A DNA stretch of 64,000 nucleotides from Bacteroidales bacterium (GTDB lineage Bacteria; Bacteroidota; Bacteroidia; Bacteroidales; F082): positions 20,171-84,170 of the forward strand of contig JAFYIE010000051.1 in assembly GCA_017538795.1 (NCBI GenBank), in the 5' to 3' direction. Both the position numbers and the translations under genes were made by a program. This document shows, one piece after another, positions 1-64,000 of the stretch. Under the pieces are notes generated by a model, which saw nothing but the letters and a program-made list of their open reading frames with translations, searched no databases and was not told where the DNA came from. Every line of letters begins with the position of its first letter. Position 1 is the stretch's first letter.

Positions 1-617
1 CAATTCTTTTCAAATTCGACTGGAACGATATTCTCACCGCCAACATGTTTGAGCTCGTGTTGATGTTTCTTTCCATCGACTTGTTCAGCTCCATCGGCTC
101 TCTCGTCAGCGTCGCCACGAAATGCGGTGAGATTGACGAAAACGGTAACCCCGTCGGCCTGAAAAAAGCGTTCTTCGCCGACTCCGCCGCAATCATCACA
201 GGCTCGTGCCTCGGCGTAAGCACCACAACAACTTTCATCGAGAGCGCATCGGGCATAGCGGCAGGCGGACGCTCGGGACTCACAGCATTCACAGCAGCGG
301 TGTGTTTCATCCTTGCAATGCTCTTCTCCCCTATTTTCCTGGCCATTCCAAACGCAGCGACAGCACCGGTTCTTATCATCGTCGGCGTGTTTATGATAAC
401 ACAGTTGAAAGACATCAACTTTGAAGACTATTCAGAAGGTATCGCAACATTTATCACATTGATAATCATGCCGTTAGCATATAGCATTGCCGACGGAATA
501 CTCCTTGGAATCATTACCTACGTGATTATCAACGTGCTGACAGGAAAATTCAAGAAACTGAATCTGACATTATATATTTTAGCGGTTTTATTCATGTTAA
601 AATACGCGTTTTTGTAA
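1..617 (+). CDS. NCS2-family nucleobase permease, C-terminal fragment (AzgA-like)
   Basis: The frame is open through the left edge (first complete codon at 3), so only the C-terminal 204 residues are present. They are strongly hydrophobic, with about five membrane spans, and carry the pattern GSCLGVSTTTTFIESASG followed by AAGGRSGLTA. I recognise this as the transport-domain signature of AzgA-type NCS2 symporters, which import adenine, guanine or hypoxanthine with a cation across the inner membrane. Family members are about 430 residues long, so about half the protein lies outside the window. The exact substrate cannot be read from this part. The next gene starts 24 bases downstream on the same strand, so the two may share a transcript, although a purine permease and a dipeptidase have no obvious joint function. 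Confidence 0.85.
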   Translation, partial: ILFKFDWNDILTANMFELVLMFLSIDLFSSIGSLVSVATKCGEIDENGNPVGLKKAFFADSAAIITGSCLGVSTTTTFIESASGIAAGGRSGLTAFTAAVCFILAMLFSPIFLAIPNAATAPVLIIVGVFMITQLKDINFEDYSEGIATFITLIIMPLAYSIADGILLGIITYVIINVLTGKFKKLNLTLYILAVLFMLKYAFL

Positions 618-641
618 ATAATAATTCAAAAATATAAAGCT

Positions 642-2063
642 ATGTTCACAAAAGATTTTTATGTAAATCACAGAGCAGCCCTGAAAAAGCTCATGAATAA
701 AGGCATCGCCGTGTTCGTCGCCAACGACGAAGCATCGATGAACTACCCTGACAACACCTATCACTATCGTCAGGACAGCAATTTCGCATATTTCTTTGGT
801 CTCAACCATCCTGATTTGGTCGGCGTTATCGACTTCGAATCAGGCGAGGAGATTCTCTTCGGACAGGAAGTCACCATCGACGACGTGATTTGGTGCGGTC
901 CGCTGCCGTCGTTGCAGGAGCAAGGCGACAAGATCGGCATCAAAGACTGCCGCGACATCAACCGTTTCCCGGAATACATCCGTCAGCAGATGGAGAAAGG
1001 CCGCATGATTCACCTCACACCGACCTATCGTGGCGACCAGACCATCAAGATAGCCAATTACATGGATATTTGCACTTGCAAAGTCAAAGATTACGTGAGC
1101 CAGCTTCTGATTGAAGCCATCGTCAGCCTCCGCGAAATCAAGAGCGACATCGAGATTAAGGAAATGGAATACGCAGCAGATACTGCCTATTACATGCACA
1201 CCACAGCCATGAAGATGTGTAAGCCAGGTGTCATCGAACAGGAGATCAGCGGCACCATCGAAGGCATTGCCATCGCAAGAGGCGGCGTGGTGTCGTTCCC
1301 TAACATCGTGAGCATGGACGGCCAGACCCTGCACAACCACTATCACGGCAATGTTTTGAAAGAAGGTCGCATGATGGTTTGCGACTGCGGAGCCGAGACA
1401 GAAAACTACCTCGACAGCGACTTCACACGTACAACACCTGTCGGCGGTAAGTTCAACTCACGCCAGCGCGACGTGTACGAAATCGTGTTGAAAGCCAATA
1501 TGGAAGTGGCGAAACAAACCAAGCCAGGCATGCGCTACATGGAGATGCACAAACTCGCGGCACGCACGCTCATCGAGGGCTTGAAGGGCATCGGCTTGAT
1601 GAAAGGCAACGTCGACGACGCATTGGCAGCCGGCGCACATTTCCTGTTCCAGCCTCACGGCCTCGGCCACATGCTCGGCATGGACGTACACGACATGGAA
1701 GGCCTCGGCGAGACTAACGTGGGCTACAACAAAGAGACACCACGCTCAACACAACAAGGCTTCAGCTGCCTCCGCTGCGGCAAGGTGCTTAAACCGGGCT
1801 TCGTGGTAACCGACGAGCCAGGATGCTACTTCATCCCTACCTTGATCGACATCTGGAAAGCCGAAGGCAAACATAAAGATTTCATCAACTACGACAAACT
1901 CGAGACATTCAAAGACTTCGGCGGCATCCGCATCGAAGACGACCTCCTCATTACCGAGACAGGCAACAGAATCTTGGGAAAACCGATTCCGAAGACCGTC
2001 GAAGACGTTGAGAGAACCTGCGCCGAGGCGAGGGAATGGATAAGGATCCCTGGAATCTTTTAG
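642..2063 (+). CDS. Aminopeptidase P family metallopeptidase (M24, Xaa-Pro)
   Basis: This 473-residue cytoplasmic enzyme should release N-terminal residues next to proline from peptides. It has the aminopeptidase P layout: an N-terminal creatinase-like domain (about residues 1-170, with YRQDSNFAYFFGL), then a pita-bread catalytic domain. All five metal ligands are visible: Asp in DCGAE (about 248), Asp in SDFTRT (about 259), His in PHGLGHMLG (about 339), Glu in DEPGCYF (about 392) and Glu in GIRIEDD (about 432). The long central insertion before the DEPG motif is common in Bacteroidota homologues. The following regulator gene begins 4 bases after the stop codon, so the two are probably cotranscribed. 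Confidence 0.92.
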   Translation: MFTKDFYVNHRAALKKLMNKGIAVFVANDEASMNYPDNTYHYRQDSNFAYFFGLNHPDLVGVIDFESGEEILFGQEVTIDDVIWCGPLPSLQEQGDKIGIKDCRDINRFPEYIRQQMEKGRMIHLTPTYRGDQTIKIANYMDICTCKVKDYVSQLLIEAIVSLREIKSDIEIKEMEYAADTAYYMHTTAMKMCKPGVIEQEISGTIEGIAIARGGVVSFPNIVSMDGQTLHNHYHGNVLKEGRMMVCDCGAETENYLDSDFTRTTPVGGKFNSRQRDVYEIVLKANMEVAKQTKPGMRYMEMHKLAARTLIEGLKGIGLMKGNVDDALAAGAHFLFQPHGLGHMLGMDVHDMEGLGETNVGYNKETPRSTQQGFSCLRCGKVLKPGFVVTDEPGCYFIPTLIDIWKAEGKHKDFINYDKLETFKDFGGIRIEDDLLITETGNRILGKPIPKTVEDVERTCAEAREWIRIPGIF

Positions 2064-2067
2064 ATAA

Positions 2068-3669
2068 ATGAAAAGACTTTTTGTCTTATCGTTACTATTG
2101 GTATTGGCAATTTCGCTGGTCGGACAGACGTTGGATTTCGAGCGTCTGCCCGACCTTAATATACCTCGCGCCGGACATAACGTGTTTTATGTAGGCGGCG
2201 AGCTTACGGTGGTTGGCGGTCACACCTCAGGTTATGTTATGACCCCAACAGCCGAGTATTTCAGCGACGGCGCATGGCATCTGGTGCCAACAGTATATCA
2301 CCACGACAACGGAATGGCAGTGGTGATGAGCAATAACAAGAAGGTACTCCTTGCTGGAGGTCACGACAAGAACCTAGGCATCGGACAGAGCTTCGTGGTG
2401 GAGATGTACAACAGCATGACGCACACTTTCGAAGGTTTCGGCAGCCTCGAGCGCAGTAGAGCGCTGGCACAGGGCGTAGAACTCGCCGACGGACAGGTGC
2501 TGATAGCTGGCAACCACAAAGACAACGATGTTTTCGAGGTTTTCGACGGCAAGAAATCTTTTAGTTTTGTCAAAGACGTAAGTATTTGGCGCTCATCGCC
2601 TTATATGCTGCCTATTGCCAATGGCGAAGTGATTTGTTTCGGCTCTGTTTGGCGCGGACGATTTGAGCCTTGTGACACTGTTGACCGCTTACATGACAAA
2701 CCATTTACCGAGCCTTTGTTGAAAGAATGGATGCCGTGGCCATTCGACCAGAACAACCATGCCAGCGAGTCTTATATCGGAGACAAAACCACTGGCGACT
2801 ACTCCTATCTCATTGCGGCAAAGAATCTGAATGGCGAGGTGACGTTCATTCATATCCAAGACACCGTTTTTTCACTTTTGAAAACTACAACTCCTGTGAC
2901 GACGGTATCTGAATATGGAAATATAAATTATAACAGACCTGCCATTGTTGACCCCAAAAACCATCGTGCTTATTTGGTTGGCACCGACACCACAAACCGA
3001 GTTTATGTAGTAGCTGTGGAATACGACAGGCAGCCTTCGCCGCTCACCTTATATAATATCGGTCCGTTGGAAGATTTCGGCGATGCCACTCCTGTTTTGA
3101 CACCCGACGGCAACCTTATCATTGCCGGAGGCATAACTGACGACAACTTCGCTCCGCTTGCCTCGGTATGGCTGTTGCATACGGGCACGGAAAAGGCTTT
3201 GGCAACAACCGAAACCGAGAGTAATTTGATTTGGCTATGGATTCTTGGCAGCTTTTTGTTGGCAGTGGCGATTATCGCGGCTATCCGATACGACATGCGG
3301 CATCGCTCCAAGCCTGAATCTGACGCCACATCCAATGAGTTGATAGCTCGCATCATCCAGCTGATGGAAACGCAGCAAGTTTATCTTAACCAAGATTTGA
3401 AGGTTAAAGATGTTGCCGATTCGCTTAATGTATCCAGCAACACCATCTCTGCATGCATCAACGCGCAAAAAGGCTGTTCGTTCAACCAGTTTGTGAACGA
3501 ATATCGTGTGGAGCACGCCAAGAAGCTGCTCAGCGAGGCCACCGACATGAAGATCTCCCTCATCTGCCACGAGTCGGGATTTGCCTCTGAGGCGACCTTC
3601 TTCAGAGTTTTTAAAACAACCACAGGACTAACTCCAAAGGAGTGGTGTGCAAACTCAAGTATCAAGTAA
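2068..3669 (+). CDS. Membrane-anchored propeller/AraC one-protein regulator
   Basis: This 533-residue protein has a signal peptide (MKRLFVLSLLLVLAISLVGQ). An exported region of about 360 residues follows, with recurring kelch-like glycine pairs (VVGGHTSGY, LLAGGHDKN, LIIAGGITDD). A single membrane span (about 386-408, IWLWILGSFLLAVAIIAAI) leads to a cytoplasmic AraC-type DNA-binding domain (about 425-528, with FNQFVNEYRVEHAKKLL and SGFASEATFFRVFKTTTG). The layout implies that a ligand or polymer sensed in the periplasm controls a DNA-binding domain held at the inner membrane. It resembles the Bacteroidota hybrid two-component systems but lacks kinase and receiver domains. Targets cannot be read from the sequence; the secreted-protein genes directly downstream (from 3847) are natural candidates. 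Confidence 0.8.
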   Translation: MKRLFVLSLLLVLAISLVGQTLDFERLPDLNIPRAGHNVFYVGGELTVVGGHTSGYVMTPTAEYFSDGAWHLVPTVYHHDNGMAVVMSNNKKVLLAGGHDKNLGIGQSFVVEMYNSMTHTFEGFGSLERSRALAQGVELADGQVLIAGNHKDNDVFEVFDGKKSFSFVKDVSIWRSSPYMLPIANGEVICFGSVWRGRFEPCDTVDRLHDKPFTEPLLKEWMPWPFDQNNHASESYIGDKTTGDYSYLIAAKNLNGEVTFIHIQDTVFSLLKTTTPVTTVSEYGNINYNRPAIVDPKNHRAYLVGTDTTNRVYVVAVEYDRQPSPLTLYNIGPLEDFGDATPVLTPDGNLIIAGGITDDNFAPLASVWLLHTGTEKALATTETESNLIWLWILGSFLLAVAIIAAIRYDMRHRSKPESDATSNELIARIIQLMETQQVYLNQDLKVKDVADSLNVSSNTISACINAQKGCSFNQFVNEYRVEHAKKLLSEATDMKISLICHESGFASEATFFRVFKTTTGLTPKEWCANSSIK

Positions 3670-3730
3670 TTTCCGTTAATCGATACTTAAGAACGTTCAA
3701 TTTGTAAACAAAAAACTCTCATTTTACACA

Positions 3731-3768
3731 ATCGACTCTCAATATGCAAAATGAGAGTCGATTTTTTG
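3731..3768 (+). terminator. Rho-independent terminator after the AraC-type regulator
   Basis: A perfect 11-bp stem (3731-3741 with 3752-3762, ATCGACTCTCA and its complement) has a 10-base loop and runs into six T residues. It separates the aminopeptidase-regulator unit from the secreted-protein genes. The descending arm can alternatively pair with an upstream segment at 3715-3725 (see findings). Confidence 0.8.
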
Positions 3769-3800
3769 TGCTTTGACATCTCTGTCTCAAAGCTTTTATT

Positions 3801-3808
3801 TAGTTTTG
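3801..3808 (+). promoter_or_regulatory. Putative -7 box (TAGTTTTG) for the secreted-protein cluster
   Basis: The sequence fits the Bacteroidota -7 consensus TAnnTTTG and lies 38 bases before the ATG at 3847, just after the terminator. No well-spaced TTTG -33 element is present. Confidence 0.55.
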
Positions 3809-3846
3809 CAACTTCCTATTTTTAAAATTATTAAATCAAACATACA

Positions 3847-4899
3847 ATGAAAACTAAAAGCTTTATCCTTTCAGTGATTGCACTGTGCAGCATGACGATA
3901 GCACAGGCCCAACGCACCGATGTTATGACCGCCACCTTGCAACATGGCGACGACGTGACAGTATTCACAACCCAGACAGCTTTTGCCAATGCATACGCTG
4001 CAGCCGTTGATGGCGATGTGATTACGCTTTCACCGGGACAATTTAATGCGACGAACCTCACCAAATCGGTAAATATCTATGGTTCAGGATTTGAAGAAAA
4101 TGAGACTGATGGGACAAGTATTACCCAAATCAATGGTAATTTGTCTATTGGAGTAACTGACGAAACCTTGAGCAATGTCCATATTGAGGGTGTATATTTC
4201 TATGATTATTTTAGGAATTACGCATCTTCCCCTCTGACAAATGTAACTATCAAAAAATGCAGTTTTAGACGTGATTTAAGTATTTGCAGTGAAATCACAA
4301 ACGTTACTTTCTGTGATTGTTATACTTGTACCATTTACGGTCTCTATAATATTATGGCCAATAACTTATTGGTGACAAATTGTTATGTTAATGGTTGCGT
4401 GAAAGCATTCCAATCGGGCAGCACGGTACTCATTGATCATTGCATAATTACTGGTTTCATTGCTGCGTATGAGAACGGCAATATACCTAATGATTTAGTT
4501 TATTCAGCTTTTACATGGAAAAACTGTGTTTTCACATGGTGGGGATCTACTAGCTACTGGAGTAATTGGCAATATAATAGAGTTGGCCTAGGTGCTACTG
4601 TCTATAATTGTATTTACAGGGATTCCATGGGCAATATTTCTTTTACGTCATATGACCTCATACAAGTTGAAAGGGGTACCCAAATTTTTAGCGATGCTAA
4701 CAATGATACATATACCCCAACCAGAACCTTTACACTGATACAACCAACAGTATGGCTTGGCACGGATGGGACACAAATTGGCGTCAGCGGAGGCAACTAT
4801 CCTTGGAGCAGAGTGCCGGCAACACCAGTAGTAAAAAGCCTTGATTTAAATGTCAGCGGCACAAATCTGAATGTAACTTTCGATGCGGAAACACGCTAA
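3847..4899 (+). CDS. Secreted right-handed beta-helix protein
   Basis: This 350-residue protein has a clear signal peptide ending at AQAQ. The sequence DVITLSPGQFNATNLTKSVN opens a run of short strand/turn repeats rich in N, V, I and C (NVHIEGVYF, NVTIKKCSF, NVTFCDCYT, NLLVTNCYV). This is the pattern of a parallel beta-helix, as in pectate-lyase-like and adhesin-like proteins. No catalytic residues can be assigned, and there is no T9SS sorting domain at the C-terminus, which ends in a short beta segment (SLDLNVSGTNLNVTFDAETR). The middle of the gene (about 4080-4760) is visibly richer in A/T than its two ends, suggesting the repeat domain has a different origin. The next gene starts 20 bases on, so an operon is likely. 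Confidence 0.7.
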   Translation: MKTKSFILSVIALCSMTIAQAQRTDVMTATLQHGDDVTVFTTQTAFANAYAAAVDGDVITLSPGQFNATNLTKSVNIYGSGFEENETDGTSITQINGNLSIGVTDETLSNVHIEGVYFYDYFRNYASSPLTNVTIKKCSFRRDLSICSEITNVTFCDCYTCTIYGLYNIMANNLLVTNCYVNGCVKAFQSGSTVLIDHCIITGFIAAYENGNIPNDLVYSAFTWKNCVFTWWGSTSYWSNWQYNRVGLGATVYNCIYRDSMGNISFTSYDLIQVERGTQIFSDANNDTYTPTRTFTLIQPTVWLGTDGTQIGVSGGNYPWSRVPATPVVKSLDLNVSGTNLNVTFDAETR

Positions 4900-4918
4900 C
4901 CATTATTTGCAAACGACT

Positions 4919-6913
4919 ATGAACAGACTAAGAAGCATCATGTTCGCTGTCGCCACTGTCGTCTGCACGACGGTAATGGCACAGAACACCATCACCCAAG
5001 AGGTCTATTGGCTTGATGGTGATGTCAGCACGGCACAAGCAGCGATATCAACAGTAGATATTTCCGGCCTTTTGCCAGGATTGCACTCCTACTCCATTCG
5101 TGTAAAAGACTCGAACGGACTTTGGAGTTCGATAGTTACCAAGTATTTTGTCATTCCTTATTATGAGCCAACGGCAACCGCCATCGCTCAGCGTGAATAT
5201 TGGATCGACGGCAACGTGGCAGCTCGCACTGCACTCGGCGATTCGCCGGCAGTCATTGCTATTGGCAGTCTTTCGTCGGGTCTGCACTCGCTTACCGTTC
5301 GCGTGAAAGACGACGCCGGTCGGTGGAGTTCGGCTGTAACCAAATATTTCATCATACCATCGGCAACAGAATCATCGAGCGTGGCTCTTGCACGCTACAT
5401 GTACTGGATTGACGGCGACGTGGCGTACTGTGTGACGGGCAACGTTTCGGGCAGCGCCATTGAGATAGACTTCTCGGCACTTTCCGAAGGCACTCATACC
5501 CTCAGTTGGCGTGTGAGTGATACCAAAGGAGCATGGGGTTCGGTAAAAACTGAAACATTCACCTATTCGAACATCACTACTGCAGGCGACTGGAATGTCG
5601 CTGCCAACTGGAACACCGGCATTGTGCCAGCAGCAGGCACCGATGTCACCATCGCGGCAGATATCACCATCCCAAGCGGATACATTGCCGATGCAAGCAA
5701 CATCACCATTGCCGACGGAGGCAGCCTTACCATTGCCGACGGCGGACAGCTTATCCACAGCAACATAGTGAATGTCACGACAGAGAAAAACCCTGAAAAA
5801 GCAACCAACTGGGGAGAGCCAGATCCTGCCAGTCCTTACATCCCCGACGGTTGGTATTTCATAGCATCGCCAGCCGACGGCGCCAGCTTCGGCACTGTAA
5901 CCACTGGCGACTACGACCTTTATGTTTTAAATAATGCCACAATGCATTGGCTCAACCAGAAGAATCAGGAGCATGCAGCATTGTTTGAGAATGGTTTCCA
6001 GAGAGGCACGGGGTATCTTTACGCCACCAACGAAGAAAACGTCACGCTGCAATTCAGCGGCGAAGCTATCCCATACGAATCCACCTATACCATTCCTCTT
6101 GAGGCGGGTTGGAACTTGGTTGGCAACCCGTTCACACGCAATGTGGTGCCCAACCAGAGCTATCTCACACTTGTCAATGCTGCGTCAACCACAGCTGTTA
6201 CAGCAGGCAGCGGCGAGATCACCCCAGGTATGGGTATCGCAGTATATTCAGAAAATGGCGGAACCCTTGGCTTTACACTTCCTGGCGAAGCCTCATCGGC
6301 GCCAAGCAACAACATTCAGATGACCTTGTCGCAGACAGTCACCACCCGTGGCGAAACGCATACCACCACTATCGACAATGCCATCGTGAGCTTTAATGAA
6401 AATGAACGCATGCCGAAATTCGACCTCTTAGAAGGTCGTGCCAAGCTCTACATACCGAAAAGCAACAACGACTACGCTATCGCGTTCAGTAACCGTCAAG
6501 GCGAGGTGCCAGTATATTTCAAGGCAAAAGAAACAGGAAGATATACGATTTCCGTAGAGACGCACGACTGTGCATCTCTACAAGGGGTGAAATTGATAGA
6601 TAAATTTGAAAACGTTGTTATTGATTTAGGTGTTGAGAGCAGTTACACATTCATTGGCACGCCTGCTGACAGCAGAGACAGATTCATCATCCGGTTCGAG
6701 AACTCTGAGAACTTCGAAAGTTCAGATTTCGCCTACCAAAACGGTACAGACATCATCGTCAACGGCAATGGTGAACTGCAAATCTTCGATGTAATGGGAC
6801 GTCTGGTTTCACAACAATATGTCAATGGCATTGAAACCATCGCGAAACCGACGCAAACAGGCGTTTACATTTTCAAACTAGAAGGAAAAACACAGAAAAT
6901 TGTCATTAAATAA
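4919..6913 (+). CDS. T9SS-secreted protein with three YW(L/I)DG repeats
   Basis: I start this protein (664 residues) at the ATG at 4919. It opens directly on a signal peptide (MNRLRSIMFAVATVVCTTVMAQ) and lies 20 bases after the previous stop. An upstream ATG at 4883 would overlap that gene and push the signal peptide inward. Three consecutive modules of about 55 residues follow, each opening YW(L/I)DG(D/N)V and closing with a GLHS...RVKD...WSS...F pattern. Next comes a stretch with ITIADGG repeats, then a region like the surface proteins of gut Bacteroidales (GWYFIASP, GWNLVGNPF). The C-terminus (LQIFDVMGRLVSQQY ... GVYIFKLEGKTQKIVIK) is a type A T9SS sorting domain, so the protein should be exported and anchored or released at the cell surface. 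A palindromic repeat (6553-6582) is in frame at about residues 545-556. The function is unknown. Confidence 0.8.
   Translation: MNRLRSIMFAVATVVCTTVMAQNTITQEVYWLDGDVSTAQAAISTVDISGLLPGLHSYSIRVKDSNGLWSSIVTKYFVIPYYEPTATAIAQREYWIDGNVAARTALGDSPAVIAIGSLSSGLHSLTVRVKDDAGRWSSAVTKYFIIPSATESSSVALARYMYWIDGDVAYCVTGNVSGSAIEIDFSALSEGTHTLSWRVSDTKGAWGSVKTETFTYSNITTAGDWNVAANWNTGIVPAAGTDVTIAADITIPSGYIADASNITIADGGSLTIADGGQLIHSNIVNVTTEKNPEKATNWGEPDPASPYIPDGWYFIASPADGASFGTVTTGDYDLYVLNNATMHWLNQKNQEHAALFENGFQRGTGYLYATNEENVTLQFSGEAIPYESTYTIPLEAGWNLVGNPFTRNVVPNQSYLTLVNAASTTAVTAGSGEITPGMGIAVYSENGGTLGFTLPGEASSAPSNNIQMTLSQTVTTRGETHTTTIDNAIVSFNENERMPKFDLLEGRAKLYIPKSNNDYAIAFSNRQGEVPVYFKAKETGRYTISVETHDCASLQGVKLIDKFENVVIDLGVESSYTFIGTPADSRDRFIIRFENSENFESSDFAYQNGTDIIVNGNGELQIFDVMGRLVSQQYVNGIETIAKPTQTGVYIFKLEGKTQKIVIK
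6553..6582 (+). repeat. Family A palindromic element, copy A1, inside a gene
   Basis: Arms at 6554-6564 and 6571-6581 (GTAGAGACGCA and TGCATCTCTAC, one G-T pair) surround a 6-base loop. In the host frame it reads VETHDCASLQ, matching the peptide read from the three other copies. It is the least perfect copy. Confidence 0.65.
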
Positions 6914-6929
6914 TTAGGAGGAACACACA

Positions 6930-7178
6930 ATGAAAAAGACATTATTCACAATAGCGGTTTTAATGACAATGGCATTTGGTGCCAACGCACAAAGCGACGC
7001 GTTTTTCAAATGGAACAATGCCGACAATGAGACGTACCGCGATATAGACAACGGCATCAGTTTTGCATTGCCTACCGCACACGGCTACGAATACGACAGC
7101 GAAGCTCCTTTGGGAACTGGTTTATTAATCCTCACCGCATTAGGAGCAGGATATGCGATAAAACGTCGGAAAGAGTAA
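6930..7178 (+). CDS. Small secreted protein with sorting-type C-terminal tail
   Basis: This 82-residue protein starts 17 bases after the T9SS cargo gene, following AGGAGG-like sequence. It has a signal peptide (to GANAQ), a short polar centre, and a C-terminus made of a proline-glycine step (APLGTG), a hydrophobic span (LLILTALGAGYAI) and a basic end (KRRKE). This three-part tail is the layout of proteins handled by exosortase or other sorting enzymes; similar PxG-type tails occur on many small Bacteroidales exported proteins. No cognate sorting protease is in the window. The function is unknown. Its place at the end of the secreted-protein cluster suggests it is co-produced with the two proteins upstream. 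Confidence 0.7.
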   Translation: MKKTLFTIAVLMTMAFGANAQSDAFFKWNNADNETYRDIDNGISFALPTAHGYEYDSEAPLGTGLLILTALGAGYAIKRRKE

Positions 7179-7218
7179 TTTTTTTTCAAAAACTGGCTGC
7201 AATTCAGAAAATTAATTG

Positions 7219-7226
7219 TAATTTTG
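7219..7226 (+). promoter_or_regulatory. -7 box (TAATTTTG) for a short structured RNA
   Basis: This is an exact TAnnTTTG match. Transcription would start near 7233 and run into the terminator at 7324-7350, with no ORF between. Confidence 0.55.
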
Positions 7227-7232
7227 CAGCAT

Positions 7233-7350
7233 CAAGAAGAAATACTAATCCGTTTAGCAGGGAACAGGTCTGCTTGTAAAACCGATTCAACGCCCGCCCT
7301 TATGACGGTAGCGGATTAGAAACAAAAAGGGGATTCAAATCCCCTTTTTT
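7233..7350 (+). ncRNA. Candidate structured small RNA, family unknown
   Basis: A unit of about 118 bases lies between a -7 box and an intrinsic terminator. An 8-bp closing stem (7245-7252 with 7312-7319, CTAATCCG/CGGATTAG) encloses two hairpins: 7256-7260 with 7270-7274 (AGCAG/CTGCT, loop GGAACAGGT) and 7281-7284 with 7306-7309 (ACCG/CGGT). The result looks like a three-way junction. The loop GGAAC and the CCCGCC segment faintly recall cobalamin riboswitches, but the conserved core is not there. It could be a trans-acting small RNA or a terminating leader. The start is inferred from the promoter box and is approximate. Confidence 0.5.
7324..7350 (+). terminator. Intrinsic terminator of the structured RNA
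   Basis: An 11-bp stem (7324-7334 with 7339-7349, containing GGGGAT/ATCCCC) with a 4-base loop ends in six T residues. The A-tract on the other side makes it able to act on both strands. Confidence 0.85.
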
Positions 7351-7661
7351 CGTGCCTGTTCCGCTCTTTTCGGGTTTTTCCTCGACATTGGTCTTAGGTC
7401 AAATGCAGTCATTACAAACCGTTTGTTTTTGTCATTCCATTTGATTTTAATAATTAGCATAAACTTTTCTCCACTAAGTTTTATCTTGTTTTCTTTTGCA
7501 CTTTCACTATAAATGCCAAAAGTAAAAACCAAAGGTATGAATTCTTCAATTTTAAATCCCAGTTGATTAAACTCTACTTCATGGCGAAATTTTTGTTCTC
7601 TATTTTTTAAAAAATTTTTCAAAAAAACCTGACATTTTGTCAGAATTTTGTATCTTTGCAA
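7335..7661 (-). CDS. Doubtful ORF or gene remnant, unknown
   Basis: An open frame of 108 codons lies antisense in an AT-rich 516-base gap. Its only upstream start is a TTG inside the pheT promoter box, and the first internal ATG is far down the frame (at MLIIKIKW). Its stop falls in the loop of the terminator at 7324-7350. The composition is not purely that of AT-rich noise: the end reads VMTAFDLRPMSRKNPKR, which weakly recalls the C-termini of small RelE/BrnT-type toxins. That is not enough for a name. It may be the tail of a decayed gene or a chance frame. Confidence 0.25.
   Translation of the reverse strand: MQRYKILTKCQVFLKNFLKNREQKFRHEVEFNQLGFKIEEFIPLVFTFGIYSESAKENKIKLSGEKFMLIIKIKWNDKNKRFVMTAFDLRPMSRKNPKRAEQARKKGI
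7651..7658 (+). promoter_or_regulatory. -7 box (TATCTTTG) for pheT
   Basis: This is an exact TAnnTTTG match 36 bases before the pheT start codon, giving a leader of about 30 bases. Confidence 0.65.
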
Positions 7662-7694
7662 GATTAATTTATCGTAGCAAACAAATCATTCATC

Positions 7695-10163
7695 ATGAAA
7701 ATATCATATAATTGGCTTAAGCAGTACATTCAGTGCGATTTACCGGCTGAAGAATTGGGAAAAACGTTGACCGGAACCGGTCTCGAAGTTGAAGACATGA
7801 CTCGTTACGAGTCGGTGAAAGGCGGCTTGAAAGGCGTCGTCGTCGGCAAGGTGCTCACCTGCATCGACCACCCGAACTCCGACCATCTTCACATCACCAC
7901 CGTCGATGTCGGCCAGGCTGAGCCTCTACATATCGTGTGCGGCGCTCCTAACGTGGCAGCAGGACAGAAGGTTTTAGTTGCAACAATAGGTTGCGAACTT
8001 TGGAGCGGAGACGAGAGCTTCACCATCAAAAAAGGTAAGATCCGCGGCGAGGTGTCGGAAGGCATGATCTGCGCCGAAGACGAGCTCCAACTCGGTACCT
8101 CTCACGAAGGTATCATGGTGCTCCCGGATAACTATGAAGTTGGCAAACCGGCATCGTTCTATTTCCCTGTGGAAGAAGACTTTACATACGAGATAGGCCT
8201 CACCGCCAACCGCTCAGATGCCACATCGCATATCGGATGCGACCGCGACCTCGTGGCTGCTTTGAACCATAAAAACAACACTCGTCAATATAAGATTGAA
8301 CGCCCTTCGGTGGAGGCTTTCAAAGTTGAAAATACCTCGAACAACATCGAAGTCATCGTGGAAGACACCAAGAACTGCCCACGATACAGCGGTGTCACCG
8401 TCAGCGGCGTGAAGGTAGGACCTTCACCGGCATGGCTCAAAAACCGCCTCGAAGCAGTCGGAATCCGTTCAATCAACAACATCGTCGACATCTCCAACTT
8501 CGTTTTGATGGAAGTCGGACAGCCGATGCATATCTTCGATGCCGATAAAATCAAAGGTAAGAAAGTGATTGTCAAGTGCTTGAAGAAAGACACTCCGTTC
8601 AAGACTTTGGACGGCGTCGAGCGTAAACTCAGCGACACCAACCTCATGATTTGCAACGCCGAGGAGCCTATGTGCATCGCCGGCGTGTTCGGTGGCCTCG
8701 ACTCAGGAGTGACTGAAGAGACAAAGAACGTCTTCATCGAGAGTGCCTACTTCAACCCGACATCGATCCGTAAGACCGCGCGTTTCCACGGCCTTCAGAC
8801 CGACGCCAGCTTCCGTTACGAACGTGGCTGCGACCCTAACATAACTCTCTACGCATTGAAACGCGCGGCCTTGCTCGTCAAAGAACTCGCAGGCGGCACA
8901 GTGTCATCAGAAGTGAAAGACGTGAAAAATGGCGACTTCACCCCTGTCCGGGTACAGCTGAAGTTCGATTATCTCAACAAAATCGCAGGTCAGAATATCG
9001 AGAAAGACGTGGCTGTCAATATCCTCAAAGACCTTGACTGCCAAGTGGTTGAGCTCACCGACGCTTACGTCACCGTCGACGTGCCTACATGCAAAGTCGA
9101 TGTATACCGTCCTGCCGACCTCGTCGAGGAAATCCTCCGCATCTACGGCTACGACAACATCGCAATCCCGACCAAAATCAACGCGAGCCTCAACGTCAAC
9201 GTCAAACCTGACAAGGAAAAGATTCAGAAAGAGATTTCTATCTTCCTGGCTTCCAACGGTTTCTACGAGATTATGAACAACTCTCTCACGAAATCGGCCT
9301 ACACAAGAGACCTCGACAGCTTCGACGAGGCAAAGAACGTGAAAATCATGAACCCGTTGAGCTCCGACCTCGACGTGATGCGTCAGTCGCTGATGTTCGG
9401 CGGACTCGAGAGCATCGCCCGCAACCAAAGCTTCAAGAGCTTCGACATGAAGTTCTTCGAGTTCGGAAACGTTTATTTCTTCAACAGCGAGAACAAACAG
9501 ACGGTCGAGAAACCGCTCAACCCATACACTGAGAACTATCGCCTCGACCTGCTCATCACAGGCAACGACATGGAAGAGATGTGGAGCGGCAAGCCACATG
9601 GCCTGACATTCTACGACATCAAGAGATACGTCCTCGGCATCATCCACAAGCTCGGCATCAATGTCGATAACATCGAGACGACTGAAGGAACAGAGTCACA
9701 CTACGATTATTCAATGGTTTATTCGTTGAATAACAATAAGTTAGTGACTTTAGGTAAGATCAGTGCCAAGACCTTGAAGATGTTCGATGTGAAAAAAGAA
9801 GTGTTCCACGCCACCTTCGACTGGGATGCTGTCTTGAAAGTCGTGAAAGGACTGAAGACCATCAGCTTCGAGGCATTACCGAAGTTCCCGAGCGTGCGCC
9901 GCGACCTCGCGCTCGTCATGGATAAGAGCACGACATTCGAGCAAATCAAAACTCTGGCATTCGCGACAGAAAAGAATATATTGACCTCGGTGAACCTGTT
10001 CGACATCTACGAAGGCGACAAGATTCCGGCAGGCAAGAAACAATACGCTATAAGCTTCACCTTGCAAGACAAGCAGAAGACGTTGACCGACAAGGTGATA
10101 GAAAAGACGATGGCAAGAATCCAGCAGGCTATCGAGCAACAACTTAACGCGACTTTGAGATGA
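7695..10163 (+). CDS. pheT: Phenylalanine-tRNA ligase beta subunit
   Basis: This 822-residue protein is the large subunit of the cytoplasmic alpha2-beta2 enzyme that charges tRNA-Phe. The domain order is complete: an N-terminal tRNA-binding OB fold (about 40-150, with HPNSDHLHITTVDVG and IVCGAPNV), the B3/B4 editing region (about 215-370, RYSGVTVSGV), B5 (about 400-470), the catalytic-like core, and the C-terminal FDX-ACB anticodon-binding domain (about 728-820, opening KFPSVRRDLALVMD). Length is normal for the family. The alpha subunit gene (pheS) is not in the window. The next gene overlaps its stop codon by 4 bases (ATGA), so translation is probably coupled. Confidence 0.97.
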   Translation: MKISYNWLKQYIQCDLPAEELGKTLTGTGLEVEDMTRYESVKGGLKGVVVGKVLTCIDHPNSDHLHITTVDVGQAEPLHIVCGAPNVAAGQKVLVATIGCELWSGDESFTIKKGKIRGEVSEGMICAEDELQLGTSHEGIMVLPDNYEVGKPASFYFPVEEDFTYEIGLTANRSDATSHIGCDRDLVAALNHKNNTRQYKIERPSVEAFKVENTSNNIEVIVEDTKNCPRYSGVTVSGVKVGPSPAWLKNRLEAVGIRSINNIVDISNFVLMEVGQPMHIFDADKIKGKKVIVKCLKKDTPFKTLDGVERKLSDTNLMICNAEEPMCIAGVFGGLDSGVTEETKNVFIESAYFNPTSIRKTARFHGLQTDASFRYERGCDPNITLYALKRAALLVKELAGGTVSSEVKDVKNGDFTPVRVQLKFDYLNKIAGQNIEKDVAVNILKDLDCQVVELTDAYVTVDVPTCKVDVYRPADLVEEILRIYGYDNIAIPTKINASLNVNVKPDKEKIQKEISIFLASNGFYEIMNNSLTKSAYTRDLDSFDEAKNVKIMNPLSSDLDVMRQSLMFGGLESIARNQSFKSFDMKFFEFGNVYFFNSENKQTVEKPLNPYTENYRLDLLITGNDMEEMWSGKPHGLTFYDIKRYVLGIIHKLGINVDNIETTEGTESHYDYSMVYSLNNNKLVTLGKISAKTLKMFDVKKEVFHATFDWDAVLKVVKGLKTISFEALPKFPSVRRDLALVMDKSTTFEQIKTLAFATEKNILTSVNLFDIYEGDKIPAGKKQYAISFTLQDKQKTLTDKVIEKTMARIQQAIEQQLNATLR

Positions 10164-11347
10164 TCGACATCCAAGCCATAAAACAGCGTTTCGGCATCAT
10201 CGGCAACGATCCTAACCTGAACCGCGCCATCGAGGTGGCGGTGCAGGTGGCGGCGACCGACCTCACCGTGTTCATCAACGGAGAGAGCGGCACCGGCAAG
10301 GACGTGTTCCCACAGATCATCCACCAAAACAGCGCACGCAAACATGGCTCTTACTTCGCCATCAACTGCGGCGCCATCCCGGAAGGAACAATCGACTCGG
10401 AGCTGTTCGGACACGAAAAAGGCTCATTCACAGGAGCTTACGACAGCCGCAAAGGTTATTTCGAGGTCGCCGACGGCGGAACACTGTTCCTCGACGAAGT
10501 AGGCGAATTGCCATTAGCGACACAGGCTCGTCTTCTGAGAGTATTGGAAAACGGCGAGTTCATCAAAGTCGGCTCGTCGAAGATTCAGAAAACAAACGTG
10601 CGCGTGGTAGCGGCTACCAACGTCGATATCCCGACTGCAATAGAAAAAGGACGTTTCCGTGAGGATTTGTACTATCGTCTGAACACCGTCCCGATTCACA
10701 TTCCACCGCTGCGCGACAGAAAAGAGGATATCAAGCTCCTGTTCCGTAAGTTCGCCTCTGATTTCGCTGAGAAATACCGCATTCCGGCGGTGCAGCTCAC
10801 GCCTGAAGCCCTCGCGATGTTCGAAAACTACCGCTGGGACGGCAACATACGTCAGCTGAAAAACGTCACCGAACAGATATCTATCATTGAGAAAGAACGA
10901 CTTATCACGCCCGAGATACTGAAAAACTATCTGCCGACGCAGACCGCGCTCCCGGCTATCTTCAAAGACGAAAGCAAAGCCGACTCCATCTCCGAGCGCG
11001 ACATCCTTTACAAGGTTCTGTTCGACATGAAGAAAGACATCACCGAGCTCCGCAAAACCGTCGACGAGCTGACATCGGGACAAAACATCACCCCTATCAA
11101 GGCTACCGTCATCAACCATGTCGAAAACCCCAACCTGGTGGATTACGAGACCACACAAGACGCCGAAGTCGAGTATCTTCAGGAGAAATCGACTGCCGAC
11201 AACTTGTCATTGCAGGATAAGGAAAACGAGGTGATTATCAAGGCTTTACGCAAATATAACGGCAAACGCAAAGATGCTGCCAAAGAGCTCGGCATCAGCG
11301 AACGCACATTATACAGAAAGATTAAGGAATACGATATTAAAATGTGA
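10160..11347 (+). CDS. Sigma-54-dependent transcriptional activator without receiver domain
   Basis: This 395-residue protein is an AAA+ enhancer-binding protein that would remodel sigma-54 RNA polymerase. Visible parts are Walker A GESGTGKD (41-48), the sigma-54 contact loop as GSFTGA (88-93, a tolerated variant of GAFTGA), Walker B (GGTLFLDE, about 106-113), the arginine-finger region REDLYYRLN, and a C-terminal Fis-type helix-turn-helix (about 350-395, AAKELGISERTLYRKIKEY). A linker with a predicted coiled coil lies between. There is no N-terminal receiver or sensor domain, so its activity must be set by another protein or by its level. The pheT-regulator-lptE-secG order is recurrent in Bacteroidota, where I recall this gene being annotated only by family. 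Confidence 0.93.
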   Translation: MIDIQAIKQRFGIIGNDPNLNRAIEVAVQVAATDLTVFINGESGTGKDVFPQIIHQNSARKHGSYFAINCGAIPEGTIDSELFGHEKGSFTGAYDSRKGYFEVADGGTLFLDEVGELPLATQARLLRVLENGEFIKVGSSKIQKTNVRVVAATNVDIPTAIEKGRFREDLYYRLNTVPIHIPPLRDRKEDIKLLFRKFASDFAEKYRIPAVQLTPEALAMFENYRWDGNIRQLKNVTEQISIIEKERLITPEILKNYLPTQTALPAIFKDESKADSISERDILYKVLFDMKKDITELRKTVDELTSGQNITPIKATVINHVENPNLVDYETTQDAEVEYLQEKSTADNLSLQDKENEVIIKALRKYNGKRKDAAKELGISERTLYRKIKEYDIKM

Positions 11348-11850
11348 TGATTAAGAAAATTAACACCTTATTAATATTAATAGCGGCGTTTATGCTGACA
11401 AGCTGCGGAATCTACTCGTTCACGGGAGCGAGCATTCCGGCGGAGGCTAAAACCGTGTCTATCCAACACTTTCTCAACAATGCGAATCTGGTGAATCCTC
11501 TGCTCAGCGAACAACTGACCAACACCTTACGTGATTATTTCATGAATCAGACGACACTCGAAGAGGTGCCGATAAACGGCGACCTCGCCATCGAAGGAGA
11601 AATCGTCGATTACAAGACAACGCCTACAGCTATCACCGGCGACCAGGCAGCATTGAACCGCCTTACTATCACGGTAAACGTCAGATTCATCAACATTTAT
11701 GACGAGTCGAAGAATTTTGAACAGAAATTCTCTCAATACGAAGACTATCAGAGTAACCTTGACTTCAGCTCGATACAAGACGAGTTGACGGAGTCTATCT
11801 GCGCGAAGTTGTGCGAAGACATTTTTAACAAAGCAGTTGTAAATTGGTAG
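11347..11850 (+). CDS. lptE: LptE-like LPS assembly lipoprotein
   Basis: This 167-residue lipoprotein has the lipobox LTSC (Cys20) and then GIYSFTGASIP, typical of the Bacteroidota LptE family. That family plugs the outer-membrane LptD barrel and helps insert lipopolysaccharide. The rest (SIQHFLNNANLVNPLLSEQL, EGEIVDYKTTPTAITGDQAA, LTITVNVRFIN) follows the expected alpha/beta sandwich. I start at the ATG at 11347, which shares one base with the TGA of the previous gene; a GTG one codon upstream is less likely. Translation is probably coupled to the activator gene. Confidence 0.9.
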   Translation: MIKKINTLLILIAAFMLTSCGIYSFTGASIPAEAKTVSIQHFLNNANLVNPLLSEQLTNTLRDYFMNQTTLEEVPINGDLAIEGEIVDYKTTPTAITGDQAALNRLTITVNVRFINIYDESKNFEQKFSQYEDYQSNLDFSSIQDELTESICAKLCEDIFNKAVVNW

Positions 11851-11853
11851 AAA

Positions 11854-12570
11854 TTGGATAAAAACAGATTGACACGGTTGTTGGAGCGCCCCGAATTGAT
11901 TGATAATGAGGATGTTATCGAGCTTGAAGCCCTCGTAAGAAAGTATCCATACTTCACGGTGGGACAGGTTCTGCTTGCCGTTGGCATGAAACGTTGCGGC
12001 CATGAGCGCTCGATGCGACAGCTCGCCATCGCGGCAGCAATAACTCCCGACAGAAACGCGCTCCGCAAACTGTTTACCCAACTTCCTGACGAGTATGTCG
12101 CCGCACCGGAGATAATTCCTGAAAAGACATTGCTCATCCCAGAGATAAATCTCGGCGGCACGACAGAAGACCTCAACAGAGAAATGGCACTGCTCGAAGA
12201 GAAGAAGAAAACCCTCGACGAACTCAAATCCATCATCGAAAATAAGATCTCCGAACTCGAAAAAGAGAAAAAACAGACAAAAAAAGACGAAAAAAAACTG
12301 TCAAAAGCGGAAATTATCGACAAATTTATCGCAGAAAACCCGACGATTTCTCGTCCAAAACAGGAATTTTTCAACCCAATTTCGGCGGCGCAGGAGTCTG
12401 TAATCGACCAAGAAAATATCGTAAGTGAAACATTAGCAATGATTTACGAGAAACAAGGGTATTTTGAAAAAGCAATTTCGATTTATGAAAAATTAAAATT
12501 AAAATATCCAGAAAAAAGTATTATTTTTGCAGGTCAAATTAATGTGTTAAAAAATAAGTTAAACAATTAA
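11854..12570 (+). CDS. Bacteroidota-specific TPR-like protein with TTG start
   Basis: This 238-residue protein is conserved between lptE and secG in this phylum, as far as I recall, but has no known function. The N-terminal 90 residues are helical (DKNRLTRLLERPELIDNEDV, LVRKYPYFTVGQVLLA). A charged coiled coil rich in K and E follows (about 110-165), then a C-terminal TPR-like pair (ETLAMIYEKQGYFEKAISIY, EKLKLKYPEKS). No ATG precedes residue 44, an in-frame stop (that of lptE) lies 3 bases upstream, and the N-terminal motif looks conserved. The TTG at 11854 is therefore the likely start. The last third of the gene is clearly more A/T-rich than the first part. Confidence 0.8.
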   Translation: MDKNRLTRLLERPELIDNEDVIELEALVRKYPYFTVGQVLLAVGMKRCGHERSMRQLAIAAAITPDRNALRKLFTQLPDEYVAAPEIIPEKTLLIPEINLGGTTEDLNREMALLEEKKKTLDELKSIIENKISELEKEKKQTKKDEKKLSKAEIIDKFIAENPTISRPKQEFFNPISAAQESVIDQENIVSETLAMIYEKQGYFEKAISIYEKLKLKYPEKSIIFAGQINVLKNKLNN

Positions 12571-12582
12571 TATTTTAAGACA

Positions 12583-12915
12583 ATGTACGTAACAGTTTCA
12601 GTATTAATCCTTATCGTCAGTTTCTTGATGATGTTGGTGGTATTAGTTCAGAATTCAAAAGGTGGCGGATTGGCATCAAACTTCTCATCACACAACCAGA
12701 TTCTCGGCGTCCGCAGGACTACAGACTTCTTGGAGAAGACAACTTGGACACTCGCTATCCTTTTAGTGCTGTTCTGCCTCGCTTCAAGCGTCGCTATTCC
12801 AAAGAGTGGCATTCAGGGAGCAGGTAAAGCCGACACCAAGATGCGCGACCAGATTGAAAATGCTATGACAACTCCTATGGAGACACCAGCTGCCGACGCA
12901 GAAGTTGCAGAGTAA
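12583..12915 (+). CDS. secG: Preprotein translocase subunit SecG
   Basis: This 110-residue inner-membrane protein has two membrane spans (about 3-22 and 53-72) separated by the conserved loop LVQNSKGGGLASNFSS with a following RRTTDFLEKTTW. That is the SecG signature; it assists SecYEG during protein export. The C-terminal tail after AIPKSG is longer and more acidic than in enterobacterial SecG, which is usual in Bacteroidota. It ends the pheT-secG gene run, and a strong terminator follows directly. Confidence 0.93.
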   Translation: MYVTVSVLILIVSFLMMLVVLVQNSKGGGLASNFSSHNQILGVRRTTDFLEKTTWTLAILLVLFCLASSVAIPKSGIQGAGKADTKMRDQIENAMTTPMETPAADAEVAE

Positions 12916-12932
12916 TCTGATAAAAACAAGAC

Positions 12933-12975
12933 AAAAAAATGTCAGAATGTCATTCGTTCTGACATTTTTTTTATT
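12933..12975 (+). terminator. Strong terminator between secG and groES
   Basis: A 14-bp perfect stem (12933-12946 with 12957-12970, core ATGTCAGAA/TTCTGACAT) with a 10-base loop ends in a T-rich run. Confidence 0.9.
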
Positions 12976-13050
12976 TTGGCAGTAAAAAACAGTTTGGAAT
13001 GATTTTTGATAAATAAAAATCACAAGAAAATAACATAAAAATAAAATATC

Positions 13051-13329
13051 ATGGCAAAATTGAATATCAAACCGTTGGCAGACCGCGTCGTTATTGAGCC
13101 GGCTGTCGCAGAACAGAAAACAGCAAGTGGAATCATCATCCCTGACACAGCAAAAGAGAAACCACAGCAAGGCACTGTCGTCGCTGTCGGCCCTGGCACA
13201 AAGGACAACCCTGTCACAGTGAAGGTTGGCGACACAGTCATCTATGGCAAATATGCTGGCACCGAGTTCCACCTCGACGGAAAAGACTATATGATCATGC
13301 GTGAAAACGACATCATCGCAATCATCTAA
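13051..13329 (+). CDS. groES: Co-chaperonin GroES
   Basis: This 92-residue protein is the heptameric lid of the GroEL folding chamber. The family pattern is complete: [11 protein letters not shown] at the start, the mobile loop [27 protein letters not shown], and [15 protein letters not shown]. It lies 27 bases before groEL. No CIRCE inverted repeat is visible upstream, so HrcA control is not supported. A near-match promoter box (GATTTTTG, 13001-13008) with a TTTTG 22 bases upstream is the best promoter candidate. Confidence 0.97.
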
Positions 13330-13341
13330 ATTTGTAAATAA

Positions 13342-14991
<1,650 letters not shown>

Positions 14992-16260
14992 TCATTTAAT
15001 ACCGTTTTCTTTCATAAATCTTCTAATCTCCGCAGCATGACATCCCTTGATGATGACATGATGGTTGCCGATGGTATGATTCAGAAGATAAGGTTTGAGA
15101 TTGACATCGAAAGTAATTTGAGTACGGCAAAAATGATTGCTGTACTCATTTTTTATTGCTTTAGCCTCTGTCACAAACAGTTTATCTAAACGTCTTCCGC
15201 CCCACTTCATGATGGTGTAGTCGGTCAGCGGAAGGTCGCCCTGTACTGCCACGCCGATACCCGACTCGAAATGCGAGCGCACAGTAGTCTCGTCGCACAT
15301 CGCAAGCGGGATGGTGCAATGTCCGAGCATCGTCGTCTTGTCAGTGAGAATCGAAGGATTTGCCATGAAAGCCTCTTCTCCGCACAACTTCTTAGCCAGC
15401 AACATTGTCATCAGAGTCTGCATATCGCCTTCGCAGCCTGCGACCACGCCTTCGTCGTTGAGCAACGCCAACGCCAGGCAACTTGTTGTGTTGCAAGCTT
15501 TTACAATATCGAAACAACGTATCGTCATAGCATCCAGACACTCTTCATGACAAATTTTCTTGATAGCGAGATACGTCTTCGCCGCCGCAATAATATCGTC
15601 ATTTGAAGGCTCTTTCACCGACTTAGAGCGTTTCACAAGATCTTGCGCTATTTTCTTGGCTTCAGCTTCATCAACAAGGTTCATTTCAGATATCAGTCGT
15701 TGCAAATCGATGTTTATCGTCTGAATGCCATAATATTCGCGGAGATAATCGTAATCAACGCCACTTGCGATGAGCCAATCCGACGGCTGGCCGAACAGAC
15801 CTATGCGAGTGCCACGGAATTTTTTCAAGATAGTGTTGTCGGCATTTTGAACCGATGTAACGCTAAACGAATCGGCGACGTTTTTCACTATCTCGTCGTT
15901 GTTCCCGTGGATTATTCTGCCATCGTTACCGTTTTCCCATAAAAAAGACAGGATTTCAAGGGCTGCAGCCAACGAATTGTTTCGTCCGTCGGCGATCAAC
16001 GTGGTGGTTTTCTGTAGAGACGTTTCCTGAAACGTCTCCATTTCAAACAATTTTTTAAACAGATTTTCGGTGCCGCCTGTCGCGATCATCACAAAATCGG
16101 CATTCTGTAGAGACGCGTACCGCGTCTCTACAGAATTTTCGTCACCTAATATTGTTATTTCTGCGTCACATTTTTGTTTCAGCAAACCCAATAATTCGGC
16201 GTATTCCGCCTTCACAAAATCGTCGGATTGAAATGACGACCTTAAAACTAAAACCTTCAT
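14992..16260 (-). CDS. Fucose-isomerase-like protein with two in-frame repeats
   Basis: This 422-residue protein follows the layout of the L-fucose/L-arabinose isomerase family: an N-terminal Rossmann-like half (MKVLVLRSSFQSDDF, IATGGTENLFKKL, LIADGRNNSLAAALEI), then a C-terminal isomerase-fold half (CNTTSCLALALLNDEGVVAGCEGD, read in two parts, then ILTDKTTMLGHCTIP). It may interconvert an aldose and ketose, but the substrate is not evident, and such short homologues in Bacteroidota are often of unknown function. Two copies of a palindromic repeat lie in frame, at residues 43-52 and 74-83, the second exactly where a loop before the GRNNSLAA motif is expected. The gene starts 2 bases after the thioredoxin-like gene and is likely cotranscribed with it. 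Confidence 0.75.
   Translation of the reverse strand: MKVLVLRSSFQSDDFVKAEYAELLGLLKQKCDAEITILGDENSVETRYASLQNADFVMIATGGTENLFKKLFEMETFQETSLQKTTTLIADGRNNSLAAALEILSFLWENGNDGRIIHGNNDEIVKNVADSFSVTSVQNADNTILKKFRGTRIGLFGQPSDWLIASGVDYDYLREYYGIQTINIDLQRLISEMNLVDEAEAKKIAQDLVKRSKSVKEPSNDDIIAAAKTYLAIKKICHEECLDAMTIRCFDIVKACNTTSCLALALLNDEGVVAGCEGDMQTLMTMLLAKKLCGEEAFMANPSILTDKTTMLGHCTIPLAMCDETTVRSHFESGIGVAVQGDLPLTDYTIMKWGGRRLDKLFVTEAKAIKNEYSNHFCRTQITFDVNLKPYLLNHTIGNHHVIIKGCHAAEIRRFMKENGIK
16013..16040 (-). repeat. Family A palindromic element, copy A2, in the fucose-isomerase-like gene
   Basis: The core stem is 16017-16025 with 16030-16038 (GAGACGTTT/AAACGTCTC) with a 4-base loop. The left edge keeps TGTA, while the right edge has changed to CCAT, which supplies a Met codon. 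In the gene it reads METFQETSLQ. Confidence 0.8.
16102..16136 (-). repeat. Family A palindromic element, copy A3, perfect 16-bp stem
   Basis: The stem 16102-16117 with 16121-16136 is perfect over 16 bp with a 3-base loop (TAC). It is read through in frame as SVETRYASLQ. It lies only 61 bases from copy A2 in the same gene. Confidence 0.9.
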
Positions 16261-16262
16261 TT

Positions 16263-17789
16263 TTAATGTGTTACAACAAATTTTTGTGTTGTATTGCCAA
16301 CTTTTACGAAATAAACACCGTTTTCAAAGCCTGAAGTGGAGATTTCGATTTCATCAACAGCAACAAACTCAGCCACTTTCTGTCCGATTGCATTGAAAAC
16401 CATTACAGTTCCAAGATTCTCGCCGCCGATTTTAACAAATTCATTGGCAGGATTCGGATAAAGTGTAACTTTTTCAACGATATTTTCATCAACAGCGTCG
16501 TTGCATTCATACTGCTGGATACCTTCTTCGGTCATGTATTGTACCATCATGTCTAATGTTGGCGGATAGATGTCGCGCTGTGCGAAGGTGTGGTCAGGAC
16601 GGATAAGCATGATTGTCGGATAATAACCCACTGGAATAGCCTGGGCGATGTCGTTGCCGCCGCCATCTCTACTGATGGTAGGATATTGCACGCCGTAAGT
16701 CTCAACCCAATTTTGGCAAGTAGCGTCGCCACCGTTTGGACTTATTTCCATGAAGAAAACATCGTGTTCGTTGCAACCATACATATGATAAGCTTCAACC
16801 ATGTCACCCATGATATCTTGACTATAAGAATCACCGGCAAGGAAGAAGTTGATGAGCACATACTGACCAGCGTCGAGGATATCGTAGAGATGAATCTCGT
16901 TGCCAGCAATATCAGTGCCAGTGAAGTCGACGATGATATCACCGCCACCACCCGAAGATGTAGTGACAGATTTTTGAACGACATCGTAAAGAGTTCCGCT
17001 GGCATCAGCCGGGACTGCATAAATCATGTAATCAGTATTTGGCTCGAGACCATCAAAAGTATGTGAAATCACTTCATCTCCAGGGAATCCGTAAGTGCTG
17101 ATATATTCCGGAAGTTCAAGACCTGTCATGCTCATCCACTGCTGAATCTCAGCTTCTGTTGCCATCATATAATGATATTCAGCGCATTCAGCATTTGGTG
17201 TAAATGTTGCTGTGACTTCATTTTCCAAAACCTGGTCAACTGTGATTGTCACTTCAGGGTCATATATCGGTGCGCTGCAGTCGTGCTGCTGGATGCCATA
17301 AGGAGTCAACGCGTTGATGATAGTCTGAGCATTATTGATTGGCCAAAGATCCTGAATAACAATTGAATGGTCAGGGGCGATAAGAATCACCGTAGGATAT
17401 TGACCGATATGGTATAATGAGTTGCAGATGGTAGCTCCGCCACCTGCAGTACTGATTGTAGGATACTCAACGCCGTAGTTTGCCGCCCAAGTCTGGCACG
17501 CTGCGTCGCCATCAGAGACTGAAACTTCAATGTAATAGACATCATACATGTTGCAGCCGAAAGAATAGTACGACTCAACTACTTTTGGTGTTGCCTGTTG
17601 GCATGGGCCACATGTGGTGAAGAAGAAATCCATGAGGACATATTGTCCGCCGTCGAGGATATCAAACAGATGCACTTCTGTTCCGTGGCAGTCGGTAGCC
17701 GTGAAATCGACTGCTGTTGACAATGGACATTGAGCCATCATATTGAAACTCAACGCAATAGCGAAGATAAAGGTAAAGAATTTTTTCAT
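16263..17789 (-). CDS. T9SS-exported double-thioredoxin protein, second domain inactive
   Basis: This 508-residue secreted protein opens with a signal peptide (to MMAQ). The first thioredoxin-fold domain carries the redox motif TTCGPCQQATP (about 58-68). A fibronectin-like linker follows (about 185-280, HTFDGLEPNTDYMIYAVPA). The second thioredoxin-like domain aligns by eye with the first (YDILDAGQYVLINFF against FDILDGGQYVLMDFF; QNWVETYGVQYPTIS against QTWAANYGVEYPTIS), but its active-site stretch is AGDSYSQDI without cysteines. The end (VTLYPNPANEF ... GVYFVKVGNTTQKFVVTH) is a type A T9SS sorting domain. It is probably a surface or secreted disulfide-handling protein; the dead copy may bind rather than react. 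Confidence 0.85.
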   Translation of the reverse strand: MKKFFTFIFAIALSFNMMAQCPLSTAVDFTATDCHGTEVHLFDILDGGQYVLMDFFFTTCGPCQQATPKVVESYYSFGCNMYDVYYIEVSVSDGDAACQTWAANYGVEYPTISTAGGGATICNSLYHIGQYPTVILIAPDHSIVIQDLWPINNAQTIINALTPYGIQQHDCSAPIYDPEVTITVDQVLENEVTATFTPNAECAEYHYMMATEAEIQQWMSMTGLELPEYISTYGFPGDEVISHTFDGLEPNTDYMIYAVPADASGTLYDVVQKSVTTSSGGGGDIIVDFTGTDIAGNEIHLYDILDAGQYVLINFFLAGDSYSQDIMGDMVEAYHMYGCNEHDVFFMEISPNGGDATCQNWVETYGVQYPTISRDGGGNDIAQAIPVGYYPTIMLIRPDHTFAQRDIYPPTLDMMVQYMTEEGIQQYECNDAVDENIVEKVTLYPNPANEFVKIGGENLGTVMVFNAIGQKVAEFVAVDEIEISTSGFENGVYFVKVGNTTQKFVVTH

Positions 17790-17840
17790 AGTTGTTAATT
17801 TTATCAGTTAATAATTTATGATATTCGATATTTATCGAAG

Positions 17841-17848
17841 CAAATTTA
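17841..17848 (-). promoter_or_regulatory. -7 box (TAAATTTG) for the thioredoxin-like gene
   Basis: This is an exact TAnnTTTG match on the minus strand, 51 bases upstream of the start codon. Confidence 0.6.
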
Positions 17849-17884
17849 CATAAAAAATCATTTCAATACATTAATATTTTTTAC

Positions 17885-17892
17885 TAATTTTG
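17885..17892 (+). promoter_or_regulatory. -7 box (TAATTTTG) for HMG-CoA reductase
   Basis: This is an exact TAnnTTTG match ending only 9 bases before the ATG at 17902, so the transcript would have almost no leader. Confidence 0.6.
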
Positions 17893-17901
17893 CATTTTGT
17901 T

Positions 17902-19221
17902 ATGGAAGAAGAAAGACAGAGAAAGCGCGACCGTATCATCAAAGGATTTTCTAAGCTTCTGAAAGAGGACAAACTGAAGGCCGTTTCGGAATATATCGAG
18001 AATCCGGGGGAATTTATTGCTCTTTTGAAAGGCTTTTGGTATTCCGACAGCGAGAAACAGAAGCAGTTCGACGAATTTAGCGAGAACACCATCTCCAATT
18101 TCCACATTCCTTATGGCGTTTCGCCTAATGTGGTGATCAACGGCAAGATTTACATGGTGCCGATGGTCATTGAGGAAAGCAGTGTTGTCGCGGCGGCGTC
18201 CGCCGCTGCGAAATTCTGGGGCGACCGAGGCGGATTCCACGCCGAAGTAGTTGACGTTCAGAAGGTTGGACAGCTACATTTCTGCTATAAAGGCGACAAA
18301 GAGACACTCAAAAAACTCATGCTTGAGATTGAGGTCGAGTTGCGCAATTCAACGAAAGATATCACTGCCAAGATGGAGAAACGTGGCGGCGGAATCCTTG
18401 ATATTCAATTAGTTGACTTTACAGAGAAGTTGCCAGATTATTATCAGTTGCGCGTGACTTTCAACACCTGCGACTCGATGGGTGCCAACTTCATCAACTC
18501 GTGTCTTGAGACGTTCGGCCACACCTTGCAAGATTATTTCCTGCGTCGTGGCGAGAGTGTCGAGATAGTGATGGCAATTTTGTCGAACTACACCCCGAAT
18601 TGCCGTGTGAAAGTGTGGGTTGAATGCCCCGTCTACGACCTCGATGGCATCGACGAGCACCTTGACGGACAAGGATTTGCTGAGAAATTCAAGAAAGCGG
18701 TAGACATCGCGCACATCGACGAATATCGTGCGACAACACATAATAAAGGTATATATAACGGCATCGACGCTGTGGTCATCGCCACCGGCAACGACTTCCG
18801 TGCAACGGAGGCGGCAGGTCACGCTTATGCCTCACGCAACGGACATTACGAATCGCTGAGTTCGTGCGAAATCAAAGACGGAATGTTCAAGTTCTGGCTC
18901 GAAGTCCCGATTGCGCTCGGCACCATCGGCGGTTTGACGAGCCTCCACCCTCTTGCCAAGGAATCTCTGGAGTTGTTGGGACATCCTTCGGCACCTGAGC
19001 TGATGGCGATAGCCGCCACCATGGGACTTGCAAACAACTACGCCGCTGTTAAATCATTGACAACCAAAGGAATACAACAGGGTCACATGAAAATGCACCT
19101 TGCCAATATCTTGAACCAGCTTGGCGCCACCGACGAACAAAAAGCAGCGGCGCTAATATATTTTAAAGATAAAACCGTGACATACGCTGGCGTTGAAGAA
19201 TTTTTGAAAAACAACAAATAA
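17902..19221 (+). CDS. Hydroxymethylglutaryl-CoA reductase (class II type)
   Basis: This 439-residue cytoplasmic enzyme reduces HMG-CoA to mevalonate (or runs in reverse). Family landmarks are the substrate/catalytic Glu in MVPMVIEESSVVAAASAAAKF (Glu91/92; read as two overlapping motifs), the nucleotide-binding stretch DAVVIATGNDFRATEAAGHA with the catalytic Asp region, LEVPIALGTIGG, and the catalytic His in QGHMKMHLANIL (about 394). The absence of a membrane domain and the length fit class II bacterial enzymes, often NADH-dependent. I use the ATG at 17902; an upstream TTG in frame falls inside the promoter box. A GHMP kinase follows after 15 bases, forming half of a mevalonate pathway split over two loci in this window. 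Confidence 0.93.
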   Translation: MEEERQRKRDRIIKGFSKLLKEDKLKAVSEYIENPGEFIALLKGFWYSDSEKQKQFDEFSENTISNFHIPYGVSPNVVINGKIYMVPMVIEESSVVAAASAAAKFWGDRGGFHAEVVDVQKVGQLHFCYKGDKETLKKLMLEIEVELRNSTKDITAKMEKRGGGILDIQLVDFTEKLPDYYQLRVTFNTCDSMGANFINSCLETFGHTLQDYFLRRGESVEIVMAILSNYTPNCRVKVWVECPVYDLDGIDEHLDGQGFAEKFKKAVDIAHIDEYRATTHNKGIYNGIDAVVIATGNDFRATEAAGHAYASRNGHYESLSSCEIKDGMFKFWLEVPIALGTIGGLTSLHPLAKESLELLGHPSAPELMAIAATMGLANNYAAVKSLTTKGIQQGHMKMHLANILNQLGATDEQKAAALIYFKDKTVTYAGVEEFLKNNK

Positions 19222-19224
19222 ACC

Positions 19225-19241
19225 GTCATTTCGGTAATGAC
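19225..19241 (+). repeat. Small hairpin over the kinase start codon, possible B-family relic
   Basis: GTCATT (19225-19230) pairs with AATGAC (19236-19241) around a 5-base loop. The ATG of the GYDIA kinase (19237-19239) is part of the right arm. The sequence GTCATTTCG equals the outer end of the B elements, but the rest is missing. Confidence 0.4.
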
Positions 19242-20157
19242 AAAATATCACAGCAACGGCAAATTCCTTCTTTCAGGCGAATACCTTGTTCTTCAAGGCG
19301 CTCGCGCTTTGGCGTTGCCGTTGAATCTGGGGCAGTCGCTGGAAGTCACGACCATCAACGACCGCAACGGGATGATTCATTGGGACGCCTACACCCCGAA
19401 AGGCTTCTGGTTCGCCTCAATCTTCAGCAAGCACGATTTCACCGTTCACGCCTCCGACGACATGGATAAGGCTGACAATTTGAGCAAGATTTTCAAGGCG
19501 ATCAAGTCACTGAATCCCAATATATTACAAGACACAAACGATTACTTTTTCACCACACGTTTGGAATTCGACAAAGACTGGGGATTGGGCAGCAGCTCAA
19601 CTTTGATTTCGTTGCTCGCACAATGGGCTGATGTGAATCCATACGAGCTTTTGAAGATGACAATGGGCGGCTCGGGCTACGACATCGCATGTGCAACCGC
19701 CTCACAACCGATATTTTATCAGCTTAAAAACGGGAAACCAATCGTTGAAAAAGTTGTTTTTAATCCTGTTTTTAAAGATAAGCTGTACTTCGTTTATCAG
19801 GGGCACAAACAGAGTTCAGGAAAAGAAGTGAAATCGTTCAAAGAGCGGGCGCAAAAATGTGACTTCTCCTCGGAGATCTCCGAGATCTCTGAGCTCTCCG
19901 AGAACTTAATTAGAACTGCTTCTTTCAATGATTTTTGCGCCCTCTTGACTCGTCATGAAGAGATCATGAGCCGTTGTTTGGAGCAGCCTTCGTTAAAAAC
20001 TTCTTATCCTGATTTCCAGGGAGTTATCAAATCACTCGGCGCATGGGGCGGTGACTTCTTCTTGGCAGCGACGGAGCTTTCAGAGAATGAAACTGTCAAT
20101 TATTTCAAGCATAAAGGACTAAACACAATTATCAAATACGAGGACATTGTTCTCTAA
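19237..20157 (+). CDS. GYDIA-family GHMP kinase, probable phosphomevalonate kinase
   Basis: This 306-residue protein carries the GHMP-kinase motifs: an N-terminal YHSNGKFLLSGEYLVLQGA, the ATP-binding GLGSSST (116-122), the family-defining GYDIA (147-151), and a C-terminal glycine motif GAWGGDFFLA. I recognise the GYDIA group as a Bacteroidota family that regularly follows HMG-CoA reductase. Since the window also encodes a separate mevalonate kinase and mevalonate diphosphate decarboxylase, the missing step (phosphomevalonate to diphosphomevalonate) is the best guess for this kinase. That is inference from context. The region around residues 210-225 is low-complexity (SSEISEISELSEN) and coincides with a DNA palindrome at 19869-19884. 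Confidence 0.85.
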   Translation: MTKYHSNGKFLLSGEYLVLQGARALALPLNLGQSLEVTTINDRNGMIHWDAYTPKGFWFASIFSKHDFTVHASDDMDKADNLSKIFKAIKSLNPNILQDTNDYFFTTRLEFDKDWGLGSSSTLISLLAQWADVNPYELLKMTMGGSGYDIACATASQPIFYQLKNGKPIVEKVVFNPVFKDKLYFVYQGHKQSSGKEVKSFKERAQKCDFSSEISEISELSENLIRTASFNDFCALLTRHEEIMSRCLEQPSLKTSYPDFQGVIKSLGAWGGDFFLAATELSENETVNYFKHKGLNTIIKYEDIVL

Positions 20158-20408
20158 TTGTTTTCAGACAGAATTAACAAGATTTACCACAAGTTATTAG
20201 TTATCAATTAGAGATCCTTCAACTCTCGCAAAGAGGTGGCAGCTCGACAATGACAACTAATGACGAATTTCTTAAACAATCAACTTTTCAATCTTCAGCT
20301 TTCGAAGAAAGGTGGCAATTTAAAAATAACATTTTTTCTTCAAAAAAATTCGTTTTATCAAATAAATTTTGTATAATTGCAGTTTGAATTTTGACTGAGT
20401 ATTTTTTG
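20158..20408 (+). other. Intergenic region before the ATP synthase genes
   Basis: These 251 AT-rich bases hold no convincing gene. A stretch near 20210-20262 (GAGATCCTTCAACTC ... GACAATGAC) looks like a strongly decayed palindromic repeat, and GGTGGCA occurs twice. A degenerate promoter box (TATAATTG, 20372-20379, one mismatch) is the best candidate for the atp transcript. The start of the previous frame at 20391 is a TTG that I reject in favour of the ATG at 20409. Confidence 0.5.
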
Positions 20409-21503
20409 ATGAAATTTGGAAAATATATCTTAAGCCTTTCATTCTTAATGTGTTTGCTCATCAGTTTGCCGAGTTTTGCAAAAGCTGAGAGCGAACCAAA
20501 AGAGGAATTTAAAGCCGGCGAGGTTATTATCGAGCATGTCCTCGACTCATACGACTGGCATCTTTTCAGTTGGAAAGGCCATCATGTGAGCATTTATCTG
20601 CCGATTATCGTGTTCAACGAAGGCAGATGCTACACTTTTTCATCAAAAGTTTTTCATCACGACGGGAAATATGTCACAGTAAACAAAACCAACTCCGAAG
20701 AACTCGTCTTTGTCATCCCGCACGATGGAAAATACAAAGGTAAGGTGGTGATTCTTAATGCTGATGGCAGTCAGAAACGACCTTTTGACATTTCCATTAC
20801 AAAAAATGTGATGGCGTTGTTTATCTCATGCGCTGTCATTATCGTTTTGTTCCTTTTGGTTGCTAAAGCCTATCGCAAACGTGGCGAGAAAGCCCCAAAA
20901 GGTTTGCAATCGCTGTTCGAGATGCTCATCGTGTACGTGCGCGACGACATCGCGCGCAAAGCTATCAACGAGAAGAGCGTCGACAAGTATCTACCCTACT
21001 TGATCACGGTGTTTTTTTTCATTTTCATTAACAATTTAGTTGGTTTAATCCCGATTTTCCCGTTTGGCGCAAACATCACGGGAAACATAACAGTTACAGC
21101 TGTTTTGGCGATTTTCACCTTCTTAATCACGAACCTTCTCGGAAACAAAGAATATTACAAAGACATCGTCAACACTCCTGGTGTGCCATGGTTTTTGAAG
21201 TTCCCGTTGCCGCTCATGCCAATCATTGAGACGGTGGGGTGCTTCACCAAGCCTTTCGTGCTTGCGATACGTCTGTTCGCCAACATCACGGCGGGACATA
21301 TCGTGGTTTTGGGATTCATCAGCAGTGTTTTCATTGTGGCACAAATCAGTGCGGCCGGCGGAGTGGGAATGTCGATTTTCTCACTGATTTTGGTCATTTT
21401 CGTCGATTGCATCGAGTTGTTGGTGGCGTATGTTCAGGCATATGTTTTCACGTTGCTGTCGGCGTTGTATTTCGGGATGGCAAGCAAGGAACATCATCAT
21501 TAA
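20409..21503 (+). CDS. atpB: F-type ATP synthase subunit a
   Basis: This 364-residue inner-membrane protein provides the proton half-channels of the Fo motor. As in other Bacteroidota, it has a signal-like N-terminus and an exported extension of about 125 residues before the first channel helix. The core is clear: KSVDKYLPYLITVFFFIFINN, LVGLIPIFPFG, and the essential arginine in LAIRLFANITAGH. The tail VAYVQAYVFTLLSALYFGMA closes the last helix. I chose the ATG at 20409 because the signal peptide starts there (MKFGKYILSLSFLMCLLIS). It opens the order a-c-b-delta-alpha-gamma; the beta and epsilon genes (atpD, atpC) are not in this cluster. Confidence 0.95.
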   Translation: MKFGKYILSLSFLMCLLISLPSFAKAESEPKEEFKAGEVIIEHVLDSYDWHLFSWKGHHVSIYLPIIVFNEGRCYTFSSKVFHHDGKYVTVNKTNSEELVFVIPHDGKYKGKVVILNADGSQKRPFDISITKNVMALFISCAVIIVLFLLVAKAYRKRGEKAPKGLQSLFEMLIVYVRDDIARKAINEKSVDKYLPYLITVFFFIFINNLVGLIPIFPFGANITGNITVTAVLAIFTFLITNLLGNKEYYKDIVNTPGVPWFLKFPLPLMPIIETVGCFTKPFVLAIRLFANITAGHIVVLGFISSVFIVAQISAAGGVGMSIFSLILVIFVDCIELLVAYVQAYVFTLLSALYFGMASKEHHH

Positions 21504-21523
21504 TCTTTAAATAAATTAAAGTT

Positions 21524-21793
21524 ATGTCATTATTAGTAATGCTTCAAGAAGTAGCAAAAGCAGCAGTTGATTTGGCACCTCTAGCAAAGTTGGGAGCCGC
21601 ATTAGCTGCAAGTATCGCCGTCATCGGCGCAGCAATGGGTATCAGCAAAATCGGCGCAAGCGCATTGGAATCAATGGCTCGTCAGCCCGAAGCAGCCGGT
21701 AACATTCAGACAAGCATGATTTTGGCAGCCGCTTTCGTGGAAGGTGTGTCACTTTTCGCAGTGGTCGTCTGCTTGCTCGTCGCCGTCGGTTGA
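21524..21793 (+). CDS. atpE: F-type ATP synthase subunit c
   Basis: This 89-residue protein has two membrane helices and forms the rotor ring. Helix 1 has the glycine-alanine pattern (GAALAASIAVIGAAMGISKIG), the loop has ARQPEAAG, and helix 2 has the ion-binding Glu in AAAFVEGVSLFAVV. The residues that mark sodium-binding rings (a Gln in helix 1 and Ser/Thr next to the Glu) are not seen, so proton coupling is likely. A hairpin lies between this gene and atpF. Confidence 0.95.
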   Translation: MSLLVMLQEVAKAAVDLAPLAKLGAALAASIAVIGAAMGISKIGASALESMARQPEAAGNIQTSMILAAAFVEGVSLFAVVVCLLVAVG

Positions 21794-21799
21794 GAAAGT

Positions 21800-21834
21800 A
21801 TCTTAGGTTGTAACGGTTGGTTGCAACCTAAGAT
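21800..21834 (+). promoter_or_regulatory. Intergenic hairpin between atpE and atpF
   Basis: A perfect 11-bp stem (21800-21810 with 21824-21834, ATCTTAGGTTG/CAACCTAAGAT) has a 13-base loop and no clean T-run. It may protect the atpE message end or partly reduce read-through, fitting the need for more c than b subunits. An AT-only repetitive stretch follows up to the atpF start. Confidence 0.6.
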
Positions 21835-21884
21835 TAAATTTTGAATTTTGAATCTTTAAATTTTAAATCTTTGAATTTAGAATT

Positions 21885-22379
21885 ATGGAATTGATAACTC
21901 CTGATTTCGGGTTTTTCTTTTGGATGGTGATAGCCTTCGGCATAGTGTTTTTCTGCCTGGCAAAATTCGCCTTCCCCGTTATTGGCAACGCTTTGAAGAA
22001 ACGCGAGGAGAAAATCACCGAGGCTCTTGAACAGGCCGAGCGCACCCACGAAGAGATGAGAAATCTTCAGGCCAAGAACGAAGAACTTCTCCAGCAGGCT
22101 CGTGAGGAACGTGAAGAGATGCTCGCCGAGGCACGCCAATATCGCGACAAAATCATCGAGGAAGCCAAGACAAAGGCTAAAGATGAAACAAACCGCTTAG
22201 TGGAGTCGGCAAAAGAGACCATCGAAAACGAGCGCAAAGCGGCGATGACCGACATAAAGAACGAAATCGCCAACATCTCGATAAAAGTCGCCGAGAAGAT
22301 TCTGGAAAAAGAACTCTCGACCGACGAAGCACAGCTGAATTATATTAACGAAATTATCAAAGAAACTGATAATCAATAA
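21885..22379 (+). CDS. atpF: F-type ATP synthase subunit b
   Basis: This 164-residue protein has one N-terminal membrane helix (about 8-30, FGFFFWMVIAFGIVFFCLA) followed by a long charged coiled coil (KKREEKITEALEQAERTHEE and onward). That is the peripheral stalk that joins Fo to F1. The next gene, for delta, starts 6 bases downstream. Confidence 0.94.
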   Translation: MELITPDFGFFFWMVIAFGIVFFCLAKFAFPVIGNALKKREEKITEALEQAERTHEEMRNLQAKNEELLQQAREEREEMLAEARQYRDKIIEEAKTKAKDETNRLVESAKETIENERKAAMTDIKNEIANISIKVAEKILEKELSTDEAQLNYINEIIKETDNQ

Positions 22380-22385
22380 GATAGT

Positions 22386-22943
22386 ATGAAAAACATTCTT
22401 TTGATACGCCGCTACGCCAAGGCATTCCTCGACTACGCCATCAAAAACAACATGGCGGATAAGGGACTTGCCGACCTCGAGCTCATCACGAAGACGCTCC
22501 AGGGGCACCGCGAGCTGCGTAACATACTGTCTCAGCCGTTTTTGCCGAAAGCCAAAAAAGAAGCCATTGTCAACAGGATTTTTGGAGATAAAATCTCTGA
22601 TAACACATTGAAATTCATCACGTTAATGCTCGACAAGAATCGTCAGGACATCCTCCCGAACATTCTCGTCATTTATCGTGATCTTTATAACGAATACAAA
22701 GGTATCGCCGAGGTAACGATCACCACGGCGGTGAAAATCGATGAGCCGACACAGCAGAAACTTCTCTGTTTTGTTAAAGACAAAATATCGGGTAACATTG
22801 TGATCATCAATAATATAGATAAAAATATCATCGGAGGTTTCATCATAAATTATTTGGATTATCAGTACGACAGAAGCGTGCGAAATGAGCTGAAGAGCCT
22901 GCAGGCGCTGTTCAATGATAATCTTTATGTTAAAGGATATTAA
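22386..22943 (+). CDS. atpH: F-type ATP synthase subunit delta
   Basis: This 185-residue protein should cap F1 and bind the b stalk. It has the OSCP/delta pattern: [16 protein letters not shown] at the start, [20 protein letters not shown] (20 residues), [20 protein letters not shown], and the C-terminal [19 protein letters not shown]. Its position between atpF and atpA supports the call. Confidence 0.92.
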
Positions 22944-22954
22944 AAATTTCAGAT

Positions 22955-24544
22955 ATGGGAACAATAAAACCCGCTGAGGTATCAGCAATTTTGCTTGATG
23001 AGTTGACGAACTTTGAGAACGATGCGTCGCTTGATGTGAAAGGCACTGTGCTCAACGTCGGTGACGGCGTGGCGCGTATCTATGGCATGAGAGACGCTGA
23101 GGCGGGCGAGCTGGTGGAGTTCGAGAAAAACGGCGCCATGGGCATCGTTTTGAACCTCGAGGAAGACAACGTCGGCGTAGTGCTTCTCAGCGAAGCCGGA
23201 AACATCAACGAGGGCGACACTGTTGTTTGCACACACCGCATCGCTTCAATCAAGGTGGGCGAAGGATTGCTCGGGCGTGTCATCAACACCCTCGGACAGC
23301 CTATCGACGGCAAGGGCGAGATCAAAGGCGAGACCATCGACATGCCGTTGGAACGCAAAGCTCCAGGCGTCATCTTTCGCAAGCCTGTTGACGAGCCGTT
23401 GCAGACAGGTATCAAAGCCATCGACGCTATGATTCCTATCGGACGTGGACAGCGTGAGCTCATCATCGGCGACCGTCAGACGGGAAAGACAGCAATTGCT
23501 ATCGATACCATCATCAATCAGAAAGAGTTTTACGACAAGGGCGAGCCAGTCTATTGCATCTACGTGGCAATCGGACAGAAAGGCTCAACCGTCGCCAACA
23601 TAGTGCAGAGTCTCGAAGACCATGGCGCGCTTCCATACACAATAGTAGTTGCCGCCACCGCTTCTGACGCTGCCGCAATGCAGTATTACGCACCGTTTGC
23701 CGGCGCAGCTATTGGAGAGTATTTCCGTGACACGGGACGCGCGGCTCTCATCATCTACGATGACCTGTCGAAACAAGCCGTGGCTTACCGCGAGGTGTCG
23801 TTGCTGCTCCGCCGCCCACCAGGACGTGAGGCGTATCCGGGCGATGTGTTCTACCTGCATTCAAGGCTGCTGGAACGCGCTGCGAAGATTATCAACAACG
23901 ACGAGATTGCCGCGAAGATGAACGACCTTCCGGAAAGTCTGAAAGGCAAAGTGAAAGGCGGCGGATCGTTGACGGCACTTCCGATCATCGAGACGCAGGC
24001 AGGCGACGTGTCGGCATATATCCCGACCAACGTCATCTCCATCACCGACGGACAGATCTTCCTTGAGACCAACCTCTTCAACGCAGGTATCCGTCCCGCC
24101 ATCAACGTGGGTATCTCGGTGTCGCGTGTCGGCGGTAAGGCTCAGATAAAATCCATGAAGAAGGTGGCTGGAACATTGAAGCTCGACCAGGCGCAGTTCC
24201 GTGAGCTCGAAGCGTTCTCGAAGTTCGGCTCCGACCTCGACGCTGCAACACAGGCAGTGCTCGACAAAGGCCGTCGTAACGTGCAGATCCTTATACAGCC
24301 ACAGTCGTCACCATTGCGCGTAGAAGAAGAGGTGGCTATCATCTACTGCGGCGTAAACAACCTTCTGAGAAAGATACAACCAAGTCAGGTGGCGGAGTTC
24401 CAAAAACGCTATCTCGACTTGCTCAACAGCACCCAAAAGGCGACCATGGACGCTCTGCGCTCGGGCAACTACGGCGACAACGAACGCGCCGTTTTGAACA
24501 AAGCCGCTGAGGACATCATCAACAGAATGACTAAGAAAGACTGA
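22955..24544 (+). CDS. atpA: F-type ATP synthase subunit alpha
   Basis: This 529-residue protein is the nucleotide-binding, non-catalytic F1 subunit. The P-loop GDRQTGKT is at about 171-178, preceded by [16 protein letters not shown]. Other landmarks are [13 protein letters not shown], the arginine-finger region [18 protein letters not shown] (18 residues), and [17 protein letters not shown] with the catalytic-site Arg. The length is normal, and gamma follows after 5 bases. Confidence 0.97.
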
Positions 24545-24549
24545 CAATC

Positions 24550-25452
24550 ATGGCAAATCTCAAGGAAGTTAGGACACGAATCAACTCGGTGAACTCGACG
24601 ATGCAGATCACTTCAGCGATGAAGATGGTATCGGCGTCGAAGCTCCGTAAGTCGCAGAGCACCATTGTGACATTGCGCCCTTACGCTTCCAAACTTCAGG
24701 AGATAATGCAGGATTTATCGTCAGCGATGAAGACGTCGGCGGAAGGCGTTTATGCCAAGATTCACAAGGAAAACGTCGAAGATGAGAGGATTCTGCTCAT
24801 CCCTGTCGCTTCCAACAAAGGACTTTGCGGCGTGTTTAACGTCAGCGTTTTACGCGAAACGCTAAACGCATTGAAGGAAGACTATAAAGTCCAATTTGAA
24901 AAAGGCAATGTCGACATTCTTTGTATCAGCAAAAAAATTGAAGAAACGCTTATTTTCAGGAAATATCGCGTAATTGGCAACGAAAACGAACTCCTCGACA
25001 AGCTTTCTTACGAAAACACGCTGCCATTTGCCGAAAAGCTGATGAGCGACTTCGTGGAAGAGAAATACGACCGTATTGTGTTCATTTACAATCAGTTCAA
25101 GAACGCCGGATCACAGATTTTGAAGCGAGAACAGTTTCTCCCTATCGTGACCGACAACACAAATAATGACGACGACCCTCGCTTTGCCGAATTTGAGACA
25201 GAATATATCTTCCAACCTTCAAAGGATGAGATTGTTAACACCTTGATTCCCAAGTCATTAAAGCTACAAGTTTACAAAATTTTGCTCGATAGCTTCGCTT
25301 CGGAACACGGTGCGAGGATGGTATCAATGACAAAGGCAACCGACAACGCCGCCGAGCTGTTGAAAGAGCTCAATTTATCGTACAACAAAGCACGCCAAAG
25401 CGCAATCACAAACGAGATTATCGAGATTGTCGGCGGCGCCAATGCGCTATAA
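24550..25452 (+). CDS. atpG: F-type ATP synthase subunit gamma
   Basis: This 300-residue central-shaft protein has the expected N-terminal helix (RINSVNSTMQITSAMKMVSA), the middle SNKGLCGVFN, and the C-terminal helix SEHGARMVSMTKATDNA ... LNLSYNKARQSAITNEI. It ends the atp gene set of this locus. A glycosyltransferase gene starts only 5 bases later and is probably on the same transcript. Confidence 0.95.
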   Translation: MANLKEVRTRINSVNSTMQITSAMKMVSASKLRKSQSTIVTLRPYASKLQEIMQDLSSAMKTSAEGVYAKIHKENVEDERILLIPVASNKGLCGVFNVSVLRETLNALKEDYKVQFEKGNVDILCISKKIEETLIFRKYRVIGNENELLDKLSYENTLPFAEKLMSDFVEEKYDRIVFIYNQFKNAGSQILKREQFLPIVTDNTNNDDDPRFAEFETEYIFQPSKDEIVNTLIPKSLKLQVYKILLDSFASEHGARMVSMTKATDNAAELLKELNLSYNKARQSAITNEIIEIVGGANAL

Positions 25453-25457
25453 TAATC

Positions 25458-26579
25458 ATGGTTTGTCACCTCACGCTTCTTCATAAACTCGACGACGCAA
25501 GAGTTTTTTACAAAGAATGCCGAAGCCTTGCTAAAAATGGTTTCAACGTGACTTTAGTTGGTTTTGAAGATTCTGATTATCAGATAATTAAAGACGGAGT
25601 AAAGATTATTTCCATCAATATCCCGACAAAAAACCGCATCGAGGTAATCAGAAAAAGAGGGGAAGCAGCCTATCGTAAAGCGTTGGAAATCAATGCTGAT
25701 ATTTACCACATTCACGAGCCTGAGCTTTTGTCGGTTGCAAAAAAACTGAAGAGAAAAGGCAAGAAAGTCATTTTCGACAGCCATGAATTTTATGGTTGGC
25801 AGCTTTATTTTGGCGTTCATAAACCCAAGATCATCAATGTGCCGCCAGCGATTATGCGGCTTTACGCGAGATGGTATATGCGCCACGAGGCAAGAATTTG
25901 TCGCATGCTCGACGCTGTGATCGCTGTTTGCACCTTCAAAGGCAAAAATTATTTTGAAAATCGCGCCTCGAGAACCGTTTATATCAGAAACACGCCTGTC
26001 ATAAACAACGAGATAAGTCAACAAGACACAAGTAACTGCAATTCAATAGCTTATATAGGCGGATTAACTTACGAAAGAGGTGTCACACATCTCATTAAAG
26101 CATGTCACAAAGCCAATATGAAGCTCATTTTGGCCGGAAATTTCATTAAAAAAGGCTATAAAGAAGAGTTGATGGCAATGCCTGAGTGGGAATGTGTCGA
26201 TTATCGCGGTTTCCTCGACAGAAAAGGCATGGATGAGGTGATGCGGCAGTCGTGCATCGGCGTGTCGAACATCCTGAATTTAGGGCAATACAACAATATC
26301 GACACCTTCCCCACCAAAGTTCTCGATTACATGATGATGGGACTGCCAGTAATCATTTCCGACACCGATTTTCACAAGAAAATGAACGAAAAATACCATT
26401 TTGGCATCTGCGTCGACCCTTCCGATGTTGACAAGATGGCAGAGGCAATACGTTTTTTGCGTGAAAATCCTGAAAAAGCCAAAGAATTTGGTGAAAATGG
26501 TCGTAAAATGATTGTCGAAGACTGGAACTGGAGCGTCGACGAGCAACGGCTCATCGAGTTATATCGTTCAATAATTTGA
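25458..26579 (+). CDS. Glycosyltransferase, GT4-like
   Basis: This 373-residue GT-B fold protein should transfer a sugar from a nucleotide donor to a lipid or glycan in the cytoplasm. The N-terminal half contains HIHEPELLSVA and a family-typical basic segment (KKVIFDSHEFYGW). The C-terminal half has IAYIGGLTYERGVTHLIKA, KLILAGNF, and the donor-binding TFPTKVLDYMMMGLPVIISD. Donor and acceptor are unknown. It follows atpG by 5 bases, and its last 29 bases overlap the convergent glycosyltransferase gene, so both share the same 3' DNA. Confidence 0.85.
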   Translation: MVCHLTLLHKLDDARVFYKECRSLAKNGFNVTLVGFEDSDYQIIKDGVKIISINIPTKNRIEVIRKRGEAAYRKALEINADIYHIHEPELLSVAKKLKRKGKKVIFDSHEFYGWQLYFGVHKPKIINVPPAIMRLYARWYMRHEARICRMLDAVIAVCTFKGKNYFENRASRTVYIRNTPVINNEISQQDTSNCNSIAYIGGLTYERGVTHLIKACHKANMKLILAGNFIKKGYKEELMAMPEWECVDYRGFLDRKGMDEVMRQSCIGVSNILNLGQYNNIDTFPTKVLDYMMMGLPVIISDTDFHKKMNEKYHFGICVDPSDVDKMAEAIRFLRENPEKAKEFGENGRKMIVEDWNWSVDEQRLIELYRSII

Positions 26580-27855
26580 CAAAATCTTTCGTGAGATTTC
26601 TTCTCGAATACTTTTCAACGGCTTTTTTATTGCATCCAACTAATTGATTATCATTACGTTTGTTGAAATATTCAAGAATTGCTTCCTTCATTTTTGATTT
26701 ATCGTCATAATCGGCGGTGATGCCACAATTTGTCTCAGAAAGGACTCTCGCCGCATCGCCTTTTGCTGGACCTACAGCAAGAACCGGACGGCCAGAGGCA
26801 AGATATTCAAAAAGCTTTCCTGTTAAAATACATTCCGCCTTTTTAGCTCGAGGAATAAGAAGCAGCAACAAATCAGATTTTTGTTGATAATCAAGAACTT
26901 GTGAATGCTGCATATATTCAATATTATCAACTTTTCCGTCAAGATTTTTTTCTGAGATATATTGCTTTACAGACTCGTCGATATGACCTATCAAGTTGAT
27001 TTTAAGAGACTTATTAAACTCCGCGTTTTCCTCACACAACTCTTTGATGGCGTCCCAAATAACGAACGACTCGTTTGGAAGCAGAACACCTGTGTAAGAA
27101 ATCGTAAACCGTTCTTTTTCAAGATGTTGAGTTTTTCCCTTAGCACACTCCTCGTCATATCCGTTTGTCACGACATCAACCTTTCTCGCACCGAGAACTT
27201 CTAAATCAGCTGCCTCGTGCCAGCTCACGGCAACGACTTTATCGGCTTCAGTAAGCACCTGATTTTCAAGCTTTTTATGCTTTCTGATACTACATTTGGT
27301 GAGTTTCAATGAGTCGAAATAGAAAATCTCAGTCCAAGGATCACGGAAATCAGCTACCCAAGGGATATTGAATTTCTTATGCAAAGCCTTGGCTATCAGA
27401 TGCATTGAGTGCGGCGGACCCGTTGAAATCATTGCATCGACAGGATGTTCTTTGAGATAATTCGAGAGATATTTCACCGAAGGTTTTATCCACCAGCGGC
27501 GTGCGTCGGGAATGAAGAAATTGCCTCTTATCCAGAGACTTATGTTTTCTTTCCAACTGCTTTTTTTCACGCCCTCGTTGATGAAACCAGCTTTCACCTT
27601 CTCCCCCTTTTTTATCCCGAGAAATTTTTTATAAAAACTGTATGGTTCAACGATAGGTCGTCTGATAACCTCAGCCTCGGGCGCCACATCCTTTTCGAGC
27701 GATTTGTCCTCGACCGGATACTCAGCGTCTTCGGCGGTGTAAATCACTGGTTGCCAACCGTTTTCAGGCAGATATTTCGACATCTTCAGCCATCGCTGAA
27801 CACCCGAACCACCCGACGGAGGCCAGTAATATGTGATTATCAGAACGCGTTTCAT
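26551..27855 (-). CDS. Glycosyltransferase, GT-B fold
   Basis: This 434-residue protein starts at the ATG at 27855, giving MKRVLIITYYWPPSGGSGVQ, the usual N-terminus of this family. A longer frame to 27942 would run far into yfhO. Other landmarks are MISTGPPHSMHLIAKAL, PWVADFRDPWTE, ISYTGVLLP, and the donor-site stretch LTGKLFEYLASGRPVLAVGP. It probably acts on surface glycans. The ATG overlaps the stop of the YfhO-like gene by 4 bases, so the two are translationally coupled. The 3' end overlaps the convergent glycosyltransferase by 29 bases. Confidence 0.85.
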   Translation of the reverse strand: MKRVLIITYYWPPSGGSGVQRWLKMSKYLPENGWQPVIYTAEDAEYPVEDKSLEKDVAPEAEVIRRPIVEPYSFYKKFLGIKKGEKVKAGFINEGVKKSSWKENISLWIRGNFFIPDARRWWIKPSVKYLSNYLKEHPVDAMISTGPPHSMHLIAKALHKKFNIPWVADFRDPWTEIFYFDSLKLTKCSIRKHKKLENQVLTEADKVVAVSWHEAADLEVLGARKVDVVTNGYDEECAKGKTQHLEKERFTISYTGVLLPNESFVIWDAIKELCEENAEFNKSLKINLIGHIDESVKQYISEKNLDGKVDNIEYMQHSQVLDYQQKSDLLLLLIPRAKKAECILTGKLFEYLASGRPVLAVGPAKGDAARVLSETNCGITADYDDKSKMKEAILEYFNKRNDNQLVGCNKKAVEKYSRRNLTKDFVKLLNDITR

Positions 27856-30281
27856 TTTTTTACTGTAAAATAACAAACAAGTCCCAATCCAAGCAAAATC
27901 AGCAACGAAGTAACAAATTGAATAGTGTTTCCGACACTCCAAATGCTTGGTGCATAACGCATTACAATCTCATGCTGACCTGCTGGAATTATAGCTGAAC
28001 GCAAAATGTAATCGGCACGTAGCAATGGTTTTTCAACGCCGTCGACCCACATCGTCCAACCTTTCTTAGTCCAGATTTCTGAGAAGACGACAAGTTCCTC
28101 CTTCGAAGAATCGAAGCTATATTTCAACTCATTTGGCTTATAATCAACAAGTTGAATAGTTCCTTCGGCTGGCGAAACATTGAAATCACCCATCAAATCC
28201 TTAAACTCATTATTGACAATCGCCACGTTTCTCACATCAGTGTCAGCGATGGCGTCAATCTCTTCATTTGGCGTCGCAACCCACTTGATATCCCCTACAA
28301 TCCATGCGTTTCCAAAGGCATCATAATTCTTTGAAGCAATCTTTCTGCTTTCTTGCGGATATATTATATATTTGGTATTCAGCATGTTAAGCACTTTAAA
28401 AAAGTTCAAATCACGCTTGCTCAAATACTGGTCGATGATATCTTGATAGCGGCGAAGTTTTGCTCCGCTGTAACCACCCACCGATTTATGGAAATACGAT
28501 GTGCTTGCGTCGTTGAAGGTGCTCACCGTGAGGTTAATCACACGGTAATCAAGGTCTTTGTCCTGCAAAATCTGTTTGTCGACATCGCTCATCACGAAAG
28601 GCTTGTCAGTTTTGCGTTTGTCGATGAAATTATTGTTATTCAGATAACGTCTGTCGATGGCGTACATGTCGACCAAAACCAGCAGCGCCAAGATTGGGAA
28701 CAAATATTTCTTATTCATCTTTTCGCTGACAGTCAACAAGATAACTATTGCCGCGATATAAATGTACAAGAAACTTCGTATAGCGTCGGCACGGAAGATT
28801 GCAACACGTGCTTTTTCAAGTTCGCTCGCAAACGTGGCATAAAGCGCTCCGTCCTGCCCTGCCTGCATTTGTTTGAACTGCACAGCTTCGGCTTGGCTCA
28901 AGAAGTTGAAAAACGTCTGCGGCAAAGCATAAAACAAAAGGCACAGTCCGCCGGTTATTCCAAGTGAGATATACAGATATTTCTTGTTTTCTTTCAGCAA
29001 ATCAGGGGTTTTGAAGATTTCCGCCAAGGCGAGAAAGGCCAGCAACGGCATGCAGACCTCGGCAATAACAAGTGTCATCGAGACGGCACGGAATTTGTTA
29101 TAACCCGGGATATAATCGAGGAAGAAATCGGTGAAACCCATGAAATTCTTACCCCAGCTGAGCAAAATCGACAAAACTGTCGCCGCGAGAAGTATCCATT
29201 TGTATTTTCCTTTCACGACGAAAAGTCCTAAAACAAACAAGAAACAGACGATTGCGCCCACATAAACAGGTCCGCTTGTGCCAGGTTGATCGCCCCAATA
29301 AGCGTTCTGTTGCGCTATTGTTGAACGGAAACGTGGATCACATTTATCCAAAGCGGAGTTGCCGTTTCCGATATATCCCGACGCGCCACCTTTTGCGTTC
29401 GGAATCATCAGGCTCCAGGTCTCACCGATGCCGTAGCTCCATTGTGTAACATAATCTCTATCAAGGCCTTTTGTCTGATTTTCAACGTTTTTCGTCAACA
29501 CAGGTTTGCCGCGCATTGTCTCTTTTCCGAACTCCATATTCGCGTAAAGTGTTGTGGTGCAAGTCAGGATAGCGACCACTGCCACGCCAAGCAAAATACC
29601 GCTCGCCTTGAAGAAATGCAGATAGCTCTTTGTTTTGATCATCTCGACGATTTCCGCGATGATGATACACACCACAATCAGCAGCAGGTAATACGTTATC
29701 TGAAGGTGTCCGGCACGTATCTCAAGTGCGAGAGCGATGGCTGTCAGCACCGCGCCCCAAAGATATTTCCCTTTGTAAGTCAGCAAGATACCGGCGATGA
29801 CTGGCGCCATATAAGCCATAGCTACAGCCTTCGAGTTGTGCCCCGCGCCAATCACGATGAACATATACGAGGTGAAGCCATACGCCAGCGCCCCGATGAA
29901 ACTAACCCAAATTTTACAGTCGAGGACTAAAAGAAGAATGAAAAAGCCCAACATGCTGACAAACACCGCACCTATTGGATGAGGGAATCCGGCTGTCAAG
30001 ACCCTTCCGACATAAGTCATCAGGTTGCTGTTTTGCGACACACCGATATTCCAAGCCGGCATTCCGCCGAACATAGAATTAGTCCAAAGACTCTGCTCAC
30101 CGGTTTTCGCTTTGAAATCATTGATTTCCTGCGACATGCCCCTGAACATCTCGATATCATGCTGTTTGATACGTTTCCCTTGCGTTATCGGCGAAAAATA
30201 AATCAGCGTAATCAGTGCAAAAGCGACGACACAAAGCGCTATATAAATGGCTTTTTTGTTATCAGAAAAAAACTTGTTCAT
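27852..30281 (-). CDS. YfhO-like polytopic membrane protein
   Basis: This 809-residue protein has a cytoplasmic start, a first span (about 11-31), an exported loop with KQHDIEMFRGMSQEIN, then many spans alternating with soluble loops. The last span is close to the C-terminus (TSLLILLGLGLVCYFTV). The arrangement, with an early acidic/aromatic loop (TNSMFGGMPAW) and a beta-rich C-terminal domain (EIWTKKGWTMWVDG), matches the YfhO family of GT-C-type proteins. In Gram-positives these add sugars from polyprenyl carriers to cell-envelope polymers. In Bacteroidota the substrate is unknown. It sits one base after a T9SS beta-helix gene and overlaps a glycosyltransferase gene by 4 bases. Confidence 0.85.
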   Translation of the reverse strand: MNKFFSDNKKAIYIALCVVAFALITLIYFSPITQGKRIKQHDIEMFRGMSQEINDFKAKTGEQSLWTNSMFGGMPAWNIGVSQNSNLMTYVGRVLTAGFPHPIGAVFVSMLGFFILLLVLDCKIWVSFIGALAYGFTSYMFIVIGAGHNSKAVAMAYMAPVIAGILLTYKGKYLWGAVLTAIALALEIRAGHLQITYYLLLIVVCIIIAEIVEMIKTKSYLHFFKASGILLGVAVVAILTCTTTLYANMEFGKETMRGKPVLTKNVENQTKGLDRDYVTQWSYGIGETWSLMIPNAKGGASGYIGNGNSALDKCDPRFRSTIAQQNAYWGDQPGTSGPVYVGAIVCFLFVLGLFVVKGKYKWILLAATVLSILLSWGKNFMGFTDFFLDYIPGYNKFRAVSMTLVIAEVCMPLLAFLALAEIFKTPDLLKENKKYLYISLGITGGLCLLFYALPQTFFNFLSQAEAVQFKQMQAGQDGALYATFASELEKARVAIFRADAIRSFLYIYIAAIVILLTVSEKMNKKYLFPILALLVLVDMYAIDRRYLNNNNFIDKRKTDKPFVMSDVDKQILQDKDLDYRVINLTVSTFNDASTSYFHKSVGGYSGAKLRRYQDIIDQYLSKRDLNFFKVLNMLNTKYIIYPQESRKIASKNYDAFGNAWIVGDIKWVATPNEEIDAIADTDVRNVAIVNNEFKDLMGDFNVSPAEGTIQLVDYKPNELKYSFDSSKEELVVFSEIWTKKGWTMWVDGVEKPLLRADYILRSAIIPAGQHEIVMRYAPSIWSVGNTIQFVTSLLILLGLGLVCYFTVKK

Positions 30282-30282
30282 A

Positions 30283-31884
30283 TTAGTAAATTACCTTGTT
30301 AAAATACTTATCTTCTTGAGTATCAATAATTAACAGATACAGATTATTCTTTTTCTCTAATTTTTCAACTATTTCTTCAAGCGGGATTTTGTTTTCGCCG
30401 GCATTAAGCGTACCGCAAGCTTGTTTGTAAAGTTCTTTCCCATCAAGCGTGATAAGTTTTAAGGTAACCTCACTTTTCCTGCCCAAATTAACAACGCACA
30501 AACTACTGCTATTCAACGGATTAGGATAAACTGAAATGTCATTTTCCGCAATCTGGATCTCATTCACATCTTCATATCCGAATTCATAACAGCCCATGTC
30601 AATTCTGCCGCCGCAAATTCTTGGTCCACCGCCCAAATCAAAAGATGGAATGTAAAGACCCGTGATGTCGGCGACGCCGGTATTCACGCAAGGGCTACTT
30701 TCAACCAAATGATAATCACGATTAAGCTCATCAACAAAGAGCGGATTGGCGTCTATCATATTGATATAGTTTTCATCCGTCAAGTATTCTTTTCCATAAA
30801 TTGAGTCAAAGCCATATTGAATGTCACCATTTTTAAAAACCGGACGGCAGTCCATGCCCCAGAGCCATATTTGTGAGCCATTGCAATATTCAACAGTGTC
30901 CTTTTCGTTAAAAACATGAATTGCATGATTTCCCCAGATAATACAGTTGTTCAGGGTAGGGCTGGCGTCGAAGGCAGTCTGCATTCCGGCACCACCGCCA
31001 CCACCACAATAATTATTGACAATGGTGAGGTTGTTCAGCTCAGGGTCGGAGGTTGCCACAGCAAGACCACCGCCATAATGCACCACTGAATTGTTGTAGG
31101 CCAACATATTAGCGACTTTCACTGTGTATTCCTTGCAACGTTGAATGCCCAAACCGCCTGCGTTAACCACATTATTATTGTAGAATATAGAATTTGTCAA
31201 AACCAAATTACAGCTGTCGATGTTCATGCCGCCACCGTATGCTGTCTCGCTGTTGTTGTCGTGAAAAACAACGTCATGAATGTCAAGATTACATTTCAAA
31301 AACTGAAAACCGACGCCCCAAGTATAATCCGGAGGACATGCAATCGCCAAATTGTCATAAACCTCGCAATCATGAATATTCAAAGTGGAGTTTTCTGCAT
31401 AAAGCGCGCCGCCTTTTCTGCGTGTCATGTTGTGATGAAAACAGCAGTTGGCGATTTCTATGTCGCTGGCAAGACATATCCACATCATACCACCATCAGC
31501 GTAAGTCTGGTTCTTTCCATAAGAAAAATCGCAATATTCGAACTTCATCCCATTGGGTTTTTGGGCATAAAAGCCTTTCCAACCTCCAAGCTCCGGATTT
31601 TCGTAATTGGAATAGCCTGTGGTGTCGGCCACCGTGAACGAAATTCTTGCATTTTCCTCGCCATTTGCACGAATTGTACCTAAAACAGTTATCCCAAAAT
31701 ATCCGTCAGCTATGACAGTCGTGCCTGCATCAATAATCAGAGTCTCGCCATCTGGCACAGTCACATCATCGATGAGATGGACCTCACCACTCCATGTACC
31801 AAACTGATTACCAGATACTTGCGTCACTTGTGCATTTGTTGCGAAAGCACTTAACACCATCAAAAGAGTAAAAAGTCTTTTCAT
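30283..31884 (-). CDS. T9SS-secreted right-handed beta-helix protein
   Basis: This 533-residue protein has a signal peptide (to FATNAQ). It then shows repeated parallel beta-helix coils (FEYCDFSYG, IANCCFHHN, IHDCEVYDN, IHDVVFHDN, LTNSIFYNN) and a chlamydial-PMP/pectate-lyase-like glycine series (GGGAGMQ). The C-terminus starts at DISVYPNPLNSSSL and ends with LLIIDTQEDKYFNKVIY, a T9SS sorting domain. It likely acts at the cell surface as an adhesin or glycan-binding protein; no catalytic site is visible. The downstream YfhO-like gene begins one base after its stop. Confidence 0.82.
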   Translation of the reverse strand: MKRLFTLLMVLSAFATNAQVTQVSGNQFGTWSGEVHLIDDVTVPDGETLIIDAGTTVIADGYFGITVLGTIRANGEENARISFTVADTTGYSNYENPELGGWKGFYAQKPNGMKFEYCDFSYGKNQTYADGGMMWICLASDIEIANCCFHHNMTRRKGGALYAENSTLNIHDCEVYDNLAIACPPDYTWGVGFQFLKCNLDIHDVVFHDNNSETAYGGGMNIDSCNLVLTNSIFYNNNVVNAGGLGIQRCKEYTVKVANMLAYNNSVVHYGGGLAVATSDPELNNLTIVNNYCGGGGGAGMQTAFDASPTLNNCIIWGNHAIHVFNEKDTVEYCNGSQIWLWGMDCRPVFKNGDIQYGFDSIYGKEYLTDENYINMIDANPLFVDELNRDYHLVESSPCVNTGVADITGLYIPSFDLGGGPRICGGRIDMGCYEFGYEDVNEIQIAENDISVYPNPLNSSSLCVVNLGRKSEVTLKLITLDGKELYKQACGTLNAGENKIPLEEIVEKLEKKNNLYLLIIDTQEDKYFNKVIY

Positions 31885-31908
31885 AAGATCACTATTTTAA
31901 TTAAGTGT

Positions 31909-31916
31909 CAAAGATA
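31909..31916 (-). promoter_or_regulatory. -7 box (TATCTTTG) for the beta-helix/YfhO/glycosyltransferase operon
   Basis: This is an exact TAnnTTTG match on the minus strand, 24 bases before the beta-helix start codon. Confidence 0.65.
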
Positions 31917-31952
31917 CTAATTTTTTAAATAGGTGTAATTATGAATTTTTAT

Positions 31953-31960
31953 TATTTTTG
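31953..31960 (+). promoter_or_regulatory. -7 box (TATTTTTG) for the Ig-like lipoprotein
   Basis: This is an exact TAnnTTTG match ending only 4 bases before the ATG at 31965, so the transcript would be leaderless. Confidence 0.6.
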
Positions 31961-31964
31961 CAAC

Positions 31965-33686
31965 ATGAAAAGAATCATTCGATATATCACGATTATTTTG
32001 GCCGCAATGATGTTGATTCGTTGCGCCAACATCGTCACACCAACCGGCGGACCGAAAGACGACAAACCGCCTGTTATCACGGAATCGACACCATTGAACA
32101 ACTCCACGAATTTCAAAGGCAAAACCATACATATAACTTTCGATGAGTTCATAACGCTTGACAACCCGTCAAACAACATCCTCATCTCGCCTCCGATGAA
32201 TAAGAAACCTCATTACAGGACTAACGGTAAAACGTTGGTTATCAAGTTCCAAGAGGCTCTAAAACCAGAAACGACATATTCCATTTTCTTTGGAAACGCA
32301 ATCAAAGACTTACACGAAGGCAATGTGTTCAGCGATTTCACTTTCAACTTCTCGACAGGCGACAAAATCGATTCTCTTTCGTTAAAAGGCAAGGTGTTTT
32401 CAGCGTCAACATTGGCGCCAATGGATGGTTTTTACGTCGGATTATATTCAAATGACAACGACACTCTTCCGCTCGATTCTCTTCCTTATCGCGTCAAGCC
32501 GAATTATATCACGACAACAAACAAAAACGGAAACTTCGAGTTTTCAGGTCTCGCCGACAAAGAGTTTCTCATTTTCGCTTTGAAAGACAATAACGGCAAT
32601 CAGATTTACGACCTTCCAAACGAGGAGATAGGTTTTTATTCTGATTTAGTAAGACCATATAGCGTTGAAAATCAGATAATTACATACACAATTGAGAATG
32701 ATTCTATTGTAAAGAACGATAATTCCCCGAGCTATGAAATTTATTCTTTCGTTCAAGAAGACTCAATACAGAAAATTTTCAAAAAAGAACTTATTGAAGC
32801 AGGTTTGCTACGTTTCATCTTCCGTTACCCGGCTCAAAATGTTGAGATAAAAACATTGGAGGAACTGCCCGACACTGTCGATTTGCTGCAGGTTTATTCA
32901 ACAAGACAAGACACCGTTTTATGGTACTGCACGCTTAATAAAGACAGTCTTTGGGTAAGCATAAACGACGGCAAAACCATCAGCGACACGACACATTACA
33001 GCTTGAAACCGCGCGAAGCTTTCACCAAAAAGAAGAAGAAAAAAGCCGATGTCAAAGTCAAGAATATCTCTGTAAAGAACAATCTGAAAAGCAACAAGCT
33101 CAAACCCGACGAGCACGTGATTCTCACTTTCAGCGAGCCTGTCACGAAATTGGATTTGTCAGACACAATTGTTTTGATAGAAAATCACGATACTATTTAC
33201 AACAATCTGCAATTTAAGAAATTCGACGAATATGGGTTTAAGTATCTGATTAACAAGACTTTTTATCCTGAGAACAAATATCAAATCCTGATTCCGGACT
33301 CTGTCTTTTATGGAGTAAGAGGCTTCACCAACGAGCCAATACGAATGAATTTCACCGTGTCGGAAGAATCGGAATTTGGTAATGTTTTCCTCACTATCGA
33401 GAAACCTGCCAATGTACCGCAAGTCATAGTGGAATTTCTTGATGAGAAAGACAAACTCATTGACAAACAGATAATTACAGAGACAAAAGAAGTCTATTTT
33501 GAATATCTCAATCCAGGAAAATACAAGCTCAAAGCCATATTAGACCTCGACGCCAACGGCATCTGGAGTCCGGGCAACTTTGACAAAAAACTGCAACCCG
33601 AGAAGATTATTTTCTACAAAGGAACGCTTGAGGTGCGCGCCAACTGGGACATCGACTTAGACGAGCCTTGGAAAATAGAAAACTAA
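31965..33686 (+). CDS. Ig-like domain lipoprotein, Bacteroidota-specific
   Basis: This 573-residue protein probably becomes lipid-anchored at Cys20 (LIRC, an unusual lipobox with Arg at -1). It continues with NIVTPTGGPKDDKPPVI, the hallmark opening of a Bacteroidota family with a bacterial Ig-like domain (STPLNNSTNFKGKTIHITFD, 20 residues). A second Ig-like or beta-sandwich part lies near 380-470 (HVILTFSEPVTKLDLSDTIV), and the C-terminal part (YKLKAILDLDANGIWSPG) resembles a carboxypeptidase-regulatory fold. The function is unknown. I place the start at 31965 because an earlier in-frame start at 31941 lies upstream of the promoter box. The methyltransferase gene follows directly. Confidence 0.8.
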   Translation: MKRIIRYITIILAAMMLIRCANIVTPTGGPKDDKPPVITESTPLNNSTNFKGKTIHITFDEFITLDNPSNNILISPPMNKKPHYRTNGKTLVIKFQEALKPETTYSIFFGNAIKDLHEGNVFSDFTFNFSTGDKIDSLSLKGKVFSASTLAPMDGFYVGLYSNDNDTLPLDSLPYRVKPNYITTTNKNGNFEFSGLADKEFLIFALKDNNGNQIYDLPNEEIGFYSDLVRPYSVENQIITYTIENDSIVKNDNSPSYEIYSFVQEDSIQKIFKKELIEAGLLRFIFRYPAQNVEIKTLEELPDTVDLLQVYSTRQDTVLWYCTLNKDSLWVSINDGKTISDTTHYSLKPREAFTKKKKKKADVKVKNISVKNNLKSNKLKPDEHVILTFSEPVTKLDLSDTIVLIENHDTIYNNLQFKKFDEYGFKYLINKTFYPENKYQILIPDSVFYGVRGFTNEPIRMNFTVSEESEFGNVFLTIEKPANVPQVIVEFLDEKDKLIDKQIITETKEVYFEYLNPGKYKLKAILDLDANGIWSPGNFDKKLQPEKIIFYKGTLEVRANWDIDLDEPWKIEN

Positions 33687-33692
33687 TTGAAA

Positions 33693-34886
33693 ATGAATCC
33701 GTTATATCCTGTTATCAAGCTTCGTGAAGGCAAAGACGACGCTGTAAAACGTTTCCATCCATGGATTTTTTCCGGAGCCATCGCTTCGGCGGCTCCAGGA
33801 CTGCAAGCCGGTGATATTGTGACAGTTACGAACTCGAAAGACGAAATTATAGGTACCGGTTTTTGCGAGGCCGGCAACATTGCCGTAAAACTTCTTTCGT
33901 TTGAGAACACAAAAATCGGAGCGATGTTCTGGCAACAGAAGCTTAACGCAGTTTTCGAGACACGCAAAGCCCTCGGATTCATTGACAACCCGCACACCAA
34001 CTGCTTCCGCCTCGTGCATTCTGAAGGTGACAACCTCCCGGGACTAATAGTCGACATTTACGGAAAAACCGCTGTGATTCAAGCTCAAACAGAAGGCATG
34101 GCGTTGAATGTCAAAGCGATAGCAAATGCCTTGGAAGCAATACCGGAACTGAAAATTGAAGCTATTTACAACAAAAGCTCCGAGGCGATGCAGCGCATGG
34201 GAAAAGATGCCGTTGACGACGGCTATCTCCTTGGCGGAAAATGCGAGGATTTCGTGCTCGAAAACGACTCTAAGTTCCTAATTGACTGGGAGAAAGGACA
34301 AAAAACAGGTTTCTTCCTCGACCAACGTTTCAATCGCGATTTGGTGCGCAAACTTGCCAAAGACCGCACCGTTCTGAACACCTTCTGCTACACTGGAGGC
34401 TTCTCCGTCACAGCATTGCAAGGCGGCGCAAAACAAGTGGTTTCCGTCGACTGCTCAAAGAAAGCCATCGATATTTGTGAGAAAAATATAGCATTGAACG
34501 GTTTTTCAACTGAAAAGAATCCAAGTCTTGTCGAAGACGCCAAACTTTACTTGCAAAATATGCCTGAAAAGCAGTATGATTTGATAATCCTAGACCCGCC
34601 GGCGTTCGCGAAGAACCATAAGTCGCTGCACCGCGGACTTCAGGGCTACAAATTCATAAACAAAGAGGCGATACGAAAAATAAACGCCGGCGGTCTTTTG
34701 TTCACGTTCAGCTGTTCGCAAGCCGTCGACAAGGCTCAATTCCAGAGCATAGTAATGGCAGCAGCCATCGAAACAGGTCGCAAAGCAAAGATTTTGTATC
34801 AGCTCTCCCAACCGGAAGATCACCCGATTAATATTTATCACCCAGAAGGAGCTTATTTAAAAGGATTGGTACTGCAAATTGACTAA
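33693..34886 (+). CDS. RlmI-like SAM-dependent rRNA (cytosine-C5) methyltransferase
   Basis: This 397-residue protein has an N-terminal PUA-like domain (about 1-85, RFHPWIFSGAIAS, GTGFCEAGNIAVKLL), a central part, and a class I methyltransferase domain. Landmarks are VLNTFCYTGGFSVTALQGGA (SAM motif I), VVSVDCSKKAI, and DLIILDPPAFAKNHKS with the catalytic-type DPPAF. This is the order of RlmI, which methylates 23S rRNA C1962 in E. coli; the exact site here is inferred. I use the ATG at 33693; a TTG two codons earlier directly abuts the previous stop codon. Confidence 0.9.
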   Translation: MNPLYPVIKLREGKDDAVKRFHPWIFSGAIASAAPGLQAGDIVTVTNSKDEIIGTGFCEAGNIAVKLLSFENTKIGAMFWQQKLNAVFETRKALGFIDNPHTNCFRLVHSEGDNLPGLIVDIYGKTAVIQAQTEGMALNVKAIANALEAIPELKIEAIYNKSSEAMQRMGKDAVDDGYLLGGKCEDFVLENDSKFLIDWEKGQKTGFFLDQRFNRDLVRKLAKDRTVLNTFCYTGGFSVTALQGGAKQVVSVDCSKKAIDICEKNIALNGFSTEKNPSLVEDAKLYLQNMPEKQYDLIILDPPAFAKNHKSLHRGLQGYKFINKEAIRKINAGGLLFTFSCSQAVDKAQFQSIVMAAAIETGRKAKILYQLSQPEDHPINIYHPEGAYLKGLVLQID

Positions 34887-34901
34887 ATTTGCAGAAGTTT
34901 T

Positions 34902-34934
34902 GTCGGCTACACTGCGTTTTGCTCGAAATAACGA
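34902..34934 (+). repeat. Decayed family B element between convergent genes
   Basis: Aligned by eye to the element at 51476-51511, 23 of 30 bases match (shared GCTCGAAAT and TCG-CTAC parts). It fills most of the 49-base gap between two convergent stop codons and ends just before the adenylyltransferase stop codon. Confidence 0.55.
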
Positions 34935-34935
34935 A

Positions 34936-35424
34936 TTATTTTTGGAGCTTTTCAATCGTTTTCGTCGTCGAGAACCCCTCAACCAAGTCGACGGTCTCGA
35001 CTTTGCCGCCTTTGGCCATAACAATGTCGTATCCAACAATGTTTTCAGGTTTGTAGTCGCTGCCTTTCACCAAGACATCAGGCTGCACCGTCTTTATCAG
35101 ATTATATGGAGTGTCTTCGTCGAAAAACACCACAGCGCTTACAAATTCTAATCCTGCGAGCACAAAAGCGCGGGCATATTCATCATTGACTGGGCGCGAC
35201 GGACCTTTCAAACGCTTCACAGAGGCATCGGTGTTCAAGCCAATAATCATCACATCACCGAAAGCAGCCGCCTTTGAGAGATATTCAACGTGCCCACGAT
35301 GCAAAATATCAAAACAGCCGTTCGAAAAAACGATTTTCTTGCCGTTTTTCCTGCAGTCATCAAGCCATTTCGCGAGCTTTTTTCCGTCAAGGATCTTATT
35401 TTTAAGTTTTTCGAAGTAATTCAT
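34936..35424 (-). CDS. rfaE2: D-glycero-beta-D-manno-heptose 1-phosphate adenylyltransferase
   Basis: This 162-residue cytoplasmic nucleotidyltransferase has the motif [17 protein letters not shown] (HxGH-type ATP site at about 43-46). It also has [19 protein letters not shown] (19 residues), the typical RfaE domain II/HldE C-terminal sequence. It makes ADP-heptose for the LPS core. The kinase half is not fused, as is common in Bacteroidota. I use the ATG at 35424, two bases past the stop of the flippase-like gene. It ends the panC-panD-flippase-like-rfaE2 gene run. Confidence 0.93.
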
Positions 35425-35426
35425 AA

Positions 35427-36410
35427 TCAATTGTTTACAGGGTTTCTCTTGTCAAAAAAGAACATCACGATATATGCTAAAACGCCGGTGATGAGATAAA
35501 ACACCATCTGCGAGCCGTGGTTGATGGCCGCAAACGAGCCAGCCACCTGCTCCGAGATGCCGTAAAAACCATTCAGCAAAGTTATCGCGATGAAATGATA
35601 TGTGCCTATGCCTCCGGGAACCGGCGCAACTATACCCATTGTAGCGATTCCGAGCAATGTGATGGCCTCCACAACGCCGAGGTGACTTGTCTCGCTCAGC
35701 ATGTAAAACGGCAGCCATGTCATCAGCACGTAAAAGCCCCAAACACCAAGCGTATACAGCACAAAACGCCATTTTTCCTTCATGGTGACGACAGATTTCA
35801 CGCCAGCGATGAAGCCGTGCCAAATTGCAGCAATTTTTTTATTTTTCTTACACAGAATTATGATACCATAGAAACCCACAGCCACCAAAATTATCGCAAT
35901 GATTCCAAACAGCACATTGTCTTTCAGCTTATTAAGAAGCGGCACCATCCACGATGTAACTAAACTTCCAAGCAGTTTCCATTGAAAAACGATAACCAGA
36001 AACGCCAATCCGAAAAGCACCGTCAAATCGATGATTCGTTCGGAAATTACTGAGCCTAAAGTTTTATCGAACGGTATGTTTTCCTTTCGTTTCAAAACAC
36101 TGCAACGCACCACTTCACCCAATCTCGGGAAGATGCAGTTTGCCAGATAAGCTATCAAAACAGCAGCGTAAGTCGAAGAAGCTCTTGTCTTGTAACCAAG
36201 CGCCTCAATCTGAATATTCCAACGTAATGCTCTGAAATACAGCGAAATAGCAAGACAAAGCAGACTTAAAAGCATCCACGAGCATTTCGCTCCTTTGATG
36301 TCGTCCCAAAGCTGCGACAAATCGATGTTACGGAAGCTTAACCATAACAAAGCTCCTCCTAAAGCGAGGAACACGATATACCACAGTGTTTTGGACGCTT
36401 TTTTATTCAA
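35427..36410 (-). CDS. UPF0104/flippase-like integral membrane protein
   Basis: This 327-residue protein has about eight membrane spans. It contains the patterns of the lysylphosphatidylglycerol-synthase transmembrane family: [32 protein letters not shown] (20 residues), ISERIIDL, and [12 protein letters not shown]. Members lacking the synthase domain are of unclear function and are often thought to move lipids or lipid-linked substrates across the inner membrane. The gene overlaps panD by 4 bases upstream and is followed 2 bases later by rfaE2, hinting at an envelope role. Confidence 0.85.
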
Positions 36411-36751
36411 ATTTTGTTGTTTTTATCTGGGAAAACAATCAACGGCTTATGTTTCTTGGCCTCTTCGAAGTCCATCGAGCAGTAAGAAGCTATGATCACG
36501 AGGTCGCCTTTCTTCACGAGATGTGCCGCCGCTCCGTTGATTCCTATAACGCCGCTGCCCCGTTCTCCTTTGATAACATAGGTGTGCAAACGATTTCCAT
36601 TGGTAACGTCGTAGATGTCGACCTTCTCATTTTCAATTAAATTTACAGCGTCCATCAAATTTTCATCAATGGTGATGCTGCCGATATAATCAAGGTCGGC
36701 CTGCGTTACCGTGGCACGATGGATTTTCGATTTAAGAACTTCTATATTCAT
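36407..36751 (-). CDS. panD: Aspartate 1-decarboxylase
   Basis: This 114-residue proenzyme decarboxylates aspartate to beta-alanine for pantothenate and CoA. The self-cleavage site Gly24-Ser25 is intact (DYIGSITID), producing the pyruvoyl group. Other landmarks are [12 protein letters not shown], the Arg54 region ([10 protein letters not shown]), and [20 protein letters not shown] (20 residues). It begins 1 base after panC ends and overlaps the next gene by 4 bases. Its product and that of panC serve consecutive steps. Confidence 0.96.
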
Positions 36752-36752
36752 C

Positions 36753-37598
36753 TTAATAAATTCTCAAATTATCAATTAAACGAACCGGTCCGAGCTGCAA
36801 AGCTACAAAAATTCTCGCATGTTCGCTGTCTTTCCAATCTGCAACGCTCTGCAATGTCGTTTCGTTTGCTATTTCAACGTATTCAACGTCAAATTGTTTT
36901 ATATCGGAATATTTTTTTAATGCGAAAGCCTTCATCTCGGCCGGGCTCATGGTCTCGTAATTGGCGACCGTCTCACGCAAAACCTTATAAATCATAGGTG
37001 CTATGGCGCGTTCTTCGGCATTGAGACGCATATTGCGCGAGCTCATGGCGAGACCGTCTTTCTCTCGGACTATGTCGCAAGGGACAATTTCGAGGTTGAT
37101 ATTATAGTCTTTAACTAATTTGCAGATGATGGCCTGCTGTTGGAAGTCTTTCTCACCAAAATAAGCTCGGTCTGGCTTAACGATATCGAAAAGCTTGCGC
37201 ACCACTATCGCCACACCGTTGAAATGACCCGGACGGCAAGCGCCTTCCATCACGTGCTCGATGGCACCGAAATCGTAATGGTCTTCAACTTTTGTAGGAT
37301 ACATCTCCTCGACAGACGGCATGAACACCGCGTCGCAGCCTGCGCTTTCAAGCAAAGCAATGTCTTTTTCAGGTGTGCGCGGATATTTCTCAAGGTCGAC
37401 AGGATTGTTGAACTGCACCGGATTCACGAAAACGCTTGCCACAGCGATGTCGTTCTCGCTTTTGGCGCGACGAATAAGAGAAAGATGACCTTCATGCAAC
37501 GCTCCCATTGTTGGAACAAGACCCACCGAACAGCCTGAATCACGTTTTGCCTTAACAAACGATTGAATGTCAGCGATATAGTTAAAAACTTGTATCAT
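36753..37598 (-). CDS. panC: Pantothenate synthetase (pantoate-beta-alanine ligase)
   Basis: This 281-residue cytoplasmic enzyme joins pantoate and beta-alanine using ATP. Motifs are [18 protein letters not shown] (HxGH-like), VFVNPVQFN, the pantoate-binding YFGEKDFQQ, and the KMSKS-like MSSRNMRL. I start at the ATG at 37598 because the promoter box at 37627-37634 would place the transcript start downstream of the alternative start at 37625. It leads the gene run that includes panD. Confidence 0.96.
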
Positions 37599-37626
37599 AA
37601 CTTTAATTTTATTCTGAAAAATCATG

Positions 37627-37634
37627 CAAAATTA
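37627..37634 (-). promoter_or_regulatory. -7 box (TAATTTTG) for panC
   Basis: This is an exact TAnnTTTG match on the minus strand, 28 bases before the panC ATG. Confidence 0.65.
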
Positions 37635-37676
37635 CATAATTCACAAATATAATACACAATTAATTTAAAAAATTAG

Positions 37677-37684
37677 TATCTTTG
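37677..37684 (+). promoter_or_regulatory. -7 box (TATCTTTG) for tRNA-Arg
   Basis: This is an exact TAnnTTTG match, 11 bases before the first tRNA base, so the transcript starts almost at the mature 5' end. Confidence 0.7.
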
Positions 37685-37695
37685 CACGCAGAAAA

Positions 37696-37767
37696 GCCCT
37701 GGTAGTTCAACGGATAGAACGGAAGTTTCCTAAACTTTAAATTTGGGTTCGATTCCCAGCCGGGGTA
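37696..37767 (+). tRNA. tRNA-Arg (anticodon CCT)
   Basis: The cloverleaf can be drawn by hand. The acceptor stem GCCCTGG pairs with CCGGGGT (two G-U pairs), and the D stem is GTTC/GAAC. The anticodon stem GAAGT/ACTTT encloses the loop TTCCTAA with anticodon CCT. The T arm has the loop TTCGATT and stem GGG/CCC plus two weaker pairs. The discriminator is A at 37767 and CCA is not encoded, which is common in this phylum. It reads AGG codons. Confidence 0.95.
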
Positions 37768-37808
37768 CTTTTTTATAATATTTCGAACTTTCTTACGTTA
37801 TCCTTTAT

Positions 37809-40076
37809 ATGAAAAAATATTTATTTTTTGCAATAATAACATTAAACGCTTTCCTATGCAACGCCCAGATGATAGGCGAATGGACCGCGCACACCCCGGG
37901 AATGAAGGTGATCAGCGTGGATGTGATGCATAACAAGATTTACGCTGCCACCCCTTACGACATATTTTATTACAACACCGACGATAATAGCATCAATCGC
38001 ATGTCAAAAGTAAACGGCCTTTCCGATATGGGCGTCAGTTTTATAAAATATAGCAAAACCTACGACATTTTATTTGTCGGATATTCAAACACAAACATCG
38101 ATATTATTGATAATCAGGGGAATATAACGAATATTCCTGATATTTACAACAAATATATTCTCGGAAACAAGACCATTAATGACGTGTTTTTTCACGAGCA
38201 CTACGCCTATGTTTGCTGCAGCTTCGGCATTGTCGTAATCGATTTGAAACGTAATGAAGTAAAAGACACATACATCATCGGCAACAATGGTACTTATCTG
38301 AGTGTCAACGATTTGACAATTCTTGATGACTTGTTTTACGCAGCTACAGGAACCGGCATCTATTACGCCAGAGTAGACAATCCGTATCTTGCTGATTTTT
38401 CACAATGGAAACGTTTTTCAAGTAATCTGCCGACTTCGACAAGAAACTTCTCACATATCGAATGTTTCAACAATTACATAGTCGCAAATTACTCTAATAA
38501 TCAGTACTATACAGACACCTTATACACAATAAGCGATACCACGACATGGAACTATTTCCTTAACGGTCCACAACATATCATAAGTGATATGCGTGCTTGC
38601 GACGACAGGCTTGTCCTGACTGAGAATGCTAAAAAGATAAGGGTTTACGACACAAATAAAAACCTGATTTTCACTATTAGCGACATCGAGCCAAATTCCG
38701 CCACATACGACAAGATAAGAGATTGTTACTGGGCAGGCTCAAATTCAAATTCTCTTGTTAAGATATATCCTGACAACAGCACGGAAGACATTATTCTCAA
38801 CGGACCTTTCACCGAGAAAGTCTTCACCATAAACGCTTCCGACAATGATATTTGGGTAGCCGCTGGCGGTTATACCAGCACATGGGCTAAAACATGGAAC
38901 ACTAATGGTTTTTCTCGCTATGACGGAACTTCGTGGTCATACAAAAGCAAGAAAAACAACCATATTTTCGACTCCATCTCAGACATCACATGTGTGAAAA
39001 CCGACCCAAGAAATAGTGACATCTTTTATGTAGCATCCTACGATAAGGGACTTCTGGTTTTTGAAAAAGACGAGTTTAAAACCCTTTATAGTCATTACAA
39101 CAGCAGCCTTAGCGAACATTCTCTTTTGCCCGGATACACTTACGTCACCGGCTTCGATTTCGATAGCAAAAACAATATGTGGCTGGCAAACACCGGCTCC
39201 GAAAAGATGCTTTCCGTATGGAAAACCGACGGCACCTGGCAGGCATATAACATCGGCAGCGGAGATATAGGAAAACTCATGGTCGACCGCAACGACATTA
39301 AATGGATCTTCAAACGTGAAGGCAGCCTCATCGTATTCGACGGAAACACCACAAAAACCGTGAGCACCGCCGCGAGCACAGGAAATCTTCCGGGAGCGGC
39401 CAACTGCTTCGTCACCGACAACAAAGGCACCGTCTGGATCGGAACCACCGATGGCGTCGCGCTCTTCTATGACTCAAAAAAGATATTCAAAAACAACACC
39501 TACAGCTGTTCAAGAATTTTAATCCCTCGCAACGACGGCTCAGGCCAGGCCGATTACTTGCTCTCGGGACAATCAGTGTTATCAATAGCCGTCGACGGCG
39601 CAAACAACCTTTGGTTTGGAACAAACAACGGAGCCATTCATATTTCAAACGACGGACTTACAACATTTCATCACTTCACCACAGACAACAGCCCGCTGTT
39701 CTCCAACTCGGTTAAAGACATCGCAATCGACGACGACGGTAATGTTTATTTCGCCACCGACAACGGCATTATCTCATACAAAGGAGAAGCGACAAAAGGC
39801 AACAGCTCAAACACCAACGTATTGGTCTATCCTAACCCTGTCAGACCTGAACACCAAGGCATCGTGGGCATCAAAGGCCTCGTCACAGACGCTCTCGTGA
39901 AGATAACGACCACAAGCGGAGCTTTCGTCACACACCTCAGAGCTCAAGGCGGACAGGCTGTCTGGGACTGCACCGACATCCACGGCAACAAAGTAGAACC
40001 AGGTATCTATCTCATCTTCGTGAGCGACGATAACGGCAGCGAGACATACGCCACCAAGGTACTTATCATGAAATAA
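37809..40076 (+). CDS. PorZ-like T9SS propeller protein
   Basis: This 755-residue protein has a signal peptide (to LCNAQ) and opens MIGEWTAHTPGMKVISVDV, the typical start of PorZ and its relatives. Repeated two-component-regulator-type propeller blades follow (IYAATPYDIFYYN, SYEIxxIAVD-like segments such as LSIAVDGANNLWFGTNNG and DIAIDDDGNVYFATDNG). The C-terminus (NVLVYPNPVRPEH ... GIYLIFVSDDN ... YATKVLIMK) is a T9SS-type sorting domain. In Porphyromonas, PorZ is part of the surface attachment complex of the type IX system and delivers A-LPS to the sortase PorU. That role is likely but inferred here. recO starts one base after its stop codon. Confidence 0.85.
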   Translation: MKKYLFFAIITLNAFLCNAQMIGEWTAHTPGMKVISVDVMHNKIYAATPYDIFYYNTDDNSINRMSKVNGLSDMGVSFIKYSKTYDILFVGYSNTNIDIIDNQGNITNIPDIYNKYILGNKTINDVFFHEHYAYVCCSFGIVVIDLKRNEVKDTYIIGNNGTYLSVNDLTILDDLFYAATGTGIYYARVDNPYLADFSQWKRFSSNLPTSTRNFSHIECFNNYIVANYSNNQYYTDTLYTISDTTTWNYFLNGPQHIISDMRACDDRLVLTENAKKIRVYDTNKNLIFTISDIEPNSATYDKIRDCYWAGSNSNSLVKIYPDNSTEDIILNGPFTEKVFTINASDNDIWVAAGGYTSTWAKTWNTNGFSRYDGTSWSYKSKKNNHIFDSISDITCVKTDPRNSDIFYVASYDKGLLVFEKDEFKTLYSHYNSSLSEHSLLPGYTYVTGFDFDSKNNMWLANTGSEKMLSVWKTDGTWQAYNIGSGDIGKLMVDRNDIKWIFKREGSLIVFDGNTTKTVSTAASTGNLPGAANCFVTDNKGTVWIGTTDGVALFYDSKKIFKNNTYSCSRILIPRNDGSGQADYLLSGQSVLSIAVDGANNLWFGTNNGAIHISNDGLTTFHHFTTDNSPLFSNSVKDIAIDDDGNVYFATDNGIISYKGEATKGNSSNTNVLVYPNPVRPEHQGIVGIKGLVTDALVKITTTSGAFVTHLRAQGGQAVWDCTDIHGNKVEPGIYLIFVSDDNGSETYATKVLIMK

Positions 40077-40077
40077 G

Positions 40078-40806
40078 ATGAACGGCTCCGACAAGACTCG
40101 CGCAATTGTTTTAAAAGCCATTAGATATGGCGATAACAGTCTCATTGTCAAGCTTTTAACAGAGAAAAACGGCCTTCAATCTTTTATCATCAAAGGTGCT
40201 TTAAACAAAAGCGCTAAGATACGCGCCGCACTTTTTCAGCCGCTAACACTTCTCGACATCGTAATCGCCAGTTCACGTGGAGAACTTGGCCATCTCAAAG
40301 AAGCCAACGTCGAATACGCTTACAGCGACATACCTATTAATATTAATAAAAACGCCATCATCTTGTTCCTTTGCGAACTGCTGTCGAAATCAATTCAAGA
40401 TAGCGAAACCGACCTCGAGTTGTTCGATTTCATCCATCATGCCCTCACCTATCTCGATGAGATGGAGACAAATTATGCCGATTTTCCACTAAAATTCTCC
40501 GTTGAATTAAGCCGATTTCTTGGTTTCTCGCCAAATACGACAGGCTATAAACCCAGTTTTGTGTTCGACTTAGAAGAAGGATGTTTCCGCCACGACGGCA
40601 GTGATGCCGCTTATGTCATCGACAGCCGTTTAAGCGCTTTGTTTTTCAAGCTCTGCAACAACAACATTTTCGAAGATACATGCCTTAACCTTACAAACGC
40701 CGAGCGCCGTCAGTTGCTTGAGGCCGTAACCACCTACTATAAAATGCATATCGGTGGATTCAACGATATGAAATCCACCGACATACTAAAAACTATACTT
40801 CAATAA
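40078..40806 (+). CDS. recO: DNA repair protein RecO
   Basis: This 242-residue protein opens with TRAIVLKAIRYGDNSLIVKL, the OB-fold start of RecO, followed by KNGLQSFIIKGA and QPLTLLDIVIASSRGELGHL (20 residues). The middle helical part (FLCELLSKSIQDSETDLELF, 20 residues) and the sequence near 150 (SRFLGFSPNT) also fit. RecO loads RecA on gapped DNA together with RecF and RecR. The four zinc-binding cysteines of some family members are not seen. It is cotranscribed with the PorZ-like gene. Confidence 0.92.
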   Translation: MNGSDKTRAIVLKAIRYGDNSLIVKLLTEKNGLQSFIIKGALNKSAKIRAALFQPLTLLDIVIASSRGELGHLKEANVEYAYSDIPININKNAIILFLCELLSKSIQDSETDLELFDFIHHALTYLDEMETNYADFPLKFSVELSRFLGFSPNTTGYKPSFVFDLEEGCFRHDGSDAAYVIDSRLSALFFKLCNNNIFEDTCLNLTNAERRQLLEAVTTYYKMHIGGFNDMKSTDILKTILQ

Positions 40807-40811
40807 TCTTA

Positions 40812-43331
40812 TTATTCTCTTCTCTTTCTTAAGATACGGGCAAGAAGACCTTCTTTCTTTTTCTTGCTATGATGATGGTCGTCGCTGCCATAGTAACCTG
40901 TTCCGTAGCCATAGCCGTAACCATAACCGTAGCCATAACCATAGCCGTAACCGTAACCGCCATAACCGTAGCTGTAACGATATCCGTAAGTGCCGGTAAA
41001 TCTAATACCATTGATGATGATATTGATCTTAATGCCACGATCTTCCAAATCCTTGGTAATAGAGGCAAACACCTTCTTATTTGTACGACCCTGACGCACA
41101 ACGTAACAGGTAGCATCGACATATTTCATAAGCAGGAACGCATCGGTTACAAGAGCGAGAGGCGGAGTATCGATGATGATATAATCATATCTCTCTTTAA
41201 GTTCAGCAAAAAACTGGGCGCAACGGTCAGAAGCGATAAGCTCGGCCGGGTTTGGCGGCACAGGACCAGCGCAGATAACATCCAACGAAGGCAACTTACC
41301 TGAAGGCTGAATGATCTCATCAAGCGAGGCCTTGTTCGCAAGATATGATGTTGTTCCAAGTTTGTTGCTCAAGCCAAACTCCTGATACAAACGTGGTTTA
41401 CGCAAATCGAAACCGACGAGCACCGTCTTCTTTCCGTAAAGTGCGTAAATTGACGCCAAGTTGATGGAGATGTAAGTCTTACCCACCGACGCCATATCAC
41501 CCGTTACAAGAACCGTACTCTTTGGCGCGCCCTGCACAATGAAATCGATATTCGTTCTGATTGAACGGAACGACTCCGCCGCCGGCGACTTCGGCGATGA
41601 GATAACCATAGTCTTTGAAGTTGAACTCGACTCGATTTGCGGGATCTGTCCGATAATCGGGAACTTGGTGGCTTTCTCAATATCCTTACGTTCCAAAATC
41701 TTCGTGTTAAAGAAGTCTGTCAAGAAGATATATGCCACAGGGATAAGCAAACCCAATATTATCGCGACAAGATAATTCATCATTGCGCGAGGAGCTATCT
41801 GTCTTACAAGAGCCATCTTTGCCGTATCAATGATCTCGTTGTCAGGAGTGTTGCTGGCTTTGAGAATCTGTGCCTCCGAACGTCTCTGCATCAAGAAGTT
41901 ATAGATGCTTTCACTGTATGTGAACTTACGTTGATAACCAAGAAGTTGACGCTGTGTCTCTGGCAACTCCTTCACCTGCTCGTCAAGTTTCGCGATATTA
42001 TCGTTGATGCCTTTTATTGTAAGTTTGGCGTTATTGATAATATTGTTGATGTTTTCAAGAAGCGTCAGCTTGGTCTGAGCAATCTGCTGGTCGAGACTGA
42101 TAACAACCGGGTTTTTGTCGGTTGAAGTGATAAGCTGTGTCTGTTTCTTACTTGAAAGTTCCACCAACTTACTCACAAGGTTGTTAAGAAGCGGGTCCTG
42201 AATACCCATAGCGCTCGGCGCGATAAGTTTGTCAGGCTCATCAAGGTTAGCCTCGATATAAACTTTCAAATCTGAATAATATTTCAAATTCAGCTCCATC
42301 TCGGCCTTGCGTTTCTCCTGCTCTTTCATGTAATTGAACAAGTCGCTTGCCTGAGTGCCAAGATCCATAAAGTCGTTGCCCTGCTGGAAATTCTGAAGAT
42401 CGACCTCAGCTTCGGTCAACGACTCCTTAATTCCGACCAATTCTTTATCGATAAATTTGATGGTATTTTCAGAAACTCTGTTCTTAAGGTCTAAATCTCT
42501 TTGGATAAACTGCGCGCACAACTCATTCAAATAATCCACAATCTTCGAAGCATTGGTTCCGCTGATGGTAAGTCTGAGCAAAGACGCCTGTTTGCTGATA
42601 TTTGCGACGCTCATTCTGCTGCTCATCATGCCAACAAGTGAAACCATACTGTTAATGCGGAACGATAATTTCACCTTGCTGTCGTTGTCGACATTATAAT
42701 GGCTGTTAAGAATTATGCGGAACTTATTTAAACCATTGTCGATGGTGTCGCCAAAATTATAAGTCTCTTCAAAATCAGTTTCACCAACCTGTCCAACATA
42801 TTTATCTTTAACAAAATCGTATTTTGAAGCTCTTTTAAATTCTGTCTTTAAAACATAGCGGCCATTATCGAGAATTTTAACAGTGTAAATAGCGCCTACC
42901 ATTTGTGGTACTGAGTAGTCAATTTCAACCGTAAAAGGATTATCCTTATACAATTCCATCGTCGCCAACCTGCCTTTTGCATAATATGAAACGTTGAAAT
43001 CAAGGTTTCTCAAAGCTTTTTCAGCAAGCATATACGATTGTAGGATACCGATTTCGTTATCGACATTACCCATGCTTCTGAAATTCATACCCGTCATCAT
43101 TGCGGCGGCGTCCATGCCCATCTTCTGCTCCTTGATGTAAATAGAAGACGAAACCTGATAAACGTTTGGCGTATATCTGTTGTAAACATAACCCGCCATC
43201 AAGGCTATTATCCCGAAAATGACGAACAAATACCAGTAACTTAAAAACTTTATGATAATAGTTTTTATATCTACTGTATTTTCATCCTCAACCTGAAGTG
43301 GTCTTTGTAAATTTTGAATATCGTTATTCAT
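40812..43331 (-). CDS. Wzc-like capsule/exopolysaccharide tyrosine kinase
   Basis: This 839-residue inner-membrane protein has a first span (about 33-50), a large periplasmic region with coiled coils (Wzz domain plus extended hairpin), and a second span (about 518-540, YLVAIILGLLIPVAYIFL). The cytoplasmic tyrosine kinase has Walker A TGDMASVGKTYISINLA, Walker A' GFDLRKPRLY, and Walker B YIIIDTPP. The C-terminus is an extreme tyrosine cluster: 16 Tyr in about 35 residues, including nine consecutive YG dipeptides coded by hexamer repeats (40903-40956). A basic end (KKKKEGLLARILRKRRE) follows. It controls polymer length and export by autophosphorylation. A Wza-like gene lies 11 bases upstream, but no other capsule genes are nearby. 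Confidence 0.92.
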   Translation of the reverse strand: MNNDIQNLQRPLQVEDENTVDIKTIIIKFLSYWYLFVIFGIIALMAGYVYNRYTPNVYQVSSSIYIKEQKMGMDAAAMMTGMNFRSMGNVDNEIGILQSYMLAEKALRNLDFNVSYYAKGRLATMELYKDNPFTVEIDYSVPQMVGAIYTVKILDNGRYVLKTEFKRASKYDFVKDKYVGQVGETDFEETYNFGDTIDNGLNKFRIILNSHYNVDNDSKVKLSFRINSMVSLVGMMSSRMSVANISKQASLLRLTISGTNASKIVDYLNELCAQFIQRDLDLKNRVSENTIKFIDKELVGIKESLTEAEVDLQNFQQGNDFMDLGTQASDLFNYMKEQEKRKAEMELNLKYYSDLKVYIEANLDEPDKLIAPSAMGIQDPLLNNLVSKLVELSSKKQTQLITSTDKNPVVISLDQQIAQTKLTLLENINNIINNAKLTIKGINDNIAKLDEQVKELPETQRQLLGYQRKFTYSESIYNFLMQRRSEAQILKASNTPDNEIIDTAKMALVRQIAPRAMMNYLVAIILGLLIPVAYIFLTDFFNTKILERKDIEKATKFPIIGQIPQIESSSTSKTMVISSPKSPAAESFRSIRTNIDFIVQGAPKSTVLVTGDMASVGKTYISINLASIYALYGKKTVLVGFDLRKPRLYQEFGLSNKLGTTSYLANKASLDEIIQPSGKLPSLDVICAGPVPPNPAELIASDRCAQFFAELKERYDYIIIDTPPLALVTDAFLLMKYVDATCYVVRQGRTNKKVFASITKDLEDRGIKINIIINGIRFTGTYGYRYSYGYGGYGYGYGYGYGYGYGYGYGTGYYGSDDHHHSKKKKEGLLARILRKRRE
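40903..40956 (-). repeat. Hexanucleotide repeat coding for the YG tail
   Basis: Nine 6-base units (CCrTAr on the plus strand) code for nine Tyr-Gly dipeptides at the kinase C-terminus. Units differ at two positions, so it is not a perfect microsatellite. Confidence 0.85.
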
Positions 43332-43342
43332 AATCTTAATTT

Positions 43343-44161
43343 TTATTTATCAGCTGTAATAATAAAGAACGTCATAACCGTGATAAGCAATGAAGCCGCG
43401 GAAAAGATTGTCGAATAAGGCATGGTTGTAAAACCATATCTCTTTATACCCATAGGCTCCACATAAATAATATCATTTGGTTTCAAATAATATTGCGGAT
43501 TTGAAAGAATATCGGCATCGTTCATGTTAACTCTCACAATTTGCGAGCCTTCTGTTGTCTGATGGATAATCTTGACTGTCTTTTTGTTTCCGAAATCAGT
43601 GGCGTTACCGGCCAATGCCAATGCCTGGAACAAGTTGATGTCCGACTGATAAACCTGATATTGTCCAGGTCTTGCGACCTCACCCAAAATTGTAAGGTTA
43701 AACAAGCCGAGCTTCACATAAACAATTGTTTCCTTCTGATATTCACCAATAATATTCTGGATTTTCTGCTGAATCTCGTCAATTGTCAAGTCTTTCACAT
43801 AAATCTTGCCGGCGTATGGGAAATCGATAGTTCCTTCGTCACTAACATTGAAACCATTCAGATAGATACCGGCGTTACCACTTGAATTAGTTGTTCCGTA
43901 CGAACCGATATTACCACTGTTAGTATTATTGAAGAACTCATTAAAGCTCTTGTCCAAACTCGAAACCCTGATGTAAAGAGCGTCACCTGGCTGAACTTTG
44001 TAGTCAAAACTACGTTTGTTCTGATACTCAACAGATGCGATACTGTCCATCATTTTCTCATTCTGCAAAAACAGAATCTTCTTTTGCGACACGCATGATG
44101 TCATGACCGACATCACGACCACCGCTGCGAATAAAACACTTTTAAATAATAATTTCTTCAT
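43343..44161 (-). CDS. Wza-like polysaccharide export lipoprotein
   Basis: This 272-residue lipoprotein (lipobox MTSC, Cys23) carries the Poly_export domain (YKVQPGDALYIRVSSLDKSF, 20 residues, about 55-75). It continues with VSDEGTIDFPYAGKIYVKDL (20 residues) and an SLBB-type stretch (FNLTILGEVARPGQYQVYQS, 20 residues). It ends with a C-terminal hydrophobic segment (SAASLLITVMTFFII) that may act as the outer-membrane span. It is the outer-membrane channel that works with the Wzc-like kinase encoded next. It begins 16 bases after the GldH-like gene with no promoter box between, so the three genes probably share a transcript. Confidence 0.92.
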   Translation of the reverse strand: MKKLLFKSVLFAAVVVMSVMTSCVSQKKILFLQNEKMMDSIASVEYQNKRSFDYKVQPGDALYIRVSSLDKSFNEFFNNTNSGNIGSYGTTNSSGNAGIYLNGFNVSDEGTIDFPYAGKIYVKDLTIDEIQQKIQNIIGEYQKETIVYVKLGLFNLTILGEVARPGQYQVYQSDINLFQALALAGNATDFGNKKTVKIIHQTTEGSQIVRVNMNDADILSNPQYYLKPNDIIYVEPMGIKRYGFTTMPYSTIFSAASLLITVMTFFIITADK

Positions 44162-44177
44162 GTTATTTAAACTTTTA

Positions 44178-44684
44178 TTACTTTTTCTTTATTTGCAAAC
44201 AATTGATATTCAATGTTTTAATACCATATAACGGATCTTTAGAATACCTGTTTTCTATCTTAAAATGATATTCTCCGTTCTCATCAAAACTCATCTCATT
44301 TACCAACGGCAATTCAAAATGATAGTATCCGTCAATTTTTTCAGACTTAAAATTCCCTTCTCTATCCTTCAGATGAAAATTTATCTCCCTTGTGCGACGG
44401 CCTCCATCTGGAGAATTTATCGTCATCACAATTGAGAAAAGACCATTGTCATCATGATACGGATAAATATTCGGATACACATCCGAAACCTCGATATTCA
44501 TCACCAAATCCGCTTTCATCGGAGCTTTCACAACATTAAACGAAGCTTCAACAAAATCAAAACGATTCCACATCTCTCCTTGAAACTCTCTCGAAAGAAC
44601 CGTTTCTTCCTGCTTTTCAGAGCAAGACACCAGTCCTAAAGCAAAGATTATCAGAGCAATAAATATCTTAAAACCGTTTTTCAT
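44178..44684 (-). CDS. gldH: GldH-like lipoprotein
   Basis: This 168-residue lipoprotein has the lipobox LVSC (Cys21). The body follows the GldH pattern: MWNRFDFVEASFNV, LVMNIEVSDVYPNIYPY, HLKDREGNFKSEKIDGYYHF (20 residues), and the C-terminal NGEYHFKIENRYSKDPLYGI (20 residues) with LNI. GldH is needed for gliding in Flavobacterium and is kept in non-gliding Bacteroidota, where its task is unknown. Sequence fit is moderate. It leads the gldH-wza-wzc unit and is divergent from mrdA. Confidence 0.65.
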   Translation of the reverse strand: MKNGFKIFIALIIFALGLVSCSEKQEETVLSREFQGEMWNRFDFVEASFNVVKAPMKADLVMNIEVSDVYPNIYPYHDDNGLFSIVMTINSPDGGRRTREINFHLKDREGNFKSEKIDGYYHFELPLVNEMSFDENGEYHFKIENRYSKDPLYGIKTLNINCLQIKKK

Positions 44685-44704
44685 TATACACTTTACTCAA
44701 TTTG

Positions 44705-44712
44705 CAAAGATA
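44705..44712 (-). promoter_or_regulatory. -7 box (TATCTTTG) for gldH-wza-wzc
   Basis: This is an exact TAnnTTTG match on the minus strand, 20 bases before the gldH-like ATG. Confidence 0.65.
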
Positions 44713-44756
44713 CAATATTTTCTTAATAAAAAAACAAAACTTTAATAAACTTTTAA

Positions 44757-44764
44757 TATTTTTG
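44757..44764 (+). promoter_or_regulatory. -7 box (TATTTTTG) for mrdA-rodA
   Basis: This is an exact TAnnTTTG match, 37 bases before the mrdA ATG. Confidence 0.6.
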
Positions 44765-44801
44765 TATTTGAAAAATTTTTCGTAAAAAATATTGTAACCA
44801 C

Positions 44802-46616
44802 ATGATTAAGAGCAAGATAAATTATTCGCAACGAAAATATGTCATCGGATTGATATTCGTGTCGGTTGCAATTATCCTGTTGATCAAACTTTTTATCATC
44901 CAAATCATCGATGATTCTTACAAACATTCTTACGAAAACAACACTTTAAGATATATAACGCAATACCCTTCAAGGGGTAAGATTTACGACCGAAACGGCA
45001 AGCTTTTGGTTTACAACGACGCTGTTTACGACCTAATGGTGATTCCGAATCAGGTTAAAAACATAGACACATTATCTTTTTGTAAATTATTGAATATCAA
45101 CGATTCAATATTCAATGTTTACATGAAAAAAGCGAAAAGATACTCGCGCATCACGCCTTCGATTTTCATTTCTCAAATCACCAAAGAGGAATACGGACGA
45201 GTTGCGGAGATGCTTTATCATTATCCCGGATTTTATTTCCAGACACGCTCAATAAGGCAATATCCATTGCCAATAGCGGCGCACACATTGGGAAGCATCG
45301 GCGAGGTCACCAAGCCTGAGATGGAAAACGACGCTTATTACCAACTTGGCGATTATATCGGCAAATCAGGAATTGAAAAGTATTACGAAAAAGAACTCCG
45401 TGGCGCCAAAGGACTGAAAATCACGGTGGTCGACGTACACAACCGCGAGAAGGAACGTTATATGGACGGTGCTTTCGACACCTTGCCGGAAGCTGGCACC
45501 GACATCATCCTCGGCCTCGACGCCGACCTGCAGGCTTATGGCGAATATCTGATGTCAGGAAAAACAGGTTCTATAGTCGCAATTGAACCGTCCACCGGAC
45601 AGATTTTAGCCATGGTGACAAGTCCGACTTACGACCCAAACGAACTCGTTGGAAGAAAACGTGGCATTAACTATTCAGCTCTTCTCAACGACCCAGATAA
45701 GCCATTGATTAACAGGGCTATAAGCGGTACATATCCTCCAGGTTCCACCTTTAAAATGATAAATGGCTTGATTTCACTGCAAAGCGGCGCTACGACAGCG
45801 AACAAGGCTTATCCTTGCAACGGCCCCGAAAGCGCACCTATCAAATGCACACACTATCACCATTCGCCGGTGAGACTTTACGACGCCATCGAAAACTCCT
45901 GCAACCCTTATTTCTGGCAGGCTTTTCAGGATATGATGAACTTAAGACGCTTTGAAAATCAGAAAGAAGCTTTTCAATTCTGGTACGACAACGTAACAAG
46001 CTTCGGCCTCGGCAGAGCGTTTAATTCCGACATCCCGTTCACCGTATCAGGAAATATCCCGAAAAAAGAATTCTACGACAAGATGTATCACGGCGTTTGG
46101 AATGCCATGACGGTGCGCTCACTCAGCATCGGACAAGGTGAGATTTTAGTGACGCCACTGCAGCTCGCAAACGTGGCAGCAGCCATAGGAAACGAAGGCT
46201 ATTTCATTGAACCTCATTATATTAAGAACTTCAGCGACCCTGACGACAGCGTGCATTTTGAGAAACATATTATCAATATCAAGAAAAAGCATTTCAAAGA
46301 TGTGAAAATCGGTATGCAAAGCGTTTTCGAAGGCGAACACGGCACCGCAAGGATGTCGCATATCAATGGCATAACAGTCGCCGGAAAAACTGGCACAGCC
46401 GAAAACCCTCACGGCCTCGATCACTCCATTTTTATGGGTTTCGCACCTGTCGACAACCCTCAAATAGCAATAGCTGTAGTCGTTGAAAACGCAGGCTTTG
46501 GCTCCACCTGGGCCGCTCCTATCGCATCTTTGATGATTGAGAAATTTATCAGAGGCCAAATCACTCGCCCAAATGTTGAAAAAAGAGTCTTAACAATAAA
46601 CGAACCTGAAAAATGA
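44802..46616 (+). CDS. mrdA: Penicillin-binding protein 2 (elongation transpeptidase)
   Basis: This 604-residue class B PBP has one N-terminal span (about 12-34) and a dimerisation/pedestal domain (NTLRYITQYPSRGKIYDRNG, 20 residues). The transpeptidase domain has all active-site motifs: STFK (Ser about 316), SCN (about 366) and KTG (about 528, AGKTGTAENPHG). It cross-links peptidoglycan during cell elongation together with RodA, whose gene overlaps its stop by 4 bases (ATGA). The length is normal. Confidence 0.95.
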   Translation: MIKSKINYSQRKYVIGLIFVSVAIILLIKLFIIQIIDDSYKHSYENNTLRYITQYPSRGKIYDRNGKLLVYNDAVYDLMVIPNQVKNIDTLSFCKLLNINDSIFNVYMKKAKRYSRITPSIFISQITKEEYGRVAEMLYHYPGFYFQTRSIRQYPLPIAAHTLGSIGEVTKPEMENDAYYQLGDYIGKSGIEKYYEKELRGAKGLKITVVDVHNREKERYMDGAFDTLPEAGTDIILGLDADLQAYGEYLMSGKTGSIVAIEPSTGQILAMVTSPTYDPNELVGRKRGINYSALLNDPDKPLINRAISGTYPPGSTFKMINGLISLQSGATTANKAYPCNGPESAPIKCTHYHHSPVRLYDAIENSCNPYFWQAFQDMMNLRRFENQKEAFQFWYDNVTSFGLGRAFNSDIPFTVSGNIPKKEFYDKMYHGVWNAMTVRSLSIGQGEILVTPLQLANVAAAIGNEGYFIEPHYIKNFSDPDDSVHFEKHIINIKKKHFKDVKIGMQSVFEGEHGTARMSHINGITVAGKTGTAENPHGLDHSIFMGFAPVDNPQIAIAVVVENAGFGSTWAAPIASLMIEKFIRGQITRPNVEKRVLTINEPEK

Positions 46617-47869
46617 GAAACAAAACCATTATAGGTAAAATTGATATTTGGCTGATAATCATATACTTAGCCTTAACGACAATAGGGCTTCTCAGCATCT
46701 ACGCCGCCGCTTCAACCGAGGCACACCCTCATATCTATGACTTCTCGCAAAACTATGGCAAACAGCTGATGTTTATGGGTGTAAGCATCATGGTAGGATT
46801 CATGATTTTACTCATCGACGCCAAGTTTTTCAACGTTTTCGCATACGTGTTTTACGGCTTGTCAATAGTATTTTTACTATTGGTTTTGGTCGTAGGCTCC
46901 AAAATTTCAGGTTCCACATCATGGATTCAGCTCGGCCCGCTTTCGTTTCAGCCTTCAGAATTCGCGAAATTCGGCACCGCCCTTGCATTGGCGCACTATC
47001 TCGGAAGTCTCGACACCGATATCACAAAGTTCAGAACAAAATTAATCGCTTACGGCATTGTTTTTCTCCCGATGTTGCTCGTTTTGGCACAAGGCGACGC
47101 CGGTTCCGCATCAGTTTTCTTCATTTTCCTGCTTGTCCTCTATCGCGAAGGCTTGGGCGGAAGAATCCTGATTGTCGGAATGATGGCGGTGGCGCTTTTC
47201 GTCATATCTCTTTGTTTATCAAAATGGTACGTAATGATTGGACTTACCACGCTATACGCCATTTTCCTGTTTTTGATAAACCGCACCAAACGAAACATAT
47301 GGTTGCTGACGGGCATTCTCGTGACGGCATGCGCCTTCGTCTTTTCTGTGAGTTTCGCTTTCAACCATATCTTGAAACCGCATCAGCAGACTCGTATCAA
47401 CATTATTTTAGGAAAGGAAAAAGACATAAAAGGTGTCGGCTACAACCTCAACCAATCGATGATTGCCATCGGTTCCGGCGGTTTTTCAGGCAAAGGTTAC
47501 CTCAAAGGAACAATGACGAAATATAACTTCGTACCGGAGCAGCACACCGACTTTATTTTCTGTACCGTAGGCGAAGAAACGGGTTTTTTAGGTTGCTTGA
47601 TTTTAATAAGTCTGTATCTCGCTTTGATATTGAGAATCATACACTTAGCTGAGCGACAACGTTCGCCGTTCAGCCGTATTTATGGCTATGGGATAGCATG
47701 TATCTTCTTCTTCCATTTTGCCATAAATATAGGGATGACAATAGGATTAGTGCCTGTCATCGGCATCCCATTGCCATTCCTAAGTTACGGAGGCTCAAGC
47801 CTCTTGATGTTCTCTATGATGATATTCGTGTTCCTGAAGCAGGACGCGAACCGTATGAATATCCTTTAG
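46613..47869 (+). CDS. rodA: Rod-shape protein RodA (SEDS glycosyltransferase)
   Basis: This 418-residue protein has about ten membrane spans and the SEDS pattern: GSTSWIQLGPLSFQPSEFAK (20 residues) with the essential Glu and QPSE, LVLAQGDAGSASVFFIF, GVGYNLNQSMIAIGSGGFSG (20 residues), and FVPEQHTDFIFCTVGEETGF (20 residues). The final PLPFLSYGGSSLLM is the C-terminal signature. It polymerises lipid II in the elongasome with PBP2. Its stop codon overlaps that of the convergent pfkA gene. Confidence 0.96.
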   Translation: MRNKTIIGKIDIWLIIIYLALTTIGLLSIYAAASTEAHPHIYDFSQNYGKQLMFMGVSIMVGFMILLIDAKFFNVFAYVFYGLSIVFLLLVLVVGSKISGSTSWIQLGPLSFQPSEFAKFGTALALAHYLGSLDTDITKFRTKLIAYGIVFLPMLLVLAQGDAGSASVFFIFLLVLYREGLGGRILIVGMMAVALFVISLCLSKWYVMIGLTTLYAIFLFLINRTKRNIWLLTGILVTACAFVFSVSFAFNHILKPHQQTRINIILGKEKDIKGVGYNLNQSMIAIGSGGFSGKGYLKGTMTKYNFVPEQHTDFIFCTVGEETGFLGCLILISLYLALILRIIHLAERQRSPFSRIYGYGIACIFFFHFAINIGMTIGLVPVIGIPLPFLSYGGSSLLMFSMMIFVFLKQDANRMNIL

Positions 47870-48960
47870 ATTCCTAAAGAAATATTCAAGCCTTTTGCTG
47901 TACGAATCAGGTCACAATCAGGCTCCACGAAGTTCATCTTCGCCACAGCGTCTTTTATTGGCACGCTGATGACGTTCGGGTGACGGTAAGCCACCATGTG
48001 GCCGTATTCCTTGTTCAGCACCATCTCGAACGCCTTCACGCCAAACTGCGCCGCAAGCACACGGTCGTATGCAATCGGCACGCCGCCACGCTGCAGGTGA
48101 CCGAGTGTGGTCTCACGCATATCGTGTTCAAAACCAGCGGCTTTCATCTGCTCGATGAACTTCACTCCGATGCCGCCAAGCTTCACGTTCTCATAGCCAG
48201 GCTCGTTGCTCTTGGTGAAGATCTGCTGTCCGTCTTTCGGCTTCGCACCCTCACTGATGACCACGATGGCATGGCCGCGGTCGTTGTGGAAACGCTCCTC
48301 AAGTCTCTTCTTCACGATGTTGACGTCGTAAGGGAACTCTGGCAGCAGACAAACCTCGGCACCACCAGCAATTGCTGCGTTAAGCGCAATCCAGCCGGCG
48401 TCACGGCCCATGACTTCGAGCACGAAGACACGGTTGTGAGATGCCGCTGTCGTCACAAGCTTATCTACAGCTTCAGTGGCAATCTGTACTGCTGTTTGGA
48501 ATCCGAAGGTGCAGTCGGTCATCGAGAGGTCGTTGTCGATGGTCTTCGGCACTCCGATGATGTTCAAGCCCTTTTCGTAAAGCTTCTGCGAAATTCTTTG
48601 CGAGCCGTCGCCACCGATATTTATGACACAGTCGACGCCCATATATTCCAGTCGGCGAATCATCTCATCGCTGCGATCGACCACTTCCCAAGTGCCGTCA
48701 TTTTTCTTGACAGGCCAGCTGAACGGGCCGCCTTTATTGGTTGTCTCGATTATCGTGCCGCCACGGAAATGTATTCCGCGAACGACTTCAGGTGTCAGGC
48801 GCACTATCTCCTGCGGCTCCCAAAGCACTCCGTTGAAGGCCTGGATGCTGCCGAGAACTTCCCAGTCGGTCTCCTGCGACGCACGCTTCACAATAGCGCG
48901 AATCACCGCATTCAAACCCGGGCAGTCGCCGCCACCAGTGGTTATAAGAACTCTTTTCAT
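47866..48960 (-). CDS. pfkA: 6-phosphofructokinase with mixed donor-site residues
   Basis: This 364-residue cytoplasmic enzyme phosphorylates fructose 6-phosphate. The N-terminal [17 protein letters not shown], the catalytic PKTIDNDL (138-145), [14 protein letters not shown], and the C-terminal [11 protein letters not shown] all fit. At the donor site it has GGDGS (116-120), the glycine form usual for ATP use, but PKTIDND with a lysine, the form usual in pyrophosphate enzymes. This mixture is known in group III-type kinases, some of which use ATP. ATP is my preferred donor. It overlaps aspS by 4 bases upstream and rodA at the stop. Confidence 0.93.
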
Positions 48961-50717
48961 TGTTTCAAATTTAATGCAATCTGTAATTCATCTAATTGCT
49001 CCTGTGCAATTGGAGATGGTGATTCCGCCATGACATCGCGGCCCTGGTTGTTTTTTGGGAATGCGATGAAGTCGCGGATTGAGTCCTGACCTCCGAAGAG
49101 TGAGCAGAGGCGGTCGAAGCCGAATGCCAATCCTGCGTGAGGTGGTGCTCCGTATTCGAAAGCGTTCATCAGGAAGCCGAACTGCTCCTGAGCCTTCTCA
49201 TCGGTGAAGCCGAGGGTGTGGAACATCTTCTTTTGCAGGTTTTTGTCGTGGATACGGACTGAACCGCCGCCGACTTCAGTGCCGTTGAGCACAATGTCGT
49301 AAGCGTTTGCACGGATCTCGCCCCATTTATCAGGCTGCTCAAGGAGGTATTCATCCTCAGGTTTCGGAGCCGTGAATGGATGATGCATTGCATAGTAACG
49401 CTGTGTCTCTTCGTCCCATTCGAGAAGCGGGAAGTCGATGACCCACAATGGTTTATACACGTTAGGGTCGCGTAAGCCGAGCTGGTTACCCATCTCCAGA
49501 CGCAGAGCGTTCATCTGCACTCTTGTCGGCATGGCTTTACCGCTGAGAATCAGCAACATATCGCCTGGTTTGGCATTGCACTTGTCGAGCCAAGTCTTCA
49601 AAATCTCAGGTGTGTAGAACTTATCAACCGACGACTTGATTGTGCCGTCTTCGTTGTATTTAACGTAAACGAGGCCTTTAGCTCCCACCTGTGGACGTTT
49701 CACAAAATCTGTGAGCGCGTCGGTCTGCTTGCGTGTGTAGTTGGCGCAGCCTTCAGCATTGATGGCGACCACGAGTTCAGCCTCATCGAACACCGAGAAG
49801 CCATGACCTTTCGCCACGTCGTTGAGTTCAACAAACTTCATTCCGAAACGGATATCCGGCTTGTCCGAACCATAATATTTCATTGCGTCTTGCCAAGTAA
49901 TTCTTGGAAAATCGCCGAATTCGATGCCTTTGATGGTCTTGAACAGATGTTTTGCCAAGCCCTCGAACATGTTGATGACATCTTCCTGCTCAACAAACGA
50001 CATCTCGCAGTCGATCTGAGTGAACTCTGGCTGACGGTCGGCACGGAGGTCTTCATCGCGGAAGCAGCGCACTATCTGGAAATAACGGTCGAAGCCTGCC
50101 ACCATGAGGAGCTGTTTGAACTGCTGCGGTGACTGTGGAAGAGCGTAGAACTCGCCCGGATTCATACGTGATGGCACCACAAAGTCGCGGGCGCCTTCAG
50201 GTGTCGATTTAATCAGGCAAGGAGTCTCTATCTCGAGGAAGTCATTGCCTGACAGATATTTACGCACTTCCTGAGCCATCTTATGGCGCAAGATGATGTT
50301 ATTCTTGATTGGGTTACGGCGCAGGTCGAGGTAACGGTACTTCATGCGGATGTCGTCACCGCCGTCGCTCACGTCTTCGATTGTGAACGGAGGAACTTTA
50401 GAAGTCGTCAAAATCTTGAGACTTTCCACTTTCAGCTCGATGTCGCCTGTCGGGTTTTTCGGGTTTTTCGACTCACGCTCCACCACGACGCCTTTAGCTT
50501 GAATGACGAATTCGCGTCCGATCTCGCGGGCGGTCTTCATCGTCTCAGCCGAGCTAACTCCTTCTTGCATAAAGAGTTGCGTAATACCATAACGATCACG
50601 GAGATCAATCCAAAGCAGGGCACCTTTGTCGCGAACGCGCTGCACCCAGCCGCTCAAAGTGACTTCCTGACCCACGTTGGCCATGCGAAGTTCACCACAT
50701 GTATGAGTTCTAAACAT
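48957..50717 (-). CDS. aspS: Aspartate-tRNA ligase
   Basis: This 586-residue class II synthetase has the N-terminal OB anticodon-binding fold (about 1-110, [20 protein letters not shown], 20 residues) and motif 1. Motif 2 is [18 protein letters not shown], followed by the bacterial GAD insertion domain (about 290-420), and motif 3 is [15 protein letters not shown]. Length and domain order are those of the bacterial type. Whether it also charges tRNA-Asn cannot be decided by eye. The pfkA gene overlaps its 3' end by 4 bases. Confidence 0.97.
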
Positions 50718-50747
50718 ATTGTTTAACTATTATATTCTACAAAATTG

Positions 50748-50755
50748 CAAATTTA
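50748..50755 (-). promoter_or_regulatory. -7 box (TAAATTTG) for aspS
   Basis: This is an exact TAnnTTTG match on the minus strand, 30 bases before the aspS ATG. Confidence 0.6.
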
Positions 50756-50791
50756 CAAAAAAATTGAAAATGCAATGATTTTATTAAAATT

Positions 50792-52621
50792 TTAATTTTC
50801 AAAAACAATCTTCATCTGGCAATTTCTGCAGTCAAAGTAAAGGCGGAAACGTCCGTGTGTGTTGCTAATATATAAAGGTGTCGCAGGTTTGCCTGTTTCC
50901 TTGGCGCACATACCGTTGGCATAACGGATGCAATGTTTCGTCGTCATCACCACGATTTCGCCTTCCGGCATGGTTTTTTCGAGACCGTCGTCAATGTGAG
51001 TAACAGCGTGATTCTCATAGAATTTACGGGACAAGGAATTGGTGACGTTGCCCAAATATGACAAATCGTTAACAGGGAAACCGGTTTGTAGAGACGTGCC
51101 ATGGCGCGTCTCTACAGGACGTGCCGCACGATGATTTTCAACCAACGTTTTTTCCAATTCCACCACCAGCTGCCGCTTCATCTCACCCAAAACAGACGCT
51201 GGAATGAAATATATCGTATCTAATTGAATATCAATATTTTCGACAATAAATTTTGTATCACCCCATTGTGACAATTTGGTCTTAATCGTCTCGAGAGCCT
51301 TTTCAGGATTTTTCGCGATATCTTTTGGGCATTGCAGGCAAACGCTGACGTTTTCTGATGACAACTTGAAGCCATCGGATGTCTCGGAGAACTCGAGATT
51401 GATTGCAATTTTGCGGTTGCCGTTAGAATTTTCAACGAATTTTTGCCAAACGATGTCGAAGTTACGATATAAAAGGATTTCTCGACTACGCTTCGCTCCG
51501 CTCGAAATGACATTTGATGTCAAAATGACATTCCCTTCTACCCCATTTACATTAAACCCATACAATTCATTGTTTTCATCTAAGAAACAGAGTCCGTCGC
51601 CGTTGTGCAACGTTATTCCTTCTTTTAACTTGACAGTCAAGCGTTTACCATCGATTTTTTTGATTTCGCCGATGTGCTCTCCCATCGATTTCGGGGTGAA
51701 CGGAGCGTCGATATTTTTCTGGCGACCATGAATAAAATAATCAGTGAAACCACGCGAAAACGACTTTTCGAGATTCGGCACGAACGATGGAGACGAAACA
51801 CCTCGCGAAGAGCGTTCCAAATCCGAACGCCTCTCAATTATTTCATCAAGAGCTTTTCTGTAATAAGCCGTTGTGTTTTTCACATAATCAGCGTCTTTCA
51901 GTCGACCCTCGATTTTAAACGAAGTGATGCCGGCATCTATGAGCTCCTCGAGATTTTTCGAATTGTTCATGTCGCGCAAAGACAGCAGATGTCGGTTGGC
52001 AATCAACAACTTACCGTTTTCGTCTTCGAGATTCCAAGCAAGGCGGCAAGGCTGTGCGCACGCTCCGCGGTTCGCGGAGCGGCGCCCTATCACATGGCTC
52101 AGATAGCACTGGCCGCTATAACTCACACACAAAGCACCATGAACAAAAAACTCCAACGGCACCGTCGTCTTGGAACGAATTTCTTTTATATCATTGACAC
52201 TCAACTCTCTTGCAAGCACAACCTGCTTAAAACCCACATCTTCCAAAAACTTCACCTTCTCTGCCGTCGTATTGTTGCACTGAGTCGACGCATGAAGCGC
52301 AATCGGAGGCATATCCATCATCAAAAGCGCCATATCCTGCACAATGAGAGCGTCGACTCCGGCATTGTAGCAGTCCCATGCGATTTTGCGAGCCTGCTCC
52401 AACTCGTTATCGAACAACAAAGTATTAAGCGTAACGTACACTTTGGCATCGAAAATAGCAGCGTGATTGCACAGTTTTTCGATATCCTCAATGCTGTTGC
52501 CTACTTTCTCACGCGCGCCAAAACTCGGTCCGCCAATGTACACAGCATCAGCGCCATGGTTGATGGCAGCCAACCCGACTTCAAGGTTTTTCGCTGGAGA
52601 AAGCAGTTCGATTTTTTTCAC
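50792..52621 (-). CDS. U32 family protein, RlhA-like, with two palindromic insertions
   Basis: This 609-residue protein starts MKKIELLSPAKNLEVGLAAI and has an (alpha/beta)-barrel-like N-terminal half (AVYIGGPSFGAREK, LHASTQCNN, LEFFVHGALCVSYSGQCYLS, 20 residues). Four cysteines follow the pattern C-x6-C, then RGACAQPCR, typical of U32 proteins. These are now linked to rRNA or tRNA hydroxylation (RlhA, TrhP) rather than proteolysis. The C-terminal region is a separate domain with a motif KxGKPATPLY. Copy B1 of a palindromic repeat is in frame at about residues 371-382, just before the family's LYRNFD motif, and copy A4 is at about 503-512. The gene lies 23 bases after the radical-SAM fusion gene. 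Confidence 0.85.
   Translation of the reverse strand: MKKIELLSPAKNLEVGLAAINHGADAVYIGGPSFGAREKVGNSIEDIEKLCNHAAIFDAKVYVTLNTLLFDNELEQARKIAWDCYNAGVDALIVQDMALLMMDMPPIALHASTQCNNTTAEKVKFLEDVGFKQVVLARELSVNDIKEIRSKTTVPLEFFVHGALCVSYSGQCYLSHVIGRRSANRGACAQPCRLAWNLEDENGKLLIANRHLLSLRDMNNSKNLEELIDAGITSFKIEGRLKDADYVKNTTAYYRKALDEIIERRSDLERSSRGVSSPSFVPNLEKSFSRGFTDYFIHGRQKNIDAPFTPKSMGEHIGEIKKIDGKRLTVKLKEGITLHNGDGLCFLDENNELYGFNVNGVEGNVILTSNVISSGAKRSREILLYRNFDIVWQKFVENSNGNRKIAINLEFSETSDGFKLSSENVSVCLQCPKDIAKNPEKALETIKTKLSQWGDTKFIVENIDIQLDTIYFIPASVLGEMKRQLVVELEKTLVENHRAARPVETRHGTSLQTGFPVNDLSYLGNVTNSLSRKFYENHAVTHIDDGLEKTMPEGEIVVMTTKHCIRYANGMCAKETGKPATPLYISNTHGRFRLYFDCRNCQMKIVFEN
51087..51116 (-). repeat. Family A palindromic element, copy A4, in the U32 gene
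   Basis: TGTAGAGACG (51087-51096) pairs with CGTCTCTACA (51107-51116); the centre GCCATGGC is itself a palindrome. In the host frame it reads VETRHGTSLQ. Confidence 0.85.
51476..51511 (-). repeat. Family B element, copy B1, in the U32 gene
   Basis: A half-type element runs from GTCATTTCGA on the minus strand to the end TCGAGAAATC, with an inner CGGAGCGAAGCG part. It is read in frame as VISSGAKRSREI. A short direct repeat (AATGACATT, twice in the plus-strand sequence from 51506 on) lies next to it. Confidence 0.75.
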
Positions 52622-52644
52622 GACAATATTTTTTGCAAAAATAA

Positions 52645-54393
52645 CTAATTTTTCTGATTACGAATAAAGAAAATGCTTCCCACATCAATCAAGTCGCCAT
52701 TGTATAACTCTATGATTTTCATGCCATTACGACGGATAAACTTTTTCAGTTCCTTGCATTCTTTAAGTTTATTCAGCGAGCCGCACACCACAACGCAGTC
52801 GTCAACGAGTCCGCAGCAACCCGAAAAGAAGCCGTGATCATGACCTGGAAGCGCAATCTGATGCGGGTCGACATAAAAAACATTGCAACCGTTTTCTTCC
52901 AAAACACGTTTTATTCCAAAATCGGACGTAATAAAATTACGCTCATCCAAGGCCAACAAATTGCATCGTGTATATCCTTGATTTACATTTAGTTGCACCG
53001 ATTTTGTCGATATTTTTCCATACAATTCAATAATCTTTTCATCCGTATATTTCAAGTTGTGTATCAACATATTTCCGACGCCGACAGCATTGTACGGAAC
53101 CGTTGCGGGGTAAGCGTTTCCGACAGATTTACCACCATTTGCCACCTTGATATTTTCAGGTAAATCAATATCGACATTTTTCGCACAAATCACTGATTCA
53201 CAATGTCTTTCATCTTTGCAAAAGAAGAAAATATCGGGATGCGACGAGATGGAAGGATACGCCTTGTCGGAGGGCTCGAGCCAGGTGACGGAACCCATTT
53301 TTGAAAGGGATTCTTTGGCCTCAGCTGGCATGGTGGCGGAGGCGATTATTACCACGTCATTTCGAGTGAAGCGAAGCGGAATCGAGAAATCTCCTGCAAA
53401 TTCGACGGAGATTTCTCCGCTCCCTTCGGTCGGTCGAAATGACGGTCTTATGACGACGTGCTTATATCTTTCCTGCAATCTCTTCTTATTCTCTCCTTTA
53501 TATCCTATCGCATGATTCAATTGATTTTCAGGAACTTCGATAACAATTTTATCCGACTTTTCATCAATTTTATCGAATTTCCTACCCCACAACCTACTGA
53601 ATACCATTTCGGCGAAATTTTTATGATAAGGCCCCGCCACGAAGGCAGCGCCATTCAAATCGTCGGAGGTGTGGAGCCCGAGGCGTAACACTTTCACATC
53701 GTTTTCGCCGAAATACTCATAAAGCGTAGCGGATTGCTCAACAGCATCGTTCAAAGTCAAAGGCAAATAATCTCCTTTTTTATAAAGTTGCTCCAACTCT
53801 GTGTCTTTAACCACAATACACGGATAAATCCGCGTCTCCTTCGCGCCAAGTCGCACAATATCTCGAGCCGTTTGCATATCGTTTTCAAAAGTGTCGAAAG
53901 GCAAGCCCAACATCATCTGAAGCCCAAGCGTAATTCCTTCATTAACAATTATTTGCGAAGCGTTTTCGATATCTTTAAAGGTATGTCCGCGACCGCATTT
54001 ACGCAAAATCATATCGTTGGTTGTTTGCGCTCCAAGCTCAATGTTTTTCATACCGAAATTTTTCAAAATCCTGACACGATTTTCGTCGATATAATCAGGA
54101 CGGGTGCTGCACCTGATGCCGTTTATGACGCCTTTTTCAAGATATGGCTGCACAATTTTCAGAAAATCGTCCTGCATTTTTACTGGAAGACCTGTGAAAT
54201 TTCCGCCGAAAAACGCCACTTCAACAAACCTTTCATCTTCTTTAAATGAAGCCAGATGTTTTTCAATAATTTCTTTAACATCTTGAATATCAGGAAGTTT
54301 CTGCTTTCCAGTAATGCTAAATTGATTACAATAGACGCATCTGAAAGGACACGCCAGCTCAGGCAAAAATATCGGTATGTTATAATGTTTCAT
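52645..54393 (-). CDS. Fusion of an Elp3-like radical SAM domain and a DUF6873/GME-like domain
   Basis: This 582-residue protein starts at the ATG at 54393 (MKHYNIPIFLPELACPFRCV); the in-frame start at 54444 adds only an unrelated leader. The radical SAM cluster motif is CPFRCVYC (CxxxCxxC, about 14-21), followed by VEVAFFGGNFTGLP, IRCSTRPDYID, MKNIELGAQT and MLGLPFDTF. This matches Elp3-like radical SAM proteins. From about residue 348 a second domain begins (SSHPDIFFFCKDE, TVPYNAVGVGNMLIHN, LNVNQGYTRCNLLALDERNF, 20 residues; ALPGHDHGFFSGCCG, DVGSIFFIRN). I recall this pattern from the DUF6873/GME-fold family of Clostridia, normally a separate protein. A palindromic repeat lies exactly at the junction. 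The activity is unknown. Confidence 0.75.
   Translation of the reverse strand: MKHYNIPIFLPELACPFRCVYCNQFSITGKQKLPDIQDVKEIIEKHLASFKEDERFVEVAFFGGNFTGLPVKMQDDFLKIVQPYLEKGVINGIRCSTRPDYIDENRVRILKNFGMKNIELGAQTTNDMILRKCGRGHTFKDIENASQIIVNEGITLGLQMMLGLPFDTFENDMQTARDIVRLGAKETRIYPCIVVKDTELEQLYKKGDYLPLTLNDAVEQSATLYEYFGENDVKVLRLGLHTSDDLNGAAFVAGPYHKNFAEMVFSRLWGRKFDKIDEKSDKIVIEVPENQLNHAIGYKGENKKRLQERYKHVVIRPSFRPTEGSGEISVEFAGDFSIPLRFTRNDVVIIASATMPAEAKESLSKMGSVTWLEPSDKAYPSISSHPDIFFFCKDERHCESVICAKNVDIDLPENIKVANGGKSVGNAYPATVPYNAVGVGNMLIHNLKYTDEKIIELYGKISTKSVQLNVNQGYTRCNLLALDERNFITSDFGIKRVLEENGCNVFYVDPHQIALPGHDHGFFSGCCGLVDDCVVVCGSLNKLKECKELKKFIRRNGMKIIELYNGDLIDVGSIFFIRNQKN
53356..53443 (-). repeat. Family B element, copy B2, at a domain junction
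   Basis: This 88-base imperfect palindrome has the outer arms GTCATTTCGA (53356-53365) and TCGAAATGAC (53434-53443) and the inner arms GAGAAATCTC (53384-53393) and GAGATTTCTC (53408-53417). It adds about 29 residues in frame (PSFRPTEGSGEISVEF...) between the radical SAM domain and the second domain. Confidence 0.85.
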
Positions 54394-54453
54394 TTCGACT
54401 TCAAAATTGCTAAAAATTCTTAAATAAACATGCATTTTAATCAAAATAATTCT

Positions 54454-54461
54454 TAACTTTG
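54454..54461 (+). promoter_or_regulatory. -7 box (TAACTTTG) for the four-gene envelope operon
   Basis: This is an exact TAnnTTTG match, 37 bases before the first ATG. Confidence 0.6.
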
Positions 54462-54498
54462 CGAGTTATTAATTCAGGAAAATTTAAATTTTAACAAT

Positions 54499-55146
54499 AT
54501 GGTAAAAAATTTGAAAAGTATCATCATTATTGCTATGATTGCTCTCATAACCATTTGTGGAGCAACAAGTTGCAAATCCTCCAAAGGATTGTCAAAAAAA
54601 GAGTACAAAGCAAGAGTTGAGCAAGCCACCAAAGACTTGAACGCTATTCTCAACAACGAAACAGAGTGGACTTTAGAAGAGCAGCAAGCTCGCGTCAACG
54701 AAATCAAAGAGACAGATTTCTCGAAAAAAAACCCTGAAATCGTCGAGATGATTGAGCGCGCAGAGGCAAAAATCGCTAATGAAATGGCTGAAAGAGACAG
54801 ACTTGCACAGGAGCAGCAACTTCGCGAGCAAGAGGAGCAAAGACTTCGTGAGCTTGAGGAGCAAGCCAAGCCTAAGACAGGTCTCGCCAACTATTTCACT
54901 ATGATTGCCAACGCAAAAGACACTGAGACTGCCAACCGTGCCATCAAAGAAGCTCTCGAGCTGTTCGAATCGCCTGACGCCGTCGTTCTCATCCGCCTCA
55001 ACAATTATGGCGATTACGACCGTCCGACGACAGCCGCCAACTACCTTAACTATCTGAAAGACCAGAAAAGGGTAAACGTGAGCGTCGACAACGTGAAATA
55101 CAACGAAGAAAACAAGATTACTGAACTCGAATTAATTAAGAAATAA
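54499..55146 (+). CDS. Coiled-coil lipoprotein with NTF2-like C-terminal domain
   Basis: This 215-residue lipoprotein (lipobox GATSC, Cys25) has a long charged coiled coil (about 60-130, rich in E, Q and R). Its C-terminal domain of about 90 residues opens LANYFTMIANAKDTETANRA (20 residues) and continues IKEALELFESPDA, YDRPTTAANYLNYLKDQK, ITELELIKK. The opening aligns with the next protein (LSKYVKLIGSKNTPWSEANR, then VIDRAEELFAPDA), so the two share a fold. I recall this as an NTF2-like module common in Bacteroidota exported proteins. The function is unknown. It is first in a tight operon of four. Confidence 0.7.
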   Translation: MVKNLKSIIIIAMIALITICGATSCKSSKGLSKKEYKARVEQATKDLNAILNNETEWTLEEQQARVNEIKETDFSKKNPEIVEMIERAEAKIANEMAERDRLAQEQQLREQEEQRLRELEEQAKPKTGLANYFTMIANAKDTETANRAIKEALELFESPDAVVLIRLNNYGDYDRPTTAANYLNYLKDQKRVNVSVDNVKYNEENKITELELIKK

Positions 55147-55147
55147 G

Positions 55148-55732
55148 ATGAAAAAGGTATTATTTGCAATAGCATTCGCATTTTTCGCATTAACAGGATA
55201 TCAGGCTTTCGCACAGGAGCCAGAACTCAGTCCTGAACGCAAGCAAGCCATTGACAGCTTGGCACTTGAGAAAGTTCGCGACCTGTCAAAATATGTCAAA
55301 TTGATCGGTTCCAAGAACACACCTTGGAGCGAGGCAAACCGCGTCATCGACCGCGCTGAAGAGCTCTTCGCGCCAGACGCAGAAATCGGTGTTTCGTCAC
55401 TTTCAAAGACAAAAATCGAGTATTACAGAGTTCGTCAGTACCTCGAGAGACTGATGCGCCTCAACTATGACCGTGTTGAAATAGATTGGTATAAGATTCA
55501 GTATGTGTCTGATTTACAGCGCCAACCTGACGGAACATATGTCGGCGTCATCACTATCTTCCAGACATTCAAAGGCTATGACGCTGAAGGAAGACTCGTT
55601 TATCAGGACACGACAAAGAAAGATATCACTGTTTATGTTAAACGCAAAGAGACACAAATCGGCGGCCGCATCATCGGTTTCTGGGATGTGTTACTCGGCG
55701 ATATGCGCGTGAAAGAAACTACACATAAATAA
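55148..55732 (+). CDS. Exported NTF2-like domain protein
   Basis: This 194-residue protein has a signal peptide (to FAQEPE) followed by a single domain: LSKYVKLIGSKNTPWSEANR (20 residues), RVRQYLERLMRLNYDRVEID (20 residues), GTYVGVITIFQTFKGYD, YQDTTKKDITVYVKRKE. The start of the domain is visibly related to the C-terminal domain of the protein encoded just upstream. It lacks a lipobox and a sorting domain, so it is probably periplasmic. It begins 1 base after the previous gene and shares one base (TAATG) with the next. Confidence 0.65.
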   Translation: MKKVLFAIAFAFFALTGYQAFAQEPELSPERKQAIDSLALEKVRDLSKYVKLIGSKNTPWSEANRVIDRAEELFAPDAEIGVSSLSKTKIEYYRVRQYLERLMRLNYDRVEIDWYKIQYVSDLQRQPDGTYVGVITIFQTFKGYDAEGRLVYQDTTKKDITVYVKRKETQIGGRIIGFWDVLLGDMRVKETTHK

Positions 55733-56577
55733 TGAGTAAGTTATTGAAGGTTATGGTGCCGGCATTAATGCTGGCACTATGTTTTAAGGTAAACGCCCAA
55801 GTGATGGGCAACCTCGGCGACGTCCAGGTAGACGAACGTGAGTTCTACACCATGACGAAGCAGATGGGGCAGTTTATCCACAGGTTTAATTACGAGGAAG
55901 AGCCGACAGGAAAGAGATTGTACGAGAAAGACAAGGATTTTCGCAACGAAAACAAAAGAAAAGAGGCTCTACCTTTGCTGTTTGACCTCGAAAACCCAAG
56001 AACGTCGGGAACGCTGCGCAACTTCTTTGTCGAAGACCTCATAAAAAACAAACAATATCTCGAATTTCTAGGTGGCAACTGGTTTTCTGAGGTTTCCGCC
56101 AAATTCAAGTGGAAGGGCAAGGACGTCGACATAAGCTTGATCATGGCTCTGGAGAAAGACGGTCTCGGCTCGAAATGGGTTCTTTCCAACGTGTTTTTCT
56201 CCGAATTTCAGAAATATTTCCCTCAAGGTGAGTTGGCCGAACGCGAGAAACATTTTCTGCATCCGATGAGTCACGAGCTCGACTTCATGAACATTTATAA
56301 AATATTCGAAGATTCACAAACCGTCGAATATTATGCTTCCACAGATTATCAGCCAGATTATGTCACATTACTTTTTTACGAGATAAAACAAGGAAATTTG
56401 AAATTCGACCATGTCGAAAGCGTGAAGTTCCACGTCTTCCAGGTTAAAAACTGGTATTTCGAAGTATCGTGGTTCAACAGAAGCGGCTACAACTCAGGAT
56501 GGCTGATTTCAAACCTAGTTTATCTCAAAGATGAAGAAAAAGAAGCACTTTTAAAGCTTTATCAACCTAAAAAATGA
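55732..56577 (+). CDS. Exported protein of unknown function
   Basis: This 281-residue protein has a signal peptide (to KVNAQ). The mature part is rich in aromatic and charged residues, with FVEDLIKNKQYLEFLGGNWF (20 residues), KDGLGSKWVLSNVFFSEFQK (20 residues), HPMSHELDFMNIYKIFED and YNSGWLISNLVYL. I do not recognise the family. Two similar pieces (GLGSKWVLSNVFF and YNSGWLISNLVYL) suggest an internal duplication of a beta-rich unit. The start overlaps the previous stop by one base and the stop overlaps the next start by four, so translation in this operon is tightly coupled. Confidence 0.6.
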   Translation: MSKLLKVMVPALMLALCFKVNAQVMGNLGDVQVDEREFYTMTKQMGQFIHRFNYEEEPTGKRLYEKDKDFRNENKRKEALPLLFDLENPRTSGTLRNFFVEDLIKNKQYLEFLGGNWFSEVSAKFKWKGKDVDISLIMALEKDGLGSKWVLSNVFFSEFQKYFPQGELAEREKHFLHPMSHELDFMNIYKIFEDSQTVEYYASTDYQPDYVTLLFYEIKQGNLKFDHVESVKFHVFQVKNWYFEVSWFNRSGYNSGWLISNLVYLKDEEKEALLKLYQPKK

Positions 56578-59093
56578 AAAAATTAGTCTTTTTTGCGATT
56601 TTGTTTTTATCATGCCAAGGCCTTTTCGCACAAAAAACAAGCCTTAGCAAAGCTGAAATTGAGGAATATTCGGGGCAAATCCGCCTGATGGTGAAGTATC
56701 TTGAGGAAACATTCTCATTCATCGGAAACCCGGAAGCGACAGCACAGGAAAAAGATATCATCTTTAAGGAAAGCTACGCCAAAATATTTAAAGATGACGA
56801 GGTTCAGATAGAAGACGACCTCGACGACACCCGCAGCACATATTTAAATAAAGATGTCCAGGCATATCTGAAAGACATCGACTTCTTCTTCAAAGATGTT
56901 AAATTCACATTGAAAATCGACGACATCAAGCCACAAGTCAACGAGAAGGGCGAGACGTTTTTCAAAGTTACCATGATGCGAACCATCGCAGGACATAACA
57001 TCGTCGGTGACACTGTGAACAACACTTGCAAACGTTTCTTGGAAATCAATATCGACCCGTCGAAGAAAGACTTGAAGATAGTGAGCATGTACACCACCAA
57101 ACCTAATGAGACTGAGGAACTTAGGGTCTGGTGGAACAGGATGCCTTCAGCCTGGAAAATGTACTTCGGTGACGACCAATTCATCCTCGACTCAATTGAG
57201 ATGATGAACGTCATCCATATCTTCCGCGACTCCATCGTTATCGTTGACGACAGCCTCGTTGAGAGCACTATCGCCTGCGATATGCCGGTTTTATACGAGA
57301 AACTGACAAGCTTCACAAAGATTACGGATGTCGACGTCAGCTACAACCAGCTGATTCATTCTCTCGACCCACTCTTTGAGCTTTCAGAACTTCAAAATCT
57401 CGACTGCTCAAACACCGACGTCGAGGACATCTCCCCTATCAGGAACCTCAACAAAATCAATAAGTTAGACATCAGCAACACTTCAATAACAAATATATCA
57501 GACTTAAGATACACCAACGATATTAAAGTATTGAGAGCCAACAATATACGACTCAACGACATTGAAATTATCGGACTTTATCATCAACTGACAAACCTCT
57601 CTTTGGCTGGCACCGACGTTGATAATTTAAGCTCTTTGGAAAACTGCGAAATATTGTCAGACCTTGACATCTCAGGGTCAAAAGTAGTGAGCCTAGACAG
57701 CGTTAATTTGCCGCAATCGCTTCATTATCTTAATCTTAGCAATACCGGCATCATTGATTTATCACCGATTGAGAATCTTGAAAACCTGCAGTTGCTCATC
57801 ATCGACAACACTCTTGTAACAGATTTAACTCCTGTTTCTAAGTTAAACAGACTCAACGAGTTACAGTGCAGAAACACAAATATCGCCGACATCATGCCGC
57901 TCAAAGACATGCAGCATCTTGTCAGGATTTACTGCGACAACACGCAAATCGATTCAGAAAAAGCTGAAAATTTCAGGAAAGAAAACCACAATGTGATGGT
58001 TATTTATGAGACAAAGGCGCTTCAGGAATGGTGGGACGGGCTTCATGTTTCATGGAAAAAGACCTTTGCGAAGCAAACCAACACCGAAGACAACCCAAGC
58101 CCGGAGGAGCTTCACGCAATCATAAGCATGAAATCGCTCACTTTGGATCAGACTTTCATAGATGCGACACCAATTGAAAGGCTCACAAACCTCGAACGTC
58201 TTAACATCGAAAACAGTAAAATCGTAGATCTTTCACCATTGCACGGCTTGCATAATCTGAAATATCTGAATTTGAAAAACACCAAAGTCACAGATTTAAA
58301 ACCGTTAGAAAATCTCAGTAACTTGCTGGAAATCAATATAGAAAACACCGGCATCGCTAATTTGGAACCACTTTGCAACATGAACAACCTCACTATGGTA
58401 AACGCGGAAAACAGCAAAGTCGATTCAGAGCAGGTGTTTGTTCTCAAAGAAGCGCAGCCAAATGTCAAAATCATTTACCAGACTGACAAACTCAGAACCT
58501 GGTGGAACACTTTAGACGACAATTGGAGAGAGATTTTCAGGGGTATAGTCGACATGAACTCAAATCCAACGGCAGAGCAGCTTCAGGCTGTCGCCGACAT
58601 AGAGGAACTCAACATCGACACAAGAGTCATGATTTCAAGTCTCGAGCCGTTGACAAAGCTTATGTTCCTTAAAAAGCTGAGTATCAAGGACAATCACATC
58701 ACTGATTTAAGTCCTCTGAGTGAGACGAGGCATCTTACAGAGCTCAAGATAGACGGTAATGCCATCAACGACATCACACCGTTGGCGAATGTGAAGACCC
58801 TTGAGGTGCTGTCGATAGAGAGCACACGCGTGGTCGACATCAACGCGTTGGAAAACATGAAAAGCCTTAGAGTTCTTGATATTTCGAACACCAGCATCAA
58901 AAATATCAAAGTTTTGGCTAATTGCACAACACTTGAGGAATTGAACGTAGCGAACACAAATGTAAAAACGCTCGCACCTGTCGCGAACATAAGCTCGCTC
59001 AGATATATCAAGGCGATTGGCTCGAAAGTCAAGGCAAAGGAAATCGACGCATTAAGAAATAAAAAGCCCGAGTTGAATATTATCTATCATTAA
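56574..59093 (+). CDS. Exported leucine-rich-repeat protein with three modules
   Basis: This 839-residue protein has a signal peptide (to GLFAQ), then an N-terminal domain of about 160 residues (YLEETFSFIGNPEATAQEKD, 20 residues; LKDIDFFFKDVKFTLKIDD) that resembles the NTF2-like parts of its operon partners. Three modules follow. Each opens with a WW...W motif (VWWNRMPSAWKMYF, EWWDGLHVSWKKTF, TWWNTLDDNWREIF) and continues into bacterial-type leucine-rich repeats of about 22 residues with the pattern L-x-L-x-I-x-N-T-x-I-x-D-L-x-P-L. Such repeats form a curved binding surface. There is no T9SS sorting domain, so it is periplasmic or outer-membrane associated. The ligand is unknown. Confidence 0.75.
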   Translation: MKKLVFFAILFLSCQGLFAQKTSLSKAEIEEYSGQIRLMVKYLEETFSFIGNPEATAQEKDIIFKESYAKIFKDDEVQIEDDLDDTRSTYLNKDVQAYLKDIDFFFKDVKFTLKIDDIKPQVNEKGETFFKVTMMRTIAGHNIVGDTVNNTCKRFLEINIDPSKKDLKIVSMYTTKPNETEELRVWWNRMPSAWKMYFGDDQFILDSIEMMNVIHIFRDSIVIVDDSLVESTIACDMPVLYEKLTSFTKITDVDVSYNQLIHSLDPLFELSELQNLDCSNTDVEDISPIRNLNKINKLDISNTSITNISDLRYTNDIKVLRANNIRLNDIEIIGLYHQLTNLSLAGTDVDNLSSLENCEILSDLDISGSKVVSLDSVNLPQSLHYLNLSNTGIIDLSPIENLENLQLLIIDNTLVTDLTPVSKLNRLNELQCRNTNIADIMPLKDMQHLVRIYCDNTQIDSEKAENFRKENHNVMVIYETKALQEWWDGLHVSWKKTFAKQTNTEDNPSPEELHAIISMKSLTLDQTFIDATPIERLTNLERLNIENSKIVDLSPLHGLHNLKYLNLKNTKVTDLKPLENLSNLLEINIENTGIANLEPLCNMNNLTMVNAENSKVDSEQVFVLKEAQPNVKIIYQTDKLRTWWNTLDDNWREIFRGIVDMNSNPTAEQLQAVADIEELNIDTRVMISSLEPLTKLMFLKKLSIKDNHITDLSPLSETRHLTELKIDGNAINDITPLANVKTLEVLSIESTRVVDINALENMKSLRVLDISNTSIKNIKVLANCTTLEELNVANTNVKTLAPVANISSLRYIKAIGSKVKAKEIDALRNKKPELNIIYH

Positions 59094-59101
59094 GATAATC
59101 G

Positions 59102-60004
59102 TCAGATTATCCAAGTAATCGGAAACTCGTGTTCTTTCATGAACTCGTTGGTTTTCTCGATGTCGTCGGAGAAGCCGAGGAAGTATCCGCCGCCGCCGGA
59201 ACCGCAGATTTTTATTTGGAAATGGACATCTTTTCGTTTCAGCGAGAAGAGAGGCAGCATGTTGTCGGTAATCATCGGGCGAAGCATAATTGTCTGATAA
59301 TAAGACAGATGCGTCAGGTCATCGAAGAATTCATCGATATTGCCAGAAACAAGGGAATTGATGCAGCGACCTACGAAAGGATAATACAACTCATTGAAAG
59401 CCTTGAGGTAACGAGGGTCTTCGCGTTGTTCCTTGAAGTAGTTCACCAAAGTTTTCGTTTCACTCTTTATATTGCTGTCTATCAAGAAGATATGAATATT
59501 TTCAGGAACAAAATCCTTCTCCAAAATCTGGATTTTCTTATCTTCAGTAAGGATGAAAGGCTTGCCGAGATAGCACTGCAACGGGTCGAGGCCCGAGCTG
59601 CTGCCGTGGAAACAGTTTTCCATGTCGCCAAGGAACTTCTTAAGCACAATCGGGTCCTCTATCTCCTTTGATTTGAAACGGTCGTAAACAGCGGCTGTCA
59701 AGGCGCCGGAGCTACCGACACCGTAACCCGACGGGATGCAGGAATCGAGGAAAAGGCCTTTCTTAAGTTCAGCTCTAAACTTCTGAATATCAATATTTTC
59801 AGTAAAATATTCATCCTTCTCAAGATAGTTGGCAAAGACGTGCAGGCTACGGTTTGAGGAGTAATTTTTCTTGCCGTGGTTACGCCAGATATAATCCCAA
59901 TGCGATTCGCCAGTGTAGAGAGGCATTAGAAGTGCGGGCGAGCCAAAAATCATTGAATATTCGCCAAAAAGGATAACTTTTCCGTAGTATTTTTTTATTT
60001 CCAT
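59102..60004 (-). CDS. Mevalonate kinase (GHMP family)
   Basis: This 300-residue cytoplasmic kinase opens KKYYGKVILFGEYSMIFGSP, a GHMP start with the GEY motif. It has the ATP-binding PSGYGVGSSGALTAAVYD, the family stretch HGSSSGLDPLQCYLG, and the C-terminal KICGSGGGGYFLGF. Its place 9 bases downstream of the mevalonate diphosphate decarboxylase gene supports mevalonate as substrate. The second GHMP kinase of the pathway lies at 19237-20157. It is convergent with the leucine-rich-repeat gene, with an 8-base gap. Confidence 0.88.
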   Translation of the reverse strand: MEIKKYYGKVILFGEYSMIFGSPALLMPLYTGESHWDYIWRNHGKKNYSSNRSLHVFANYLEKDEYFTENIDIQKFRAELKKGLFLDSCIPSGYGVGSSGALTAAVYDRFKSKEIEDPIVLKKFLGDMENCFHGSSSGLDPLQCYLGKPFILTEDKKIQILEKDFVPENIHIFLIDSNIKSETKTLVNYFKEQREDPRYLKAFNELYYPFVGRCINSLVSGNIDEFFDDLTHLSYYQTIMLRPMITDNMLPLFSLKRKDVHFQIKICGSGGGGYFLGFSDDIEKTNEFMKEHEFPITWII

Positions 60005-60013
60005 GTCAAAAAA

Positions 60014-61042
60014 TTATAGGTTTGTTTTATTTTGTACAATATCGTCAATGCATTGATTATCATGACAATACTGCAATAAATTTTCTTTTATAAACTGTTT
60101 CACCTGAGCATCGAAGGCATCGGGGTAAAGAAGATGCACGTTCGGACCGGCGTCGAGGGTGAAGCAAGCGGGGACTTTTGAATTGTGACGGAACTCTCGT
60201 ACCAAGTCGATGATTTTCAGCGTGTTAGGCTCCATCAATTTGTATGGTGGATTTGACGTTGCCATCATCTCATGAAGTTGAAGAGCTTCAGATTCCGCTA
60301 TCTCGATAAACTCGTCGATGTCGCCATTTTTTAGCACTTCGAGAAGCCGTTCCGTGTTTTTGCGAGCGGTGGCATAGCGGCTTTCCGCCAAAGGATGACC
60401 ATTCATCAGTGAGTGCCCGACGCGCGACGACACGCTTTTTTCTTTGTTTGAGACTATCAAAATGCTGTCGTGATACGTTTTAAAAACCGGATGAACGACA
60501 TCTTCCAACGGGACGGCGTAATCGTCGGAACTGTCTGGAACTGAAGGCGTTGCACCCCATAACGACATTACCGGGAACACTGAGCGTGCCGCGCTCCCCG
60601 ACGCGAGGCGTGACAGGAACGAAGCCTTACGCATGTCAACAGGCGTAACATCGTTATTCACTACTTTCTCAATTTTTAAAAGGCACAAAACCAACGCGCT
60701 CATCGAGGCAGCACTTGAGGCGATTCCTGAAGAATGCGGAAATGAGTTACCGCTTTCTATTTCCAGGTCGAGACCTTTCAAAAAACCAAAATACTGTTGA
60801 TTATCAATTAGATACTTCTCTATTTTTTCCTGAAACTTCGGTGACTCCTTACCTTCAAAAAGGAAACGCATAGTATAATTTTTATTTGCATTCTGCTTAC
60901 ATAAAATGAGCGTTTCGGTATGACAACGGCTCAAGGTGAAGCTGATCGAAGGGTTGTTAGGCAACTGATTGCCGTGCTTGCCCCAATATTTCACGATTGC
61001 AATATTTGAAGGTGAAGTCGCTGAAACTGAAAATCCGTTCAT
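60014..61042 (-). CDS. mvaD: Diphosphomevalonate decarboxylase
   Basis: This 342-residue cytoplasmic enzyme makes isopentenyl diphosphate from mevalonate diphosphate with ATP. Signature parts are ATSPSNIAIVKYWGKHGNQL (20 residues), the ATP loop NSFPHSSGIASSAASMSALV (20 residues), ASGSAARSVFPVMSLWG, and the catalytic Asp in FTLDAGPNVHLLYP. I use the ATG at 61042; the promoter box at 61068-61075 would exclude the longer frame to 61102. Mevalonate kinase follows after 9 bases, giving a two-gene operon. Confidence 0.95.
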   Translation of the reverse strand: MNGFSVSATSPSNIAIVKYWGKHGNQLPNNPSISFTLSRCHTETLILCKQNANKNYTMRFLFEGKESPKFQEKIEKYLIDNQQYFGFLKGLDLEIESGNSFPHSSGIASSAASMSALVLCLLKIEKVVNNDVTPVDMRKASFLSRLASGSAARSVFPVMSLWGATPSVPDSSDDYAVPLEDVVHPVFKTYHDSILIVSNKEKSVSSRVGHSLMNGHPLAESRYATARKNTERLLEVLKNGDIDEFIEIAESEALQLHEMMATSNPPYKLMEPNTLKIIDLVREFRHNSKVPACFTLDAGPNVHLLYPDAFDAQVKQFIKENLLQYCHDNQCIDDIVQNKTNL

Positions 61043-61067
61043 ATCTAATTTTGTTTCAATTATGATG

Positions 61068-61075
61068 CAAAGATA
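61068..61075 (-). promoter_or_regulatory. -7 box (TATCTTTG) for the decarboxylase-kinase operon
   Basis: This is an exact TAnnTTTG match on the minus strand, 25 bases before the ATG at 61042. Confidence 0.65.
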
Positions 61076-61119
61076 ATGATTTTTTAATTCAAAATGTACC
61101 AAAATAAGAAATTTTACGT

Positions 61120-61127
61120 TAATTTTG
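61120..61127 (+). promoter_or_regulatory. -7 box (TAATTTTG) for the DUF4837 gene
   Basis: This is an exact TAnnTTTG match; transcription should begin near 61134, inside the palindromic element that follows. Confidence 0.6.
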
Positions 61128-61131
61128 TGAC

Positions 61132-61180
61132 GTCATTTCGAACTTGTCGAGAAATATTTCTCCACTTCGGTCGAAATGAC
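61132..61180 (+). repeat. Family B element, copy B3, as 5' leader
   Basis: GTCATTTCGA (61132-61141) pairs with TCGAAATGAC (61171-61180); the inside holds a second palindrome (GAGAAATATTTCTC, 61149-61162). It lies between the promoter box and the DUF4837 start codon, so it would make up most of the mRNA leader. Confidence 0.85.
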
Positions 61181-61197
61181 AAATAAATATAATTACC

Positions 61198-62193
61198 ATG
61201 AAGAGATTACAAACATTCGCTTTAATTATTGCTTTGGCAACAGCATTTTCGGCATGTTCAGATAAAAAAACCGAGCATCGTAAAGACCGCTCTGTTGGCG
61301 GCACATCAGAGATTTTGTTTGTGACGCAAAACGACGAGCAATGGGATGGTCAGATGGGACAGGCTGTCCGTGATTTCTTTGAGCAAGATCAGTATGGGCT
61401 TCCGCAGCCGGAGAAGAATTTCCGTGTGGCGCACATCAACATCACAGCACTCAACGACATGTTCAAGAGGCATCGCAACCTCATAATCGGTGAGATTGTG
61501 CCAGATTTGACAAATCCAACTATTGAGATGCAAGACGATTGGCAGGCGTCGCCGCAATATGCGATAAAGATAAAGGCAAAAGACGCTGCTTCTTGGGTTA
61601 AAGTGTTTGATTCTCAGAAAGATGAGTTAAAAACCATCTTCGACAAGAACGAGCGTGAGCGTTTTATGGAATTTTTCCGTCCGATGACGAATGTAAAGGT
61701 GATGGAGACATTGAAGACGACTTACGGCTTCACCATGACGGTGCCAGAAGGCTATTATGTGGCGAAAAACGAAAATCACTTCACCTGGATCAGGAAGGAG
61801 GAGCCTGACAAGAGTTTTGGCTTGATAATCTATCAGTTACCATACAAAAGCACTGAAGATCTGAGTGAGGCACGTATCATAAAGAAGACTGATTCCATCA
61901 CCAAAAAATACATTCCTGGTCCGGCAGACGGCAGTTATATGACGTTGGATAAAGAATTTGTAAAGCCTGTTTTTAACATAATTCCTTATTTCCCGGCAGG
62001 TTACGCCGTCGAGATGCGCGGACTGTGGAAAACAGAGGGCGAGTTTATGGCGGGGCCGTATGCTTCTTACACTATCGTCAACCCGGAAGCCAACAAACTC
62101 ATCACCGTGGAAGGTTACATTTACTATCCAAACAAGGCCAAACGCGACTTGTTGAGACAGCTTGAAACGATAATCTGGAGCTTAAAGTTTTAA
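61198..62193 (+). CDS. DUF4837 family lipoprotein
   Basis: This 331-residue lipoprotein (lipobox AFSAC, Cys20) opens with [20 protein letters not shown] (20 residues), then has [20 protein letters not shown] (20 residues), [20 protein letters not shown] (20 residues) and [19 protein letters not shown]-like segments. I recognise it as the Bacteroidota family DUF4837, for which no function is known. It is anchored in the envelope. Its last 12 bases overlap the convergent transglycosylase gene, and its leader is formed by a palindromic repeat. Confidence 0.88.
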
Positions 62194-63891
62194 CTTCTGA
62201 CCTTCCTTTACGATATCGCTCTTCAAGTTGTTTTTCTTCTTGATGTAGTCGACAGTCACATTGAATTTTTTAGCAATCTTGGAGAGATTATCTCCTGATT
62301 TCACTGTGTAAACGGTATCGCCACCAGTCTCAGGCGGATATACTTTCAGTTTCTGCCCTTCATGGATAATAGTGGACTTCAAATTGTTCCACTTTTTCAG
62401 GTCGGTGACCGAACATTTGTATTTTGCAGCAATTTTACCCAGTGTCTCGCCAGATTTCACCACGTGTGTTGTCTGCGTTGTTGAACGTTCGACAGGTTTC
62501 GCGTTGCCAGCCTGAGCCATCGGGGCACCTGAACTGTAAACAATCAGCTTCTGCCCTTCCCTCAATATGTCAGACTTTAAGTTATTCCACTTACGCAGCT
62601 GATTTACGCCCACATGATATCTTTTGGCGATAGAGCTCAGATTGTCGCCTTTTTTCACGATATGCACGCTTCTGTCTGAAATCTGTTTCATCTGTTCCAA
62701 AAGCTTCTCCTTATCGATACCGCTCTTGGTCTTAAATGTGTAAAGTTCTTTCTCGTGCTCGATATATTCGCCGACATATTTCTCCGGAATCTGAAGTACC
62801 AAAGGCTTTTTCGCCGTCGCCGGAATTATCGACTTAGTGTATTGCGGGTTGAAAAATTTGATATCCTCCATCGGGATGCCAAGCATCTCGTTAAGTTGGT
62901 CGAAATGAAGCACATCGTGCACCATGACGGTGTCTATGCCGGTTTTGATGATACCAGGGTCGAGCGGACAGATGTTATGCTCGGCAGGATAATTCATGAC
63001 GTAGTTGACAGCGATAAATGCCGGGACATAGCCACGTGTTTCGCGAGGCAGATAAGGCCAAATTGCCCAGTAATTCTTGATACCTCCAGCTCTTCGGATA
63101 GCTTTTTTCACGTTACCTGCGCCTGAGTTGTACGCTGCGAGGGCGAGGAACCAGTCGCCGAACATATTATAAAGGTCGTTCAGGTGCTGGCATGCCGCTT
63201 CCGTTGATTTCAGCGGGTCGTAGCGGTCGTCGACGAGGGTGGTGACGTTGAGTTTGTAAGTCTTTCCGGTGGCGTACATGAACTGCCATAGACCTTTAGC
63301 GCCTGCCCAAGAACCTGCGCGCGGGTTAAGTGCCGACTCCACAACAGCCAGGTATTTCAACTCCAGAGGCATGTTGTATTTGTCGAGAGTAGCCTCGAAA
63401 AGCGGGAAATAAACATCAGCCAAGCCAAGGATTCTCTCGGTTTTATCGCGTTTTTGAACTGCATAAACATCGATAAATGACTTCACATGCTTGTTGTAAA
63501 CGAGTTCGATGGTCGTATTGCGGTTAAGTTCCTCAATTCGTTGAACATAGATACTGTCAGGGAACGTCGGGATGTATCCTGGAGGATAGTTGCAAGTGTT
63601 TTCCAAGCTTCCATCAAAATATGGGATAACCTTCAGAGTATCAATCATTTCCAACATATTTGACGACTCTTTTACAATACCTTTTCCTGAGTTCTCATCA
63701 TCAAAAATCTGCTGAATCTGTTCCTGAATGCTGTCGGGAAGATTCGGATTTATCGAATCAAGCGTAAACGAATCATCAAGAATCGAGGTGTCTATCGAAT
63801 CGTTCATAAGACACTGATTAGCAGTCAATGTGTCGTTAATAGTGTCGCCAATTTGCGCAAAAGCCAAAAAAATCAATAAGATGCAGTTCAT
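62182..63891 (-). CDS. Membrane-bound lytic transglycosylase with three LysM domains (MltD-like)
   Basis: This 569-residue exported protein starts at the ATG at 63891, directly at the signal peptide ([13 protein letters not shown]); a TTG two codons earlier is rejected. The SLT catalytic domain has the active Glu in [20 protein letters not shown] (20 residues; Glu about 185) and GLWQFM and [10 protein letters not shown] motifs. Three LysM repeats at the C-terminus ([54 protein letters not shown]) bind peptidoglycan. It cleaves glycan strands during wall growth. There is no lipobox cysteine at the usual place, so it is probably periplasmic. Confidence 0.93.
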
Positions 63892-63912
63892 TTTCAATAT
63901 TTTTTAAAGATG

Positions 63913-63920
63913 CAAAATTA
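63913..63920 (-). promoter_or_regulatory. -7 box (TAATTTTG) for the lytic transglycosylase gene
   Basis: This is an exact TAnnTTTG match on the minus strand, 21 bases before the ATG at 63891. Confidence 0.6.
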
Positions 63921-63963
63921 CAAAAAATTTCAATAAAATTAACGCATATATTTAACAAATAAG

Positions 63964-63971
63964 TATCTTTG
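63964..63971 (+). promoter_or_regulatory. -7 box (TATCTTTG) pointing out of the window
   Basis: This is an exact TAnnTTTG match 29 bases before the right edge. The gene it serves begins beyond the window. Confidence 0.55.
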
Positions 63972-64000
63972 CACCCTAAAAATCTAGAAATTAATTTTTA

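Follow-up and report, generated by a model that had tools for sequence, protein, structure and literature searches.

REP-like palindromes in Bacteroidales protein genes share coding sites between species and differ in their cores

Four short palindromes lie inside protein genes of a 64,000-nucleotide stretch of Bacteroidales DNA (the window), and they belong to a dispersed family of the form GTAGAGACG-core-CGTCTCTAC, in which near-constant 9-nt arms enclose cores of about 10 nt. The family is found in all 36 genomes of the genus that were searched. Its coding copies are read in two of the three frames, and some occupy sites shared between species, at which the core is replaced and the stem covaries. 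We consider it probable that these are REP-like elements that are tolerated in protein loops if the frame is kept, and that their cores are exchanged between copies.

All four palindromes of the window are enclosed by long open frames that scored as coding in our own gene-calling scripts (Table 1). This agrees with a sequence-only reading of the window, whose coordinates were right to within one base or took in flanking bases, and which had described two copies 61 bases apart in an isomerase-like gene (from 16040 to the stem at 16102-16136), one with a perfect 16-bp stem. The coding score is neutral over the 43 codons upstream of 16107, where the gene is confirmed by its orthologues. The arms are exact in two palindromes (16107-16131 and 51088-51115), with none expected from 100 shuffles, and the others carry one arm mismatch (6554-6581) and two (16014-16041). 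Chance palindromes are thereby ruled out, as also by a second test in which 0.05 were expected and 3 were seen. A known RNA family was likewise rejected, since an Rfam search of the window at gathering thresholds matched a tRNA only. Perfect stems of at least 11 bp with a loop of at most 8 nt occur in the window only at 16102-16136 and at 7324-7349; the latter, AAAAAGGGGATTCAAATCCCCTTTTT, is an ordinary terminator-like hairpin.

Table 1. Palindromes of the window and the genes that contain them
Feature	Positions	Strand	Sequence	Reading or description
Palindrome in gene 4883-6913	6554..6581	+	GTAGAGACG-CACGACTGTG-CATCTCTAC	VETHDCASLQ; one arm mismatch
Palindrome with asymmetric end, isomerase site S2	16014..16041	-	GTAGAGACG-TTTCCTGAAA-CGTCTCCAT	METFQETSLQ
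16-bp perfect stem with 3-nt loop around the 25-nt element 16107-16131, isomerase site S1	16102..16136	-		VETRYASLQ
Palindrome	51088..51115	-	GTAGAGACG-TGCCATGGCG-CGTCTCTAC	VETRHGTSLQ
Host gene of the 6554 copy	4883..6913	+		Secreted-type protein; Por_Secre_tail and Ig-like matches weak, none reaching the Pfam cut-off
Host gene of the S1 and S2 copies	14992..16260	-		Sugar isomerase-like, 422 aa; AraA_central at 23.9 bits, cut-off 24
Host gene of the 51088 copy	50792..52621	-		Peptidase U32 family with DUF3656

The isomerase-like gene is matched in 25 of the 36 genus genomes, its own included, and the U32 gene in 35 of 36, for some of them by a shorter paralogue only. Neither protein has a sequence match among solved structures up to E = 1. 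At the 6554 site, G005 and G026 carry similar, partly decayed palindromes in the same place. This copy does not resemble a clean insertion, as homologous domains have a loop of nearly equal length there; a loop that has been rewritten seems the better description. Elsewhere in the source genome, two apparently paralogous genes, one of them (L021) with a Por_Secre_tail domain, have elements at the same place (L021 1501-1528 and L004 1498-1525) with the cores CGCCATGGCA and TTTCCTGAAA, respectively.

The source genome, a 2.48-Mb draft that is 93.5% complete, contains 40 copies against 2 control matches when a 10-nt core and up to three mismatches are allowed. Its placement in the Bacteroidales agrees with the best matches of loci of its genus to named contigs and with its T9SS-type sorting domains. 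Exact copies are present in all 35 other genus genomes searched, at 1-69 per genome, and in 8 of 24 genomes from other families of the same order. A scan of named genomes found at least 117 stretches with the element, other phyla included; among the 80 matches listed are members of the Bacteroidetes, Cyanobacteria, Chloroflexi, Planctomycetes, Spirochaetes, Cloacimonadota and Patescibacteria, as well as Desulfuromonas and Geobacter. The typical copy is 28 nt long, which falls within the definition of REPs as many-copy elements of 20-40 bp. GTAG pairs with CTAC in most copies, and one-sided forms such as 16014-16041 are a minority. The stock of cores is small and widely shared: among 144 copies with exact arms, taken from the genus and a few genomes of the same order, there are 61 core types, and the 12 commonest make up 88 copies. 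The arms contain an Esp3I/BsmBI site, for which reason an adaptor or assembly artefact was considered. It was rejected because the element occurs in named strains (Calothrix PCC 7716, Nostoc, Parabacteroides and Hymenobacter, by record title) and in one complete chromosome, that of Calothrix PCC 7716, and because the core varies. In a Candidatus Uhrbacteria contig (L146; Patescibacteria), two copies at 410-438 and 824-852 have the core TTGCAATGCAA, which among the matches listed from the named-genome scan is also seen in Nostoc and Komarekiella contigs.

Most copies lie outside genes. A census of eight genus genomes, all drafts, counted 155 copies, and our own simple hexamer model, used in place of a published gene finder, called 46 of them coding, 12 at gene edges and 97 intergenic. 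It takes in 50 of the 69 exact copies of G002, 9 of the 49 of G012, 9 from G020, a genome with 16 exact copies, and every listed copy of G003, G014, G015 and G017. Arms were intact or nearly so, copies sharing 60 nt of context on both sides were counted once, and L002, a chance match, was left out together with the source-genome copies with more decayed arms. Since gene cover of these same loci is 0.81-0.93, coding copies are rarer than gene density predicts. Among the contigs of named genomes, 23 of 107 copies fall in ORFs of at least 120 aa, compared with 897 of 1160 random positions. The claim that all copies sit inside genes thus fails beyond the window, with 109 of the 155 not called coding and the in-gene share below, rather than above, that of gene density. 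For 99 non-coding copies with both neighbours called, 37 lie between convergent genes, 61 between co-directional genes and 1 between divergent genes, and they are in this respect placed like REPs.

The 46 coding copies use two frames, with 31 read as VET..SLQ and 15 as CRD..VST. None uses the third, which is expected by construction because that phase contains TAG. The 31:15 split is uneven (p = 0.026); named contigs give 17:6, the pooled counts are 48:21 (p = 0.0016), and the more decayed source-genome copies show about 22:8 by eye over 52 places looked at. A T and an A usually flank the element and bring the unit to 30 bp, equal to ten codons; the base adjoining the arm is A in 57-64% of flanks among coding copies and 28-nt intergenic ones. 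The reading of every copy as VET or MET..SLQ, from which selection on the peptide had been proposed, therefore describes all four window copies and about two-thirds of the coding copies, and such selection is unnecessary for most of the pattern, given one phase with TAG and a usual unit of ten codons. What is left is a bias of about 2:1 towards VET..SLQ, which could reflect modest peptide tolerance or an insertion bias. Past the first two flanking bases, coding copies lack any strong target motif, and a strict target motif was rejected accordingly.

The broader proposal of a dispersed palindromic repeat carried in frame within genes, in the manner of the Rickettsia palindromic elements, is supported. 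Host frames are open, and the segment is lacking from 27 of 30 AnmK loci and, at S1, from the isomerases of G023 and G033. Hosts include ordinary enzymes such as EPSP synthase, AnmK, TsaD, CutC, NqrA and GH77.

Length is associated with placement in the census: among copies of 28 or 25 nt, 46 of 129 were called coding, and among those of 26, 27, 29 or 30 nt, 0 of 26 (Fisher, 7e-5). The rule is confounded because the 29-nt copies largely form a subfamily of their own. It is also weak in the named contigs, with 20 of 81 (28 or 25 nt) and 3 of 26 (other lengths) in ORFs (p = 0.18), and has an exception outside the census, a 29-nt copy with two arm mismatches that was called coding (L357, in G015). 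The 29/30-nt subfamily, with cores like TCATATTATGG, is non-coding in the census (L190, L006, L013 and L235-L259); an earlier census that included same-order genomes outside the genus was used for this statement only. A run of at least five T lies alongside 16 of 19 intergenic 29/30-nt copies, 22 of 73 28-nt copies and 3 of 46 coding copies, and the 29/30-nt intergenic copies look like terminators.

The isomerase-like gene, aligned as the window gene with orthologues from 24 genus genomes (25 species), contains three sites of the element. At S1 (codon 43), 13 of the 25 species have a palindrome, with 11 distinct cores; G023 and G033 are among those without it, and G004 and G011 hold decayed forms. 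At S2, some other species have other cores or decayed remnants. At S3 (about codon 133), the elements of ten species in a single clade have identical junctions on both sides, with eight cores among them. The left junction of S1 is likewise common to nine species.

Placed on the host tree, the S1 cores of G016 and G021 are identical, those of G019 and G024 differ by one base, and those of G002 and G003 differ throughout. Between the host genes of this last pair, 9.3% of nucleotides and 18% of fourfold sites differ, whereas their S1 elements differ at 10 of 10 core positions and 0 of 18 arm positions. Averaged over 36 pairs at S1, the differences are 36% at fourfold sites, 69% in the core and 2.5% in the arms; over 45 pairs at S3 they are 36%, 61% and 14.6%. 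As the core differs far beyond the host while the arms stay near-constant, core divergence at S1 and S3 is not produced by point mutation alone. Fixed outer ends with an exchanged middle at one spot suggest, at the level of sequence comparison, that the repeats overwrite one another.

The paired structure is kept through these changes. At S3, 92.9% of cells are paired and double changes occur at 11 of 13 pairs; at S1 the values are 97.0% and 6 of 13. The covariation score exceeds all 500 shuffles at both sites, with relatedness left in place by the shuffles. Of the five measures, two are reached by some shuffles at S1: the count of double-change pairs by 4 of 500 and that of pair types by 6. 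At S3, the count of pair types is reached by 2. Both alignments have 13 rows and required an ungapped 28-nt element; those left out as shifted, shortened or duplicate include the window's own copy and G015 at S1, and G002, G011, G020 and G010 at S3.

Covarying stems would also be seen if the hairpins were selected as functional RNA structures in the host mRNAs, an explanation that could further draw on the terminator-like character, with T-run, of 16 of 19 intergenic 29/30-nt copies. We consider it very improbable, as the coding copies lie in unrelated genes, in either of two frames and in different loops, have a T-run in only 3 of 46 cases, and at some sites are absent from most relatives examined (27 of 30 for AnmK). 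Paired changes could also arise by local drift with quasipalindrome correction, in which a mutated half serves as the template for the opposite half and cores diverge while remaining paired. The perfecting of quasipalindromes by template switching is treated as established in the accessible part of one paper (PMC6649704), and single sites do show paired arm changes of this kind: GACAC..GTGTC in G021 at S1, GATAC..GTATC in G024 at S3 and GAGAGT..ACTCTC in G018 at S3. Hairpin-templated correction accounts for some of these paired arm changes, but not for replacement of whole cores. A host divergence of 9.3% is too low to account for changes at 10 of 10 core positions, and the cores come from a small set common to unlinked loci (12 types in 88 of 144 copies), so as a general explanation such correction is improbable.

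Turnover is also seen at other genes. In the loop of the U32 gene, cores differ among the window's own copy, G005, G002, G030 and the group G007/G012/G032, and elsewhere the same loop is filled by unrelated repeats: a ACACACCGCGTGTGT type, a TTTCGA..GAAATC type, and tandem GGTGAAAGG- or GGAAAACGG-like units. The frames are open through the TTTCGA..GAAATC-type inverted repeats and the tandem units (L295-L297, L317, L320-L323). The U32 gene of G002 (L391, 3550-4118) has four palindromes, each with its own core; three of them share a reading frame and the fourth uses the other. Near the U32 gene, within a block common to the window and five relatives, lies a site that holds four different family palindromes in the relatives and an unrelated repeat in the window.

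Thirty fetched loci each were aligned for AnmK and EPSP synthase, from 36 and 33 genomes with matches, respectively. At site 1 of EPSP synthase the core differs between the source genome and G034; in G005 (L424) the 3' arm GCGTCTCTACAG alone seems to be left there, perhaps from a half-deleted copy. At site 2, the source genome, G026 and G011 have different palindromes, and G015, G017, G034 and G005 have none. The three AnmK loci with an element all have a CCATGG-centred core, and their distribution is out of step with the isomerase tree, which may reflect recombination between species or parallel events. Several orthologous matches contain one stop, perhaps the terminal one (AnmK L457, L458 and L466; EPSP synthase L419, L420, L423, L424 and L426).

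These loci also bear on how the element enters a gene. In AnmK, the 30-bp element sits where G005, G011 and G017 have 15 native bases. Compared by eye with solved homologues, net gains are about +6 and +2 residues in EPSP synthase, +6 in CutC, +4 in AnmK, +7 in NqrA (poorly aligned) and +9 in GH77, and near zero in LD-carboxypeptidase. Entry thus often swaps out part of a loop rather than being a clean insertion.

The main rival to core exchange is that a few tolerant loops are hit repeatedly and independently by different palindrome families, which requires no exchange between copies. Recurrent insertion must account for part of the data because the U32 loop carries unrelated repeats across species; junctions there also vary by a codon or two, and EPSP-synthase site 2 is filled in some species and vacant in others. 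As an account of the isomerase sites it fares less well, since the junctions are identical in ten species at S3 and the left one in nine at S1 with no strong target motif to direct insertion, and sister species would have had to drop an element and acquire a different one at exactly that position. Overall, we regard independent insertion as rather unlikely.

If cores are exchanged, donors might be recognized by their abundance. The core of G003 at both S2 and S3 is the commonest in that genome (7 of 23 copies, against 2 of 50 in G002). Conversely, the S2 core of G002 is the commonest in G002 (14 of 50; 3 of 23 in G003) and its S3 core the second commonest (8 of 50; 0 of 23 in G003). Sites whose own arms are intact are themselves part of these counts, and both genomes are about 71-72% complete. 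The S1 cores are rare at home, that of G003 being found once in 23 (itself) and that of G002 in 2 of 50, and thus no donor can be pinned for the clearest swap.

REP-type (Y1) transposases, or RAYTs, are natural candidates for moving such elements. In E. coli, TnpA-REP requires GTAG and cuts at CT according to the accessible part of PMC8266576, and the present palindrome offers both on either strand. A Y1 transposase (PF01797), which the sequence-only reading had suggested looking for, was not found in the 93.5% complete source genome but is present in 27 of the 36 genus genomes; the nine without it still have 2-25 exact copies. No GTA[GA]AGACG arms lie within about 1.5 kb on each side of 12 RAYT loci of relatives, and copy number tracks RAYT number weakly (rho 0.39, p 0.02; per Mb, rho 0.29, p 0.09). 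A RAYT as resident mobilizer is therefore unsupported.

The probable course of core exchange is as follows. Short REP-like palindromes are scattered over Bacteroidales genomes, mostly outside genes and away from divergent gaps. Intragenic copies would survive if they preserve the frame, for which the 30-bp unit leaves two of three phases open, and the survivors would be those in loops of ordinary enzymes. An occupied site can be inherited, with its core, or sometimes the whole palindrome, replaced from the family pool, so that arms remain constant and cores turn over faster than neutral sites. The donor would presumably be another copy in the same genome, and replacement might proceed via the hairpin, either by template switching at replication forks or through a REP-type HuH nuclease acting on single-stranded hairpins.

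A more far-reaching version, which we put forward tentatively, is a natural loop-editing system in which a pool of hairpin cassettes with common arms overwrite each other at fixed intragenic places. About four loop residues would then be rewritten in a single step with frame and length kept, by a cassette exchange that needs only arms of about 9 nt and a hairpin and is distinct from both homologous recombination and cut-and-paste transposition. The findings also point to a neglected way in which loops of bacterial enzymes may change abruptly. Orthologous coding sites in up to 25 species serve as a clock, in which the host gene gives the time and arms and core are scored against it, and the question of exchange can therefore be tested by counting.

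The likeness of REP-like palindromes within one genome has been a question at least since a 1988 review by Higgins et al., the title of which proposes gene conversion, and Elhai and colleagues are said to have worked on small dispersed repeats of cyanobacteria. The sequences of the Rickettsia palindromic elements presumably differ from those of the present family. A search of the open literature, by titles and beginnings of abstracts, found no prior report of a family from the Bacteroidales whose GTAG/CTAC ends are fully paired and whose cores are replaced at shared coding sites; among the matches listed for the arm sequence as a string, all look unrelated by title.

Several elements of the picture are already known from the accessible part of Di Nocera et al. 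2013 (PMC3733652), namely intragenic REPs, in-frame palindromes and the occurrence of unlike REPs at roughly one position of the recB genes of two Xanthomonas species. GTAG REPs are described there as short high-copy palindromes between convergent or co-directional ORFs, some of them in frame within genes, and are reported from Proteobacteria, Cyanobacteria, Chloroflexi and the PVC group, not from Bacteroidetes. CGTC-tagged REPs are reported from Bacteroidetes, contrary to the suggestion that the phylum has no described family, and intragenic GTAG and CGTC REPs from several species (PMC3733652). The present elements resemble GTAG REPs in the GTAG mark, in their convergent or co-directional placing and in their in-frame intragenic copies. 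They differ in that GTAG is mostly paired with CTAC here, whereas GTAG REPs have an unpaired GTAG tail on one side, and in the replacement of cores across a genus, a description of which was not found in the accessible part of that paper (PMC3733652).

The Rickettsia palindromic elements RPE-1, RPE-4 and RPE-6 are likewise in-frame palindromes in ordinary genes, RPE-4 and RPE-6 being classed as CGTC REPs; as far as they are described there, they differ from the present family with its two frames, ten-codon unit, near-constant arms and exchanged cores (PMC3733652). REPIN/RAYT systems share the GTAG-marked hairpins handled as single strands, for which spread by an HuH enzyme has been proposed in the accessible parts of PMC3116915 and PMC8266576. 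Unlike in those systems, no RAYT was found in the source genome and the 12 RAYT loci of relatives have no such palindrome nearby. A REPIN is a doublet of inverted REPs; many copies here appear single, and some are grouped in one gene, as the four in the U32 gene of G002. Coding palindromes in the mitochondria of Nematomorpha also consist of inverted repeats within protein genes whose arms evolve together, but those are long and, in the accessible part of their description (PMC6649704), apparently form no dispersed family with shared arms of the kind seen here.
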